49,004 bases of DNA. Origin: a virus. The stretch is taken from the IMG/VR virus record IMGVR_UViG_3300046692_000136, positions 1 to 49,004 of that record; one strand, given 5' to 3'. The notes under the pieces are model-generated. The model saw only the letters and a program-made list of their open reading frames with translations. It had not been told where the DNA came from and ran no database searches. A program made the translations under genes and the position numbers. Of the stretch, positions 1 to 49,004 are shown piece after piece (within the stretch, counting starts at the first letter, position 1; every line of letters starts with the position of its first letter).

Positions 1-116
1 GTCCAGCATTGGAAGCCCGAAAATAATTTGACGTCCCGCCCCGGCATGGCTAGCGTACCCCCGTCATAAACCAGATGGCTGGCGGTCTTGTCGGAGTTGG
101 CTTCGGTGGCTTCATA

Positions 117-395
117 TCATTGCCCTATCGGCCAGCCATCCAGCCCGATCTCCGGTCGCTCTTTGTAGTTCGGATTCGCCTCACGCTTGGACTTCTGCTC
201 GTGGCAGGCAGCGCACAGGCTTTGCAGGTTCGTCATTGCGTTGCCACCACCGAGTGCCCTGTTCACGATGTGATCGACCTCGATCGCTGTGGTGAATCTG
301 GTGGGCAGGCACAGCTGGCAGAGGTAGCGATCACGCTGCAAGGCCTTCAGCCTGAGCGCTTCCCATCCTCGCTTCCATTCCGGCCGTGCTGCCAT
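117..395 (-). CDS. HNH endonuclease, terminase-adjacent
   Basis: A 92-aa protein with a complete HNH zinc-finger nuclease signature: C26-x2-C29, the D41-H42 core, N56, and C61-x2-C64-H65. In HK97-like cos phages an HNH protein encoded just upstream of the small terminase takes part in cos cleavage during packaging. Read leftwards, and joining the window ends, the next gene is the small terminase (48935), which fits that role. The start ATG has GAGGA only 2 nt upstream, so the site is poor, and the gene overlaps the preceding ORF by 65 bp. The family call is firm. The packaging role is inferred from position. Confidence 0.93.
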   Translation of the reverse strand: MAARPEWKRGWEALRLKALQRDRYLCQLCLPTRFTTAIEVDHIVNRALGGGNAMTNLQSLCAACHEQKSKREANPNYKERPEIGLDGWPIGQ

Positions 396-600
396 GTTCC
401 TCGAGCTGGCTGGCGCATTGCTTGAGACTTAACGCAACACGCAGATAAACCTCACGATCCGCTGTCGAGCAACCGCACCTTGATGACCTGTAGAGCTGCA
501 TGTATTCGTCCGACTTCGCTCGCCATTGAACCGCTAGCGGATGGGCGGAGGCAGCATCGGACACTGCGCGCTTATTACATTTTCGTTCCTGAAGTGTCAA
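331..600 (-). CDS. Hypothetical 89-aa protein
   Basis: No family recognised. The ORF begins at a TTG, has no clear Shine-Dalgarno site, and lies between the candidate late regulator and the HNH gene on the same strand. The middle is hydrophilic and helix-prone, with a short Cys pair near residue 42. The proposed TTG start coincides with the TTGACA box of a possible promoter. If that promoter is used, the true start must lie downstream, for example the ATG at 501, giving about 56 aa. The C-terminus overlaps the HNH gene by 65 bp. Probably coding, start unresolved. Confidence 0.45.
   Translation of the reverse strand: MTLQERKCNKRAVSDAASAHPLAVQWRAKSDEYMQLYRSSRCGCSTADREVYLRVALSLKQCASQLEEHGSTAGMEARMGSAQAEGLAA
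574..600 (-). promoter_or_regulatory. Candidate late-operon promoter
   Basis: On the minus strand, TTGACA (600-595) is followed after 15 bp by TGTAAT (579-574). The -35 is perfect and the -10 is 5/6, but the spacer is short. It would read into HNH, the terminases and the rest of the structural genes, and sits directly after the candidate late regulator. The evidence is motif matching only. Confidence 0.35.
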
Positions 601-612
601 GGGGTTACTAAC

Positions 613-1062
613 TCAACCGGCAGCGTCGAGCAGCAGTTGATACCTCACTTCGCGTATCCCATCATCCCTCAACGCATAGTACCGGCTTCGACTCATGCGC
701 TCAGGCATGCCCCTGAATCGCTCTAGGAACGCCGTGGCGGTCTCCATCCTGTCGCGCCATGTTCCCCTACCACGGAAGGCTGCGCGTAGCACAGTGGCCC
801 GCACAATGTCAGCTGATGCCATTTGCGAAACGATGGTCTCCACCAGCCATACCTCAGGATCAATGTCCGTGGCGCTCGGCTTCCCGTTCGATCGCGGTCC
901 TGGTCCACGGAACTGCATCGCGGTGTAGATCGTCGACTTCGACGGGTAGCCGAGGCTCGGCCCTGACGGTCCACCGATGAACCGACCCCAGCGCTTGAGC
1001 AGGTCGACGACGTAGGCATCGAACAGGGGTGAGTCGCCGTGTACTGGCAGCCGATCCGTCAT
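613..1062 (-). CDS. Candidate late-gene regulator (Q-like)
   Basis: A 149-aa basic protein with no family I can name firmly. The start at 1062 is chosen because its ATG overlaps the stop of the upstream gene (ATGA). The longer reading from 1146 would overlap that gene by 88 bp. The C-terminal third, including SRSRYYALRDDGIREV, looks like a helix-turn-helix or sigma-region-4-like DNA-binding element. It is the last gene before the late operon on the same strand, which is the usual place for Q-type antiterminators or late activators. The N-terminal motif LFDAYVVDLLKRWG recurs in the fragment at 1294-1449. The regulator role is inference. Confidence 0.55.
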   Translation of the reverse strand: MTDRLPVHGDSPLFDAYVVDLLKRWGRFIGGPSGPSLGYPSKSTIYTAMQFRGPGPRSNGKPSATDIDPEVWLVETIVSQMASADIVRATVLRAAFRGRGTWRDRMETATAFLERFRGMPERMSRSRYYALRDDGIREVRYQLLLDAAG

Positions 1063-1283
1063 GGCCGCGGCTTCCATTCTCCGCACCAGTCGTCCTTGGT
1101 GGTCTGCGGCCAGAAGTGTTCTGGGTGCGGCGGCCTCGCTCGGCATAACCCATCACCCTTTTGGCCTCCGGCCTCGCTATCCCAAAGCCTGCACGTCTTG
1201 CATCGACGGGACTTCAAGAACATTTCGGCAACCTGCCTATCTGATTCGAGGATTCGATCTATGCCGTCGTCAAATTCTGACAT
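1059..1283 (-). CDS. Small Cys-containing protein, 74 aa
   Basis: No family recognised. The protein has an acidic N-terminal helix (residues 1-25) and then C29-x2-C32, with later Cys at about 47 and 67 and His/Trp nearby, suggesting a small zinc-binding fold. AAGGA lies 7 nt before the ATG at 1283, a good ribosome site. It overlaps the next gene by ATGA, so the two are translationally coupled, and it may act with the putative late regulator. The function is unknown. Confidence 0.7.
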   Translation of the reverse strand: MSEFDDGIDRILESDRQVAEMFLKSRRCKTCRLWDSEAGGQKGDGLCRARPPHPEHFWPQTTKDDWCGEWKPRP

Positions 1284-1293
1284 TTCACATTCC

Positions 1294-1449
1294 TTAATGG
1301 ATGTTAAACATAATTGTCAACGTTGTCTCTTGCGCGTAGCGCGAGGAAGAAAGAAAGATGACTGACTGACCGCGCTCGATCGGGAACTCCTGCCCCCATC
1401 GCTTGAGGCAGTCGCTGACGTAGACGTCGAACATTCGGATTTCAGCCAT
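1294..1449 (-). pseudogene. Truncated paralogue of the 613-1062 gene
   Basis: A 51-aa ORF whose residues 6-19 (MFDVYVSDCLKRWG) match the start of the protein at 613-1062 (LFDAYVVDLLKRWG). The similarity is also visible in the DNA over about 50 bp (TTCGA, CTACGTC, CTCAAGCG, TGGGG blocks). After that the frame diverges into an unrelated tail and stops at 1294, just before the ribosome site of the next gene. This looks like a remnant of a partial duplication. It could still be translated as a short decoy of the regulator's N-terminal domain. Confidence 0.5.
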
Positions 1450-1468
1450 TAACGTTTTCCTAACAAGT

Positions 1469-1603
1469 GTCCGAAACGCGTCCGATCAATAGAGTCCGTC
1501 CGAAGTAGTAGCCCCCCTATGTAATAGGGGGCACTTCGGACGGACACTTCGGACAAAGTTAAGATCGGACAGAATCGGACAGTTTCGGACGCTAACTTCG
1601 GAC
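1469..1603. repeat. TCGGAC hexamer array (iteron-like)
   Basis: Nine copies of one hexamer in 135 bp. GTCCGA occurs at 1469, 1480 and 1498, and TCGGAC at 1536, 1549, 1565, 1575, 1585 and 1598. The copies at 1565, 1575 and 1585 are exactly 10 bp apart, one helical turn, so a protein would bind one DNA face. The orientation flips around the inverted repeat at 1494-1545. The array lies between the primase-helicase stop codon and the late-regulator genes. It resembles an iteron-type replication origin or a cluster of regulator sites. The non-coding gap at 1450-1616 is explained mainly by this array. Confidence 0.75.
1494..1545. repeat. 52-bp inverted repeat, cruciform or hairpin
   Basis: The outer arms 1494-1506 and 1533-1545 are perfect 13-bp complements, each holding the TCGGAC/GTCCGA element. 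After a 4-nt gap (AGTA) on one side, the inner arms GCCCCCCTAT (1511-1520) and ATAGGGGGC (1524-1532) pair around a 3-nt loop with one bulged C. No T-run follows on either strand, so it does not look like a standard terminator. Its place in the middle of the hexamer array suggests an origin or nicking structure. Confidence 0.7.
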
Positions 1604-1616
1604 GCTTCATAATCGT

Positions 1617-3647
1617 TCAGCCTTCGTTTATCTGTACGTTAAACCCGTCTGAGTTTACTAATCCGGCCTTTTCCAGCGCCTTCCGAACCTCGTAAAACCG
1701 GCGCCTGTCGAGGCCACTGGCCTCCTGCCATTCGGTGACGGTGACCCTGGCTCCGGAGGGGTCGCGACCGTCGGCGACGAGCCGGCGGCGACGGGTGTAG
1801 ATGAGATCGGTGATGCAGGCCATGGCCGCGTGCTGGTTCGTCCCGACCGGCTTGCGCTCGCTGGACGGCTGCTCGCCTTGTTCGTGGACCTCGATGACGG
1901 CGGCGCTGTTGATGGGAAGGCCATCCTCGCCCGGCGGCCAGTCGAGCGGGACATTGGCGAGCGCGTACTGGCGCGCGTCCGGCATCTCGAAATCCTTGGC
2001 CTTGGTGCAGGTTGCGGTGATCGGGGCCGCCTCGTCGCGGGTGAATTTGAATTCCGCATCGAGCGCAGCGCGAAGCGCGGAGTTGCCGCGGCCACGGGTC
2101 TTGTCTCCATGGCCTGAGTGGTGGACGACGAGAATCGTGGAGCCGTAGACCTGCCGGATGCGATCGCAGGCGCCGATGAAGGCGGCCATGTCCGGGGTCG
2201 AGTTCTCGTCGGCGGCGCCGAAGTTGCGGCTGAGCGTATCGACGACGACGAGCACTGGGGCCGCGCCCGTCTTCTCGACGAGATTCTGCACGGCAACGAG
2301 GACGTCGGTGACGCTATCGGGGTCGGTGAGGTTTGCCGGACCCTCGCTGACGTAGAGCGGGACGTGCTCGAAACTCATCTCATGGTGCTTGCGGATGCCC
2401 TCAAGCCGCCTGCGGAAGCCGCGCTGGCCTTCGCCGCAGAGGACGAAGACGGCGCCCTGCTGGACGCGCTGGCCGTGCCATGGCGCGCCCGTTGCGATGT
2501 GCACGGCCTGGGATAGCGCGACCCAGGTTTTGCAGGAACCGGGATCGCCGAAGTAGCAGGCGAGGGTATTGCGTTCGAACCAGCCCTGCAGCAGCCAGTC
2601 GGTCGGGGTGGGCTCGGAGACGAGATCGAGCGCGGCATGGAAGACGAAGCGGGGCCGGGCCTCATCGGCGATGAACTCGGCCACCAGCGGAGGACGCTCT
2701 ATCTCGGGATCGGTGACGCGCTCGTGCGTTTCCTCGAGCACTTCCGGTAGCGGCGGCGGAAACCATTCCTCGAGATGCGCACGCGCCCACGCCTGCACCT
2801 TGGCGGTATCCCAGCCCTCAGCCGCGGCGTCGGCGATATCCCAGCCCTCGGCGTGGCCGTTGGGTCTCACGATCCGGCAGGCCTGGTCGAGCCGGGCCGC
2901 GATGCGCTCCATCGCTTCCTTGCCGGGATCGTCGGCGTCAGGCCAGAGCGTCGTCACGCGGCCGCGAAGCGGCGCCAGATCCACCTTGTCGATGGCCTTG
3001 CAGCCGCCGGGCCAGGTCACGACGACCATCGCCGGCAGCAGCGCCGCGGCGGCGTCCGCGCACTTCTCGCCCTCGACGATGAGGACGGGCAAGTCCGGAT
3101 GCCGCGCGAGCTCGTCGAGGCCGTACAGCGGGCGGGGTTCGGGGAAGGCTTTCCATTGCCAGCCGGACTCAGGCGTCCACGTTTGCGGGAGTACCTCTTT
3201 GCGCTCGCCGGCGCGATCGAAGCGGTTGATGTAGCCGAGGATGCCGCCGTTCGCGTCCCGGTAGGCCCACGTTCGCGTCGGCGCGCCATAGCGCGGGTGC
3301 GTGTGACTCGGTTCCGCGGTGGGCGCCACGGGCCGCGCAGGCGTTCTGGCGTGCCCGTTGGCTTTGCGCGGCTCGATGCCCAGCCATGCCTCGGCCTCGC
3401 GGAATGCGTCGGCGGCCTCGAGATTCCGGCACGCGCGCCAGAGTCCGATGAGATCGCCGGATTCGCCGGATGCGAAATCGCTCCAGACGCCGACCTTATC
3501 GCCGGAGAGCACGACGCCGAGGGATTCGCCGGCCTCGCCGTGCACGCTGCCGGCTTTCCACTCGCGCCCTTTGCGGACGCCATTCGGCAGCAGGTAGCGG
3601 CAGACGTCCTCGGCGCGCTCGGCCAGTAGGCGAGGGATCTCGCTCAT
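1617..3647 (-). CDS. Toprim primase / RepA-type helicase fusion
   Basis: A 676-aa replication protein. The N-terminus (1-95) resembles a primase-associated domain without zinc-binding cysteines. A toprim domain follows, with VEGEK at 191-195 and DADD at 237-240. A RecA/RepA-type hexameric helicase domain has Walker A GDPGSCKT (367-374), Walker B ending at D470 (LVVVD), and the VVHHSG motif near 510. The C-terminal 80 residues resemble a winged helix. It probably primes and unwinds phage DNA at the origin, which may be the repeat array just beyond its stop. The ATG overlaps the previous stop (ATGA). The fused toprim-helicase layout is common in phages of proteobacteria. Confidence 0.93.
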   Translation of the reverse strand: MSEIPRLLAERAEDVCRYLLPNGVRKGREWKAGSVHGEAGESLGVVLSGDKVGVWSDFASGESGDLIGLWRACRNLEAADAFREAEAWLGIEPRKANGHARTPARPVAPTAEPSHTHPRYGAPTRTWAYRDANGGILGYINRFDRAGERKEVLPQTWTPESGWQWKAFPEPRPLYGLDELARHPDLPVLIVEGEKCADAAAALLPAMVVVTWPGGCKAIDKVDLAPLRGRVTTLWPDADDPGKEAMERIAARLDQACRIVRPNGHAEGWDIADAAAEGWDTAKVQAWARAHLEEWFPPPLPEVLEETHERVTDPEIERPPLVAEFIADEARPRFVFHAALDLVSEPTPTDWLLQGWFERNTLACYFGDPGSCKTWVALSQAVHIATGAPWHGQRVQQGAVFVLCGEGQRGFRRRLEGIRKHHEMSFEHVPLYVSEGPANLTDPDSVTDVLVAVQNLVEKTGAAPVLVVVDTLSRNFGAADENSTPDMAAFIGACDRIRQVYGSTILVVHHSGHGDKTRGRGNSALRAALDAEFKFTRDEAAPITATCTKAKDFEMPDARQYALANVPLDWPPGEDGLPINSAAVIEVHEQGEQPSSERKPVGTNQHAAMACITDLIYTRRRRLVADGRDPSGARVTVTEWQEASGLDRRRFYEVRKALEKAGLVNSDGFNVQINEG

Positions 3648-3898
3648 GCCGGCATCGCCTCGACGAGCGCTGAAGCATCGTCGGGCGGCGCATTGGCGCA
3701 GGCGATATAGCCGAGCACGAAGCCGACCTCTGCCTTGCTCAGATGCCGATTCGCTTCGGCGACTTCGGTTTCGTATTCCGCGCGCTGGCCGAAAAAGGCG
3801 AGATCGGCGAGCCGTGCGGCGAGGTTGACAAGATAACCATGATTCTCAAACGTCTGCGCGTCCGGGTCGGCCGGCAGGCGACGGAACTTGGAAGGCAT
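3644..3898 (-). CDS. Hypothetical 84-aa protein before primase
   Basis: No family recognised. The start at 3898 is chosen because GGGGAG lies 5 nt upstream. The longer frame to 3958 has no such site. The sequence is helical, with a mix of Ala, Glu and Arg, and ends in ATGA overlap with the primase-helicase. The pairing suggests a small accessory of replication, but nothing in the sequence proves it. Confidence 0.75.
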   Translation of the reverse strand: MPSKFRRLPADPDAQTFENHGYLVNLAARLADLAFFGQRAEYETEVAEANRHLSKAEVGFVLGYIACANAPPDDASALVEAMPA

Positions 3899-3906
3899 GA
3901 AACTCC

Positions 3907-3943
3907 CCTGGTGGAGTAATGCCGGTGTAGCCCTGTTACCAGG
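3907..3943 (-). promoter_or_regulatory. Hairpin next to ribosome site of 84-aa gene
   Basis: In the minus-strand RNA, CCTGGT (3943-3938) pairs with ACCAGG (3912-3907). The 3' arm runs directly into the GGGGAG ribosome site of the gene starting at 3898. Folding could limit access to that site and so the supply of the coupled primase-helicase. The 6-bp stem with a 25-nt loop is weak. Confidence 0.3.
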
Positions 3944-3994
3944 CAGAGCAGGCGACAATCCGTAGAGGTCGCTTGTCCCGGCAGTTCTATTGTT

Positions 3995-4014
3995 GCGCCC
4001 GGCTAAGCGGGCGC
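3995..4014 (-). other. GC-rich stem-loop after methylase gene
   Basis: GCGCCCG (3995-4001) and CGGGCGC (4008-4014) form a perfect 7-bp stem with a 6-nt loop, 7 bp past the methylase stop codon. On the minus strand it is followed by AACAATAG and not a T-run, so it is at best a weak or factor-dependent terminator, or an RNA 3' end stabiliser. Confidence 0.4.
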
Positions 4015-4020
4015 GTCAAG

Positions 4021-4713
4021 TCACACGAACATTCTTTCCTGCCGCTGCGCGTCTTCAATGCGGCGGCAGGAAATGCCGAATCGAACTACATCGCGTTCTA
4101 CCCCGACAAAAGCGCGCCCCTGATTCATGCAGGCAACGCCCGTCGTCCCCGACCCCATAAACGGGTCCAGAACTGTTTCGCCGTGGCGCGTGAAGTCGGA
4201 TACGAAAGCCTCAGCAAGCGCGATGGGCTTCTGAGTGGAAACCTCTGCGCTATCCACGACAGGTATTGTCCACACGCCAGCTCCGCCGCCACGTGTCCAA
4301 GCCTTTGGGCGCTTGCCTGCGTGCAGGATGGCTACAGTCTCAAATCCTTGCCCCGGCCGATCGGCGCTGATTTGCGGCATGGGGTTGGGCTTTACCCATG
4401 CGCCGAGACGCACAAACTCCGGTAAATCATAGGTCAGGCGCGCGTGGCGGAAGTCGCATGTTGCGACGCACCAGCCGTCTGCAATTTGCAGCCACATGGC
4501 GACATGCCACGAAAAGTCTGCATCGCTGAGGCTACCGAAATCCACGAGCGCAACGCCGTGTCCCTTCCCCCTGTTCGTCTTCGCCATCTTGTGCGTGCGT
4601 TCGGCATACGGCGGATCAGTCACCACCGCATCAACCTTCGGAAGCGTAGGCAATATATCGCGGCAGTCGCCGAGGTAGAGGGTGGCGTTTCCGATGACAA
4701 CGGGCTCAATCAT
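4021..4713 (-). CDS. DNA methyltransferase, beta class (N4/N6)
   Basis: A SAM-dependent DNA amino-methyltransferase. The catalytic motif TDPPY lies at residues 32-36 and the SAM-binding motif DPFMGSGTT near the C-terminus, an order diagnostic of the beta class. The middle third would hold target recognition. It probably methylates adenine N6 or cytosine N4 in phage DNA to block host restriction. No partner nuclease is seen, so it is a solitary methylase. The ATG at 4713 overlaps the upstream gene by 8 bp. A GTG at 4722 is an alternative start. Confidence 0.92.
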   Translation of the reverse strand: MIEPVVIGNATLYLGDCRDILPTLPKVDAVVTDPPYAERTHKMAKTNRGKGHGVALVDFGSLSDADFSWHVAMWLQIADGWCVATCDFRHARLTYDLPEFVRLGAWVKPNPMPQISADRPGQGFETVAILHAGKRPKAWTRGGGAGVWTIPVVDSAEVSTQKPIALAEAFVSDFTRHGETVLDPFMGSGTTGVACMNQGRAFVGVERDVVRFGISCRRIEDAQRQERMFV

Positions 4714-4975
4714 TGACCCCACTCATCCGCAGCAACTGTGCGCGCGCTTCAAGTCCGATGCATACCAGCCAGACGATCGGCCAGAGACCCGTCACCGCGA
4801 CGGCGACGATCACGTCGGAGAGTTTCAGCGGCTGACCTGGCAAACCGATGCGAACCGATTGCATGACGAGCACGAGCGATGTGATCCAGCAGCCGGCGAG
4901 CCAGATTTCAGTGATCACAACGCACTGCCAGCACTGCCCCATCCCCCGCGCGATCGACATGCGGCGTTCCACCAC
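4706..4975 (-). CDS. Small membrane protein, two TM segments
   Basis: 89 aa starting with GTG at 4975 (an ATG five codons on is possible). Two hydrophobic stretches, about residues 18-38 and 52-74, are joined by a short basic loop. No family recognised. It overlaps both neighbours on the same strand. With the single-TM protein encoded just upstream, it gives the early operon two adjacent membrane proteins, which could serve exclusion or membrane anchoring. Confidence 0.6.
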   Translation of the reverse strand: MVERRMSIARGMGQCWQCVVITEIWLAGCWITSLVLVMQSVRIGLPGQPLKLSDVIVAVAVTGLWPIVWLVCIGLEARAQLLRMSGVND

Positions 4976-5240
4976 CGGCTTTGCACTCGGCCACGACCTT
5001 CGTCGCGAACGGATCGGGATCAGAGAAATGCTGCCACGTTCCCCACGCCACGAGGCCGCCGATGACGAGCCACGTCGCGCAGAGAATTAGCAGTGCGATG
5101 GGGTCGCGCTTCGGTTGCCTAGTCCCGAACGGGCCATGCGCGTTGTATTCGTCGACGACGCTGTGCGCCACGCCACGCGCTGTCGGGTGGCGCTTGCAGA
5201 AGGCGTCGAGTGCGGCGATGCGTTCTCCGTTGGTTTTCAT
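4908..5240 (-). CDS. Single-TM hypothetical protein, 110 aa
   Basis: The start ATG at 5240 has AGGGG upstream and overlaps the previous stop (ATGA). The longer frame to 5495 lies inside the neighbouring gene and is rejected. Residues 1-45 are hydrophilic. One TM segment follows (about 50-70, ALLILCATWLVIGGLVAWG), then a short tail with two Cys (in AECKAGG and VRCDH) that would be periplasmic if the N-terminus stays inside. No family recognised. Confidence 0.7.
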   Translation of the reverse strand: MKTNGERIAALDAFCKRHPTARGVAHSVVDEYNAHGPFGTRQPKRDPIALLILCATWLVIGGLVAWGTWQHFSDPDPFATKVVAECKAGGGTPHVDRAGDGAVLAVRCDH

Positions 5241-5578
5241 ATCCAGTCCCCTAGTTTGACATTGGCGGTGATCGGAATATCTACACCGAAATCGAAACGC
5301 GCGAAACGCGCGCCACTCTCGTATGTGATGATTGTCTTTACCTGGCGTTTCGAATGCCACAGCCGAGCGACGCGATCGAACTCTCGATTCATGCCATGCA
5401 GGGTGTGAAACTTCCCGCGTTGCGATTTCCACCGAGACCAAACACGCAGCAGCATCTGCACCTGCATGGCCTCGATCGTCGGGTGGTACCACCATGCGAG
5501 AAATCGCGACAGCAGCGAAAGGCGTGGCCCGATGCAGAAGTCAGACGCCGGGCGTATTCGCGGGATGTACTTACTCAT
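5237..5578 (-). CDS. Hypothetical 113-aa protein
   Basis: Soluble and basic, rich in Arg, Trp and Phe, with no family recognised. GGAGCA precedes the ATG and both ends overlap neighbours by ATGA. It sits in the early minus operon between small genes of unknown role. Confidence 0.7.
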   Translation of the reverse strand: MSKYIPRIRPASDFCIGPRLSLLSRFLAWWYHPTIEAMQVQMLLRVWSRWKSQRGKFHTLHGMNREFDRVARLWHSKRQVKTIITYESGARFARFDFGVDIPITANVKLGDWI

Positions 5579-5757
5579 GGCTGCTGCTCCTTATGAATCC
5601 CACGCTCACGCTCGAGCTTCTCGACAGCGCGCGCGCTCCGCCCTTCGATGAGCGTCTTCATTTCGTTCCACCAGTACCGCCTCTGTGCCGGCGTCTTCGC
5701 ATGCGCCATCTGCATGGAGGCGACGTCTATTGCCGATTCGCGATCTTGATCGTTCAT
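5575..5757 (-). CDS. Hypothetical 60-aa charged protein
   Basis: The start at 5757 is preferred because its ATG overlaps the upstream stop. An ATG three codons earlier also exists. The protein is highly charged and predicted helical throughout, with alternating acidic and basic patches that could form a short coiled coil. Function unknown. Confidence 0.65.
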   Translation of the reverse strand: MNDQDRESAIDVASMQMAHAKTPAQRRYWWNEMKTLIEGRSARAVEKLERERGIHKEQQP

Positions 5758-5951
5758 TTCGGGCACGCCTCGCTGATTCTTTTCTTCAGCATGCGTGTCG
5801 CCGGCCCCTCCGGCAGCTCGCAGAAGGCGATGTTTTGCAATCGATTCTTTGCGGTGGCAACCGCTGGTGTGCCTTTCGCCGCAGCCATCAGTTCATCGGC
5901 TAACTGCGCCAGATACATGCATTCAACTTCAAGCCATTCCGCGCGTGTCAT
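5754..5951 (-). CDS. Hypothetical 65-aa protein
   Basis: Helical small protein with an acidic N-terminal half and a basic C-terminal half. It overlaps both the RusA-like gene upstream and the 60-aa gene downstream by ATGA. No family recognised. Confidence 0.65.
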   Translation of the reverse strand: MTRAEWLEVECMYLAQLADELMAAAKGTPAVATAKNRLQNIAFCELPEGPATRMLKKRISEACPK

Positions 5952-6301
5952 AGCGATTCAAACCTCACGAAAACCCCAAATTCGCCGCGTTTGCAGCGGA
6001 CCTGTCCGTACTTCCATTCGATGCGCATGTCGCCGTCGTCGATCTTGAGCCGGTCGGCGACGCCATCGCGAATGCTCTTGAGAACGCCGCGCAAATTGTC
6101 GTCGTCGAGAAACCGCGTCGCCGATGTCGCGCGCGTCAGCGTGATCGTGCAAGGCAGTCGCGGCGCAAACCGCCACTCGAGCAGCAGCAGCCATGCGCAC
6201 TCGCGTTCCTGCTTCGCGATCCGCGCACGCTTGGACCAGTGCAGCCGCTTGTTCGGGCCGCCCTTCGTTTCCATCGGGAGGAATTTTTCGAAGATGGTCA
6301 T
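5948..6301 (-). CDS. RusA-like Holliday junction resolvase
   Basis: A 117-aa protein matching the RusA endodeoxyribonuclease pattern: a basic N-terminal half, then the acidic cluster D66-D67-D68-N69 in FLDDDNLRG, D79 in KSIRDGVAD and D88-D89 in KIDDGD. RusA dimers cut four-way junctions by metal-dependent hydrolysis, using aspartates in exactly this layout. In phages it resolves recombination and replication intermediates before packaging. The length is normal for the family, and both ends overlap neighbours by ATGA. Confidence 0.88.
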   Translation of the reverse strand: MTIFEKFLPMETKGGPNKRLHWSKRARIAKQERECAWLLLLEWRFAPRLPCTITLTRATSATRFLDDDNLRGVLKSIRDGVADRLKIDDGDMRIEWKYGQVRCKRGEFGVFVRFESL

Positions 6302-6516
6302 TTGAACGCCTTCGACAACTTGGCCGCGTCAGCGAAAACCGTGTCCGCGTTCGGCAACTTCTTGACGGCGGCCCGCAGTGCTACGAGTTCGCACCGCTGT
6401 TGATCGTTCTCGAATTTCAAATCCTCGAAGTCATCGAGCGCGACGACCTTTGCGCAGTAGCCATGCTTCACATCGAAGGCGCCCGGCAGCACATAGACTT
6501 TCGGCTTCTTTTTCAC
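6298..6516 (-). CDS. Hypothetical 72-aa protein
   Basis: Starts with a Lys-rich stretch (MKKKPKVYVLPG), then a short beta-like segment and a C-terminal helix. No family recognised. Coupled by ATGA overlaps to the RusA-like gene downstream and the 116-aa gene upstream. Confidence 0.65.
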   Translation of the reverse strand: MKKKPKVYVLPGAFDVKHGYCAKVVALDDFEDLKFENDQQRCELVALRAAVKKLPNADTVFADAAKLSKAFK

Positions 6517-6863
6517 GCCTGAAACCTCGCTCTGCGATGAATTTCAATGTCAGCCGCCATGTCCGCAGCCTCGCCATTCCCGTCGTAGGTTCCGACGACG
6601 ATCTGCGGATACGTGTTCAGCACATTGTCGATCGTCTGGCCGGTCCACTTCGTGGCATAGCACGTACCATCGATGTCGACGACCACGACGGCGCAGCGAT
6701 AGCGGGCCAGCTGGATTCGGCGCTGGATCAAATGCGCGAGCGCCAGCGATGTCGACTCCTCGATGCTGCCGACCTTCGCGGCACGCATTTCGCGCGGGAC
6801 ATAGCGCCGCGGCGCGACGAAGCGATCGATGCGCTGGCCTTTGCGGGTTGGGCGGGTGGTCAT
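6513..6863 (-). CDS. Hypothetical 116-aa protein
   Basis: Basic N-terminus (1-30), a helix near 35-52, then a beta-rich half with CAVVVVDIDGTCYATKWTG. The VVDIDGT string resembles the first motif of HAD-type phosphatases (DxDGT), but no further HAD motifs are visible, so this may be coincidence. ATGA overlaps on both sides place it second in the early minus operon. Confidence 0.65.
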   Translation of the reverse strand: MTTRPTRKGQRIDRFVAPRRYVPREMRAAKVGSIEESTSLALAHLIQRRIQLARYRCAVVVVDIDGTCYATKWTGQTIDNVLNTYPQIVVGTYDGNGEAADMAADIEIHRRARFQA

Positions 6864-7048
6864 GCGCGCGCCTTGGCGACGATCTGGCCCACCCGTGAAC
6901 TCGAAACCCTGAAGCGTCTCGCGATTGCCGCTTGAGTTAACTTGCCTTCGTCATACATCTGCAGGATGCGCGCATCGCGCTCGGGATCACCAGGTTTTCC
7001 GGGCGCTGACCTACCGCACGTCGGGCACACTTCTCGCATACGTTTCAT
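6860..7048 (-). CDS. Zinc-ribbon plus HTH regulator, 62 aa
   Basis: First gene of the early minus operon. CPTCG (residues 8-12) provides one Cys pair. A helix-turn-helix follows (about 28-58): ILQMYDEGKLTQAAIARRF then RVSSSRVGQIVAKARA, close to the resolvase/sigma-region-4 type. GGAG lies 10 nt before the ATG at 7048. A second ATG at 7039 is possible. It sits beside the shared operator at 7090-7108, so autoregulation or control of the divergent operons is a reasonable guess. No oligomerisation domain is visible. Confidence 0.75.
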   Translation of the reverse strand: MKRMREVCPTCGRSAPGKPGDPERDARILQMYDEGKLTQAAIARRFRVSSSRVGQIVAKARA

Positions 7049-7077
7049 CTAGTCCGTTCTCCGATGTGACGGGATGC

Positions 7078-7107
7078 ATAGTAAAATAGCTTGACATCGC
7101 TAGTCAA
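7078..7107 (-). promoter_or_regulatory. Early minus-strand promoter
   Basis: TTGACT (7107-7102), an 18-bp spacer and TACTAT (7083-7078), a good sigma-70 match (5/6 and 4/6), about 30 bp before the first gene of the minus operon. Its -35 lies inside the inverted repeat 7090-7108. Confidence 0.6.
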
Positions 7108-7108
7108 G
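7090..7108. promoter_or_regulatory. Operator-like inverted repeat between divergent operons
   Basis: CTTGAC (7090-7095) and GTCAAG (7103-7108) are perfect inverted arms around 7 bp. The arms contain the -35 boxes of both early promoters, so one bound dimer would close both. The binding protein is unknown. The HTH protein encoded at 6860-7048 is the nearest candidate. Confidence 0.55.
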
Positions 7109-7118
7109 TGTGGAAAAT
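7091..7118 (+). promoter_or_regulatory. Early plus-strand promoter
   Basis: TTGACA (7091-7096, perfect), a 16-bp spacer and GAAAAT (7113-7118, 4/6), about 40 bp before the first plus-strand gene. It overlaps the minus-strand promoter physically, so the polymerases would compete. Confidence 0.5.
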
Positions 7119-7160
7119 GAGCTCCACAGCCGGAGGGGTCCGGCATTCGGGAGAACGAAA

Positions 7161-7244
7161 GTGACATTCGGTGAAGTCATCCGCGCCATCATCACAGTGG
7201 CAGCGATCCTTGTCATCATGGCCCTGTGCCTGGTGTATCCATGA
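7161..7244 (+). CDS. 27-aa membrane peptide, first plus-strand gene
   Basis: A GTG start with GGGAGA upstream encodes a 27-residue peptide that is almost one TM helix (IRAIITVAAILVIMALCLV). Its TGA overlaps the ATG of the next gene (ATGA), the same coupling used throughout this operon, which supports it as a real gene. No family recognised. Confidence 0.6.
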   Translation: MTFGEVIRAIITVAAILVIMALCLVYP

Positions 7245-7444
7245 ACGCCGACCGTCGCCGCCACTTCGACCCATCGCCCCGCATCGAATACGCGCCGGTG
7301 CAGGGCCATTGCCGCCTGATCCCGCGCAACACCTTCACTTATCCGGCGCTGATCGCACTCGGTTTCGTGCCGCTCGTCGAGGAGGGCGACTTCGCGCTAA
7401 TGCAGGCGCCCGCAGGTTTCGAGGTCGCACAGGAGCGCACATGA
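7241..7444 (+). CDS. Hypothetical 67-aa protein
   Basis: Starts at the ATG overlapping the 27-aa peptide stop. An upstream in-frame start at 7226 is less likely. The fold looks mixed alpha/beta and soluble (YPALIALGFVPLVEEGDFAL). No family recognised. Coupled by ATGA to the repeat protein downstream. Confidence 0.65.
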   Translation: MNADRRRHFDPSPRIEYAPVQGHCRLIPRNTFTYPALIALGFVPLVEEGDFALMQAPAGFEVAQERT

Positions 7445-8226
7445 ACACACTTATTGCTTTTCACAATGATCCGGCCATCAAGGCGAAATACATCGCGCGT
7501 GTTCGCCAACATCGCTTGGCCGATCAGCTCGTGCGCGGTCTCGGGTGGGATGCCGAAAGATCAAAAGGCTGCGCGATCGGTTGCACGCTTGAGGCGTACG
7601 ACCATTCCCGCTATCCCATCGAGCTCGGCCTTCCCGAGTGGCTCGCGCGCCTTGAGGACTCAATCTTCGAAGGCCTGCCGGTTGCCGAAGCACAGGCGTG
7701 GCCTGAGGCGTTTCTAGAGGCCATCCATCCCGGCGCAGATCTTGAGCCGATTCGTCATCAACTCGCATTGCGCCGTATCGATCGGCTGATCGCGCTGCAG
7801 CAATCGAATCTCGGCAAGCACGCCGAAATCGATCCGGTTATTCAGCAGACGATCGCCGCGCTTGCGCTAGTTCGTCGCTGTCACGAAGCCGAAATCGGCG
7901 GAAACGTTTGCGACGCCACGGCGCGTTCGGCGTGGTCGGCGGCGGAGTCGGCGGCGCGGTCGGCGGCGCGTTCGGCGTGGTCGGCGGCGGAGTCGGCGGC
8001 GCGGTCGGCGGCGCGGTCGGCGGAGTCGGCGGCGTGGTCGGCGGCGGAGTCGGCGGCGCGGTCGGCGGAGTCGGCGGCGGAGTCGGCGGCGGAGTCGGCG
8101 GCGTGGTCGGCGGAGTCGGCGGCGTGGTCGGCGGCGGAGTCGGCGGCGTGGTCGGCGGCGGAGTCGGCGGCGTGGAAGCAAGAAGCCACCGATCTGCTTG
8201 AGCTGCTGCGCGAGGTCACGCCATGA
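7441..8226 (+). CDS. Protein with Ser-Ala-Ala-x tandem repeats
   Basis: 261 aa; start at 7441 by ATGA overlap. Residues 1-160 are an ordinary acidic helical domain with no named family. Residues 163-245 are about 21 tandem units of S-A-A-x, where x is Glu, Arg or Trp, with several units shortened to three residues. A 16-residue tail follows. Such Ala-rich repeats with E, R or W every fourth position would make one long helix with a charged and aromatic face. Similar Ala-Ser-x repeat proteins are seen in other phages, without an agreed function. The repeat DNA is open in several other frames, which are shadows. Confidence 0.8.
   Translation: MNTLIAFHNDPAIKAKYIARVRQHRLADQLVRGLGWDAERSKGCAIGCTLEAYDHSRYPIELGLPEWLARLEDSIFEGLPVAEAQAWPEAFLEAIHPGADLEPIRHQLALRRIDRLIALQQSNLGKHAEIDPVIQQTIAALALVRRCHEAEIGGNVCDATARSAWSAAESAARSAARSAWSAAESAARSAARSAESAAWSAAESAARSAESAAESAAESAAWSAESAAWSAAESAAWSAAESAAWKQEATDLLELLREVTP
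7927..8175 (+). repeat. 12/9-bp GC-rich tandem repeat in coding DNA
   Basis: Built from TCGGCGGCG followed by GAG, CGG or TGG, with occasional units missing one GCG. The near-perfect repeat should be prone to slippage in 3-bp steps, changing length without breaking the frame. The unit order is irregular, consistent with repeated expansion and contraction. Confidence 0.9.
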
Positions 8227-8438
8227 ACGGCCCGCAGAATTTCAACCACGGCGGCGGCGGACTATCGAACGCCGACCTCGCGGCCGCTGACGAGTATCTG
8301 AACCTCGTCGCCGAGTACATGCAGGAAGGATGCGGGCAGGACGACGCCGAGATCATGGCAGACAACGAAATGGAGCGGCGCCGCGAAATGTGGGCGGATG
8401 AATCGCCGGGGTCGGAACTTGAGGACTCGCTGGAATGA
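8223..8438 (+). CDS. Hypothetical acidic 71-aa protein
   Basis: Starts by ATGA overlap with the repeat protein. It has a Gly-rich N-terminus and then a helical, strongly acidic body. No family recognised. The strong acidity would suit a DNA mimic or nuclease inhibitor, but that is speculation. Confidence 0.65.
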   Translation: MNGPQNFNHGGGGLSNADLAAADEYLNLVAEYMQEGCGQDDAEIMADNEMERRREMWADESPGSELEDSLE

Positions 8439-8617
8439 CCACCATCCCCGCCGAAATCGACGCGATGGTCGAGCTGCTCGTTCGCAATGAGCTGATCCGC
8501 GTGGCGCCGGTGGTGTGCAAGCTGTGCAGGCCGGGTGAGCCGTGCTGGTGGTGCCGCAGTTTTCATGCGCAGCCGCATCGCGAATCGCAATCCGTGAGAC
8601 TGGAATCGGGAGAATGA
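8435..8617 (+). CDS. Small zinc-finger-like protein, 60 aa
   Basis: Contains CKLC and CWWC (about residues 28-31 and 37-40), two CxxC knuckles seven residues apart that would bind one zinc ion. The rest is polar. Coupled by ATGA to genes on both sides, directly before the exonuclease. Function unknown. Confidence 0.65.
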   Translation: MTTIPAEIDAMVELLVRNELIRVAPVVCKLCRPGEPCWWCRSFHAQPHRESQSVRLESGE

Positions 8618-9513
8618 CGATCATGGAACGCCAGATTATTTCCTATACCGACGAAGCCGCATGGCTCGCTGAGCGTCAAAAAGACGTGACCAGCACCGAC
8701 GCTGCGGCGCTCTGCGGCGTCTCGCAATGGAAATCTCGCTGGCAGCTGTGGCGTGAGAAGAGAGTCGGCGAATATGCAATCCGCGACGAGTCGGAGCCAA
8801 TGCGTTGGGGCAAGCGCCTGGAAAGTGCGATCGCCTTGGGCTTGGCCGCCGACAACGATCTCGACGTCGTGCCGCTGAAGGATTACGCGCGACTTCCGGA
8901 GCACCGCATTGGGTCGAGCTTCGACTATATCGCGCGGGATCGCTCGTACCTGCTCGAAATCAAGCTGGTGGGTCCAGAGGCATTCCGCAGGGGATGGTTG
9001 GAGACGGACTACGGGCTTGAAGCTCCGATCGAGATAGAAGCTCAGGTTCAGCAGGAGTCTTTGTGCATCGACGTACCGCTCGCCTACATCGGCGTTTTCT
9101 GCGGCACGCAAGGCTATCTATTGCGCCGCGAATATCAACCGGACGTCGGCGAGCGCATCATCACTGAGGCGGATGCGTTCTGGAAATCACCGGAGCCAGC
9201 GCCAGACTTCTATTCGACGGACGCTGATTTCATCCGCAAGCTGTACTCGCGCGCCGAGCCAGGCCGGGAGATCGAAGCCGATGGAGCAACTGCGGAGCTG
9301 ATCGCGCGCTTTGCCGAAGTTAAGTCGCAGGCGAAGGCAGCGCAGGATAACGCCGATGCCTTGCACGCCGAAATACTGACGAAAGTCGGACTCGCCTCTC
9401 GCGTATTCACGCCAGAACTTCGGCTTGATTGCGAGGAGCGCGGCGAGACCTTCGTCAAAGCACACACCCGCAGGGGATTTAGAAATTTTCGTACCTATCC
9501 GAGGAAGGACTGA
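8614..9513 (+). CDS. YqaJ/lambda-exo-type recombination exonuclease
   Basis: A 299-aa PD-(D/E)xK nuclease of the YqaJ viral recombinase family. Visible active-site residues are E70 (GKRLE), D104 (SFDY), E115-x-K117 (LEIK) and Q144 (AQVQQE). These enzymes digest the 5' strand of double-stranded ends so that a partner annealing protein can load on the 3' strand. The partner here is the RecT-like protein at 10929-11660. The ATG at 8614 overlaps the upstream stop. An upstream extension to 8542 would overlap a real gene. Confidence 0.92.
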   Translation: MTIMERQIISYTDEAAWLAERQKDVTSTDAAALCGVSQWKSRWQLWREKRVGEYAIRDESEPMRWGKRLESAIALGLAADNDLDVVPLKDYARLPEHRIGSSFDYIARDRSYLLEIKLVGPEAFRRGWLETDYGLEAPIEIEAQVQQESLCIDVPLAYIGVFCGTQGYLLRREYQPDVGERIITEADAFWKSPEPAPDFYSTDADFIRKLYSRAEPGREIEADGATAELIARFAEVKSQAKAAQDNADALHAEILTKVGLASRVFTPELRLDCEERGETFVKAHTRRGFRNFRTYPRKD

Positions 9514-9515
9514 AC

Positions 9516-9725
9516 ATGACCGACACCACCGCACCGAAAACCCGCACGCCGCGCACGAAGCCAGATGGTCCACGTGCTCATGTCGTATCCACAGCCGGCA
9601 AGGAATGGCTGCTCACGCTCGATAGCGTGCGCGTCGCGACGGCTGCCGATCTGAACCGCGCGCTCGACGGCCAGTTGCCGCGTGCGCAGTTGACGCCGGC
9701 CGTGGTCAAGGCTGCGCAGTCATGA
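9516..9725 (+). CDS. Hypothetical 69-aa protein
   Basis: Basic, Thr/Pro-rich and disordered N-terminus (1-22), then a compact alpha/beta region. Two bases after the exonuclease stop, and ending in ATGA overlap with the membrane-protein gene. No family recognised. Confidence 0.65.
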   Translation: MTDTTAPKTRTPRTKPDGPRAHVVSTAGKEWLLTLDSVRVATAADLNRALDGQLPRAQLTPAVVKAAQS

Positions 9726-9940
9726 GCGCAAAGGGTCGAGCGAAGCGAAAAGGCAATTCGTATCAGGCTTACGAACTCACCGCCGTACTGATCATCGATT
9801 TGATCTACGTCGGATTCGTAGGCCCTGAGCTTATTTCAGCGAAGGATTCATTTGCTGTCGTGCTCGGCGTAATCATCGGCGCAGCTATCGCTTGGATGAC
9901 CTGGCACTTCTATACCATCTGGAGAAAGTCGCATGTTTAA
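9722..9940 (+). CDS. Two-TM membrane protein beside SPFH gene
   Basis: 72 aa: a basic N-terminus (KGRAKRKGNS), a TM segment at about 18-36, a second at about 43-63, and a basic tail. It overlaps the SPFH gene by 8 bp, so the two are very likely made together and may interact in the membrane. No family recognised. Confidence 0.7.
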   Translation: MSAKGRAKRKGNSYQAYELTAVLIIDLIYVGFVGPELISAKDSFAVVLGVIIGAAIAWMTWHFYTIWRKSHV

Positions 9941-10811
9941 ATGGATCGCTGGCGGAGTGGCTTTTCTTCTCACGCTGATCTTCATGTTCGCGTTTCTAGA
10001 GCGCGTTCCGGCCGGCTACATCGGCGTGAAGTTCAATAAATTCGGCGGCAATAAAGGCGTGCAGCTGGAAGAGTTGAGTCCGGGTTATTACTGGCTCGGA
10101 TGGAACTGGACCGTATATCTGTTCCCCACCTTCACGCAGAACGAAACGTGGACCGAGAAGAAAGCGATTACGTTTCAGTCCGAAGGGATGAGCCTCATCG
10201 CCGATATAGGCATCACGTACCACATCGCGCCGGACAAGGCTTCACTGGTGTTCCAGAAGTACCGGCGCGGTATCGACGAGATCACGGACACGTTCCTGCA
10301 CAACATGACGCGCGACGAGCTAGCACGCTTGGCTGCGCCTATGAGCGTCGAGGAGGTCTATTCGAAGAAGAAGGCCGATCTGATCGATGCGGTGCAGAAG
10401 GGGGTGCAGTCGCAGGTATCCGACATCGGCATCGTCGTCGAGAAAATTTACTGGATCGGCGCGCTCGAGTTGCCTGATCAGGTAAAGAACTCTATCAACC
10501 TGAAGATTCAAGCTGATCAGATCGCGCAGCAGAAGCGAAACGAGGTAGCGCAAGCGCAGGCAGATGCCGAGAAAGAGGTCGCTAAGGCGAACGGCGATGC
10601 ACGCGCACTGCTGGCGCGCAGGCAGGCCGAGGCAGATGGCAACCTTGCGGTGTCCACAGCTGACGCGAAGGGCATACAGCTGCGCACAGACGCGCTGAAG
10701 GCTAATCCAGAGCTTATCCAGTACACGCTTGCGCAGAAGTGGAACGGTGCGCTGCCCACGCAGATGATTCCCGGCACGGCGGTCCCGTTGCTTTCACTTC
10801 CGGGTAAATGA
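9933..10811 (+). CDS. SPFH/band-7 (prohibitin-like) membrane protein
   Basis: 292 aa. An N-terminal TM anchor (about 5-22) is followed by an SPFH domain (about 26-195) with RVPAGYIGVKFNKFGG at the start and an SDIGIVVEKIYWIG strand-helix near the end. A long Ala/Glu/Gln-rich coiled coil follows (about 200-245), as in prohibitins and HflK/HflC/stomatin, which assemble ring-like membrane cages and in bacteria control FtsH. It lies between the exonuclease and the annealing protein and is coupled to a two-TM protein. It may shield phage proteins from host proteolysis or organise a membrane site for replication. Confidence 0.92.
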   Translation: MFKWIAGGVAFLLTLIFMFAFLERVPAGYIGVKFNKFGGNKGVQLEELSPGYYWLGWNWTVYLFPTFTQNETWTEKKAITFQSEGMSLIADIGITYHIAPDKASLVFQKYRRGIDEITDTFLHNMTRDELARLAAPMSVEEVYSKKKADLIDAVQKGVQSQVSDIGIVVEKIYWIGALELPDQVKNSINLKIQADQIAQQKRNEVAQAQADAEKEVAKANGDARALLARRQAEADGNLAVSTADAKGIQLRTDALKANPELIQYTLAQKWNGALPTQMIPGTAVPLLSLPGK

Positions 10812-10816
10812 ACCCC

Positions 10817-10867
10817 CTGCCAGCTCGCGGCAGCGTCGCGCGATCACTCCCCTCCCATAGCGCGACG
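10817..10867 (+). other. Tandem stem-loops between SPFH and recT genes
   Basis: CTGCC (10817-10821) pairs with GGCAG (10829-10833), and CGTCGCG (10834-10840) pairs with CGCGACG (10861-10867). There is no T-run. This is the only sizeable gap (about 117 bp) inside the early plus operon. The structures may set relative expression of the recombination genes. I see no convincing promoter here. Confidence 0.35.
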
Positions 10868-10928
10868 AGAGCGAATGTCGGCCCGGCGGCAAGCGAGTAC
10901 CGGGACTCATTTCTTTAGGAGCAATGCG

Positions 10929-11660
10929 ATGAACACTGAAACGAATACCGAAATTGCACCGCACGTCGAAGTCGCTACCGATGGCACGAGCGCCGCATTC
11001 ACCGCGCAGGTTCGCCAGGCTCGCGCGCTGGCCGCATCCGACCTCGTGCCGCAGCAGTACCGCAACAACGTCGCTAATGTGATGGTGGCGACGGAACTCG
11101 CGAGCCGGATCGGCGCGAGCGTGATGGCGGTCATGCAGAACTTGCACGTGATCCAGGGCAAGCCCTCGTTCTCGTCATCGTTCCTGATCGCGTGCGTGAA
11201 TTCGTGCGGCCGCTTCTCGCCGATGCGATTCCGCTCGATCGGCGAAGGCGATGACTATGGCGTGCGCGCGGTCGCGACGGATCTCAAGACCGGCGAGGAA
11301 TGCGAGGGTCCGGCCGTGACGTGGAAGATGGTCAAGGCCGAGAAGTGGAATGCGAAGAACGGATCGAAGTGGCTCACGATGCCGGACGTTATGTTCAATT
11401 ACCGCGCCGCCGCCTTCTGGGCACGCCTGTACGCGCCGGAGCTGTCGCTCGGCATGCACACGGTCGACGAGCACGAGGACATCGCCGCGACCGTCACGGT
11501 GCTCCGCGACGCAGGACCGAAGCCCACACGCCCCCGCGCCCTTGAGTCGATCGCCGCGCCTTCCGCGCCTTCCGCGCCAGCCACGCAGCCCGAGGAACCC
11601 GGCGACGCGCAGGCGCCCGCTGGTGAGGCTGTGGCGGCATCGCAGGCAGGGAGCATCTAA
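10929..11660 (+). CDS. RecT-family single-strand annealing protein
   Basis: 243 aa; the start ATG at 10929 has AGGAGC upstream. The region with VMVATELASRIGASVMAVMQ and HVIQGKPSFSSSFLIACVN matches the core of the RecT family. The C-terminal 50 residues are Pro/Ala/Glu-rich and probably disordered. RecT-type proteins coat single strands and anneal complementary DNA. With the YqaJ exonuclease upstream this forms a two-component recombination module, possibly serving recombination-dependent replication. Confidence 0.9.
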   Translation: MNTETNTEIAPHVEVATDGTSAAFTAQVRQARALAASDLVPQQYRNNVANVMVATELASRIGASVMAVMQNLHVIQGKPSFSSSFLIACVNSCGRFSPMRFRSIGEGDDYGVRAVATDLKTGEECEGPAVTWKMVKAEKWNAKNGSKWLTMPDVMFNYRAAAFWARLYAPELSLGMHTVDEHEDIAATVTVLRDAGPKPTRPRALESIAAPSAPSAPATQPEEPGDAQAPAGEAVAASQAGSI

Positions 11661-11878
11661 TGGCTAAGCAATTTCACATGACGGTTGTCATCAAGAAGCG
11701 TGGCGCTGAGGCGATTACGCGCAAGATTGGTATGGGTGCAGGCTTCCACGCCGCATCTAAGGCAGCTGGACATAACTTCGTCGGACAGATGGGCCAGCTC
11801 GCGAACGAGATCGCCACTCACTTGGATGATCCCGACTTGGAATCGGCGCTGATCACGATCGACAAGGAATCTCTGTGA
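11660..11878 (+). CDS. Hypothetical 72-aa protein
   Basis: Begins at TAATG overlap with the recT stop. Basic beta-like start (MTVVIKKRGAEAITRKI), then a helical, more acidic half. No family recognised. The position suggests a recombination accessory. Confidence 0.65.
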   Translation: MAKQFHMTVVIKKRGAEAITRKIGMGAGFHAASKAAGHNFVGQMGQLANEIATHLDDPDLESALITIDKESL

Positions 11879-12213
11879 GCATGCCAGCCGAAGCCGTCGA
11901 AGCCCTGAGCGAGCGAGTCCGTGCGCTGCAGGCGATCCACGTTGAAAAGAAGCGGTGGAATGAGCCGCTAAATTTTCCGAACTCGCCAGAAACCGTTGGA
12001 ACCGTGACGAGCGGCAGCGGAGGTGCTGGCGGCTTATCGACGGATGTATTTCCAATTAAACGCAACGATTACCCCCGCGGCATGCAACTCACGCAAGACG
12101 AAGGCAACGCCATCCTTGACCGCCGTATAGCTGCGATCGAAGCCGAGATAAAGGAACTCGGGTGGTCGCGCACGATCAAGGTCGAATCACAACCGCAGGG
12201 AGACCCGAAATGA
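11875..12213 (+). CDS. Hypothetical 112-aa protein
   Basis: GTG start overlapping the previous stop (GTGA). The ends are helical and the middle is a flexible Gly/Ser/Thr stretch (about 40-58). The C-terminal helix (EGNAILDRRIAAIEAEIKEL) could be a coiled coil. No family recognised. Confidence 0.65.
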   Translation: MSMPAEAVEALSERVRALQAIHVEKKRWNEPLNFPNSPETVGTVTSGSGGAGGLSTDVFPIKRNDYPRGMQLTQDEGNAILDRRIAAIEAEIKELGWSRTIKVESQPQGDPK

Positions 12214-12959
12214 AATCCGAAATCGACACCGCCTATCGCCGCCGCGTCGCCTCACTGCTGGCCGTGCTCGCCGTCGCCTTCTGCGCGCTGATCGCGACGA
12301 ACGTGCATGCCGCAACGCCAGTCGTCAACGTTCCCATCGGCGAATGCATCACGGTCCAGCACAACGGCGTGACGCAGTTCATGGCGTCGGATCTGGACTT
12401 TCGTGGCAATACCTGGAATTTCAGCGTGGACTGCGGAGCACCGCCGCCGCCCGCCAACGATCCTCTCGCCACTTCGCCGCTGTTCTTCAAGTACACGGCG
12501 CACCAGTGCGCGAGCGCATCGGCTCCGAACGGGCAGGATTTCGCCGCCGTGTACGGTTCATCGCCGGGACAGCCCATCGTCCCGATCTGGCCGTTCCGCC
12601 CCAACTCGTTGCAGTATGTGATCCCCGCCGGCAAGCGATTCAGCGCGGCATGGCAGATGCCGGCGAACCCCGGCACCGCCTATCACACGATGAAGGGCGA
12701 TCCCTATGCAGGCGCATGCGGCGGCTCATCAGCGGGTGTGCGCGTGAACGTCAGCGTGATTGCGCTCGGCACGACGCCAGCGCCCACAGGAACCTGTAGC
12801 AAGCTCAACGCCCCATTCGATGGCGGCCCATGGCTGTATCTCGATCCATCGGGTGGAACGAATCAGTTCCGCTGCAATCTGCGACCGCTCGGCGTCTACC
12901 GCTTCATGATCCAGACCGTCGACGGTCGCGCCGCAACGATGCTGACGACCTGGAATTGA
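12210..12959 (+). CDS. Secreted protein of unknown function, 249 aa
   Basis: The start at 12210 overlaps the previous stop (ATGA). Residues 1-35 are a typical Sec signal peptide: basic start, hydrophobic core ASLLAVLAVAFCALIA, and a likely cut after NVHA. The mature part is Gly/Pro/Asn-rich and beta-like, with six or so Cys (for example C47, C71 and C97) that could form disulfides in the periplasm. No family recognised. An exported early protein could act at the cell envelope, for instance in exclusion of other phages. That role is a guess. Confidence 0.75.
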   Translation: MKSEIDTAYRRRVASLLAVLAVAFCALIATNVHAATPVVNVPIGECITVQHNGVTQFMASDLDFRGNTWNFSVDCGAPPPPANDPLATSPLFFKYTAHQCASASAPNGQDFAAVYGSSPGQPIVPIWPFRPNSLQYVIPAGKRFSAAWQMPANPGTAYHTMKGDPYAGACGGSSAGVRVNVSVIALGTTPAPTGTCSKLNAPFDGGPWLYLDPSGGTNQFRCNLRPLGVYRFMIQTVDGRAATMLTTWN

Positions 12960-12960
12960 T

Positions 12961-13302
12961 ATGGCCGTCCTCTGCACCGTCTGCGGCAAGCTGGTCGATG
13001 AATCCGAAGCCGCCACGCATCCGTGCTGTCAGGAGAAGGCTGTGGATGATTCGGGATGGCTGCCGATTGAGTCGGCGCCGAGGGATGGAACGGAAATCCT
13101 CGTTTGGACGCCAGATAAATCGCCCGCAGATGGCGCGATGGTTGCGTTCTTCGTGGCGAGATCAGACGGCAGCGCAACATGGACACTCGGGAAGCGCGGC
13201 GATTTCTGGCTGAACATTACTCAGGTACTTACTCACTGGCAGCCTCTCCCTCTTCCACCATCACACCCATCGCGCAGCAAGCCCCCAAATGAGCAGGAGT
13301 AG
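12961..13302 (+). CDS. DUF551-like protein with zinc-ribbon start
   Basis: 113 aa. The N-terminus has C5-x2-C8 and CC near 22, a possible zinc ribbon. Residues from about 33 match the DUF551 pattern found in many phage genomes: WLPIESAPRDGTEILVW at the start and THWQPLPLPP at the end. The function of the family is not known. Confidence 0.82.
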   Translation: MAVLCTVCGKLVDESEAATHPCCQEKAVDDSGWLPIESAPRDGTEILVWTPDKSPADGAMVAFFVARSDGSATWTLGKRGDFWLNITQVLTHWQPLPLPPSHPSRSKPPNEQE

Positions 13303-13305
13303 GAC

Positions 13306-13500
13306 GTGAAACTATTTCTCGTGTTCACCGACAAGAAACAGACGGAAGGCTATTTCTCTACGGACTCTGGCGACGCGGATTACGCGGCAACTGGATTCGC
13401 AGATGGGCCGTATAGCACCGCTGCGGCTGGAATGCGCGAGGCTCTCGACTTAGGTGATGACGATGAGCTTGTAACCAAGACTATCGAATACACGCCATGA
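13306..13500 (+). CDS. Hypothetical 64-aa protein
   Basis: GTG start with an AGGAG-like site just upstream. Acidic alpha/beta protein; ends in ATGA overlap with the next gene. No family recognised. Confidence 0.6.
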   Translation: MKLFLVFTDKKQTEGYFSTDSGDADYAATGFADGPYSTAAAGMREALDLGDDDELVTKTIEYTP

Positions 13501-13910
13501 CCCCACAATACCCGCAAGCTGCGACAGGGAGCGACACCGGTCGCGACGAATCTGAGGGTGAGCGCGAGAGGTTCCTACGCTGGTGGGAATCTGTCGAGAA
13601 TGAAAAGCTAGCCGAACACAGCGCATACGTCGGCTGGTGCGGAGCGGTGCGGAATTTGGAGCGCGAGAACGAAACGTCACGATTGCGCATTGAGGCGCTG
13701 ACTGCGGATAACGCGGCGCTGCGTGCTAGGTGCAAGAAACAGGAACTGGCTTTGCGCTGCTACACGAAATCGAAGTGGGCGCCTGTCGCCGACTACGCAG
13801 ACGGATATTGGTACATGAGCGGAAAGCCTTGGAAAGCGGCTGAATTTGCACTCGCCACCCCGCGCGCACCGGGCGAAACCCGTAGCGACACTGGAACGAA
13901 GGAACGGTGA
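13497..13910 (+). CDS. Hypothetical 137-aa coiled-coil protein
   Basis: Hydrophilic. Residues about 48-80 (RNLERENETSRLRIEALTADN and on) form a likely coiled coil. The last 25 residues are Pro/Thr/Gly-rich. It overlaps the C5 methylase start by GTGA. No family recognised. Confidence 0.65.
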   Translation: MTPQYPQAATGSDTGRDESEGERERFLRWWESVENEKLAEHSAYVGWCGAVRNLERENETSRLRIEALTADNAALRARCKKQELALRCYTKSKWAPVADYADGYWYMSGKPWKAAEFALATPRAPGETRSDTGTKER

Positions 13911-14662
13911 GTGCCTACTACAACGAAATCGATCCCTACTGCGCGAAATGGTTGCGAAACCTCATCGACGCAGGACACATCGCGCCAGGCGTCGTTGACG
14001 AGCGAAGCATTGTCGATGTGCGGCCAGATGACCTTGCCGGGTATCGGCAGTGTCATTTCTTCGCTGGCATCGGAGGATGGTCTTACGCGCTCAGACTTGC
14101 CGGATTCCGAGACGACAAACGGTGTTGGACCGCATCACTTCCCTGCCAGCCGTTCTCTGTTGCCTCAGTCCACCCGAAAACTGCCGCCAAAGGTCAGGCC
14201 GACGATCGCCACCTATTGCCAATCTTCCTCCCACTCGTTGCTGAGTGCCGCCCTCCAATCATCTTTGGAGAGCAAGTGCGAAACGCTATTAAGTGGGGGT
14301 GGCTCGACGAAGCATTCGGGGCGCTGGAACAGCTTGATTACGCCTGCGGGGCGATCGTTGCGCCAGCTCTCTCTGTCGGCGCGCGACATGAGCGAAAGCG
14401 GATTTACTGGGTGGCCGACGCCGGCGGCGCGGGACGGCCGAGACATCAGCCGATCGAATGCGTTTCTGTCGCAATGCCGCAGACACTCGCCGTCGATGGC
14501 GACCCGCTTGCTGGAGCAAGGCGCGCCTTGGACGGTGATTACAGCGGTCTACTGCATAGCGATGGGCTTTCCGTCGTTCTGGAACGTGCTGCGCTCAAGG
14601 GCTATGGCAACGCGATCGTCCCGCAAGTCGCCGAAGCGTTTATCAGGAGCTACATGACATGA
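13907..14662 (+). CDS. C5 cytosine DNA methyltransferase
   Basis: 251 aa; GTG start coupled to the previous stop. Motif I is FFAGIGGWSYALRLAGF (51-67). Motif IV is LPCQPFS with catalytic C80. The motif VI position reads EQV (122-124) in place of the usual ENV, as in many phage versions. Motif VIII is near ERKRIYWVAD, and motif X near YGNAIVPQVAEAFI. The target-recognition region is very short. It transfers a methyl group from SAM to cytosine C5 in phage DNA, probably against restriction. A second long ORF (13911-14657) occupies nearly all of the gene in another frame. Confidence 0.92.
   Translation: MSAYYNEIDPYCAKWLRNLIDAGHIAPGVVDERSIVDVRPDDLAGYRQCHFFAGIGGWSYALRLAGFRDDKRCWTASLPCQPFSVASVHPKTAAKGQADDRHLLPIFLPLVAECRPPIIFGEQVRNAIKWGWLDEAFGALEQLDYACGAIVAPALSVGARHERKRIYWVADAGGAGRPRHQPIECVSVAMPQTLAVDGDPLAGARRALDGDYSGLLHSDGLSVVLERAALKGYGNAIVPQVAEAFIRSYMT
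13911..14657 (+). CDS. Overprinted ORF inside C5 methylase (WPTP-like)
   Basis: A 248-aa frame open across almost the whole methylase gene, shifted by +1. It contains the segments MCGQMTLPGIGSVISS, LQSSLESKCETLLSGG, TPAGRSLRQLSLSARD, SGFTGWPTPAARDGRD and MGFPSFWN. From memory these resemble a recurrent group of phage proteins with WPTP and MGFP-W motifs found with or across such methylases. That resemblance needs a search to confirm. The alternative is a chance open frame caused by codon bias, or database artefacts of the methylase. No separate ribosome site is evident at its start. Confidence 0.4.
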   Translation: MPTTTKSIPTARNGCETSSTQDTSRQASLTSEALSMCGQMTLPGIGSVISSLASEDGLTRSDLPDSETTNGVGPHHFPASRSLLPQSTRKLPPKVRPTIATYCQSSSHSLLSAALQSSLESKCETLLSGGGSTKHSGRWNSLITPAGRSLRQLSLSARDMSESGFTGWPTPAARDGRDISRSNAFLSQCRRHSPSMATRLLEQGAPWTVITAVYCIAMGFPSFWNVLRSRAMATRSSRKSPKRLSGAT

Positions 14663-15795
14663 CCTCACACGCCCCCACCAACGCCTCTGCTTCTACCGAT
14701 CCCGATGGGAAATCACGGGCGGTGGAGGACAAATCGGCCTTCATTCGCCGCATGAACTACATTCTGTGGATGAGTGACAAGGGCGGATGCGAGCCGCCAC
14801 AGCAATGGCAGGAAGCCTACACGGCAGGATACGAACAGCGGTCGCATGAAGTGCGCGAACGCGACGAGGTACTTGACGCAATCCCCCAACGCACCCCCGA
14901 AGCTCAGCCCGTTTCCGCTGCGGTGGTTGAGCCGGTAGCTACAATCCGACGCGCAGAAAACGGCGGTATCTGGATTCAATGGGCGAACAACAAAACCATG
15001 TTCGACTTCATCGGCGTTGACCTATACACGGCCCCATCCGCCACCCCCGAGCGTAGCGAGATACCCGAGGCGGTTAGATACGAATGCGGCTATTGCGGCG
15101 AACCTCTGGAATCTGATCGTGTGGTTTCGTGCGCGGGCTGCGGAAAGATGACGCACCGACATGGGATCAAAACAATCGTAGGCGATGCAGCATCAACCGC
15201 CGCGAGCGCAGGCGAGGCGTGGAACGACGAAGGTCCGATATTTGAGATCGGCACTACGGTGGAGCATCGCAAGACCGGAGGCCACTACATCATCGAATCA
15301 ATCGGACTGATCGAAGCCACGGGAACCGTCGCCTACGGATACCGCAGCAAATCGACTGGCATGCTTTGGTTTCGTCCGCGCACCGAAATGGAGGACGGCC
15401 GATTCTTCCAGATCGCCCGCCCCGCAGCGCCGGTCATTACATACGAGGGCAACGCGGACGACGATCGCGGCATCGGGAACCGCATGGAATGGAATGCAGG
15501 CGATCAAGGCGGACCCATCGAAACCGCAGCGCCGGTCATTGCGCCGGTCGATGAATGGGTGCGTGAAGCAGAAGAGTATCTGGAAGAAAGATGCGGCTCC
15601 GCAGGTCAGTCCAATGAAGACCTATGCCGATGGCTGCGGGAGAATAATTACGCCTATGTTGCAAGAGAGATTGAACGTCTGAACTATGAGATTCTTTATT
15701 ACAAAACCATGCTTGGAAAAGCCAATGGATCAACCGCAGCGCCGGTCATTGCGCCGGGTGATGAGGCCGAGACTGGTGACTGGCGAGACATGTGA
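14659..15795 (+). CDS. Modular hypothetical protein, DUF1653-like segment
   Basis: 378 aa. An N-terminal helical part (25-80) is followed by a zinc ribbon near 140-165 (CGYCGEPL, CAGCGKM). A beta segment resembling DUF1653 follows (about 195-255, VEHRKTGGHYIIESIG then LWFRPRTEMEDG), then an acidic helical tail. The modules are joined by Ala/Pro linkers containing AAPVI, encoded by three copies of one 15-bp sequence. It looks assembled from segments found in many small phage proteins. Function unknown. Confidence 0.7.
   Translation: MTSHAPTNASASTDPDGKSRAVEDKSAFIRRMNYILWMSDKGGCEPPQQWQEAYTAGYEQRSHEVRERDEVLDAIPQRTPEAQPVSAAVVEPVATIRRAENGGIWIQWANNKTMFDFIGVDLYTAPSATPERSEIPEAVRYECGYCGEPLESDRVVSCAGCGKMTHRHGIKTIVGDAASTAASAGEAWNDEGPIFEIGTTVEHRKTGGHYIIESIGLIEATGTVAYGYRSKSTGMLWFRPRTEMEDGRFFQIARPAAPVITYEGNADDDRGIGNRMEWNAGDQGGPIETAAPVIAPVDEWVREAEEYLEERCGSAGQSNEDLCRWLRENNYAYVAREIERLNYEILYYKTMLGKANGSTAAPVIAPGDEAETGDWRDM
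15424..15750 (+). repeat. Three copies of a 15-bp linker repeat
   Basis: GCAGCGCCGGTCATT occurs at 15424-15438, 15526-15540 and 15736-15750, always in the same frame, encoding AAPVI linkers. Identical codons suggest recent duplication or a recombination seam between modules. Confidence 0.8.
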
Positions 15796-15807
15796 CATGA
15801 CACGTAC

Positions 15808-15836
15808 TTGACAGTGACATGTCACTGTGATATGAT
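15808..15836 (+). promoter_or_regulatory. Strong sigma-70 promoter
   Basis: TTGACA (15808-15813), exactly 17 bp, then TATGAT (15831-15836): 11 of 12 consensus bases with ideal spacing. It starts a second plus-strand unit (15874-17270). The spacer and the end of the -35 form a perfect palindrome, so the promoter should be tightly controllable. Confidence 0.85.
15811..15828. promoter_or_regulatory. 18-bp perfect palindromic operator
   Basis: ACAGTGACATGTCACTGT reads the same on both strands and fills the space between -35 and -10. GTGACATG also occurs once more at 15792-15799, 22 bp upstream (about two helical turns), which would allow cooperative binding. The likely ligand is a small dimeric repressor. 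The ribbon-helix-helix-like protein encoded at 16137-16289 in the same unit is a candidate. Confidence 0.7.
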
Positions 15837-15873
15837 GTCTCTGCCAATAGCGGCAAGACAGGAGTAATACAAG

Positions 15874-16140
15874 ATGACCGCAGCACGTAAATTGAGCAAA
15901 GTCGCGCAGGCATACGAGCGTTGCAAACCTGCGCGCGATGCGCTGCATTCGGTGGGGCGCTGCATGGAAACGACCGAGGACAAGTGCGGCATCGTGTGGG
16001 AGCGTTGGGTGATCGTGCGCGATAGCGATTGCGTTAGCGTTCTTCTTTACGCCACGGCGGACGGGTGGGATGTGTTCGCGCCGCTGTCGCGTGACGCGAC
16101 CATCGACGGAACCGTCGCCGCCATCAAGGCGCTGGCGTGA
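15874..16140 (+). CDS. Hypothetical 88-aa protein, first in regulated unit
   Basis: AGGAG lies upstream of the ATG at 15874. The N-terminus (1-30) is a basic helix that could contact nucleic acid, followed by an alpha/beta part (VWERWVIVRDSDCVSVLLYA). No family recognised. As the first product of the palindrome-controlled promoter, its level should respond most directly to that control. Confidence 0.7.
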   Translation: MTAARKLSKVAQAYERCKPARDALHSVGRCMETTEDKCGIVWERWVIVRDSDCVSVLLYATADGWDVFAPLSRDATIDGTVAAIKALA

Positions 16141-16289
16141 AGTCCGCGTCCGAACGGAAAGCTGACGAGCGCGAAAGGATGCGCGCTCGTGGGTTCGTTC
16201 TGCGGCAGTTCTGGGTGCATCCGAAGGATTGGGAGCGAGTGCAGGCGTACTTGGCGAAGGTTCACAAGGCGAGGGAGAAATCCGCATGA
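16137..16289 (+). CDS. Ribbon-helix-helix-like 50-aa protein
   Basis: GTG start overlapping the previous stop. Basic N-terminus, then a short strand GFVLRQFWVHPKDW and a helix WERVQAYLAKVHKAREK. This order resembles small ribbon-helix-helix or MazE-like phage proteins that bind palindromic operators as dimers. Only one full helix follows the strand, so the fold is uncertain. It could be the autorepressor of the promoter at 15808. Confidence 0.6.
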   Translation: MKSASERKADERERMRARGFVLRQFWVHPKDWERVQAYLAKVHKAREKSA

Positions 16290-16720
16290 CCATCGACGCC
16301 GCAATGGCTCAGCTAACCACTCAGGACGCATCGGCGAAAGACGCGGAGGCGATGGTTGATCTCGGTGAATTATTGCCCTGCCCCTTCTGTGCGACGCCTA
16401 ATCCACAGTCGTACGAAGAACACGCCGGCACGGATCATTCGGAGTGGACGATCTGTTGCAATGGCGATCAGTGCGATGCTCGCGTATCTAGCGACGGCAG
16501 CGGCACACGAGAATCAGCAGTCAAGACGTGGAACACACGCGCCCCCACATCTCCCGCGCGGGCGGTTGATGATGCGAAGTTGCTACAAGGTGCATTGCAC
16601 GCGCTGCGCAGCTATCAGTGCGGCAACGAATCGCGCGTGTTGGCCGAGGAAGTTGCGGACAAAATCGAAGCAGCCGTCGCCCCATCTACCGCGCGGGCCG
16701 AACGGGATGGGAAGTCGTGA
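16286..16720 (+). CDS. Lar-like restriction alleviation protein
   Basis: 144 aa; start by ATGA overlap. Residues about 27-87 match the Lar family pattern: LLPCPFC, a tryptophan followed by CCNGDQCDARVSS, and ESAVKTWNTRA. These small zinc-binding proteins, known from the Rac prophage, ease host type I restriction. The C-terminal 55 residues are a helical extension, also seen in other phage Lar-like proteins. Together with the two methylases this suggests layered protection from restriction. Confidence 0.85.
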   Translation: MTIDAAMAQLTTQDASAKDAEAMVDLGELLPCPFCATPNPQSYEEHAGTDHSEWTICCNGDQCDARVSSDGSGTRESAVKTWNTRAPTSPARAVDDAKLLQGALHALRSYQCGNESRVLAEEVADKIEAAVAPSTARAERDGKS

Positions 16721-16941
16721 GCAGGAAACTCCTATCGATCGACGTGCGCGGCAAATCGAAGTCGTGGAATTTCACCTTTAGCGGCGATCCGAAATACATC
16801 GCGGAGTGGCGTGCTGACGGTCTCGACGTGAGCGAGGTTTGCAACATCATCCCGGAATGGGCGGTCGATCTCGGGCTGACTCGCGCATGGTGCTTTGTAC
16901 AGGACGTGTTCAACTTCAAGAATCCGTGGAGTAAATCATGA
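16717..16941 (+). CDS. Conserved phage protein, 74 aa
   Basis: GTG start (GTGA overlap). The C-terminal half, CNIIPEWAVDLGLTRAWCFV then QDVFNFKNPW, resembles a widespread small phage protein that I recall from phages of proteobacteria, with no assigned function. It ends in ATGA overlap with the next gene. Confidence 0.75.
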   Translation: MSRKLLSIDVRGKSKSWNFTFSGDPKYIAEWRADGLDVSEVCNIIPEWAVDLGLTRAWCFVQDVFNFKNPWSKS

Positions 16942-17270
16942 CCATCGACCGCACCCCCGATGCTGCCGGCGCAGATTGGGTAACAACCGTTCCGTGCGTG
17001 CCAACTGACAAAATGATTCACGCAGCGCAAACGTGTGTCGGTGCGTACAATCTGTACTCGATCTGGCAAGCGATGCTAGCAGCCGCACCGCCTTCGCCGC
17101 CGGTTGTGACGGAGGTTACCGAGTCGATGCTGGAAGCGGCGTGCAATGCGTGGACCGAGGAAATGGGTCTGACGTATTACAGCGACAAGGAACTGTACGC
17201 GATGAAACTAGCCCTAGAGGCCGCGCTCAGCAACCGACGCGCCGGGGGTGATGCGCCACCCTCGACATGA
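16938..17270 (+). CDS. Hypothetical 110-aa protein, last plus-strand gene
   Basis: Soluble; a Pro-rich linker (about 53-58) separates two short helical parts. The second, ESMLEAACNAWTEE, is typical of small phage early proteins of unknown function. Its stop is 19 bp from the convergent lysis operon end, with no clear terminator between them. Confidence 0.65.
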   Translation: MTIDRTPDAAGADWVTTVPCVPTDKMIHAAQTCVGAYNLYSIWQAMLAAAPPSPPVVTEVTESMLEAACNAWTEEMGLTYYSDKELYAMKLALEAALSNRRAGGDAPPST

Positions 17271-17289
17271 AGGCGGCGCGGTATTGCGG

Positions 17290-17589
17290 TCAGGCAGCGG
17301 GCGGTGACGGCAGCTGAACACCAGGGCCACCAGTCGCGAGACTCTGGTTGTTCGCATGCACGGCGTCGGCCAGAGCTCGAGCGGCGTTGTGCTCGCCGTC
17401 GGTCGGATCGCGATTCGCATCGACGATCGCATTGGCCCACTGAATCCACGGGCCGGCAAACGCATCCCATTCAGCCTTGTCGAGCGTGACCGTCCCGATG
17501 GTAGCCGTAAGCTGCGTGATGAGGGCGCCGATCTTGCCGCCGATCGAGCCGCCGAGTGAAGCGATGAACGCGAGAAGGATCTGGATCAT
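17290..17589 (-). CDS. Hypothetical 99-aa protein, end of late operon
   Basis: A hydrophobic Gly/Ile-rich N-terminus (1-30) could be a TM segment or a glycine-zipper helix, followed by a polar body and a Pro-rich tail. It overlaps the lipoprotein gene upstream by ATGA and is the last gene of the lysis end. It may act in lysis. No family recognised. Confidence 0.65.
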   Translation of the reverse strand: MIQILLAFIASLGGSIGGKIGALITQLTATIGTVTLDKAEWDAFAGPWIQWANAIVDANRDPTDGEHNAARALADAVHANNQSLATGGPGVQLPSPPAA

Positions 17590-17921
17590 GGCGTGGCTCC
17601 TTTCAGGGCTGCGAGCTTCTCGGCCGCGGCCTGCTTCTCGGCTGCGGTAGCCGAGGCAGCATCCGCCGCGACGGCCGCATTGTAGGCCGCTGTGTCGGCC
17701 GCTGCGACGCGATCATTGATTGCCTGCGTCTTGCACGGATAGACCGGCGGCGTCGCGCATAGCGGCAGCGCGAGGTATTTGCCAGCGGCCGCGCCTGCGA
17801 CCGAGTAGGCGACGAGCGCCGAGGTTCCGGCGTTGCCGAGCGTTGTCGGCTTGTGGAGATTCTCTGCGCAGCCGGCGAGCGCCAGCATGCACGTCAGAGA
17901 TAGAGCGGTGATCCACTTCAT
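17586..17921 (-). CDS. Lipoprotein (possible outer-membrane spanin subunit)
   Basis: 111 aa. A signal peptide ends in the lipobox LALAGC, so Cys18 should be lipidated. The mature part holds four further Cys-containing or Pro-containing positions (LCATPPVYPCK) and a long Ala-rich helix at about 68-108 that could form a coiled coil. In Gram-negative phages a small lipoprotein beside endolysin and holin often serves as the outer-membrane spanin. Here it is longer than a typical Rz1 and less Pro-rich, so the spanin role is only likely. Confidence 0.75.
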   Translation of the reverse strand: MKWITALSLTCMLALAGCAENLHKPTTLGNAGTSALVAYSVAGAAAGKYLALPLCATPPVYPCKTQAINDRVAAADTAAYNAAVAADAASATAAEKQAAAEKLAALKGATP

Positions 17922-17928
17922 AAAGTCC

Positions 17929-18177
17929 TCACTTGTTGGCTGCGTTGGTAACGGCTTGCTGTTTCACGCCGCGCGCGATCGGGATACCGAACGCGGTAGC
18001 GAGACCGATGATCCACGGCACCCATTGCGACCACGCCGTAAAGTGCAGCGTAGCCTGGATGTCCGCGTTCGACGTGTTGACGTAGGCATAGAAAATCAGC
18101 GCCCAGCCGAGAACCTGCCCGACCCATGTCGTGGCCGATGCCCAGATGACGCTCCACGCGTTGTTGATGAGCTGCAT
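17929..18177 (-). CDS. Holin candidate, 82 aa
   Basis: Two TM segments (about 17-33 and 46-65) with a short polar turn, and a polar C-terminus with Lys. Located directly after the endolysin gene. Small two-TM proteins in this position are commonly class II holins, which open the inner membrane to release endolysin. Other membrane proteins upstream (18666-19648) are rival candidates. Confidence 0.65.
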   Translation of the reverse strand: MQLINNAWSVIWASATTWVGQVLGWALIFYAYVNTSNADIQATLHFTAWSQWVPWIIGLATAFGIPIARGVKQQAVTNAANK

Positions 18178-18189
18178 GTCAAACCCTCC

Positions 18190-18669
18190 TTACGCAGCAT
18201 CGACCGTGCGGAACAATTCCGCCTCGGCGCCGCGCCTTCGTACAAGTCCTGGCAGCATCTTGCCGCCTGCCTTGTTCCAGTATTTGAACTGCTCGGCCGC
18301 ACTCTCGAAATAGTTTTTGCGGATCAGCTTCAGCATCGTCGAGGGCTCGCCATTTCTCAAGGTGACAAACCCATCCTTGACGCCTTCGACGCCGGGACCG
18401 ACGTTGAACACGAACGACACCAGCGCATCAAACTGGTTCTGCCCGACGTTCGGACAGTTCCGGTTGACGATGTTCTCGGCCTCTGCGATGTCACCGCGTA
18501 ACAGCGACTCCGCTTCCGCCTTCGTGATCGTCAGGCCATCCTGCACGTCGATGCCGGTATGGCCCCACCCGATGGTGAGTATGCCAATCGGATCGCGGTA
18601 GGCCGTCAGGAATAGACCCTCGAATTCCTCGATCAGATGCAGTCCTGCAAGTCCGCACGTTCGCGTCAT
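18190..18669 (-). CDS. Endolysin, GH24 (T4-type) muramidase
   Basis: 159 aa; the ATG at 18669 overlaps the upstream stop, and the longer frame to 18972 is rejected. The catalytic triad is E17 (FEG), D26 (AYRD) and T32 (LTIGWGH), with the same 9- and 6-residue spacing as E11, D20 and T26 of T4 lysozyme. It cuts the MurNAc-GlcNAc bond of peptidoglycan. There is no signal peptide or SAR anchor, so release depends on a holin. Confidence 0.93.
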   Translation of the reverse strand: MTRTCGLAGLHLIEEFEGLFLTAYRDPIGILTIGWGHTGIDVQDGLTITKAEAESLLRGDIAEAENIVNRNCPNVGQNQFDALVSFVFNVGPGVEGVKDGFVTLRNGEPSTMLKLIRKNYFESAAEQFKYWNKAGGKMLPGLVRRRGAEAELFRTVDAA

Positions 18670-18866
18670 GGCAAACACCCCCGCTTGCTTTCGATGCTGA
18701 GCAATCGCGACTCGAGACGCTGCACTTGATCCGTCAGTGCCGCGACCTTGCCCTCCTGCTCGCCGAGCGACTTGTTGTAGGTCGCGATGAATCCGATCAG
18801 GGACAGCACCAGAGCGCCGAGAACGATCGCCTCCCGAATGCCGAAGATGCTGTCCGCGTCTTTCAT
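18666..18866 (-). CDS. Small TM plus coiled-coil protein (i-spanin-like?)
   Basis: 66 aa: one TM segment (about 12-30, AIVLGALVLSLIGFIATYN) then a coiled-coil helix EGKVAALTDQVQRLESRLLS. This is the layout of an inner-membrane spanin (Rz) but short for one. It could pair with the lipoprotein encoded at 17586-17921. ATGA overlap with the endolysin gene ties it to lysis. Confidence 0.65.
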   Translation of the reverse strand: MKDADSIFGIREAIVLGALVLSLIGFIATYNKSLGEQEGKVAALTDQVQRLESRLLSIESKRGCLP

Positions 18867-19033
18867 GCCGGCGGCTGCGGATCCGCCGTGAACGTGTTGA
18901 GTTTGTCGGCGAACTGCTGCAGGAGTTTCTCGGCCTGCGAACGCTGCGGCGCTGTCCAGCCGAGGCTTGCATTCTCCATTGCGGTGATGGCTGCGCGAGC
19001 GTTTCCGCCGCCGCCGATGATGACTACGCTCAT
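18863..19033 (-). CDS. Hypothetical 56-aa protein
   Basis: AGGAG precedes the ATG at 19033. The product starts MSVVIIGGGGNARAAI and continues as a helix. The Gly-rich start recalls a nucleotide-binding loop, but the protein is too short for such a fold. No family recognised. Confidence 0.6.
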   Translation of the reverse strand: MSVVIIGGGGNARAAITAMENASLGWTAPQRSQAEKLLQQFADKLNTFTADPQPPA

Positions 19034-19365
19034 GGTTTTTTCTCCTGCTGTTGAGTAATGGCCTGTTTCATGGCGGCAAGGTCGCGGCCGTAAATATCCT
19101 TCCATGCAGTGAGGTCGCGAATCTCGTTGTGGATCGTGCGTGCAACATCCATCGTGTACCAGAAGCTGCCGAGGCAGGCAGCGACCGCAAGTCCTGCGAT
19201 AAAGCCGCCCATGCTCGACTTATGAATGACCGTCTGAACCGTGCCGCGCTCATGTGATCCAATTTGATCGACGAGTGTCCGTATTTCAGCCGTCACCGCG
19301 TGGAGTTCGCTGGTGACGGCTTCCATATCTTTAGCGCTGACGGGTGGGACTCTTTGACCTTGCAT
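19030..19365 (-). CDS. Single-TM coiled-coil protein in lysis region
   Basis: About 111 aa from the ATG at 19365, or 98 aa from the ATG at 19326. Neither has a clear ribosome site, and the first overlaps the upstream gene by 35 bp. A helical N-terminal part precedes one TM segment (about residues 55-72 of the longer form, GGFIAGLAVAACLGSFWY), and then a helical basic/acidic tail. It might be a holin, antiholin or inner-membrane spanin. Confidence 0.6.
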   Translation of the reverse strand: MQGQRVPPVSAKDMEAVTSELHAVTAEIRTLVDQIGSHERGTVQTVIHKSSMGGFIAGLAVAACLGSFWYTMDVARTIHNEIRDLTAWKDIYGRDLAAMKQAITQQQEKKP

Positions 19366-19648
19366 TTCCGACGATCCCCTGCAGCGTCTTGACTTCGACC
19401 GTAAGGAGCTTGATCGCGTCGGTAAGATGTTCGATGGACTCATCGTGGCGCGCGAACGAGCCCGCATATTGAATCGCGAATTGCGTGTTGCCGTTCTCAA
19501 TGTTGTTCATGCGCACGGTGTGTTCGGTCAGCCGCTTGTTGATGTCTTCGAATTGCTGATTCGGCGAGCGAAAGAAATTCGCGATCGCGTGTCCGGCAAT
19601 GGCGACAGCAAGCGCGGCGAGCGCGATGGTCTCGGGAGTCCATTCCAT
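19331..19648 (-). CDS. N-terminal TM plus coiled-coil protein, 105 aa
   Basis: One TM segment (about 7-24, IALAALAVAIAGHAIANFF) followed by a long coiled coil (about 30-95), the classic order of an inner-membrane spanin, with normal length. It starts at TAATG overlap with the lyase gene. Of the membrane proteins here this is the best i-spanin candidate by shape. Confidence 0.65.
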   Translation of the reverse strand: MEWTPETIALAALAVAIAGHAIANFFRSPNQQFEDINKRLTEHTVRMNNIENGNTQFAIQYAGSFARHDESIEHLTDAIKLLTVEVKTLQGIVGNARSKSPTRQR

Positions 19649-21648
19649 TATGGCGATACCTCGATCTTGAACTGCGCGCCACCGTTCGCCGGAAACTCGA
19701 CGCGGTAGCCGCTGGTGTAGTCAGGGTCGACCGACGTCATCGGGACAATGGTGATCTGCGCGTTCGCCGGTGAGATGACCGTGACGCGCGCATTCGCCGT
19801 CGTGATGACATTGCCGGCAACGCTAGGCTGCGTCGGGAACTGGACCTGTTCAATCGCCGACGTTCCACTACCGAGCGTGAAGGAATCAGCGATCGTGAGC
19901 ACGCCACCGACAAAATCAGCCGTGCGCTGCCACCGCTGCACGCCCATGTTGTCGTCGACCTGATACAGCGGCGAGAGGTCGGCAACGATGTGCACGTCGC
20001 CGTTCGCAGCCGCCGTGTAGGCCGTGACGATCGCGGCCGCATAGTCCTGTTCCTTGACCTGGCCGCTGTGCACGAAGCGCGGCATATTCCGATCGCGCGA
20101 GCCCTGCTGAATTCCGCTATGCGAGTGGATGTTGTTCGTGACCGCTATCCAATCGCCTTTGCCGAATAGCGTGAAGCTGCCCTGCTCCCGCGCGGCGTGG
20201 GACTGTTCGAAGCGGCCGGCGAGGAATGAGAACCACGTCGCCTGCGGAGTCCACGCTGTACGCGCGAAGACGCTGCCGACTTCAGGTGCGCGATAGACGA
20301 GGACCGGCGGCGCGCTCGTCGGCGTGTATGGATACATGTTGTCGATGTAGTTGTCGCGCGACTGCATGTCCTGATTCGGCGTGTGCGACAGCGCGTAGCC
20401 GGCTTCGGCCTTCGCGATCGGATCGCTCGACTGGTATTGCCCAGAGAGCATTTCCTCGCGGTTGTAGTCGTACCAGTAGGGCTCGGACACCCGCGGCTGA
20501 TCGCCGATCGGCGCGAAGCGGTCCATGGTCGGCACGAGTGCGTGCGTCCAGTAGCGGACGTTGTTGCCGGTGTAGGCGTTCGCGTTCGCAAGGTCGCCTT
20601 GGCCCGAGTCACGCCACGCCAGCATGCCGCGCTCCATGCGCTTGAACGCATAGCCGTACCCCGTGCCCTCGAGCGAACCACCGCCTGCTGGGATCGTGGC
20701 GAGACCATTCATCACGAATGGGATGCGCGTGTTGCGTACGTCTGCAAGAAGGCTCGCCTCTCCGCTCGCCAGCGCCCAATAGATCGACGCGCCCATGAAC
20801 GAGTAGTGATAATTGTTCGCCCACTGATCGAGCGCCCAGCCGGACCAGCCGATGCCGCCCCAGAGATTCACCATGGTCATGTCCATGACCGCTTTCCATC
20901 GCGCGCGCTGCGCCGAGGTCACGCTCGGACACTTCGCATACGCCAGCGATGGCCCGACGAGGTAGCCGTCGACGTAGAGATAGCTGTCGTCCGCGATAGC
21001 GTCGGCGTTGTTCGTCATCAGGTCATCGGCGAGTGCGACCGCCCGCGTGCAGTAAGATGCCATGCCCGTCTTGAGGTACGCCCATACGAGAACCTCGGCA
21101 TCGGCGTCGTCGCGGTTCGCGCGGCCGATGAAGTTCGCGTATTCGGGGCTCGCCGTGTTGATGAACGAGAGGTCCAGATTCAGTCCGCCCGGTGGCGGCG
21201 GCTGACTCGTGCAGGCGCCCGCCGGCGCGACGCTCGGAACCCACGGTAGCGGCGTGACCACGCAGCCTTGCAGCGGTGGCGTCTGCGCCCATCCGTGCGT
21301 CTGGGTCCATGTTCCGGTCGTGCCGGGATTGCTCACTGAGCACTGGACGAGCTGCGAAGCGTCAGGCGGCACCGGCGGACAGACGGCGGTCGGGAAGATC
21401 CAATCCGAGGACACAGCGCCGCCGGTCAGCGGAAACTGGACCCATTGGCCGCCGACCGCGAACCGGCGCTGGCCTGCCGTCAGGAGTTCGTTGTACGTGA
21501 ACGACTTCGCCCCAGCCGGGATCGCCAGCGACCGTGAGATACCAGCCTGCGTGAACTTGATGGCGGTCGGTTTCACCGGCGTCGGCGTTGGAACTGCGGC
21601 GAAGGCCGGCAACGCGATGAGAAGCAACGCGAGCATGAGATTGCGCAT
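19648..21648 (-). CDS. Secreted heparinase II/III-like polysaccharide lyase
   Basis: 666 aa with an N-terminal signal peptide (1-18, MRNLMLALLLIALPAFA). A Pro/Thr linker and a Cys-containing beta domain (about 20-170) precede a helical toroid-like region holding WANNYHYSFMGASIYWAL and GGGSLEGTGYGYAF. The C-terminal beta part has EQSHAAREQGSFTLFGKGDW, close to the heparinase II/III signature. These enzymes break acidic polysaccharides by beta-elimination using Asn, Tyr and His. A phage lyase is usually a tail part without a signal peptide, so this one appears designed for export by the infected cell. The family call is moderate and the substrate unknown. Confidence 0.7.
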   Translation of the reverse strand: MRNLMLALLLIALPAFAAVPTPTPVKPTAIKFTQAGISRSLAIPAGAKSFTYNELLTAGQRRFAVGGQWVQFPLTGGAVSSDWIFPTAVCPPVPPDASQLVQCSVSNPGTTGTWTQTHGWAQTPPLQGCVVTPLPWVPSVAPAGACTSQPPPPGGLNLDLSFINTASPEYANFIGRANRDDADAEVLVWAYLKTGMASYCTRAVALADDLMTNNADAIADDSYLYVDGYLVGPSLAYAKCPSVTSAQRARWKAVMDMTMVNLWGGIGWSGWALDQWANNYHYSFMGASIYWALASGEASLLADVRNTRIPFVMNGLATIPAGGGSLEGTGYGYAFKRMERGMLAWRDSGQGDLANANAYTGNNVRYWTHALVPTMDRFAPIGDQPRVSEPYWYDYNREEMLSGQYQSSDPIAKAEAGYALSHTPNQDMQSRDNYIDNMYPYTPTSAPPVLVYRAPEVGSVFARTAWTPQATWFSFLAGRFEQSHAAREQGSFTLFGKGDWIAVTNNIHSHSGIQQGSRDRNMPRFVHSGQVKEQDYAAAIVTAYTAAANGDVHIVADLSPLYQVDDNMGVQRWQRTADFVGGVLTIADSFTLGSGTSAIEQVQFPTQPSVAGNVITTANARVTVISPANAQITIVPMTSVDPDYTSGYRVEFPANGGAQFKIEVSP

Positions 21649-21651
21649 AGG

Positions 21652-23208
21652 TCAATCCAGGTCCGTGACGGTGAGGATACAGACGCTGCCGATGTTCTCG
21701 GCGGTAAGTGTACACATTGTGCCGATGTTTTCGGCGGTGAACGAAACGAGCTTCGGCGTCACAATAAATCCAGGCAGCGCGCCGGCGGTGCCGATCGCCT
21801 GAGTTCCGGCGAGGCGGCGGTTATGCGAGACGCCGAGTGCCCCTGTGCCAGCGGCGGCGGCGGTGCCGGCCAATGCCTGCACGCGCGCCGTGCGTGGCGT
21901 GACGGTCCCGGCCGTGCTCGTGCCCTCGGCGCCGCTCAGCGCCAGCGAGCGTGCGCCAACGCTGGCGGTACCGGTGGCTGTCGCCGCGGCTTGTCCTGTG
22001 AGCGCCACCGCGGCGCTACCCCCAGTCGTGACCGTGCCAGCCGAACCTGTTGCGCCGGCACCAGCAAGGGGAACCGAGCGCACCGGGGAAGGTGATCCGG
22101 CACCCGAGCTCGCTGCTGTGCCAGTGATCGCGACCTCTCGGTCGGCCCATTGAATGCTGTCGGCCGTCGCCGTTGCGCCAGAACCGCTCAGGACGAACGC
22201 AGAGGCGCGCACGACGGAACCAGCGGCGGACGTGGCTGCGACACCTGTAAGCGCCACGGTGACGCCTGTGTGCGGGGATAGCGTGCCTGCGGACGCCGCG
22301 GCCGCCTGCCCGGTTAGCCCGACGCTGACGTTCGTGTGCGGCGAGAGGGTTCCGGCCGCTACGGTCGCGGCGAGTCCGGCCGCCATGATCACACGCGCAG
22401 CCTTGGACGTTCCCGCCGATGCCGTTGCTGCCGCCCCTGAGGCCGTGGGCGCGTGCCGCGCTTTGGCCGTGCCGGATGCCGAAGTGGCGGCTGCGCCAGC
22501 CGCTGCGAGCGAATGCTTGGCCTTGGCGGTGCCTGCAGACGGTGTCGCTGCGGTGCCGCTCGCCGTCGCCGCGTGCTTTGACGCGGGCGTACCCGCCGAG
22601 CTCGTCGCGCCAGAGCCCGAAAGTCCGACACTCGTGCCGCCCCCTGCCGGCCATCCGACCGAACCCGCGGGCGGGGTATCGCCGAACGCGGAGGCACCGA
22701 AATTGCCGGTGCATTTACCGTCATTGATCGTCGATGTGCCGAGTGACCAGTTGCCGGCGCTGAATCCGCTCGCACATTCCGCGGCCGGCGTAGAAACGTA
22801 ATCATTCGCGGGCGGATTCCACCAGCCGACGCCGACCTTGCCCATGTAAATCTTGTCGTTCTCGACAAGTATTTTGATCGTGTCGCCTGGCGCGTACACC
22901 ATGATATTGCTATCGACGGTGATGCCTGCGGACTGCTTATCGTATGAACCATCCATCCACAGGGACAGCTGATCGTCGTAGGCGCCGAGATACTGATCCG
23001 TCAGTGTGCCGGCTTTGACCAAACCGAAACCGATGAAACTCGTGCCAGCATCAATCGCGAATTCCGCGTAATGCGAGGATGCGGAAATGTCGATGGGATC
23101 GGTGGCGGCGACCATGTATAGGCCGCCGCTCATCGTGGCGATTAAATTACCGCCCGTCAGCGTGACGCCGCTGCCCTTTCGACTGGCATCCCACGTTGCG
23201 AAGCTCAT
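21652..23208 (-). CDS. Tail protein with about 14 Ala/Gly/Thr repeats
   Basis: 518 aa. Residues 1-185 look like a concanavalin/SPRY-type beta sandwich (HYAEFAIDAGTSFIGFGLVK, IYMGKVGVGWWNPPAND). From about 193 to 480 run roughly 14 units of 20-22 residues with the pattern L-x-G-x-x-A-T-x-S-A-G-T. The last 30 residues hold two similar TAENIG segments (MCTLTAENIGSVCILTV). Similar repeats occur in tail or decoration proteins of many phages. It probably forms a surface fibre with an N-terminal sugar-binding head. Confidence 0.7.
   Translation of the reverse strand: MSFATWDASRKGSGVTLTGGNLIATMSGGLYMVAATDPIDISASSHYAEFAIDAGTSFIGFGLVKAGTLTDQYLGAYDDQLSLWMDGSYDKQSAGITVDSNIMVYAPGDTIKILVENDKIYMGKVGVGWWNPPANDYVSTPAAECASGFSAGNWSLGTSTINDGKCTGNFGASAFGDTPPAGSVGWPAGGGTSVGLSGSGATSSAGTPASKHAATASGTAATPSAGTAKAKHSLAAAGAAATSASGTAKARHAPTASGAAATASAGTSKAARVIMAAGLAATVAAGTLSPHTNVSVGLTGQAAAASAGTLSPHTGVTVALTGVAATSAAGSVVRASAFVLSGSGATATADSIQWADREVAITGTAASSGAGSPSPVRSVPLAGAGATGSAGTVTTGGSAAVALTGQAAATATGTASVGARSLALSGAEGTSTAGTVTPRTARVQALAGTAAAAGTGALGVSHNRRLAGTQAIGTAGALPGFIVTPKLVSFTAENIGTMCTLTAENIGSVCILTVTDLD
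21750..22630 (-). repeat. Degenerate ~63-bp coding repeats
   Basis: The DNA for the 20-22-residue units of the repeat protein. Units are degenerate at codon level, so they are old or under selection for variation. Two neighbouring units share LSPHT spacers exactly. The GC-rich repeat opens long frames on the opposite strand. Confidence 0.7.
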
Positions 23209-23209
23209 G

Positions 23210-23662
23210 TCATGCGATCCGCACGAGGCCCGTGCTGGCGTCGTTCGTCGGCATCGTCAGCGAGAAATCGCCGGCCGTGATCGTCTGTGCGCCGAAGGTG
23301 AACACACCGACGGCTGCGTTGCTCTGCGTCGTGTTGTAGAGCAACACCGCGTCGAACGACGTCGATAGCGTGACGTTCGTGTAGGTGATCGTCGCACTCG
23401 GCGTCGTGAATGCCGTGGTGCCGGACGTATTCGGCGCCGTCCATGTGAAGGCGATACCGCCGGCGCTGTAATTCGTGCCAGTGACCTCGCCCGTCGACGA
23501 GTAGGCCGTCGTCGCCGCGGTGATCGTTGCCGAGGCGAGGAATAGTGCCGCTTTGAAACTATCGGCACCCGTGCCAGCGCGCACGACGGACGTGCCGAAG
23601 GCGTGTATGCCGTTCATGATTTCTTTCTTCCACGATGTTGCTAACCCCTGTGAATTTGCCAT
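23210..23662 (-). CDS. Tail/particle surface protein, 150 aa
   Basis: Thr/Ser/Ala-rich beta protein beginning MANSQGLATSWKKEIMNGIH, followed by strands such as SATITYTNVTLSTSFDAVLL. From memory the start resembles small proteins encoded with phage tail fibres. The function is not established. It sits between the repeat protein and the tail-tip genes. Confidence 0.65.
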   Translation of the reverse strand: MANSQGLATSWKKEIMNGIHAFGTSVVRAGTGADSFKAALFLASATITAATTAYSSTGEVTGTNYSAGGIAFTWTAPNTSGTTAFTTPSATITYTNVTLSTSFDAVLLYNTTQSNAAVGVFTFGAQTITAGDFSLTMPTNDASTGLVRIA

Positions 23663-23674
23663 GACTGCGTGCTC

Positions 23675-23884
23675 CTATAGCGTTGCCGTTTCGGTGAGGG
23701 TGGATAGACCGTTGATGATGTGCGCATGTGCGTTGCGCCTAACTTCTACGCCGCCTTTCTTATAGACCTCGACGAAAACGATCGAGTCTCCGTTTTTCTG
23801 CCACTCGACGAAATGCTCTAGCTCATCGGCGTTGATGTTGCCGAGGGACGTCCATATCACGGGCTTGCTCAGATCAAGATTCAT
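23675..23884 (-). CDS. Hypothetical 69-aa tail-region protein
   Basis: The start at 23884 overlaps the previous stop (ATGA). The longer frame to 24127 is a shadow. Mixed alpha/beta, with a central acidic helix. No family recognised. Confidence 0.65.
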   Translation of the reverse strand: MNLDLSKPVIWTSLGNINADELEHFVEWQKNGDSIVFVEVYKKGGVEVRRNAHAHIINGLSTLTETATL

Positions 23885-24252
23885 GGCGCGGGGAATCCAT
23901 GTTGAATCGTCAGTGTGATTTTTGCCGGCGGCTCGCGGTTGCCGTCCGGGTCTATCATCGTGACGCCGCCAAGATAAACTCCGATAGGAAGTTCGGCTGT
24001 AGTCGCAGTGACGAATACCATGTCCGCGACAAGCGTCTTGGCTCCGGCATTGCCGGTAACAGATGGGCTTAGATTGATGGCTATGCGTTGTGTGTATGGC
24101 GACACGATCACTATCTCGCATGCCCATCCATCGTAGGTCGGAAGGGCTGAGCCGTCCGCCTGCGTGACTACCATCGTTAGCCGCTGCGCTCCACTAGTTC
24201 CTTGGACAACCGCAAAATCGAGTTGCTTAGGAGTCCATCCAATCTGGTTCAT
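23881..24252 (-). CDS. Beta-sandwich tail accessory protein, 123 aa
   Basis: All-beta pattern with strands ending in PAKITLTIQHG and a segment reading ELPIGVYLGGVTMIDPDGN, similar in style to the small BppU-like or Ig-like accessory domains of phage baseplates. No firm family. Encoded immediately after the 278-aa tail protein. Confidence 0.65.
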   Translation of the reverse strand: MNQIGWTPKQLDFAVVQGTSGAQRLTMVVTQADGSALPTYDGWACEIVIVSPYTQRIAINLSPSVTGNAGAKTLVADMVFVTATTAELPIGVYLGGVTMIDPDGNREPPAKITLTIQHGFPAP

Positions 24253-25089
24253 CTATGTAGCCTCTTGAAAACTTGGATTCCATGTATAGCGCGGCACCTT
24301 TCCGAGCTGGATTGCGCCAGGCGTTGTCAGCCGAGCGAACATTGCATTGCGCTGCATGTCGCCATCGTCGGAGTAGAGACAGACGCCGCAGATCGGCGAT
24401 ACCGCCAAGCGTGCGCGCAATGTCTTGATGTCGATGAACCCTCCGGCACCGTCCGCGACCGTAGATCCGTTCGGGCCGCCGCGCACGTCCAGTTTCGAGA
24501 ACGTGCCCAGCGTTTCCGAAAGCGTGCGGAATGGCTTGCGCATATTCGAATAGAGCTGATTCCCTTCGGTGCGGCTATAGGCTGACGGATCGCTCAGGTC
24601 GTCCGAGATCGGGCTCGACATCAGCGCGCAAAGATCGATCGAGCGCCCCATGCCGATCTCACCAATCGCGAACTCCGCATTGGCGGGAATAGTCGGCGAT
24701 CCGTTGACATCGTTGTAGATGCGGATCGTGAGCGTGTTGCTCGGCGATACGCTCGGCGTGAACCACGCATTGAGCTTTCCGAACTCGTCGGCCTGGAGCC
24801 GCTGCGTCACGCCGTCGACGACGATCTTCGTTCCGGCAGGGAGATCAATGACATTCGCGATTCCGATGCAGCCGTGAATTGCGGTCGCGTCAATAGCAGA
24901 GGCAACGGTGATCGTCAGCTCGACATAGCTTGACGTGTTCTGCGTGCCACCGATCCATTGCATCAGCTGCACGCTGCCGGTGCGCGTGTCGAACAGGGCA
25001 GACCCATCGTCAGGCGCGAGGAATGCCGCACCGCCTGCGCTGCCGCCGATGGCCGCCATGAAGGTGTAGTCACCATAGACGATGCGCAT
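24253..25089 (-). CDS. Tail-tip protein, 278 aa
   Basis: Beta-rich protein without a recognised family, starting MRIVYGDYTFMAAIGGSAGG. The middle has ELTITVASAIDATAIHGCIG, a likely jelly-roll. It shares 1 bp with the 918-aa hub gene and must act at the tail end with it. A receptor-binding or hub-accessory role is inferred from position. Confidence 0.7.
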   Translation of the reverse strand: MRIVYGDYTFMAAIGGSAGGAAFLAPDDGSALFDTRTGSVQLMQWIGGTQNTSSYVELTITVASAIDATAIHGCIGIANVIDLPAGTKIVVDGVTQRLQADEFGKLNAWFTPSVSPSNTLTIRIYNDVNGSPTIPANAEFAIGEIGMGRSIDLCALMSSPISDDLSDPSAYSRTEGNQLYSNMRKPFRTLSETLGTFSKLDVRGGPNGSTVADGAGGFIDIKTLRARLAVSPICGVCLYSDDGDMQRNAMFARLTTPGAIQLGKVPRYTWNPSFQEAT

Positions 25090-27845
25090 CAGTAGAACCC
25101 CGTGATAATGATTCGCTTGCTAAACGGGAATATCTCCCAGCCCACTACGCTCATCTTTGTATTGATGAAACCGTGCCGCGGATAGTTGAACTCGACGACA
25201 TTGCCAAATCCTATGTCCGCTAGATCGCATTGTGTTCCTGTTCCTACCGCAGCCGGATCATCATACCGCGCCGAGAAGGTCACAAAGCGGCGCTTGCCTG
25301 TGGTGACGTCGCCGTTGTCATAGACCTGCGGCGACCAGAGACCGACCACGCGATCGAGCTCAATCTGACCGTCGTCAGGATCGTCCAGTACCGACTGAAA
25401 GATGCCGGCCCCACGCGCGAAGTCGTATTGCCCGGCCGGCGACTGGCTCGACGAGATCGTGTATTGCGATTGCTTCATGTAGCGCGCCTTCACCTCCGCA
25501 GGAACGATGTCCGTGTCCGAGCTGATGTCGCTGTCGGACGTGGCCGGCGACTGGTTGCGTCGAATGCCTGCGCGCGTCGTCAGGCTCGCCGCTTCGTCGG
25601 CCTCGAATCGAATGCCGCGATCGACGTTCGTCTCGTCGAAGGTCGCGATAACGATGCCATCATGCGGATCAGTCAGCCTCGACGCGACGACGACGCCGCC
25701 AGCGTTCGTGGCGAGCGTTCCGCAGTAGCCGTCTAGACACTCGCGCAGCACTTCGAGGATGTTCGGCGGATCGTCGTAGCTGATACCTAATCCGCCTGTG
25801 TAGGCCGCAGCCGTGTCGATGTCGCTGACGCTATCGGCATCGTAAACGCTTGTGTCCTCCTGCGCGCGACGGATCAGCACTTCGTAGAACAGCTGCGATA
25901 GCGTCATCCCTACCAGCGGCGCCTCGACGTACTGGCCGAGAAGCTCAAGCCTCACGTCGTAGACGATGCCGCCTCCGATACCGACCGCCGTGCCGCCAGT
26001 AGGTCCAGCCGATGCGACTGCGATAAAGATCAGATCGCGATCAGCGCCTGGCGGAATGGAGAACTCGAACGCGAACGAACCTTGGCCGCTCGTCGGTTCC
26101 GTCAGCGGCTGATTGTGCGGCGAGATTGCATCCTCGGCGAGATTGCTGAGCGCCGAACGAACCATGATGCCGCCGAGCATGCCACCGACCAGCGAAGGCG
26201 GTGATGCGAACGTCGAGTAAATCTTGAACGTGATGCGATAAGACTTGCCCGCTTGCAGCACGCTCGCATAGGTCAGCTGATCGCCGAACTTACCGCCGAA
26301 CGGGTAGTACGGAAACGCGCTCAGGATGTTCGCGAGGTTATCGACGCGGTATCCATCGAGATGATCTAAATGCTGAATCAGCGAGCCGGCGCCATTGCTC
26401 CATGTCCAGTTGTCCGGCACCGAAGGCGAGCCTGACCACGAGTCGAAGATGCCGTCGCCATTGAGCTCGTCGACAGCACCCAGGATCACGACCTGATCGC
26501 CGACGCTGGAAAGGTCGCCGGTCAGCTTGCCGAACGGATCGGTCTCCAGCTGCATGCCCGATGCATTCAAAGCCGGCACGTATTGCGGCGGCGTCGCGTT
26601 CGGGTCGAGCGGCGCTGCGATGTCCTTCACGGCGGCGAGGTTATTCACCGGCGCGTCATGCCACTGGTAGATTCGGTTCGGTCCGTCGATCAGCAGCGGC
26701 ACGCGGTTTCGATTCGCACCGAACGTGAGTGGGATCATCCGGTTCGCGGCGCCCGCGTCGACGAACGGCGGATTGATCATGACCGGCAGCGTCTTGTCGA
26801 GACGCGAGATCGTGTCCTTCAACGTGATTGTGATGATGTCTTCGTTGTCGCATGTCACGTTGTCGAGGATGGCCGTCGCGATCAGCGGCGCATCCCGAAT
26901 CAGCGTAGACGTGCCGAGCGCCATCGCTGCAGGCAGCTTGATCGTCACGATCGTATCGCGCAGATCAGCGCCGACGAGGAACGAATAGAACCCATCGTAG
27001 TTGTCTAGCTGCAGAGAACCATAGGCCGCGAGCTGCACCGAGGTATCGCCCCACGGCCAGACGATCGGCCGGCGCTTGATGCTGAAGCTATCCGCGTTCG
27101 CGACGCGCGCCTTGTATTGCTTGTGCGAAGGCTCGTCGGTGCCGGCCGTGACGATCGCTTCATCGATGATCGTCAGGTAAAGGTTTGCGATCCCTTCGGT
27201 GTTGACCTCGTACCAGCCGTCAAAGAAGTCGATGGTCGAACCCGACGAGTCGAGGGTTTCGTTCTTCGAGTTCGTCGGCTGCGGCGCCAGCGGAAACGGG
27301 CGCTGTCCGAAATTGCAGAATGCGGACACGTCACCAGGATTCGATGCCGCAATACTGACCGCCGGGAGCCAGAAGAACCCCCCGTGCGAGTCGGTCGGCA
27401 GGAACACATTCGCGTAGAAGTTGCCATCGACGAACCATGCGAGGTAAGGGCCGACGTCGGAATTGAAGTTCACGTAGACGGTGATGCACCGGCGCTCGTC
27501 TACAGGTACGCCAGAGACCACCTGCGCGCCGTTGTGCCAGATGCCGCCTTCTCCTGGCCGAAGTCCCCAGCTATAGGCGTCGTCGCCTACAGCGCCGTCC
27601 AGCGCGCCCTCTGGCCGCGTCAATCCGACGCTGCAGATACCGGACAGATCGCCGCGGCTCGTCGAATAGAAATAGCAATCGAATCGCGCATGCCCGACCG
27701 CCTTCGGGATCGTTGCGAATACCGCGCTCGCATCCGCTGACGAGTCGCCGACCGCGAGGTTCGTGACGACCAGATTCCCCTGATCGAGTTCGAGGTCGGC
27801 GCCGATCGCATTCGGGTTGAGCGTGGCGTAAGTCTTGGCGGTCAT
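25089..27845 (-). CDS. Tail hub / host-specificity protein with SPRY start
   Basis: 918 aa. Residues about 10-185 form a SPRY/concanavalin-like domain (HARFDCYFYSTSRGDLSG, AWFVDGNFYANVFLP). The middle and C-terminal parts resemble large siphophage hub proteins, including a domain near 640-760 (MTLSQLFYEVLIRRAQEDTS, NILEVLRECLDGY) and a beta-rich end with FITKR-like strands. It probably closes the tail tube and carries the adhesion apparatus. Assignment rests on size, order after the tape measure, and overall pattern. Confidence 0.7.
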   Translation of the reverse strand: MTAKTYATLNPNAIGADLELDQGNLVVTNLAVGDSSADASAVFATIPKAVGHARFDCYFYSTSRGDLSGICSVGLTRPEGALDGAVGDDAYSWGLRPGEGGIWHNGAQVVSGVPVDERRCITVYVNFNSDVGPYLAWFVDGNFYANVFLPTDSHGGFFWLPAVSIAASNPGDVSAFCNFGQRPFPLAPQPTNSKNETLDSSGSTIDFFDGWYEVNTEGIANLYLTIIDEAIVTAGTDEPSHKQYKARVANADSFSIKRRPIVWPWGDTSVQLAAYGSLQLDNYDGFYSFLVGADLRDTIVTIKLPAAMALGTSTLIRDAPLIATAILDNVTCDNEDIITITLKDTISRLDKTLPVMINPPFVDAGAANRMIPLTFGANRNRVPLLIDGPNRIYQWHDAPVNNLAAVKDIAAPLDPNATPPQYVPALNASGMQLETDPFGKLTGDLSSVGDQVVILGAVDELNGDGIFDSWSGSPSVPDNWTWSNGAGSLIQHLDHLDGYRVDNLANILSAFPYYPFGGKFGDQLTYASVLQAGKSYRITFKIYSTFASPPSLVGGMLGGIMVRSALSNLAEDAISPHNQPLTEPTSGQGSFAFEFSIPPGADRDLIFIAVASAGPTGGTAVGIGGGIVYDVRLELLGQYVEAPLVGMTLSQLFYEVLIRRAQEDTSVYDADSVSDIDTAAAYTGGLGISYDDPPNILEVLRECLDGYCGTLATNAGGVVVASRLTDPHDGIVIATFDETNVDRGIRFEADEAASLTTRAGIRRNQSPATSDSDISSDTDIVPAEVKARYMKQSQYTISSSQSPAGQYDFARGAGIFQSVLDDPDDGQIELDRVVGLWSPQVYDNGDVTTGKRRFVTFSARYDDPAAVGTGTQCDLADIGFGNVVEFNYPRHGFINTKMSVVGWEIFPFSKRIIITGFY

Positions 27846-27846
27846 G

Positions 27847-30549
27847 TCAGATACTGCATTGGGTTATCACAACGCAGTAGCCGTCGCCGCCATTGCCGCC
27901 AGCGCCACCCGTGATGCCGGCCGTGGCCGAGCCCGTTGAACCGCCGCCGCCGCCGCCTGCCCCGCGACCGCCATTGCCGCCCGTACCGCCGGCGCCAGTG
28001 CCAGAGGCCGCTGCGCCGCCACCACCGCCGCCAGAGCCGGACATCGCTGACGTGGCCGGCGTGACACCGGGCCCGCCGTTGCCGCCGGTGACGTTCGCAC
28101 CGCCGATCGTGCCGCCAGCGACCACGGCCGGCGCGCCTACCGTTGAGCCGCCCGCGCCACCGACGTGCGCAGCCGCAACGCCGCCACCCGCTCCGCCGCC
28201 GCCGCCGCCGAATACCGCTTCGCCGCCGGGACCGCCGGCCGTATTGGAAGAAGCCGAGCCGCCACCGCCACCGCCGAAGGGGCCGAGGTTGTTTGAGATC
28301 GAGGCCGGATTGTTTACGGAGCCGATGATTCCGCCCACGCGGCCCGCAGTGCCAGCCGCTGTCGTGGCATCGCCACCGCGCGACCCCGCGCCGCCACCGC
28401 CACCGCCACCCGCCGCCGTACCACTCGCACCGAATCCAGCGCCGCCGCCGTAGCCGGTCAGCCACGTACCAAAGCTGGTGTCCGTACCGGCCGATCCGTT
28501 GTTGCCTGGCGCATCGCCGTTCTTGGCTGCGGCGCCGGTTCCACCTGCGCCCACAGTGACCGCCTCGGTTGCGCCGAGGATGCTTGAGTCGACGGTTATC
28601 GTAGCCCCGCAGCCGCCGCCACCACCACCTGCACCGACACGATTGTTGCCGCCCGATCGAACACCGCCGCCGCCACCACCGCCAGCCCCTAGGCAGAAAA
28701 TCTGCGTGACCTTCGCATTGGGCGGTTTAGTCCATGTTCCCGCACCGGTCGCGCTGAATACGTGGATGTCGGTCGTAGCACTGCCGTTCGCCGCCGCAAT
28801 GACGATCCCGTTTAGGATCGTGGCTGACATGTTCGAGAACGTGCCGTTGACACCGCTCGAGAACGTGATCGCGTTGAACGTGATCGCAGTCGTGCCTACC
28901 GTTGGCGCGGTCTGATTCGAGCAGGCGTAGACGCGGATAGATCCTGTCGCGCCCCGTGTAATGAATACTTGAGCGCCGACGTATTTGCCGGTCGAATCCA
29001 TGCGATCCGATCTCGTGAGCACATAGGCGACGCCAACCGCTCCGGCTGTCGTGCATTTGTAGAGGCCGCACTTCAGGCCAGAGGCTTCCTGCGTGACGAG
29101 CACGAAGTCGTTCAGAGCGACGAGAACGCCGTCGACAGTGAGCGTGCCGGTTGCGCTGCCGGTCAGCGTTGCGCCGATGCCCGCAGTTCCGTTCGCGTAG
29201 GTGTTAGTCGGTAGCGCTGCAACGGTGACGAGCTTCGCGAGAAGGCGGGCTGTCCAATCGATGTTTCCGCCAGCGCCGGCCGTATCAACGTGACCTAGTG
29301 AACCGTCGCTACTCGTTTCGGTGACGACGCCCGTTGCGCCGTTGATGGAAGTAACGCCGGATGTGCCGGTAGGTATTACGAACAGATCGCCATTCGAATC
29401 GACGCCGATGCCGGCGATGGGAAGCTCGCCGCTTGAATCAGGACCGATGCCATTGATGGTCTCGACGACATTGCCAACACCATGGATTGCCGAAAATTCG
29501 AATCTGGCTGTCTCGCCATCATTGGATGCGACGATCGATACGCCGGAACCTTCGACAAAATCGTAGTTTACTGCCCCGTTGCCGCCGGGGAGGTCGACGC
29601 CGTTTCGCTGCGGCATAATTCGCCCATTCGGCGAATCAATGATCTGCACGGCGCGCTGCAGTGTGAATATGCCGCCGAGTGCGTCGGTGATAAGCACCGA
29701 CATGAGGACGGGATCAGGAACTGCGGCATCCGATGTCCTGCCATAGACGAGGCGCTGCTGTTGAACGACCTTTATCCCCGTCGGCGGCGGATTGACGGCG
29801 GACGGAACAATTGAATAGGGTCCGATACCTCCCGTTATTACGAGATGCGCGAACCAATCCTGCAGCCGCGTCATGGCCGGCAGCCATGTGCCAGCACCAC
29901 CACCCCAGCCAGCAGGCGGATCGCGATCCTCTAGGTAGCTGCCTGACAGCTCTGCATAGACCGTCATCACGCACGGGATGTCGATGCTGTCGACGCCATC
30001 GGTCGCGGTGATCGTGAAATAGCTGATGCCGTCAGGCGCTGTCGGTGTGTTGTGCAGGAGGCCGGCAGGCGTGAGCGCCAATCCGGCTGGCAAATTGCCC
30101 GCGCTCAGCGAGTAGCCAGACGTCAATACCGTTCCGGTCGCATCCTTAACGACGAACTGATACGAATACGCAAGCCCTATTTCGCCAGGCGTCGGCGTTC
30201 CATGCACGACGAACAGCTGCGCGAGGAATGTGATCGAGAACGAATGCGTGAATGTGCTGCCGGCGCTGTCGGAGACTTCGGCCACGAAGACGAACCGGCC
30301 CGACTCATCGCCGGCACCGCTGAACGTTCCATCCGTATTCAGCGTCAGACCATTGACGCCGCCATTGCTATCCCCGCCCGCAATGATCGAGAACGCATAC
30401 GGTGCCGTACCACCTTGGCCGACGAGCGCGAGACCCGAGACTGCGATGCCGCGAAAGAATGGTCCTTTCCCGACGAGCTGCATGCGAAGCGGATTGTCGC
30501 CGCCGGGTGTCTGGACCTTGATCGCGAGCGTGCGCCGGATGTTGCTCAT
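27847..30549 (-). CDS. Tail fibre with Ig-like and polyglycine domains
   Basis: 900 aa. Residues about 30-310 are putative Ig-like domains of the cadherin/He-PIG type (LPAGLALTPAGLLHNTPTAP). A linker with SGVTSINGATGVVT is typical of phage fibres. From about 600 on there is a polyglycine-rich tip: GGGGGGG blocks, GAGGTG motifs and the ending GGDGYCVVITQCSI. Polyglycine tips of this type form packed sandwiches in adhesins such as gp38 of T-even-like phages, where loops bind receptors. The gene follows the tape measure directly (ATGA overlap), an unusual place for a long fibre. Confidence 0.8.
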   Translation of the reverse strand: MSNIRRTLAIKVQTPGGDNPLRMQLVGKGPFFRGIAVSGLALVGQGGTAPYAFSIIAGGDSNGGVNGLTLNTDGTFSGAGDESGRFVFVAEVSDSAGSTFTHSFSITFLAQLFVVHGTPTPGEIGLAYSYQFVVKDATGTVLTSGYSLSAGNLPAGLALTPAGLLHNTPTAPDGISYFTITATDGVDSIDIPCVMTVYAELSGSYLEDRDPPAGWGGGAGTWLPAMTRLQDWFAHLVITGGIGPYSIVPSAVNPPPTGIKVVQQQRLVYGRTSDAAVPDPVLMSVLITDALGGIFTLQRAVQIIDSPNGRIMPQRNGVDLPGGNGAVNYDFVEGSGVSIVASNDGETARFEFSAIHGVGNVVETINGIGPDSSGELPIAGIGVDSNGDLFVIPTGTSGVTSINGATGVVTETSSDGSLGHVDTAGAGGNIDWTARLLAKLVTVAALPTNTYANGTAGIGATLTGSATGTLTVDGVLVALNDFVLVTQEASGLKCGLYKCTTAGAVGVAYVLTRSDRMDSTGKYVGAQVFITRGATGSIRVYACSNQTAPTVGTTAITFNAITFSSGVNGTFSNMSATILNGIVIAAANGSATTDIHVFSATGAGTWTKPPNAKVTQIFCLGAGGGGGGGVRSGGNNRVGAGGGGGGCGATITVDSSILGATEAVTVGAGGTGAAAKNGDAPGNNGSAGTDTSFGTWLTGYGGGAGFGASGTAAGGGGGGGAGSRGGDATTAAGTAGRVGGIIGSVNNPASISNNLGPFGGGGGGSASSNTAGGPGGEAVFGGGGGGAGGGVAAAHVGGAGGSTVGAPAVVAGGTIGGANVTGGNGGPGVTPATSAMSGSGGGGGGAAASGTGAGGTGGNGGRGAGGGGGGSTGSATAGITGGAGGNGGDGYCVVITQCSI
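27870..28700 (-). repeat. Glycine-codon-rich low-complexity DNA
   Basis: Encodes the polyglycine tip of the 900-aa fibre. GGC/GGT-type runs create misleading long frames on both strands. Runs of glycine alternate with Ala, Thr and Ser segments, marking likely loops of the tip. Confidence 0.8.
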
Positions 30550-33500
30550 GCGCGCGTCCTCGACCGCGTGCTGCGAGGCAGACTGGCAATCGTTCCGTCG
30601 CGGAATCCGCGCGCCATTTCCTGTCCTGTCTGGTAGTCGCGGCCGCGCGAACTATGGCCCGTGCGATTTTCTGTCGGCGTAGTCGGCGTGCCTGCATCGG
30701 TATCGTGATGACTATGCCCGGTCGGCGTACCACCTAGCGCGACGGTGATCTGATCGCCGATGTCATAGATCGCATCGATCAGCGACTGCGTGTTCTCGTT
30801 GTTGCTGTCCAGCAGATCCTGCTGATGCTTGATGAGATCATCGGTTCCTTTATCGTTGAGCTTCAGCCCCTTCTCGAAGTCGGCAATGTTGATGCCCATG
30901 TTCTTGGCGACTTCGCGCCAGTCGTCGCCGGTCGCCGATGAGATCTCGGCGAGCTGCTGCGCGAGGGTCTGGTATTGCTGGTATTGCTGCGTCGCCTGAA
31001 GCTGCGCCTGCTCCTTCAGCAAGTCGGACAGCCGCGATTGCTCGGCGCTGGTGAGTCCGCCGTGCGAGACGCCGGAAGCCAGGCCACCAGCGTTAGCGAC
31101 TTGCGTGCCGCCCATGTTGCGGACCATCGCGAACAGGTCGTTGTAAGGCTGGCTCGAGCCATACAGACGGCGACCGATCTGCAGCACCTGTTCCTGCGAC
31201 GCCGTGCCGGCGCGAAGTCCTGCGAGCGCGGTCTGCAATTTCTGCTGATCATTCAGCGGCGAGAGGTCGCCGAGCAGCAGGTTCATCGCATCCGTCGCTT
31301 TCTGCGCGACGTCCGAGATGCTCTTGCCGAAACCCTGTAGCGCTGAGCCGCCGCTATTGGCTTTCGCCTGTAGCGCTGCGATCTCGCTGTTTACGTCGTC
31401 GAGACTGCCGGTCGTCGTGAGGCCGAGACTAAACGCCAGCGACTGCGCCGACGCCTCGAGCGCGGCAATGGCCTGCGCGGCCTGCTGAGCTGCGTACTCG
31501 TGGATGTTGGCCAGATCTTTTTCGGACGCACCGGCAGCGCCAGCCGCGACGGCGAGCGCGTTCGCCTGCTTGATGTTCGCGAGCAGCTGCGTATGGATGC
31601 CGGATAGCGCGGCTTCGAAGTCGTCGACGTAATCGCTCGCTGGCTTGAACTGCGCAACGAACTGATCGTATTGCGCCTGCGCCTGCAGGATGCGCTGCAA
31701 GGTCTGATCGATCGTCTCGCCGAACTGTCCGGTGGTCGCCGCGAGATTCAACAGCGCCGAGGTCGACTGATCTGAGCCGAGCGCGAGCAGCGTCAGACCG
31801 TCGTTGAATCCCTTCTGCGCGGCCGCGAGGTCGTTTGTGATCGCATAGAGTTGATCGGCATCGCCGCGGTATTTGTCGATCGCGTCATTGAGCTTCGTAT
31901 CGAACTTGTCGAGAACCTGCAGCTCATTCTCGGCAATCAGCCGTTCCTGGAAGTGCTGCGCGTCCTCGTTGTACGTCTGGCCTAGAACGGTCGACGTGTT
32001 GCCGATGACGTTGCCTTTCTTGTCGAACTTCTGGATGAACTGACCGCCTACAATGTCGCCGACCGTCGTGCCAAAGGTCTTTGCGGACGCTTCCGTGCCG
32101 CTCTTGAGCTGACCGAAGAATGCGTTCGCCGCGTCGATCGCTTCCTGCGCGACGGGCAAGTCTTTCCAGGTGTGCGTGCTGCCGCCGAACAGTGCCTGCT
32201 GTCCCTTAAGGTCATAGCCGGCCGTGACCGTTGCGCCAGACGCATCGACCGTCGTCGCCTGTTCGCCGAAATTGAATTTGCCCTTCGTGCCGAACAGCTT
32301 TCCGCCGCTGAACTTGTCGATCAGCATCGCCGCAATGGCAATCCAGCCGACGACGGGGATGGCTGCGAAGCCTAGCGCGAGCGACCCAGTAGCCGCCGCG
32401 GTCGCGATGCCAGCGCCAGCTGCATACGTGCCATACCCATAGGCAGCGCCACCCGCTATGCCACCTGCGCCACCTCCGGCCTGCTGGTAGCGGTTATACC
32501 CGGCATAGATGCCACCAGCGACGCCGAGCGCTTGACCAAAGCCGGACTGGTAGCCGCCGCCGTAATACGAGCTCGTCGAACCTGCGGCCGTTGGCGGCCC
32601 CATCGTGTAAGCGCTGGAGCCGCTCCAAAGCGACTGCCACCCGCTCTGAAAACCGCCCCACATTTGCTTGCCTACATCGAACAGCGAAAGACTGCTCCCG
32701 CTGCCGGTGTTGAATGTGGCGCCGCCGGCATCAGATGAACCGCCGCCGCCAATCGATGCCATGCCAACGCTTGCAAGGGCTCCGATTCCGCCGCCCGCAC
32801 CGCCGCCAGCGCCAGTGAACGAACCGATGACGGCCGTGCGGAACCATTCCTTCAGCATTTGCTCGACGACGCTCGTCAAGTTCGCGAGCAGATTCTTCAG
32901 GAAGTTGCCGCTCTTCGTGACCGCATCGAAGACGGCATCCGCGAAGTCGCCCCACATATCCTGCGTCTTGCGGAGCTCTTCCTGGTAGCGCTGCATGGAC
33001 TCGCGCTGCGCATCAAACGTGCGCGTGAGATCCATCTTTTCGCCAGCGAGCTTCGTCGCATCGCCGACAGCGGCAACGGCTTCTGCGGTGGGCGGACCTA
33101 GCTCGAGCAGCTTCTGATAATTGTCTGCAATATCACGCAGCGCTTTATTGTAGGTGATCTGCGCTTCATCGGCGCCACCCATGCGCGCAACGATGTCGGA
33201 GATGTCGTTTGCGTAGTTATGCGCCAAGTCTTGTATGGCCTGCAACGCAGACCCCGCCTTGCGCAAAGCATCGCTGTATTGCTCGGTCCGTTCTTTGGCC
33301 GCCTTCGTGGCATCGCCTGCCTTGACGATCGGCGCTGTAGCCTTGCCTGCAGACGATGCTATTTCGGTGAGATGATTGGACAGCTTGCCAGCGCCGTCTG
33401 CCGCGTTATTGATATTCGGAACCGTAATCTTCAGCACGCCGTTGAAGTCGTCGAGCTGCGGCTTCAGCTTGTCGATCCCCATCTTGTCTGCTAGCGGACT

Positions 33501-34613
33501 TCCCTCGGTCGGCGTGTTCAACCAATCGAAGAAATCGCGAGTCGATTGAACGCCTGGCAGCAATCCATCTTTACCGCCGCCGAAGTCGAATAGCCCTCCG
33601 CTCGTGTCCTTCTTAACCTGCGGAAGCAGTGCGAGTAGTTTGTTCAGCTCGTTGTTCGACCCACTCACGCTGCTAGCAAAATGGTCAAACTCGTCGGCAG
33701 ACGCCCGGATGTCAGCCGGCATTTGCGCGAATACCGTGCCGAGATCGCGCAACAGCGCGACCACTTCGACGACGACATCTGCGACGCGCTGTGCGCTGTC
33801 GTGATAACCGTCGCTCGTCTTCGCGGCGTCGGCCATATCGTTCGTCATGTCGACGAGCGCTGGCAGCGCCTCGCGCAGAACGGCGTTCGCAAAACCTGAG
33901 ACCGACATTTGCAGCCGCGTCAGGTTGTCGTTGAACTCTTCCGACTGCCGAGCCTGGTCGCCGCCGATGACCTGGTTGTATTCTTTCGCGGCGCGAATGA
34001 CCTCTGCAAAACCCTGCTCGCCAAGCTCGTTTAGAATGACGATCAGATCAGCGCCGGACTTACCGAAAAGTTTCTGCGCGAGCGCGGTCTTTTCGGCGCT
34101 GTCCTTGTAGCCTGAGAACTTGCCGGCGACTTCGCCGAGCAGCTGATCCATCGGCTTGAGGTTGCCGCTCGCATCCTTGACCGACAGGCCCATCGCACTA
34201 AACGCTGCCGCCTGTTCCTTGCTGCCTGCCGCAGCGTCCGCTGCATTGCGAGCCAGTCTCGCGAGACCACCTTGCAGTGCGTCGATCGGGACGTTGGAAA
34301 GCTTCGCCTGTGCAGATAATGCCGACAACGATTCGACACCAATGCCGATTTTCTGCGACATCTTGTTAATGCTATCGGCGGCATCGATGGCGGCTTTGCC
34401 AATCTCCAGGATAGTGCCGACGCTAAGCGATGACACAAGACCGATAGCGAAACTCTTCGCCGCGCTTTCCATTGAAGAAAACGCGGAGTTGAAAGAGTTC
34501 GCCATGCCATCGGCGGAACGCTTGGCGGCCGCGTTCGCCTTGCCGAGATCCGACTGCAGCGTTGCAACATCTGCGCGTAGACCGATGACCAGACTGGCTA
34601 AATCTTGAGCCAT
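30546..34613 (-). CDS. Tail tape measure protein
   Basis: 1355 aa, the longest protein here. It starts MAQDLASLVIGLRADVATLQ, with an N-terminal coiled coil typical of tape measures. Hydrophobic Gly/Ala segments occur near 660-780 (GGIYAGYNRYQQAGG, GSLALGFAAIPVVGWIAIAA), and long helical stretches elsewhere. AAGGGA precedes the ATG at 34613, right after the GT chaperone stop. At about 0.15 nm per residue the tail should be near 200 nm. The tape measure sets tail length and passes into the cell envelope at DNA entry. Confidence 0.95.
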   Translation of the reverse strand: MAQDLASLVIGLRADVATLQSDLGKANAAAKRSADGMANSFNSAFSSMESAAKSFAIGLVSSLSVGTILEIGKAAIDAADSINKMSQKIGIGVESLSALSAQAKLSNVPIDALQGGLARLARNAADAAAGSKEQAAAFSAMGLSVKDASGNLKPMDQLLGEVAGKFSGYKDSAEKTALAQKLFGKSGADLIVILNELGEQGFAEVIRAAKEYNQVIGGDQARQSEEFNDNLTRLQMSVSGFANAVLREALPALVDMTNDMADAAKTSDGYHDSAQRVADVVVEVVALLRDLGTVFAQMPADIRASADEFDHFASSVSGSNNELNKLLALLPQVKKDTSGGLFDFGGGKDGLLPGVQSTRDFFDWLNTPTEGSPLADKMGIDKLKPQLDDFNGVLKITVPNINNAADGAGKLSNHLTEIASSAGKATAPIVKAGDATKAAKERTEQYSDALRKAGSALQAIQDLAHNYANDISDIVARMGGADEAQITYNKALRDIADNYQKLLELGPPTAEAVAAVGDATKLAGEKMDLTRTFDAQRESMQRYQEELRKTQDMWGDFADAVFDAVTKSGNFLKNLLANLTSVVEQMLKEWFRTAVIGSFTGAGGGAGGGIGALASVGMASIGGGGSSDAGGATFNTGSGSSLSLFDVGKQMWGGFQSGWQSLWSGSSAYTMGPPTAAGSTSSYYGGGYQSGFGQALGVAGGIYAGYNRYQQAGGGAGGIAGGAAYGYGTYAAGAGIATAAATGSLALGFAAIPVVGWIAIAAMLIDKFSGGKLFGTKGKFNFGEQATTVDASGATVTAGYDLKGQQALFGGSTHTWKDLPVAQEAIDAANAFFGQLKSGTEASAKTFGTTVGDIVGGQFIQKFDKKGNVIGNTSTVLGQTYNEDAQHFQERLIAENELQVLDKFDTKLNDAIDKYRGDADQLYAITNDLAAAQKGFNDGLTLLALGSDQSTSALLNLAATTGQFGETIDQTLQRILQAQAQYDQFVAQFKPASDYVDDFEAALSGIHTQLLANIKQANALAVAAGAAGASEKDLANIHEYAAQQAAQAIAALEASAQSLAFSLGLTTTGSLDDVNSEIAALQAKANSGGSALQGFGKSISDVAQKATDAMNLLLGDLSPLNDQQKLQTALAGLRAGTASQEQVLQIGRRLYGSSQPYNDLFAMVRNMGGTQVANAGGLASGVSHGGLTSAEQSRLSDLLKEQAQLQATQQYQQYQTLAQQLAEISSATGDDWREVAKNMGINIADFEKGLKLNDKGTDDLIKHQQDLLDSNNENTQSLIDAIYDIGDQITVALGGTPTGHSHHDTDAGTPTTPTENRTGHSSRGRDYQTGQEMARGFRDGTIASLPRSTRSRTRA

Positions 34614-35281
34614 TTACCATCCCTTGTATTTCTGAATGCGCTTGAGTTGCTTCTTACTGTACGGCCGCGGTTCGTGCGGTACTTCGGGCTCGGGTTCTTT
34701 CTCGGCAATCGTCGCGAACGGCATGAACTCCGTCGCCGTCTTAGGTTCACCATTCGACAGCATGTTCGACAGCTTCGCCATCAGGAACCCGTGCGGCAGC
34801 CAGTGGTTTGACTCATCATCGAACGGGTAGCGGGTGTAATAGGCACGGAGTTCGTTCGCCTCTGCGCTCGTGAACATGCGGCGCAATACGCGCGGCGGGT
34901 GTCCTGTCCTGAGAAAGAGCGCCCACCAGAACTTCGCGTCTCCCGCTACTCTTTTTTTGCCGCGTCCTGCGCAGCCTTGTTGAGACCGTTCACCTCGAGC
35001 GCCGCATCCTGCAGCTTGTTCGCGAGGTCGTTCGGCAACTTGCCGGCCTGCTCGGCGTTCAGAGCAGCGTTGCCTTTGTCGTCACAGACGATCATCGCGA
35101 GCAGCCGATTGCGGAGACCCTTGTTCTTTTTCGCATCCTTGTCGACCTTGCCGAAAAATTCCTCAGCGTCGTCCGCCGACAGTTCGCGGAAGTAAAATGT
35201 TTTCGTCTTGCCCTTGAACTCGATGTCGCGTCCAACAAATGTGGTGCCGATGAACTCGGCCAATTCGTCATAGAGAGACAT
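34614..35281 (-). CDS. Tail assembly chaperone GT fusion (-1 frameshift)
   Basis: Ribosomes that slip back one base on A AAA AAA G (34958-34951) leave the G frame before its TAG and read on to 34614, giving about 222 aa (110 from G plus 112 new). The join reads AKK then RVAGDAKFWWALFLRTGHPP. The frame is open all the way. The T part contains LRAYYTRYPFDDESNHWLPH and a basic, Pro-rich tail. In lambda and relatives the minor GT product binds tail tube protein and the tape measure during assembly. A start inside T at 34886 (TTG) is not needed. Confidence 0.85.
34946..35281 (-). CDS. Tail assembly chaperone G
   Basis: 111 aa, ending two codons after the slippery run. Acidic/basic helical protein (MSLYDELAEFIGTTFVGRDI, FRELSADDAEEFFGKVDKDA) of the type encoded between tail tube and tape measure genes in most siphophages. 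It is the major, unshifted product and covers the tape measure together with GT. Confidence 0.85.
   Translation of the reverse strand: MSLYDELAEFIGTTFVGRDIEFKGKTKTFYFRELSADDAEEFFGKVDKDAKKNKGLRNRLLAMIVCDDKGNAALNAEQAGKLPNDLANKLQDAALEVNGLNKAAQDAAKKE
34951..34958 (-). promoter_or_regulatory. -1 frameshift site A AAA AAA G
   Basis: Canonical slippery heptamer in the phase required for simultaneous P- and A-site slippage. It is followed by GAG TAG in the zero frame and by an open -1 frame. Downstream RNA (34945-34890) is GC-rich and could fold as a stimulator. No textbook pseudoknot is obvious by eye. Confidence 0.85.
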
Positions 35282-35288
35282 GGTTATT

Positions 35289-35390
35289 CCTTGCCGTTAG
35301 AAGATAGATGCAGCCGACGCGAGCCCCGCCAGAACGGCAAGGACTAACGGGTGTGGAAACGCTCACGCCGGCTGCAAAAGTTTTGCCGTT
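35289..35390 (-). promoter_or_regulatory. Alternative RNA hairpins after tail tube gene
   Basis: The gap between tail tube and chaperone genes holds CCTTGCCGTT (35289-35298), AACGGCAAGG (35333-35342) and a second TTGCCGTT (35383-35390), so the central element can pair with either flank but not both. A 14-bp imperfect stem (35310-35323 with 35362-35375) competes as well. There is no T-run. The layout suggests attenuation, RNA processing or translational control that keeps tail tube expression high relative to the chaperones. Confidence 0.5.
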
Positions 35391-35394
35391 TGGG

Positions 35395-35874
35395 TTACGC
35401 CTTCGGATGCAGCGTGCGACCACCGGAACGCTGGATCTGCATCGCGGACTTGACGACCGTGTTCAGCGCGATGTCGATCGGGAGGTCTGAGATGTAGCCA
35501 TCGAAGTTGATGAACGTGCGCGTCGACGGATAGGTGATGACGCCGGTGCCGGAGTTGACGCTCGGATCAGCCGTGCCATCGCCGAAGCCGATGACGAACG
35601 TCAGCGTTTCCTGGCCTTCCGCGTTGAACGAATCCCACAACGCTAGATGCGAATCGTCACTCGGGTCGAAGTTGATATTGACCGTCAGCGTGCCGGGGTT
35701 CGCCATGCCGGCGATGAATCGCATTTCGCTGTCGTCGAGACAGGTGACATCGATCTGCGGCTTCGATCCGCCGAGACCTGTGATACCCGTGGGGCAGTCG
35801 ATCTTCAGCAAGTGATAACCATTGCTGTCGTTGATCCGCACCCACATCTCTGAGCCTTTGGTTTGAACAGCCAT
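35395..35874 (-). CDS. Major tail (tube) protein
   Basis: 159 aa beta-rich protein. It starts MAVQTKGSEMWVRINDSNGY and contains LGGSKPQIDVTCLDDSEMRF, GTLTVNINFDPSDDSHLALW and SDLPIDIALNTVVKSAMQIQ. The pattern, with an Ile-Asp-Val-Thr strand early and a decoration-like middle, matches siphophage tail tube proteins of the lambda gpV/HK97 gp6 type. It is followed directly by the G/GT pair and tape measure, as expected. It polymerises as stacked hexamers around the tape measure. Confidence 0.85.
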   Translation of the reverse strand: MAVQTKGSEMWVRINDSNGYHLLKIDCPTGITGLGGSKPQIDVTCLDDSEMRFIAGMANPGTLTVNINFDPSDDSHLALWDSFNAEGQETLTFVIGFGDGTADPSVNSGTGVITYPSTRTFINFDGYISDLPIDIALNTVVKSAMQIQRSGGRTLHPKA

Positions 35875-35975
35875 GATGTGTGTTCCTCTACTTCGTTACG
35901 GGCACAAGAACCCGCGGGTGCGGGCGGGGTGTTTCAGGCTCGGCGAAGTGCCCCTAGCCAAGCATGAAATTCGGA

Positions 35976-36344
35976 CTACCGAAAATTCCAGTATTCGAGA
36001 TCCATCGACCAGCGGACGAGGCGTGGCTCGCCTTCGTAGGCGTTCCACGGTCCGAAGACGACGTGGCCTATCGGCTCGATCGCGACCAGCACTGCGTCCT
36101 TCAATGCGTTCGCGATGGCGGTTCCGGTTGTCTCGGGGACGTAGATGTCGATTTGAATTCGCTGATCGTCAACCTGCGGCGCCTCGCTAAGCGTGTTCTC
36201 AGGAACGCCGCTCACGATGAAGTAAACGATATACGGACGCGCCTCGCCTTCAGGCGCCATTAGCAGCCAGATGCGATCGCCGACGATGTTCGTTATTGCC
36301 GACGAACCTTTCAGTGCATTGTTGAGCCGCGACAAATTGCTCAC
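35976..36344 (-). CDS. Tail completion/terminator protein (DUF3168-like)
   Basis: 122 aa; GTG start overlapping the previous stop (GTGA). It contains NALKGSSAITNIVGDRIW, ARPYIVYFIVSG and DQRIQIDIYV followed by ATTGTAIANA-like helix residues, the pattern of the DUF3168 tail terminator family (lambda gpU-like). Such proteins cap the finished tail tube and join it to the head connector. Confidence 0.82.
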   Translation of the reverse strand: MSNLSRLNNALKGSSAITNIVGDRIWLLMAPEGEARPYIVYFIVSGVPENTLSEAPQVDDQRIQIDIYVPETTGTAIANALKDAVLVAIEPIGHVVFGPWNAYEGEPRLVRWSMDLEYWNFR

Positions 36345-36847
36345 TTCTTGAGCCTCTTCACGGTCGCTTCGATGGCCTTGGCGAGTTCGTCTCGGATGAT
36401 TCCTGGCAGCGCGCCTTTGTTCTGCTCGAACGCCGGGCGCATGTAGGGATATGCCTGCGTGGCATGATGCTTCTTGCTCGCCTTCGTTCCGAACTCCAGA
36501 TAGGAGCCATAGAACAGCGGCCCATAGAAGTTGTAGGTGAGTCCGATCTTTCCGCTGCGCACGTTGCGCGAGTTCGACTTGTAGCCTTTCGCCTTCGCGC
36601 GCACCGTCACCTTGACGCCGATCTGACCCTCGGGTGGCTTGCGATACGTCGTGACGATGATGTTCTCGGCTAGCGTGCCGGACTTGCGATGCACGATCGA
36701 TTGCGCGGTGGCCTGCACGACCTTGGCGGCCTTGCCGAGCGCACGGCGCACCGGCGACAGCGCAGCCTTCGGCCCGTACTCCTGGCCGATCTCGAGCAGC
36801 TGCGCCTCGAGTTCGCGGAGGCCGGTGACTTGGACTACTTGAGCCAC
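36341..36847 (-). CDS. HK97 gp10-like head-tail/tail protein
   Basis: 168 aa; GTG at 36847 overlaps the end of the upstream gene. The long frame to 37168 is rejected. It starts with VQVTGLRELEAQLLEIGQE, then the conserved AQSIVHRKSGTLAENI segment and the FGTKASKKHHATQAYPYMRP end, diagnostic of the HK97 gp10 family of minor head-tail joining or tail completion proteins. Confidence 0.88.
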   Translation of the reverse strand: MAQVVQVTGLRELEAQLLEIGQEYGPKAALSPVRRALGKAAKVVQATAQSIVHRKSGTLAENIIVTTYRKPPEGQIGVKVTVRAKAKGYKSNSRNVRSGKIGLTYNFYGPLFYGSYLEFGTKASKKHHATQAYPYMRPAFEQNKGALPGIIRDELAKAIEATVKRLKK

Positions 36848-37365
36848 GCCAAGCCCTCCGTCAATGTCGCCTTCTCGAACGCCTGCAGAGCCGTGCCTGG
36901 TGTCGCATTGCGGACCGCGATTTTTACGATCTTGAAATGATTCCTGAGATGCACGAATTGATGCTCGAATGTCTTGAACCGATGCGGCGGCGTGTTTTTC
37001 AGCTTGCCGACATGCGCCCCGAAGAAATGCGTGCCGCGGTTGTCGAACCCGATCATCAGCACCTTCGCAGCGCCCAGCATCTTCGCGACCCAGAGACCGA
37101 GCACGCCGCTGGAGCTCTGCGTCCCGACGAACTCGTTCGTGACTTGCTCGATGCCTTCGATCTTGCACGGACTAAATTTCTTGCACGGCATCGCCATCGC
37201 GTCAGGTCGCGCTGACCACCACGCACGATCGGTCGCGGCAATCGCATCGCACCATGGCGCCAGCTTGTAGGCGTCGCCCACAGCGATCGTCACGCCTGCG
37301 CCGCGCACGGTGTCGCATTGTTCCTGAGTCAGCGATTCGCCGGGCGCGATCAAGACGGCGTTCAT
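36835..37365 (-). CDS. MptE/DUF115-like Rossmann protein
   Basis: 176 aa. It begins MNAVLIAPGESLTQEQCDTV and has the core SSGVLGLWVAKMLGAAKVLM followed by IGFDNRGTHFFGAHVG, where the SG-x-x-L-x-L-A and IGFD patterns are typical of the DUF115/6-HMPDK-like family found in glycosylation loci and in some phages. It may bind a nucleotide-activated substrate. It is the last gene of the sugar-transfer island and overlaps the gp10-like gene by 13 bp. Confidence 0.65.
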   Translation of the reverse strand: MNAVLIAPGESLTQEQCDTVRGAGVTIAVGDAYKLAPWCDAIAATDRAWWSARPDAMAMPCKKFSPCKIEGIEQVTNEFVGTQSSSGVLGLWVAKMLGAAKVLMIGFDNRGTHFFGAHVGKLKNTPPHRFKTFEHQFVHLRNHFKIVKIAVRNATPGTALQAFEKATLTEGLAWLK

Positions 37366-37484
37366 GACAGCGGAAATTGGCGCCCTATGCCAATCCCAAT
37401 AATCAGCCAGATAATCGCATCTATGACCTTATTAACAAGATACATGTTCGATTCAATATCTAACCATCTATTTATCTTGTTCAC
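37362..37484 (-). CDS. 40-aa AT-rich membrane peptide
   Basis: GTG start overlapping the glycosyltransferase stop (GTGA) and TGA overlapping the next ATG (ATGA). A polar N-terminus precedes one TM helix (VIDAIIWLIIGIGIG). Its base composition is clearly more AT-rich than the surroundings, suggesting separate origin. The double coupling supports it as a real gene. No family recognised. Confidence 0.6.
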   Translation of the reverse strand: MNKINRWLDIESNMYLVNKVIDAIIWLIIGIGIGRQFPLS

Positions 37485-38137
37485 GCAGCACGCTCCATCG
37501 CCTTCCGCTCTCGGTGCCAGTGCTCGGCGCCGGGCGCGTCGCGGTAATAGTCAAATCCGGGGACCCCGGCCGTGTAGTGAAGCAGCTTCGCGCCTTCGAC
37601 CGGCTGTCCTTCCTGCACGAGCCGGTTCCACTCGTTCGGAATTTCCCCAATCTCACTGTCGGAAAGGAAAGAGAACTGCAGAAGTTGCACGGTCGACAGC
37701 GGCGCAAGTTCCCGCTTCCATGCCGGGTGCGCTGCATTGAATATGAAAAGGCTCGCCCAATTCTTGCGTTCGTAGTTCGTGTTCGGGCATTCCATCGACG
37801 TGCCGACGTACTTCACCTTATTATTCGTCTTGTAGTTCGGATGTTTGACGATCTGCACGGCGTACTGCGGATCGAATAGGTCATCGAGTTCGGCAATGTC
37901 GGACATCATCAGCATGTCGCTGGCATCGCAGAAAATGCCATGGCCTTCGTGGCCCATGATCTCGGCGACGCTGAACCGCGAGACGGTGAACGCATTCGAT
38001 CCGTGCGGGCATCCCATGTCGCCGAGCGCCGTAATCGACACAGGACGAGACGCGCGGGCGTAGACACTGTGCGCGAACACGGCGAAGCCTAGCGCCTCGC
38101 GCTGGTCGAGTCCGCAGAAGAGTTCGACGCGCTTCAC
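37481..38137 (-). CDS. Glycosyltransferase, GT-A fold (GT8-like)
   Basis: 218 aa from the GTG at 38137 (GTGA overlap). The longer frame to 38500 runs through the neighbouring gene. It has FCGLDQREALGFAVFAHSVY at the start, GSNAFTVSRFSVAEIMGHEG, and the metal-binding D71-A-S-D74 in GIFCDASDMLMMSDIAEL. The pattern fits a nucleotide-sugar transferase of the GT-A/GT8 type. The acceptor is unknown. A virion protein or phage DNA are the main options. Confidence 0.75.
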   Translation of the reverse strand: MKRVELFCGLDQREALGFAVFAHSVYARASRPVSITALGDMGCPHGSNAFTVSRFSVAEIMGHEGHGIFCDASDMLMMSDIAELDDLFDPQYAVQIVKHPNYKTNNKVKYVGTSMECPNTNYERKNWASLFIFNAAHPAWKRELAPLSTVQLLQFSFLSDSEIGEIPNEWNRLVQEGQPVEGAKLLHYTAGVPGFDYYRDAPGAEHWHRERKAMERAA

Positions 38138-38637
38138 GGCTTTGTCGCCTCCAGCCTGAAATCGCGCATGACCCTTCCGCATGGATGAAATTTGGTTTGT
38201 ACTTCGGTGATGTTCTTGAATCCGGCCGCAGCGACGAGCGGCGAAAGCGTCTTGAACGTCCAGCCATAGCGGTGGCACATGCCGGGATCTTTCGCGCGCG
38301 GGTCGCCAAAGATGCCCCAGAGTCCTAGCTGATCCGGATCTTTCCCGCCGCGCATGATGCCGTCCGCGACGTTCTTGCATGACTTCACGATGTCGGGCAT
38401 TTCGAGCTGAAGCGATCCGCCGGATGCGAGCAGCCGATAGAACTCGGACATCACCGCCGGCACTTCCCACGCATAGACGTGCTCGACGCCGTGAATGCAC
38501 ATCAACTCATCGGCGCATCCATCATCCAATGGGATGCTCACCATATCGGCAACGATGTCGATGCCTTCGCGCCTGACCGCATCGATGTTCGTCCAGCCTT
38601 CGTACTTCTTTCCTCCTGCCGCGACATTGAGTTTCAT
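38134..38637 (-). CDS. Class I SAM-dependent methyltransferase
   Basis: 167 aa. Motif I is MKLNVAAGGKKYEGWTNID (a LNxAxG version as in FkbM/UbiE-type small enzymes). Then come IHGVEHVYAWEVPAVMSEFY and ASGGSLQLEMPDI, the post-motif II/III region. Encoded between two sugar-transfer genes and coupled to both, so it probably methylates a sugar or the same target. Confidence 0.8.
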   Translation of the reverse strand: MKLNVAAGGKKYEGWTNIDAVRREGIDIVADMVSIPLDDGCADELMCIHGVEHVYAWEVPAVMSEFYRLLASGGSLQLEMPDIVKSCKNVADGIMRGGKDPDQLGLWGIFGDPRAKDPGMCHRYGWTFKTLSPLVAAAGFKNITEVQTKFHPCGRVMRDFRLEATKP

Positions 38638-39383
38638 TCATGCTCCGGAATGGATCGTAGGAATTTCCAAATCTCTGGCGCTTCGTCCGCGCTCCACTGC
38701 CAGGAGCCGAGACGATCTAAGAACTCGCGGCGCATCACGGGATCGCGCGTCGGTTTCAATGCCTTTGCTGCGCCGTCTGCGACGTCGTGCGGAATGCCCG
38801 CGACGATGCCGTCGACAGCGACGTTCGAATGGTGCGTGACGACCTTGCTGCACCCGCGCAATGCGTCCGCTATCGGTGGCAGCACCTTGTGTTTCTCCCG
38901 CGTCGGCTTGTTGCGCACGCGCACATCGACGCCGGATCGTTTCAATTCTCGGAGCTTGTTCGAGTCCCATTCGCTGCCCAGCTGCCGGTGCGACTTGTGA
39001 CCCATGCCGGCAAACAGAATCGGACCGTTGGCATCGTAGTCATCACGAAGCTGCGCAGGATGGCCGCGGCCTTCGATGATCGGCATCCGATAAATCCAGC
39101 GCCACGGATGCTGATGATCAACGCTGACGCGGAGCGACGTGAGCCGATCCCAGTAGCCTAAATCCCACACGACAATCCTTCGGCCCTTCGAGCTGTGCGC
39201 CTCGCACATGGCGTTTCGCCGATGCTCGCCCATGCCGAACAGCATCAGCCAGTCGCAGGAACCGCTGTAGGCCGCATTCGTGACGACGCGCATATCCGGC
39301 GGCGCCTTGAACTCCAGCGCGCGTAACATGCGCTTGCCGCGCTGGCTCGTGTCATCCGTGATAACGATCTCGCAGCTCAGCAC
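38634..39383 (-). CDS. GT-B-like capsule-type glycosyltransferase
   Basis: 249 aa. The C-terminal half has VLPPIADALRGCSKVVTHHS then NVAVDGIVAGIPHDV, resembling the KpsC/KpsS-type or GT-B signature where a Ser/Gly loop binds the nucleotide sugar. The N-terminal half is an alpha/beta domain. It appears related to the protein encoded at 40292-41083, which has the same motif order. Function in sugar transfer is likely but unproven. Confidence 0.6.
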   Translation of the reverse strand: MLSCEIVITDDTSQRGKRMLRALEFKAPPDMRVVTNAAYSGSCDWLMLFGMGEHRRNAMCEAHSSKGRRIVVWDLGYWDRLTSLRVSVDHQHPWRWIYRMPIIEGRGHPAQLRDDYDANGPILFAGMGHKSHRQLGSEWDSNKLRELKRSGVDVRVRNKPTREKHKVLPPIADALRGCSKVVTHHSNVAVDGIVAGIPHDVADGAAKALKPTRDPVMRREFLDRLGSWQWSADEAPEIWKFLRSIPEHE

Positions 39384-39520
39384 GGATCGTTCGCTGATTT
39401 AATGGTCCTCAGAACAAGCCTGAATCCGTCTGTTGCAATGATCTCGCACGCGCATTCGTTCGGCGCCAGCAGCGGCGTCATCCCATTGCGCGCGTAGAAA
39501 GCGCCAACCCATGCGCGCAT
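39377..39520 (-). CDS. Hypothetical 47-aa protein
   Basis: ATG at 39520 shares one base with the upstream TGA (TGATG). A helical start with WVGAFYARNG is followed by a beta part with two Cys (ECACEIIATDGFRLVLR). Small and unassigned; the coupling suggests it belongs to the island. Confidence 0.5.
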   Translation of the reverse strand: MRAWVGAFYARNGMTPLLAPNECACEIIATDGFRLVLRTIKSANDPC

Positions 39521-40374
39521 CACATCAACGTCCTCAGCGCTGCCGCATACTGTAGGCTCACGGATTCCAGAGTCGGAGGCGCATCCACGCCGGCGCAGAG
39601 CTCGGCGTAACACGCGGGATCTGCCAGCTGATCGAACGCGGCCGGCAAATCCTCCGGCGACTCGATCCACAGAACGCCGCCGGTCGATGTTTCCTTGTAG
39701 CCCGATTCCTTAGAGCACAACGCGGGTATGCCGAGGGCTTGCGCATTGGCGAGTTTGACATTGGACTTCCAGTGTCGTGGAGCGTATCCGGAGCAATCGC
39801 GAAGGCATACCGCGGCGCGTGAGCACGTTGCAAAATCAAATAAATTACCATTCAAGAAGGTAAGCCCATGCTTTGCAGCTTGATACAAAGTTCCTTCGTA
39901 TGATCCCAAGTAATGATGCCCGCCATCGTAAACAAGAAAATGCGCATCGATATTAACGCGTCTCATCCGATGAAACTCCGACCGCGCATGGTGATAAATC
40001 ACGCACGACTGCGGGAAATTTGCATCCTCCATCATCGCGCGCGTCGAACAGATCAGCAGATCAGGCCCGACATGCTGGATGCTTTCATGCAGCCAAACTT
40101 TCGCATAGGTCTCGCCCCACTCATTACCGATCGGCTGCGGCCAGCTGTCGACAACATCCCAAGCGAATGGCTTGCCACTTTCGCGAATCGCGGCGAGTAA
40201 CTGGTCGGTCGGCCGCTTCACCAGAACGATCACATCGAACGCGCGCATCTGCTCGACGCTCGCGTGAGGGATCGCGCTGGCTGCAACTCCGCTATCCAGT
40301 AGCCCTTCGGAGACCTGCTGCCCGCGTATCTTCCAGCTCCCGCTCGTGCCCTTGCCGGTGAACAGGACTTTCAT
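39520..40374 (-). CDS. GT-B glycosyltransferase
   Basis: 284 aa. N-terminal Rossmann start MKVLFTGKGTSGSWKIRGQQ, then DVIVLVKRPTDQLLAAIR. The C-terminal domain has KSNVKLANAQALGIPALCSK followed by ESGYKET, the nucleotide-sugar-binding region of GT-B enzymes. Its start overlaps the upstream gene by 83 bp, but the N-terminus begins naturally at this ATG. It probably transfers a sugar to the same unknown acceptor as its neighbours. Confidence 0.7.
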   Translation of the reverse strand: MKVLFTGKGTSGSWKIRGQQVSEGLLDSGVAASAIPHASVEQMRAFDVIVLVKRPTDQLLAAIRESGKPFAWDVVDSWPQPIGNEWGETYAKVWLHESIQHVGPDLLICSTRAMMEDANFPQSCVIYHHARSEFHRMRRVNIDAHFLVYDGGHHYLGSYEGTLYQAAKHGLTFLNGNLFDFATCSRAAVCLRDCSGYAPRHWKSNVKLANAQALGIPALCSKESGYKETSTGGVLWIESPEDLPAAFDQLADPACYAELCAGVDAPPTLESVSLQYAAALRTLM

Positions 40375-41083
40375 TTTCTACCCTTGACGTTAGTAGACGT
40401 TCGAACGCCTCGCCGCTTTCAATCTCGGAATGGCGAGCTTGACCCCACGCCAGTTCGCGAAACATGCGCAGCCGATCGGCGTCCGTGTTGTTCTGCTCGC
40501 CAATCCAGTTCGGCATGTGCGATTCGACTTTAATGCCCCACATCAGCGCCTTGATCGCGGCTCCGCTGCCCCATGTGATTACCCGCGCACAGCGTCGCAG
40601 ATCTTCACGAAGCGGTATCCCGTCTTGGCGGCCCGGATGTGCTCTAACGCGTCCCGTCTGACGATGTGTCCACTCGGCGGGCATTCTGTTGCAAGCTGGG
40701 CCAATTCCGCGCGATGGAAGGACGACGGTTTCGCCATCAGTTCGCCACGGATCGAACTCAACGCCGAGCGAATCCCACCGCTCACTGCCTCCAACTGGAA
40801 ACCTGCCCGACTCACTGTGATAACTCCTTGCCACTGTGTACCAACGTTGCCCCGCGAACTCATTGCCCCAGCTCGCGTTCTCCGCGACGAGAACCGGAAA
40901 TCCGCGCGCTTCGAAAACACGCGCAGCCTGATCGCCGATGTGGATTCGATTCCACGTCACCAGAATGTCGCCGTCACGCGGCGACTGCGTGACGCCATCC
41001 ATGACCGCGTAACCGAAGCGCTTCAATCCTTCGCCGAAGAGAGGCTGCTTCTCATAACGGAGATTGAGCCACGCCCGTTTCAT
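40292..41083 (-). CDS. GT-B-like glycosyltransferase, first of island
   Basis: 264 aa from the ATG at 41083 (ATGA overlap). The upstream extension to 41173 is rejected. It contains GDILVTWNRIHIGDQAARVF, a loop WYTVARSYHSESGRFPVGG, and CARVITWGSGAAIKALMWGI, the same motif type as in the protein at 38634-39383. The last 27 residues run over the start of the next gene and look like read-through of foreign frame, so the original stop may have been lost. Confidence 0.6.
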   Translation of the reverse strand: MKRAWLNLRYEKQPLFGEGLKRFGYAVMDGVTQSPRDGDILVTWNRIHIGDQAARVFEARGFPVLVAENASWGNEFAGQRWYTVARSYHSESGRFPVGGSERWDSLGVEFDPWRTDGETVVLPSRGIGPACNRMPAEWTHRQTGRVRAHPGRQDGIPLREDLRRCARVITWGSGAAIKALMWGIKVESHMPNWIGEQNNTDADRLRMFRELAWGQARHSEIESGEAFERLLTSRVENESPVHRQGHERELEDTRAAGLRRATG

Positions 41084-41313
41084 TTGCTGAGCGATGCTCT
41101 TACCGCGCGCTGCGCTTCCTGAGAAGCTGTATCCATTGCCGCTGTCCGCGCTACTTCTGCGAACTTCAAACATTTACCGCAAAGATCTACAACATCTTCA
41201 GTCTGGAAATGTTTTTGCAGCGTTCCGAACCCGTAAAGATCAAATTCAGACCCGATTATGCCCGTAAGAATACGATGCGTTTTTCCGCATTTGTCGCACA
41301 CGTAGATTTTCAT
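41080..41313 (-). CDS. Zinc-ribbon protein, 77 aa
   Basis: CDKCG at residues 6-10 and CGKC in the middle (DLCGKCLKF) make a four-Cys zinc ribbon, followed by a helical Ala-rich tail. The second ATG (41313) has GGAG at 8 nt and is preferred over that at 41319. It links the connector genes to the sugar-transfer island. Function unknown. Confidence 0.7.
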   Translation of the reverse strand: MKIYVCDKCGKTHRILTGIIGSEFDLYGFGTLQKHFQTEDVVDLCGKCLKFAEVARTAAMDTASQEAQRAVRASLSK

Positions 41314-41336
41314 TTGCATCTCTCCTTGCCAAGAGA

Positions 41337-41675
41337 TTAACCGTCATTCGTTCCTACCGAACATGGCAACGTCATCCATTCGAGCCCGCTTTCCGGATCG
41401 GGAATGACCGCCTGAATGCTGTAGATGACGCCGTTGTACTTCGCGCGGCATGTCGCGTCGATGTCGGCGTTGTATCGGATCACGATATTCACCGAAACCT
41501 GGGACTGCACCTGCTGCGCGAGCAGCAATTCTCTGCCCGACATCGGCTTGATCTCGGCGCGCACGCTCGTCACATATTCCCATTCGCGCGAACGGTCGCC
41601 GTTCGAATCAGTGACTTCGACCTGCCGCTCGATCGCGATGATATGGCGGAGGCGGCCGGCTGCGATGTTCGTCAT
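41337..41675 (-). CDS. Head-tail adaptor (gp16-like head closure)
   Basis: 112 aa: MTNIAAGRLRHIIAIERQVE, EWEYVTSVRAEIKPMSGREL, ADIDATCRAKYNGVIYSIQA. This is the typical pattern of the SPP1 gp16/HK97 gp7-type head closure family, which seals the connector and binds the tail. TAATG overlap with the connector gene. Confidence 0.88.
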   Translation of the reverse strand: MTNIAAGRLRHIIAIERQVEVTDSNGDRSREWEYVTSVRAEIKPMSGRELLLAQQVQSQVSVNIVIRYNADIDATCRAKYNGVIYSIQAVIPDPESGLEWMTLPCSVGTNDG

Positions 41676-42061
41676 TACGCGACCGTCGACTTCCGCAGTG
41701 CCTGCAGCATCGCCGTCGAAGTCTTATTCAGCATGTAGCCGTAGCCGGCATCCGGCGTGACCACGTTATCGGTTCCCTCGCCCTCGCGGAACCGATACAT
41801 GCTGGCGAGCTCGACCACGACAGCGCCCTGCACGATCATGCGGACGACATCAGTCGGCACGGGATCGCCGCTCGAGTCGATGACGATCTCACCTGAGCTG
41901 TCTATCTCAGGCACGTACAAGCGCCAGCTATCCTTCAGCCATAGCGCGACCTGCTCCGACACAATCGGAATCCACATCGACAGCCATGCGCCGTCAGCGT
42001 CGACAGTCGTTCGAAGCTGCTCGGCGGCGAACTCTTGCGTGATGAGCTCAAGCACCGCCAT
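41675..42061 (-). CDS. Head-tail connector (gp6/gp15-like)
   Basis: 128 aa; ATG at 42061 with GGAG upstream. All-helical, with WLSMWIPIVSEQVALWLKDS and DVVRMIVQGAVVVELASMYR, as in the HK97 gp6/SPP1 gp15 family that forms the ring below the portal. Overlaps the collagen-like gene by 14 bp. Confidence 0.85.
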   Translation of the reverse strand: MAVLELITQEFAAEQLRTTVDADGAWLSMWIPIVSEQVALWLKDSWRLYVPEIDSSGEIVIDSSGDPVPTDVVRMIVQGAVVVELASMYRFREGEGTDNVVTPDAGYGYMLNKTSTAMLQALRKSTVA

Positions 42062-42839
42062 TCGCTCCGAGCTTAACCGGCGGCTGCGGGCCGAGGTCGC
42101 GACCGTTCGTGCCATCTGTGCCGTCGCGACCCTTGCGCGCGAACAGGCGCCAGTCGTCCTTCGCTTCGATGCAAGGCTTGGCGTCCGTATCCTTCAGCGC
42201 GATCCAGGCATTGCCGCCATGCGTCAGGATGTCGGCCTTCTCGCACGCCATGCCCTCGCGCCAGTAGCCCTTGTCCATCGGGATCGGCAGCCGGCGCACG
42301 ATCTCGGTGCCGCCCTTGCTGCGGATCACGAGACCGCGCTCGCCGTCGTAGTCAATGCTGGCGTCGGAGAAGTCGCCGCCGTCCTTGCCCGCTTCGCCAT
42401 CGGCGCCGACCACCCTGCCGAGCTTGATCGCGTCGCCCTTCGTCGTCGTGATGACGAGCTCGCCGTCGCGGTCAATGATGGCTCCAGCCAATCCGACCCC
42501 ATCGTTGCCGGGCTCGCCCTTGATCGCGTCGCCTTTATCGCCAGGCTTGCCGGGCTCGCCGTCCTTGCCGTGTCGGACCGGGTTCTCTTCAAAGTAGCGC
42601 TGCACGGCCTCGGCGACGTGGAGGTCGACGAGCGTGCTCATTTCATCGCCGGCGAGGATTTCCGCTGCAACGTCGGCCACTTCGATGGGCTCTGCATCGC
42701 GTCCTGCCGCGCCAGGATCGCCGCGGTCGCCCTTGACGAGCTGTCGCGCCTCGAGGAGTTCAATACGCTGCAGCAGCGGCGCCGTCGCCTCTCGCACGAT
42801 CGCGGCCATCGCCTTACCGAAAACTTCTGGGTCAAGCAT
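42048..42839 (-). CDS. Collagen-like particle protein with sugar-binding segment
   Basis: 263 aa. Helical start (1-35), then Gly-x-y stretches: KGDRGDPGAAGRDAEP, KDGEPGKPGDKGDAIKGEPG and GADGEAGKDGGD. Near the C-terminus, THGGNAWIALKDTDAKPC then DDWRLFARKGRDGTDGTNG resembles a carbohydrate-binding repeat followed by more Gly-x-y. Such proteins trimerise as collagen-like rods. Position between portal and connector suggests a head or neck fibre. Collagen-like regions are often glycosylated, making it a possible target of the nearby sugar-transfer enzymes. Confidence 0.8.
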   Translation of the reverse strand: MLDPEVFGKAMAAIVREATAPLLQRIELLEARQLVKGDRGDPGAAGRDAEPIEVADVAAEILAGDEMSTLVDLHVAEAVQRYFEENPVRHGKDGEPGKPGDKGDAIKGEPGNDGVGLAGAIIDRDGELVITTTKGDAIKLGRVVGADGEAGKDGGDFSDASIDYDGERGLVIRSKGGTEIVRRLPIPMDKGYWREGMACEKADILTHGGNAWIALKDTDAKPCIEAKDDWRLFARKGRDGTDGTNGRDLGPQPPVKLGANGGA

Positions 42840-44247
42840 GGAGTGCCGCCTCTCGCGTTGCATCGATCGCCCTGCGCTGCCATAACTCGTCGCGCAGTTG
42901 GCGTACTTCGTTTGCCGTTGTGTTTGCGTCTGCTGGCGTCGCCACAGGATCGGGCGGCGTTGGATCGGGCGTCGGTGCCGGCGCGTTCTGTGCCGCGATA
43001 TAGGCAGGATCGGCGAGCACGCCAAGCGGCTTGTCCTGATCCTGACCCCACAGCGTATCGCCGCCGGCGGTCGGCATGAGATTGAATCGCCGGCGCCCTT
43101 CGTTCGGCGTCTTGATCTTACCAGCGACGAGCGCCGTCTCGAACTCGGCTTGTTTCGTCTGATCCATGCGCAGCAGCGGATCGGTATCCATGACGACGCC
43201 GAGCGGCGCCGCGATGCCGAGACCTTCGTTCAGCAGGTTCTCCTGCGCCTCGATGTCAGCCTGGAGACCGAGCGCAAAATACGTGTTCATCACGTCATCG
43301 ACTTTCATGCCGGCCGGAATCTCGCCCACGCCGACGATGTAAGGCGGGATGCCGAATGGCTGGCATATCTGCCGGTCGCTGTATTGCATTTGCTCGACGA
43401 GCTGCGAGTCGGCGCCCTTCATCGCGAAGGACGTGAACTTCATGTCGGCACCGATGACTGCGACCTTACCGGCGTTGTCGCCCGTATAGGCCGTATCCCA
43501 ATACTCGCGTACGCGCGTCGCGTCCTCTTCGGACATGCCGGCCGGCGCTGTCAGGATGCCTCCCGGCTGCGCATTGTTGCCGAAGAACTGCGCGCTCGAC
43601 TGGAGGATCTTTAGGTTCTTGACGGTCGGCCAGTAGGCGGCGCACAAGGGCGGCACGCCGATCAGCGGATGGTGCACGCACATCGCGCGGTCATGGATGA
43701 TTTCCGACGCCGGAACCGTCAGGCGATCGGCGGGATAGTCGGCCGGCAGCGTGTTCAGTGCGTCGGTGTAAAGCTGGTAGTAGACATTACCGGCTTCCGT
43801 GACCATCGGCATGACTTTGCACGGGTCGAGCACATAAAGCGCCACGACTATGCCGCGCGCGTCGCGACGCTTCAGGAGGTAGGTATTGCCTTGCGTCAGC
43901 TTGGAAAGAATCCAAAGCTCGCGGAACTGCTGCGCGGTCTGGTAGTTGTTCGGCTTGCGAAGGACCGGCGAATAGGCGGGATTGGTCACGACCTTTTCGA
44001 TGCCGTTGTCGTCAGTCTGGACAAGGCAGTAGGGCATCTTGCCGTTGTCGGTCGAGCGGCGCATCAGGCAGGCATACAGCGTTGGGTAGCAGATGAGATC
44101 GCCTTGCGAGACCTCGATATTGCGCTGCCACGCGCCAGGGAACGACTCGAGGATGCGCCGCCAGCCGCCGCGATAGGCCGGCACGGCGACACCCGCCACG
44201 GGAAGGCGTTTCTCTGCTCGCTGGATGGTCAGGCCGAATAGCTGCAC
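42832..44247 (-). CDS. Portal protein, HK97 family
   Basis: 471 aa. Contains LICYPTLYACLMRRSTDNGK, LRKPNNYQTAQQFRELWILS, FGNNAQPGGILTAPAGMSEE and FGIPPYIVGVGEIPAGMKVD, all characteristic of HK97-type portals (the stem and clip helices and the crown). The C-terminal 60 residues are Pro/Thr-rich and helical. The portal forms a twelve-subunit ring at one vertex and lets DNA in and out. It comes after the capsid gene here, while the usual order is before it. Confidence 0.93.
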   Translation of the reverse strand: MQLFGLTIQRAEKRLPVAGVAVPAYRGGWRRILESFPGAWQRNIEVSQGDLICYPTLYACLMRRSTDNGKMPYCLVQTDDNGIEKVVTNPAYSPVLRKPNNYQTAQQFRELWILSKLTQGNTYLLKRRDARGIVVALYVLDPCKVMPMVTEAGNVYYQLYTDALNTLPADYPADRLTVPASEIIHDRAMCVHHPLIGVPPLCAAYWPTVKNLKILQSSAQFFGNNAQPGGILTAPAGMSEEDATRVREYWDTAYTGDNAGKVAVIGADMKFTSFAMKGADSQLVEQMQYSDRQICQPFGIPPYIVGVGEIPAGMKVDDVMNTYFALGLQADIEAQENLLNEGLGIAAPLGVVMDTDPLLRMDQTKQAEFETALVAGKIKTPNEGRRRFNLMPTAGGDTLWGQDQDKPLGVLADPAYIAAQNAPAPTPDPTPPDPVATPADANTTANEVRQLRDELWQRRAIDATREAALHA

Positions 44248-44248
44248 G

Positions 44249-44443
44249 TCAGGATTCCGCCTGCATGTCGCGGCGACGGTACTGCCGTTTTGGCAGGCCG
44301 GTGCGCTCTGAAATCTCGGCGCCGACTTCGGCCGCGCGGAGAATGCCGATCTTGATGAAAAGCATCGCCTTCTTGTCCGGCAATTCGAAAACGTCGCCCG
44401 GCTTGTGTTTGCCGACCGATTTCTTGATGGGGGTGACGAGCAT
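44249..44443 (-). CDS. Hypothetical 64-aa protein between capsid and portal
   Basis: Basic protein with a beta start (MLVTPIKKSVGKHKPGDVFE) and a helical, Arg-rich end. Located just after the terminator of the capsid gene, one base before the portal start. It could be a head accessory or cement protein. No family recognised. Confidence 0.65.
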   Translation of the reverse strand: MLVTPIKKSVGKHKPGDVFELPDKKAMLFIKIGILRAAEVGAEISERTGLPKRQYRRRDMQAES

Positions 44444-44453
44444 GGATACTCCG

Positions 44454-44483
44454 AAAAAAGGCCGGCCCCACTAGGAGGCCGGC
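44454..44483 (-). terminator. Rho-independent terminator after capsid gene
   Basis: On the minus strand GCCGGCC (44483-44477), a 9-nt loop and GGCCGGC (44467-44461) form a perfect 7-bp GC-rich stem followed by CTTTTTT (44460-44454). It lies between capsid and 64-aa genes, so part of the late transcript should end here, enriching capsid mRNA over portal and tail mRNA. Confidence 0.85.
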
Positions 44484-44499
44484 AGGGAGTGGGAAGCGA

Positions 44500-45951
44500 T
44501 TAGCAGGAGGTCGGGAACCCATCAATCCATTGCACGGCACCGGTGCGGCGCTTGCCCCACCAGATACCGCGCTCGGCGCGGAACGCCACCGAGTTGGTCT
44601 GCCACATGGAAACGACGCTGGTTGCGGTCGGCACGGTCGAATCCTGTGTCGGCGCGCTGTCCATCTGAATCGAGACCTGATCGGACGCATCGAGCGTGAC
44701 GGTGCCGTCATCGGACTTCCAGATTTCGGCCTCGTCGACGAGGATCAACGGCGCGCCGCCGGAACCGCCGGCGTTCGCGAGGTACTGCGACACGCGAATC
44801 GGCGTACCGCGGTAGCTGCCGCCCTGCGGGGTGATGCCAGGGAATGCCGGATTGCCCATCGTGTCCGTCATGAACGACAGCAGGCGAGCGACGGCAGGAG
44901 TCGTGTAGTACGCCGGGCGCGTGCCCATGAACAGCGTATCCCACGGCGCCCACAAGCGCTGGATGGCGCAGCGGATCTCGTCGGCATCGACGCCCGACGC
45001 CGGAGGACCGGAAACCGGAGCGACGCCGTTCAGCAGGCCAGCCGGGTTGACGTGTGAGACGGCCGCGAGGCCCGGATCGAAGAGATCCGTGTCGAGCCTC
45101 GCGATTACGCATTTCGCGAGTTCGTTGCGGACGCGCGTTTCGGCCGTGCCATCCGACAGGCGGATGAGCTCTTTCGAAATCGCCGAGATCGCCGCAACCT
45201 TCGTGTAATCCGAGAACACGGCATTGAAGTCGAATTTCGTGACTGGCTTGCCCTTGCCCTCGCCGACCCAACCGGCCGTACCGCCGCTCGTCTGGCCTTC
45301 GATTCGCACGTTAAAAGGCAGCGGCTCGAACTGAGCCTGGCCGATGAGCGACAGCGGACGCAGGTATTCGATGAAGTCCCCGCCGAACGCTTCGGCGTAG
45401 ACGAGCGGAGCTGCCCACGTCGCCTGTTGAGTCGTGCCTGCCGCGACGGCGGCCTTGACGACCAGCATCTCCCGGAAATTGAAGCCCTTCGCCTGTTCCT
45501 GGAGGAAGCGGACAACGGATTCGGTCTGCGGATAGACGCGCTCGGCGATTTCGGCCGCCTTCGAGTGATCGAACTTGGCGGTCATCAAACACATGGCGTA
45601 ACGCGCGAACGCGATGCCGGGCTCGAGCTTCTCGACCGTCTTCAGGCTGAGGTTCTGGCCGCGAAGGCCGCCATCTGAGCCGGGCACGAACGTCGCTGCG
45701 GCTTTCGTGGTCTGTTCGACCGGCTTCGCCGTGGCGATGTCAGCCTTTTCGACTTCGAGCATTTCCTGCGTGCGCGCGATGTCGACCTTGAGCGCCTTGA
45801 TCTCGTTCCTCAGCGTTTCGAATTCCTCGGCCTCGGCCGTGTTCATCGAGCGCTTTTCGTCCATGCCGACCTTGTGCACGGCCGTCATGCGATCGGATTT
45901 CTCTTTCAGCGTCGCTTCGAGCGACGCGATGTGATCAGCGTACATCGTCAC
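44500..45951 (-). CDS. Major capsid protein, HK97 fold
   Basis: About 483 aa from the GTG at 45951, chosen because AGGGA lies 8 nt upstream. The ATG at 45945 is the alternative. Residues 1-100 are a charged coiled coil (IASLEATLKEKSDRMTAVHK), the delta domain removed by the protease. The body has PLSLIGQAQFEPLPFNVRIE, an E-loop-like AGWVGEGKGKPVTKFDFNAV, and a P-domain with NPAFPGITPQGGSYRGTPIR. These are hallmarks of HK97-type capsid proteins. Confidence 0.93.
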   Translation of the reverse strand: MTMYADHIASLEATLKEKSDRMTAVHKVGMDEKRSMNTAEAEEFETLRNEIKALKVDIARTQEMLEVEKADIATAKPVEQTTKAAATFVPGSDGGLRGQNLSLKTVEKLEPGIAFARYAMCLMTAKFDHSKAAEIAERVYPQTESVVRFLQEQAKGFNFREMLVVKAAVAAGTTQQATWAAPLVYAEAFGGDFIEYLRPLSLIGQAQFEPLPFNVRIEGQTSGGTAGWVGEGKGKPVTKFDFNAVFSDYTKVAAISAISKELIRLSDGTAETRVRNELAKCVIARLDTDLFDPGLAAVSHVNPAGLLNGVAPVSGPPASGVDADEIRCAIQRLWAPWDTLFMGTRPAYYTTPAVARLLSFMTDTMGNPAFPGITPQGGSYRGTPIRVSQYLANAGGSGGAPLILVDEAEIWKSDDGTVTLDASDQVSIQMDSAPTQDSTVPTATSVVSMWQTNSVAFRAERGIWWGKRRTGAVQWIDGFPTSC

Positions 45952-46041
45952 TGTCGTATTCCCTGTTGAATGTCGCGCGCCTGATTGCGAGCGATGTGCG
46001 CAGCCGTCCGGCCTCCACAGCAAAGGGAGGCAATGCCTGCG

Positions 46042-46620
46042 CTAACGAATGAGGGGGATGGAACCTGACTTTTTCGGAGCCACGAGACGGACAGATCCGT
46101 CGCCGCGGCAGTCGGCCAGCTTGATGGAGCGAACGAGCTCGCGCGGAAGCGGCGCGCCGTGTAAGGACTTGACCTGCGAGATGATGGCCTCGGGGAGCGC
46201 AGGGATCGAGACGATCGACAGCTCGAAAATTTCGACCTCCTGGAAATCAACGCCATCGTCGGTGAAGGCGTATTTGATCGGCTTGAACCCGATCGAGACC
46301 GCGCGCACGACGCCGTAGGAGATTTCGTCCCACGCGAGATCGACGCGATCCTTGAATAGACCGGGCCGGTCGACGTTCGGGATGTCGGCTTCGAATTCGA
46401 TGCCTTTGGTCGTCGGCTTCTTGAAGCGTACCGTGCCGATCGGCTCGTCGCGGTTGTGCTGGTGCAAGAGCACGAGTGGATTCGAGAACTTCGCGCCCAT
46501 CGGGTTGATCGTATCGCCGACCCGATCCATTGCGGGAGTCGTCGCGAGGCCGCTAAACGTCCGGTTCCCCACGTCGAGGGCTCGAATTTCTATCGCGCTG
46601 TAGGCTTTCTGCACTTCCAT
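46042..46620 (-). CDS. Prohead maturation protease, HK97/S78 type
   Basis: 192 aa: FSGLATTPAMDRVGDTINPM, LVLLHQHNRDEPIG (candidate catalytic H53 or H55), VRAVSIGFKP (S109) and EIFELSIVSIPA (E133). This His/Ser/acidic layout is that of the peptidase S78 family, which trims scaffolding and capsid delta domains during head maturation. It directly precedes the capsid gene, as usual. Confidence 0.92.
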   Translation of the reverse strand: MEVQKAYSAIEIRALDVGNRTFSGLATTPAMDRVGDTINPMGAKFSNPLVLLHQHNRDEPIGTVRFKKPTTKGIEFEADIPNVDRPGLFKDRVDLAWDEISYGVVRAVSIGFKPIKYAFTDDGVDFQEVEIFELSIVSIPALPEAIISQVKSLHGAPLPRELVRSIKLADCRGDGSVRLVAPKKSGSIPLIR

Positions 46621-46633
46621 TCGTTTCTCCGAG

Positions 46634-46879
46634 CTACGCAGCTTTCTTCACCGACACAAGCCGATCTTGTTCGACGGATTCGAGGTAGGCGAAAAGGGTT
46701 TCCATAGCATCGCGCCCATAACTCGGTTCTTCGCCGGTGATTCTTTCGGCGAGACGTTTGCGCACGATTTCCGTGATGCTCTGGAAACGTTCCGGATTGT
46801 TGATCGCGTCATCATTCCAGCGGTTGAATGCTTCGATGATCGCCGGTGTTTGATCCGACAACGTCGTTTTCGCTTTCAT
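46634..46879 (-). CDS. Hypothetical 81-aa protein before protease
   Basis: Helical and charged, with no family recognised. Its start overlaps the Cys-rich gene by 68 bp. Located between terminase and protease genes, where accessory packaging or scaffold proteins may be found. Confidence 0.6.
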   Translation of the reverse strand: MKAKTTLSDQTPAIIEAFNRWNDDAINNPERFQSITEIVRKRLAERITGEEPSYGRDAMETLFAYLESVEQDRLVSVKKAA

Positions 46880-47024
46880 GTGTCGTCACCTTGCCGTTTT
46901 GTGGATGGGATTCGAGCAGACGCGCCAAACGCGCCTGCGCTTTCTTGCACAACCAGGAATCGGGTTTCTTGCAGGACCACTTCACGACGCGGCGCTGCTT
47001 GCCAATGCAGAAGGCGCAGGCCAC
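46812..47024 (-). CDS. Cys-rich 70-aa protein after large terminase
   Basis: GTG at 47024, one base after the terminase stop. The N-terminal half has CAFC, then a C-x7-C spacing (SCKKPDSWLCKK) in a basic context, suggesting a small zinc finger. The second half is polar and overlaps the next gene by 68 bp. It may be a packaging accessory. Start and even coding status are less sure than for its neighbours. Confidence 0.5.
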   Translation of the reverse strand: MACAFCIGKQRRVVKWSCKKPDSWLCKKAQARLARLLESHPQNGKVTTHESENDVVGSNTGDHRSIQPLE

Positions 47025-47025
47025 G

Positions 47026-48546
47026 TCAGCCGACCATGAAGAGTTGCAGCGGGTGTTTCTGTTCGACAATGTTCCGTTCCGCGTATCCAATCAACATTGC
47101 CGTACCTACCGCGCCGTCGATTCGTCCGGTCGCCTTCGACTTGTCTAGCTTCCGATTGCCGGCCGGGTCTTTCGTAACGACCGCGTTCGCGAAGCACATG
47201 CGCAGAATCGGATTTCCGCCGTGCAGAATCTTGCCCGTCACAAAGAGTGACTCGAGCGCATCTAGCGCCGGCGACATATCTTTGAAGCCTTGCCCGAACT
47301 CGACGAGCGGTAATTCGTTTTTCAGACCGACGACGTGCTGAAGTTCAGCCTTCAGGACTTCGATGCGCCAGCGGTCGAACGCGATCGCGGCGAGCTTGCA
47401 CTCGCTGTTGATCTCGCAGAGTTTGTGCGCGACGAATGCGTAGTCGACCGTCTCGCCTGGCGTCAGCGTCAGCCAGCCTTGTTTCGCCCAGACGTCGTAA
47501 GGAACACGGTCTCTCCGGCTCCGTTCTTCGACTCCCATAGCCGGCGCGAAGAACTCTGCGCGGATATGCCAGAAACCATCCTTCGCGCGAGCGCCACAGA
47601 CTAGCGCCGTAAGATCGAGCCGGCCAGACAAGTCGAGCCCGCAGAAGACTGGCTGCGTCGCCAGCACCGACGGATCAATCGCAGCATTGCCGCGGTCATA
47701 CGTGTCTCGCGAAATGAACGGCGACGTCGGGTTGACACGCCGATTCAGAATCAGGTTCTCGAATGACGCCTGCATCGACGGCATTCGCGCCGCATCGCGC
47801 GCCATCTTCATGACGGCCTCGCGATTCATGAACACGTCGTAGTGCGGGTTGCAGGCGCGAACCGTCGCCTCTTCGAACGTAGGCGCGCTGCTCGGCGCCG
47901 TGTACTGCACGACCTTGATCGATGGATCTGCGCCGGTCTGCGCGTCATCGACCAGCACGGACAAGAGATCGGCATCGGTCGGCGCCTGCGTCGAGATGAT
48001 GACCGACAGCGGGTCTTCCTGCGCCGCGGTCGCTGTCTCCAGCGCCTCGTATAATTCGGAGCGCGGGCCGCGCACCTGGCCGAGCTCGTCGTGAATCGTC
48101 AGCGCCGGCGAGAGTCCGTGCGCGGTCGGCGCGTCCGAGGACAGCGCCTTGTAGACCGTGCCGAGCTCAGGACACTCGAGTTCCTTGATCGTGTCGCGAA
48201 TCTTGACGTAGGCAGCCAGATCCGGCGACATCCGAACCATCTTCGCCGCCAGCTTGAACAGGATTGCGGCCTGGTCGCGCGATTGCGCCGCGGAATAGAG
48301 CTGCGCGTTCCGCTTCGCCTCCGGACCGCATAGATGCAGCAGGAGGATCATCGCCAGGAACGCCGTCTTCCCGTTCTTGCGCGGGATCGTCAGGATGAAC
48401 AGCGACGTCGGCGTGTCGTAGATCGTCTGCAGCCATTGCCGCTGATGCGGCGTGAGCTCGATCGGACGCCCGACTAACTTGCCTTCCGGAACCCGGCAGT
48501 AGGTCGTGATCCAGTCCGCATTACGCTCGGACCGGGACGTGTCCAT
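47026..48546 (-). CDS. terL: Terminase large subunit
   Basis: 506 aa. ATPase domain: Walker A P55-RKNGKT and Walker B LTIHDEL (D153-E154), with a coupling motif after STQAPTD. Nuclease domain: GLDLSGRLDLTALV (D305), AFDRWR and KATGRIDGAVGTAML, giving the acidic residues of an RNase-H-like fold. It belongs to the Terminase_1/HK97 gp2-like group. It drives DNA into proheads and cuts it at cos together with the small subunit and the HNH protein. Confidence 0.95.
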   Translation of the reverse strand: MDTSRSERNADWITTYCRVPEGKLVGRPIELTPHQRQWLQTIYDTPTSLFILTIPRKNGKTAFLAMILLLHLCGPEAKRNAQLYSAAQSRDQAAILFKLAAKMVRMSPDLAAYVKIRDTIKELECPELGTVYKALSSDAPTAHGLSPALTIHDELGQVRGPRSELYEALETATAAQEDPLSVIISTQAPTDADLLSVLVDDAQTGADPSIKVVQYTAPSSAPTFEEATVRACNPHYDVFMNREAVMKMARDAARMPSMQASFENLILNRRVNPTSPFISRDTYDRGNAAIDPSVLATQPVFCGLDLSGRLDLTALVCGARAKDGFWHIRAEFFAPAMGVEERSRRDRVPYDVWAKQGWLTLTPGETVDYAFVAHKLCEINSECKLAAIAFDRWRIEVLKAELQHVVGLKNELPLVEFGQGFKDMSPALDALESLFVTGKILHGGNPILRMCFANAVVTKDPAGNRKLDKSKATGRIDGAVGTAMLIGYAERNIVEQKHPLQLFMVG

Positions 48547-48935
48547 TACGCGACCTTCGGTTCAATCCACGGGCGCTGGCCGATCTGTCCCTTCGGGGCT
48601 TTCTCGCCCTTCGCGATGCGGGCCGATGGGCAAAGGCGCAGTTTTGTCGCCAGCTGCGACATCGTGGACGACTGCTGCGACATGATCGCTGCGGCGGGGT
48701 TCGGGAACCGATAGCCCTTCTGACCGTCCAGGATCAGGCCGCCAATCTCAAGTTCTGCCGCAGCGGCCTTGTGCGCAGCAGCCGCGCAGCAGTAAGCCGC
48801 CAACATCGGCGCGTCAGACGGCCTAAAGTAGTCGGCAGCCAGAGAATTCACGATGTCACGCCACTCGCGCGCCTGCGCGGGCGACAGCCAGTCCGGAGGC
48901 GACGGCCTGGCGTCAGTGGGGAAGGTTTGCTTCAT
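48546..48935 (-). CDS. terS: Terminase small subunit, P27 family
   Basis: 129 aa: PPDWLSPAQAREWRDIVNSL, helical middle, and the diagnostic end STMSQLATKLRLCPSARIAK typical of P27-type small terminases. It recognises the packaging site. The repeat cluster directly upstream (48936-48975) may be part of that site. Overlaps the large subunit by 1 bp. Confidence 0.9.
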   Translation of the reverse strand: MKQTFPTDARPSPPDWLSPAQAREWRDIVNSLAADYFRPSDAPMLAAYCCAAAAHKAAAAELEIGGLILDGQKGYRFPNPAAAIMSQQSSTMSQLATKLRLCPSARIAKGEKAPKGQIGQRPWIEPKVA

Positions 48936-48975
48936 CGGTTACGGTTTCTGGCTCGGAACCGGTCGGTTCGAACCG
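48936..48975. repeat. CGGTT repeat cluster, possible packaging site
   Basis: CGGTT at 48936, 48942 and 48964 and its complement AACCG at 48957 and 48971: five copies in 40 bp immediately upstream of the small terminase start. The last two form the perfect 12-bp palindrome CGGTTCGAACCG (48964-48975). Together with positions 1-116 this is the non-coding junction between HNH and small terminase, the expected location of cos. A small-terminase binding role is inferred. Confidence 0.5.
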
Positions 48976-49004
48976 CCAAAAGGGGAAATTTCTGTCGAAA
49001 AAAG

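Follow-up and report, generated by a model that had tools for sequence, protein, structure and literature searches.

An overlapping second gene within phage C5-cytosine DNA methylase genes and its probable role in target recognition

In multi-specific phage C5 methylases (SPR, phi3T, rho11s), the region from motif VIII to motif IX holds several exchangeable recognition elements, an arrangement associated with restriction evasion. M.EcoHK31I, which belongs to a bacterial restriction-modification system, is a C5 methylase composed of two polypeptides (YGGCCR). Lee, Kam and Shaw reportedly found in 1995 that the gene for its smaller polypeptide lies within that for the larger one, in an alternative frame, and both polypeptides are said to be needed for activity. 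The larger polypeptide contains motifs I-VIII and X together with the predicted recognition domain, and the smaller one contains motif IX (PMC3404938). M.AquI is also a C5 methylase in two polypeptides, the smaller of which has part of the recognition region together with motif IX (PMC3404938). Within phages, a 2025 report on ShiLan describes an out-of-frame HNH gene in a methylase (PMC11855218).

Here we analyze a methylase locus in the window, by which we mean the whole viral DNA stretch of 49,004 nucleotides (IMG/VR virus record IMGVR_UViG_3300046692_000136, positions 1 to 49,004). The locus has two overlapping open frames, the methylase frame (frame 0), referred to as alpha, and the +1 frame, referred to as beta. 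The nearest described system is M.EcoHK31I, and the resemblance in working is strong, the two being compared by description. Like the larger polypeptide of that enzyme, alpha of the window has motifs I, IV, VI, VIII and X and lacks motif IX (II and III are recognized by eye only), and, as reportedly in M.EcoHK31I, its gene encodes the second polypeptide in another frame. Unlike that component of a bacterial restriction-modification system, the locus belongs to a phage family whose recognition region appears to consist of one to several PTP modules read in the second frame; the putative recognition part would lie in beta here, versus the large subunit there.

The remaining systems differ in other respects. 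In M.AquI, the variable region is divided and motifs IX-X are in the small polypeptide, whereas the present locus uses a single DNA stretch for both parts and retains motif X in alpha. The recognition elements of SPR, phi3T and rho11s are in frame within a single chain, in contrast to the beta modules in the +1 frame, and can be viewed as a functional analogue. In ShiLan, too, a phage methylase gene harbors an out-of-frame coding sequence for a second protein; unlike that mobile endonuclease insertion with its patchy distribution, beta is without an endonuclease match and spans conserved motifs in nearly all relatives.

Two reading frames on one segment of the window

Alpha occupies positions 13907..14662 of the plus strand, begins with a GTG start and encodes 251 amino acids corresponding to the catalytic part of a C5-cytosine DNA methylase. 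On the same strand, the whole +1 frame is open from stop to stop over 13911..14657. Both frames were found by ORF calling, in agreement with the original prediction that one stretch of DNA encodes two proteins, and its claim of a cross-frame identity was confirmed as well: RKRIYWVADAGG and SESGFTGWPTPA are one DNA stretch translated in two frames. The 248 codons that it assigned to the +1 frame are indeed open; as a length for the protein this figure does not hold, because it is counted from a GTG adjoining the upstream stop, and comparison among loci places the start at ATG 14016 or 14028.

The most likely start of beta is the ATG at 14016..14018 (plus strand), located inside the alpha codons GAT-GTG (Asp-Val) at the comparative ATG position. 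The coding sequence predicted from this start, 14016..14657 on the plus strand, comprises 213 amino acids and the stop TGA at 14655-14657. An alternative start may be the ATG at 14028..14030 of the same strand, inside the alpha codons GAT-GAC (Asp-Asp), which would give 209 amino acids. Neither a GGAG nor another clear Shine-Dalgarno sequence was found before the ATG at 14016 in the window.

Alpha matches Pfam DNA_methylase (E=7.9e-12) and PHROG 363 (E=1.1e-64), and its AF2 model matches M.HhaI in Foldseek (E=4.3e-8); an actinophage-type alpha matches Pfam DNA_methylase over its full length. Alignments and their invariant columns place in the alpha of the window, all on the plus strand, motif I (HFFAGIGG, 14054..14077), motif IV (PCQPFS, 14141..14158, with the catalytic Cys in PCQ), motif VI, motif VIII (HERKRIYWVAD, 14387..14419, where the same DNA reads SESGFTGWPT in beta) and motif X (GYGNAIV, 14600..14620). 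The methylase frame had been described as carrying all expected motifs, which is correct for these five and incorrect for motif IX and for a conserved target-recognition domain. The motif IX profile produced no hit in the window alpha, and a folded target-recognition domain was not found in the alpha chain, whose model has a pLDDT of about 40 over residues 181-200 and of 42-55 over residues 201-230, between motifs VIII and X.

A separate observation, made by eye on the alignments, concerns the order of the motifs. In Proteobacteria-type alphas (L001-L247, and 13907-14158 in the window), a II/III-like segment (YYNEIDPYAAQWLRNLI...GDVDERSIEDV) precedes motif I, and the order looks like II-III-I-IV, unlike that of the Diva and actinophage alphas. 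The alpha of the window nonetheless gives the model that matches M.HhaI.

By itself, the open +1 frame of the window is not significant. At a G+C content of 61%, the +1 frame remains open over 14016-14654 in 8% of synonymous codon permutations (P = 0.08). This openness, weak in the window alone, becomes overwhelming across relatives owing to the depletion of stops in 139 loci.

Stop codons, start signals and selection among relatives

Viral loci for the stop test were picked solely by their methylase frame (n=139); the methylase frame of BcepC6B was among the tblastn queries, where its role was limited to finding methylase loci. The region considered extended from motif I to motif X, and the expectation was derived from a codon permutation that keeps the protein and the codon usage. 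The +1 frame was fully open between these motifs in 130 of the 139 loci, with 9 stops observed versus approximately 399 expected (0.065 versus 2.87 per locus). All nine are located at most 35 codons from motif I or at most 6 codons from motif X, and no core is interrupted. The concern that close relatives might carry stops in the second frame is thus reduced to these few cases near the ends, and the second frame withstands it. Depletion is absent from the +2 frame of the same loci (10.5 stops observed versus 9.4 expected) and from the +1 frame of 175 other long ORFs of these loci, used as a control (6.4 observed versus 6.5 expected). For actinophage-type loci, 21 of which were measurable, the IV-VIII stretch has 8 stops versus 38.7 expected. 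The +1 frame is also open at loci with 41-50% G+C, for example those of Diva, Lc-Nu and Csp-D17, near 45-50%.

Initiation signals accompany the open frame. Of 199 distinct loci, 138 have a +1-frame ATG at position -38 relative to the motif I codon, and a GGAG lies upstream in 98 of the 133 scorable loci with this ATG versus 2 of the 53 without it; the chance level, estimated from background codon usage, is about 14%. A stop just after the -38 site (at -35) is found in 19 loci, 17 of which have an ATG at -26 instead. Both ATGs are present in the window, at 14016 and 14028.

Substitutions were analyzed in 40 disjoint pairs of related loci as differences per frame-0 codon position. The methylase-only region upstream displays an ordinary coding pattern (0.077/0.060/0.267 at positions 1/2/3), and the corresponding values are 0.084/0.046/0.170 for motifs I-VIII and 0.266/0.150/0.177 for motifs VIII-X. 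In this last region, frame-0 position 1, equivalent to +1-frame position 3, is the most variable, which is the pattern of the +1 frame. Four-fold sites show differences of 0.30 upstream, then 0.17 in I-VIII and 0.11 in VIII-X, and these contrasts survive a bootstrap over pairs, including pairs in which both loci are methylase-selected. Over 14412-14582, the window shares with eight same-length, ungapped relatives (L090-L098) an identity of 72-86% in beta versus 41-62% in alpha, and beta identity exceeds alpha identity in 36 of the 36 pairs of these nine loci (0.79 versus 0.49). In the recognition region, the +1 frame is the coding frame that matters. Synonymous sites, to which the original prediction had pointed as the place to look for selection, are constrained, and the second frame is under purifying selection at the protein level.

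Content of beta and the position of motif IX

Beta matches PHROG 1008, labeled “DNA methyltransferase” (E=1.8e-9); no meaningful match was obtained in Pfam, NCBIfam or PADLOC, or in the PDB by profile or by fold. Its N-terminal part, over motifs IV-VIII, is predicted to form a helix and a hairpin (residues 75-122, pLDDT of about 85 in most blocks). This part is followed by [W/L]PTP modules and then, in most lineages, by LNPxxSRWLMGxPxEW. The beta of the window contains one recognition module, WPTPAARDGRDISRSNAFLSQCRRHSPSMATRLLEQGAPWTVITAVYCIAMGFPSFW (14412..14582, plus strand), delimited by the identity to L090-L098; it is ordered in the beta model and of low confidence in the alpha model, with beta helices at pLDDT 81-86 on DNA where the alpha model is at approximately 40-55. 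The overall beta model is weak (pLDDT 65, pTM 0.29) and does not establish a methylase small-domain fold.

Recurring module types are found on backbones that are less than 50% identical, for example in the pairs L270/L183 and L272/L120, a comparison that is biased because the pairs were chosen by beta similarity and that illustrates exchange without proving it.

The C-terminal profile of beta finds motif IX of the actinophage alphas, LNPxFVEWMMGLPxGW, which closely precedes motif X, with E-values down to 6e-10. Among 310 loci, the motif IX segment is present in beta only in 221, in alpha only in 50 and in neither by profile in 39; it occurs in beta or in alpha, never in both. The 221 beta-only loci have motif IX in the small polypeptide, as in M.EcoHK31I. 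Actinophage members differ from that enzyme in having motif IX in their alpha, and given that their betas are without it, the role of beta may differ between lineages. The window itself falls into the “neither” class: MGFPSFW (14562..14582, plus strand), a degenerate counterpart of the motif IX-like LNPxxSRWLMGxPxEW, scores 1.4 bits with the family profile versus 10.2 in the relative L093.

Alpha and beta are near-constant companions. In the set selected by beta, an intact alpha is located beside it, except in L048, where alpha is interrupted, and in L072, which has an odd C-terminus. At L048 (2320-3348), a stop breaks the alpha frame and beta is open for 266 codons, which could be a sequencing error or a rare instance of beta persisting where alpha seems to be broken.

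Explanations, existing annotation and implications

Our findings indicate that beta is almost certainly a real second gene. The depletion of stops, the start signals, the synonymous constraint and the frame-specific conservation support the original reading of an overprinted gene partnered with the methylase, and they also imply that the WPTP family is not an artefact. The role of beta had been left open; our data favor the half of the same enzyme that comprises target recognition and motif IX, and beta is probably the recognition subunit of a C5 methylase made of two polypeptides with overlapping frames.

Other explanations can be considered against the same data. Beta could be real and overprinted and yet act outside the methylase, for example as an independent anti-restriction or host-takeover protein, since no structural match links it to methylase small domains and overlap alone is no proof of partnership. 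We regard this as unlikely, given that alpha is intact beside beta in the beta-selected set save for L048 and L072, that beta covers the region expected for the recognition domain and that motif IX is carried by alpha or by beta, never by both. The position of motif IX, in frame in the actinophage alpha and in +1 elsewhere, would also require frame changes in a single chain, as envisaged if ribosomal frameshifting (from 0 to +1, possibly back) joined the frames into one fused enzyme. However, both frames are open over their full length, no single shift site would account for how far upstream beta extends and, at the family level, beta has its own conserved ATG and Shine-Dalgarno sequence, which makes frameshifting highly unlikely.

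It is extremely improbable that G+C-rich codon usage and methylase amino-acid constraints alone keep the +1 frame open and that the WPTP family is an annotation artefact. The G+C content of the window and the P of 0.08 obtained in it alone are compatible with such an origin, and WPTP arises mechanically from VADAD-like methylase sequence. Nevertheless, codon permutation still predicts 2.3-2.9 +1 stops per locus with the protein and codon usage kept, the +2 frame is not depleted, loci of 41-50% G+C are open too, synonymous sites are constrained and start signals co-vary. For the family, stop depletion, G+C-independent openness, synonymous constraint and start signals refute this explanation; the alternative, initially entertained, that the database family derives from methylase DNA is contradicted by the stop depletion and selection seen in relatives. 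That beta is a homing endonuclease hidden in the methylase by insertion, like the ShiLan element, has a negligible probability: phage methylases with an HNH gene out of frame inside them have been described (PMC11855218), but beta has no HNH or endonuclease match in Pfam, NCBIfam, PADLOC, the PDB or PHROGs, and it is nearly universal rather than sporadic. This candidate was rejected because an HNH domain was not found in the second frame and because beta overlaps conserved motifs, with no insertion.

If beta is the recognition subunit of a two-polypeptide methylase, one DNA segment would give rise to two proteins that jointly constitute a C5-cytosine DNA methylase. Alpha (frame 0) would provide cofactor binding, chemistry and motif X, and its VIII-X stretch would be mainly a disordered linker, kept open so that motif X is reached. 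Beta, read in +1 from its own internal start, would be a small partner containing the target-recognition region as at least one [W/L]PTP module, and in most lineages it would also supply motif IX. Its docking onto alpha would confer DNA specificity, and different modules would direct the enzyme to different target sites, protecting phage DNA from different host restriction enzymes. Translation of beta, its binding to alpha and recognition by the modules are what we infer from the sequences. There is perhaps an even chance that, in phages of Proteobacteria, Firmicutes and Actinobacteria, recognition is organized as an exchangeable module array off the catalytic frame, and that the frame boundary has moved, so that motif IX switches frame. 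Under this array reading, changes in specificity would accumulate in one frame and the other would preserve catalysis.

Existing records already contain traces of the second frame. Phage K1G annotates both frames, as ORF31 (methylase) and ORF30 (“Mte8-like”), and the record of Paenibacillus phage Diva includes DIVA_50, a “g49 internal gene”. PHROG 1008, the K1G “Mte8-like protein” and DIVA_50 are the same +1-frame protein, labeled “DNA methyltransferase”, “Mte8-like” or “hypothetical”. Both frames of PhiXhv-18 are named “DNA methyltransferase”; in Xanthomonas phage FoX4, the gene product with this label, gp11 (L003, 2743-3468), is the beta frame, and the methylase frame is unannotated. As far as we found, earlier annotators noted the second frame without follow-up, and our literature search retrieved no paper treating the +1-frame protein as an overlapping gene. 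The beta/alpha pair is widespread in phages and has been overlooked in annotation; it is a variant of a known but rare kind.

Many phage records annotate one of the two proteins only, or call the wrong frame methylase. If beta supplies recognition, a clone built as a single recoded ORF would be inactive or have its activity mis-assigned, and for a large class of phage methylases directed against restriction, specificity would sit in a frame that nobody inspects. Sampling of this long coding overlap is also unusually good, which makes it useful for evolutionary study.

For positions 1-24000 of the window, no relatives at the DNA level were found among phages. This part includes an SPFH/Band-7 protein (9933-10811, Pfam E=5.9e-24) flanked by RecE-like (8542-9513) and RecT-like (10875-11660) genes. 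It also includes a tandem array at 7919-8172, within the ORF 7171-8226, which has periods of 12 and 45 bases and encodes Ala-Ser-Ala-Ala-Glu/Arg repeats.
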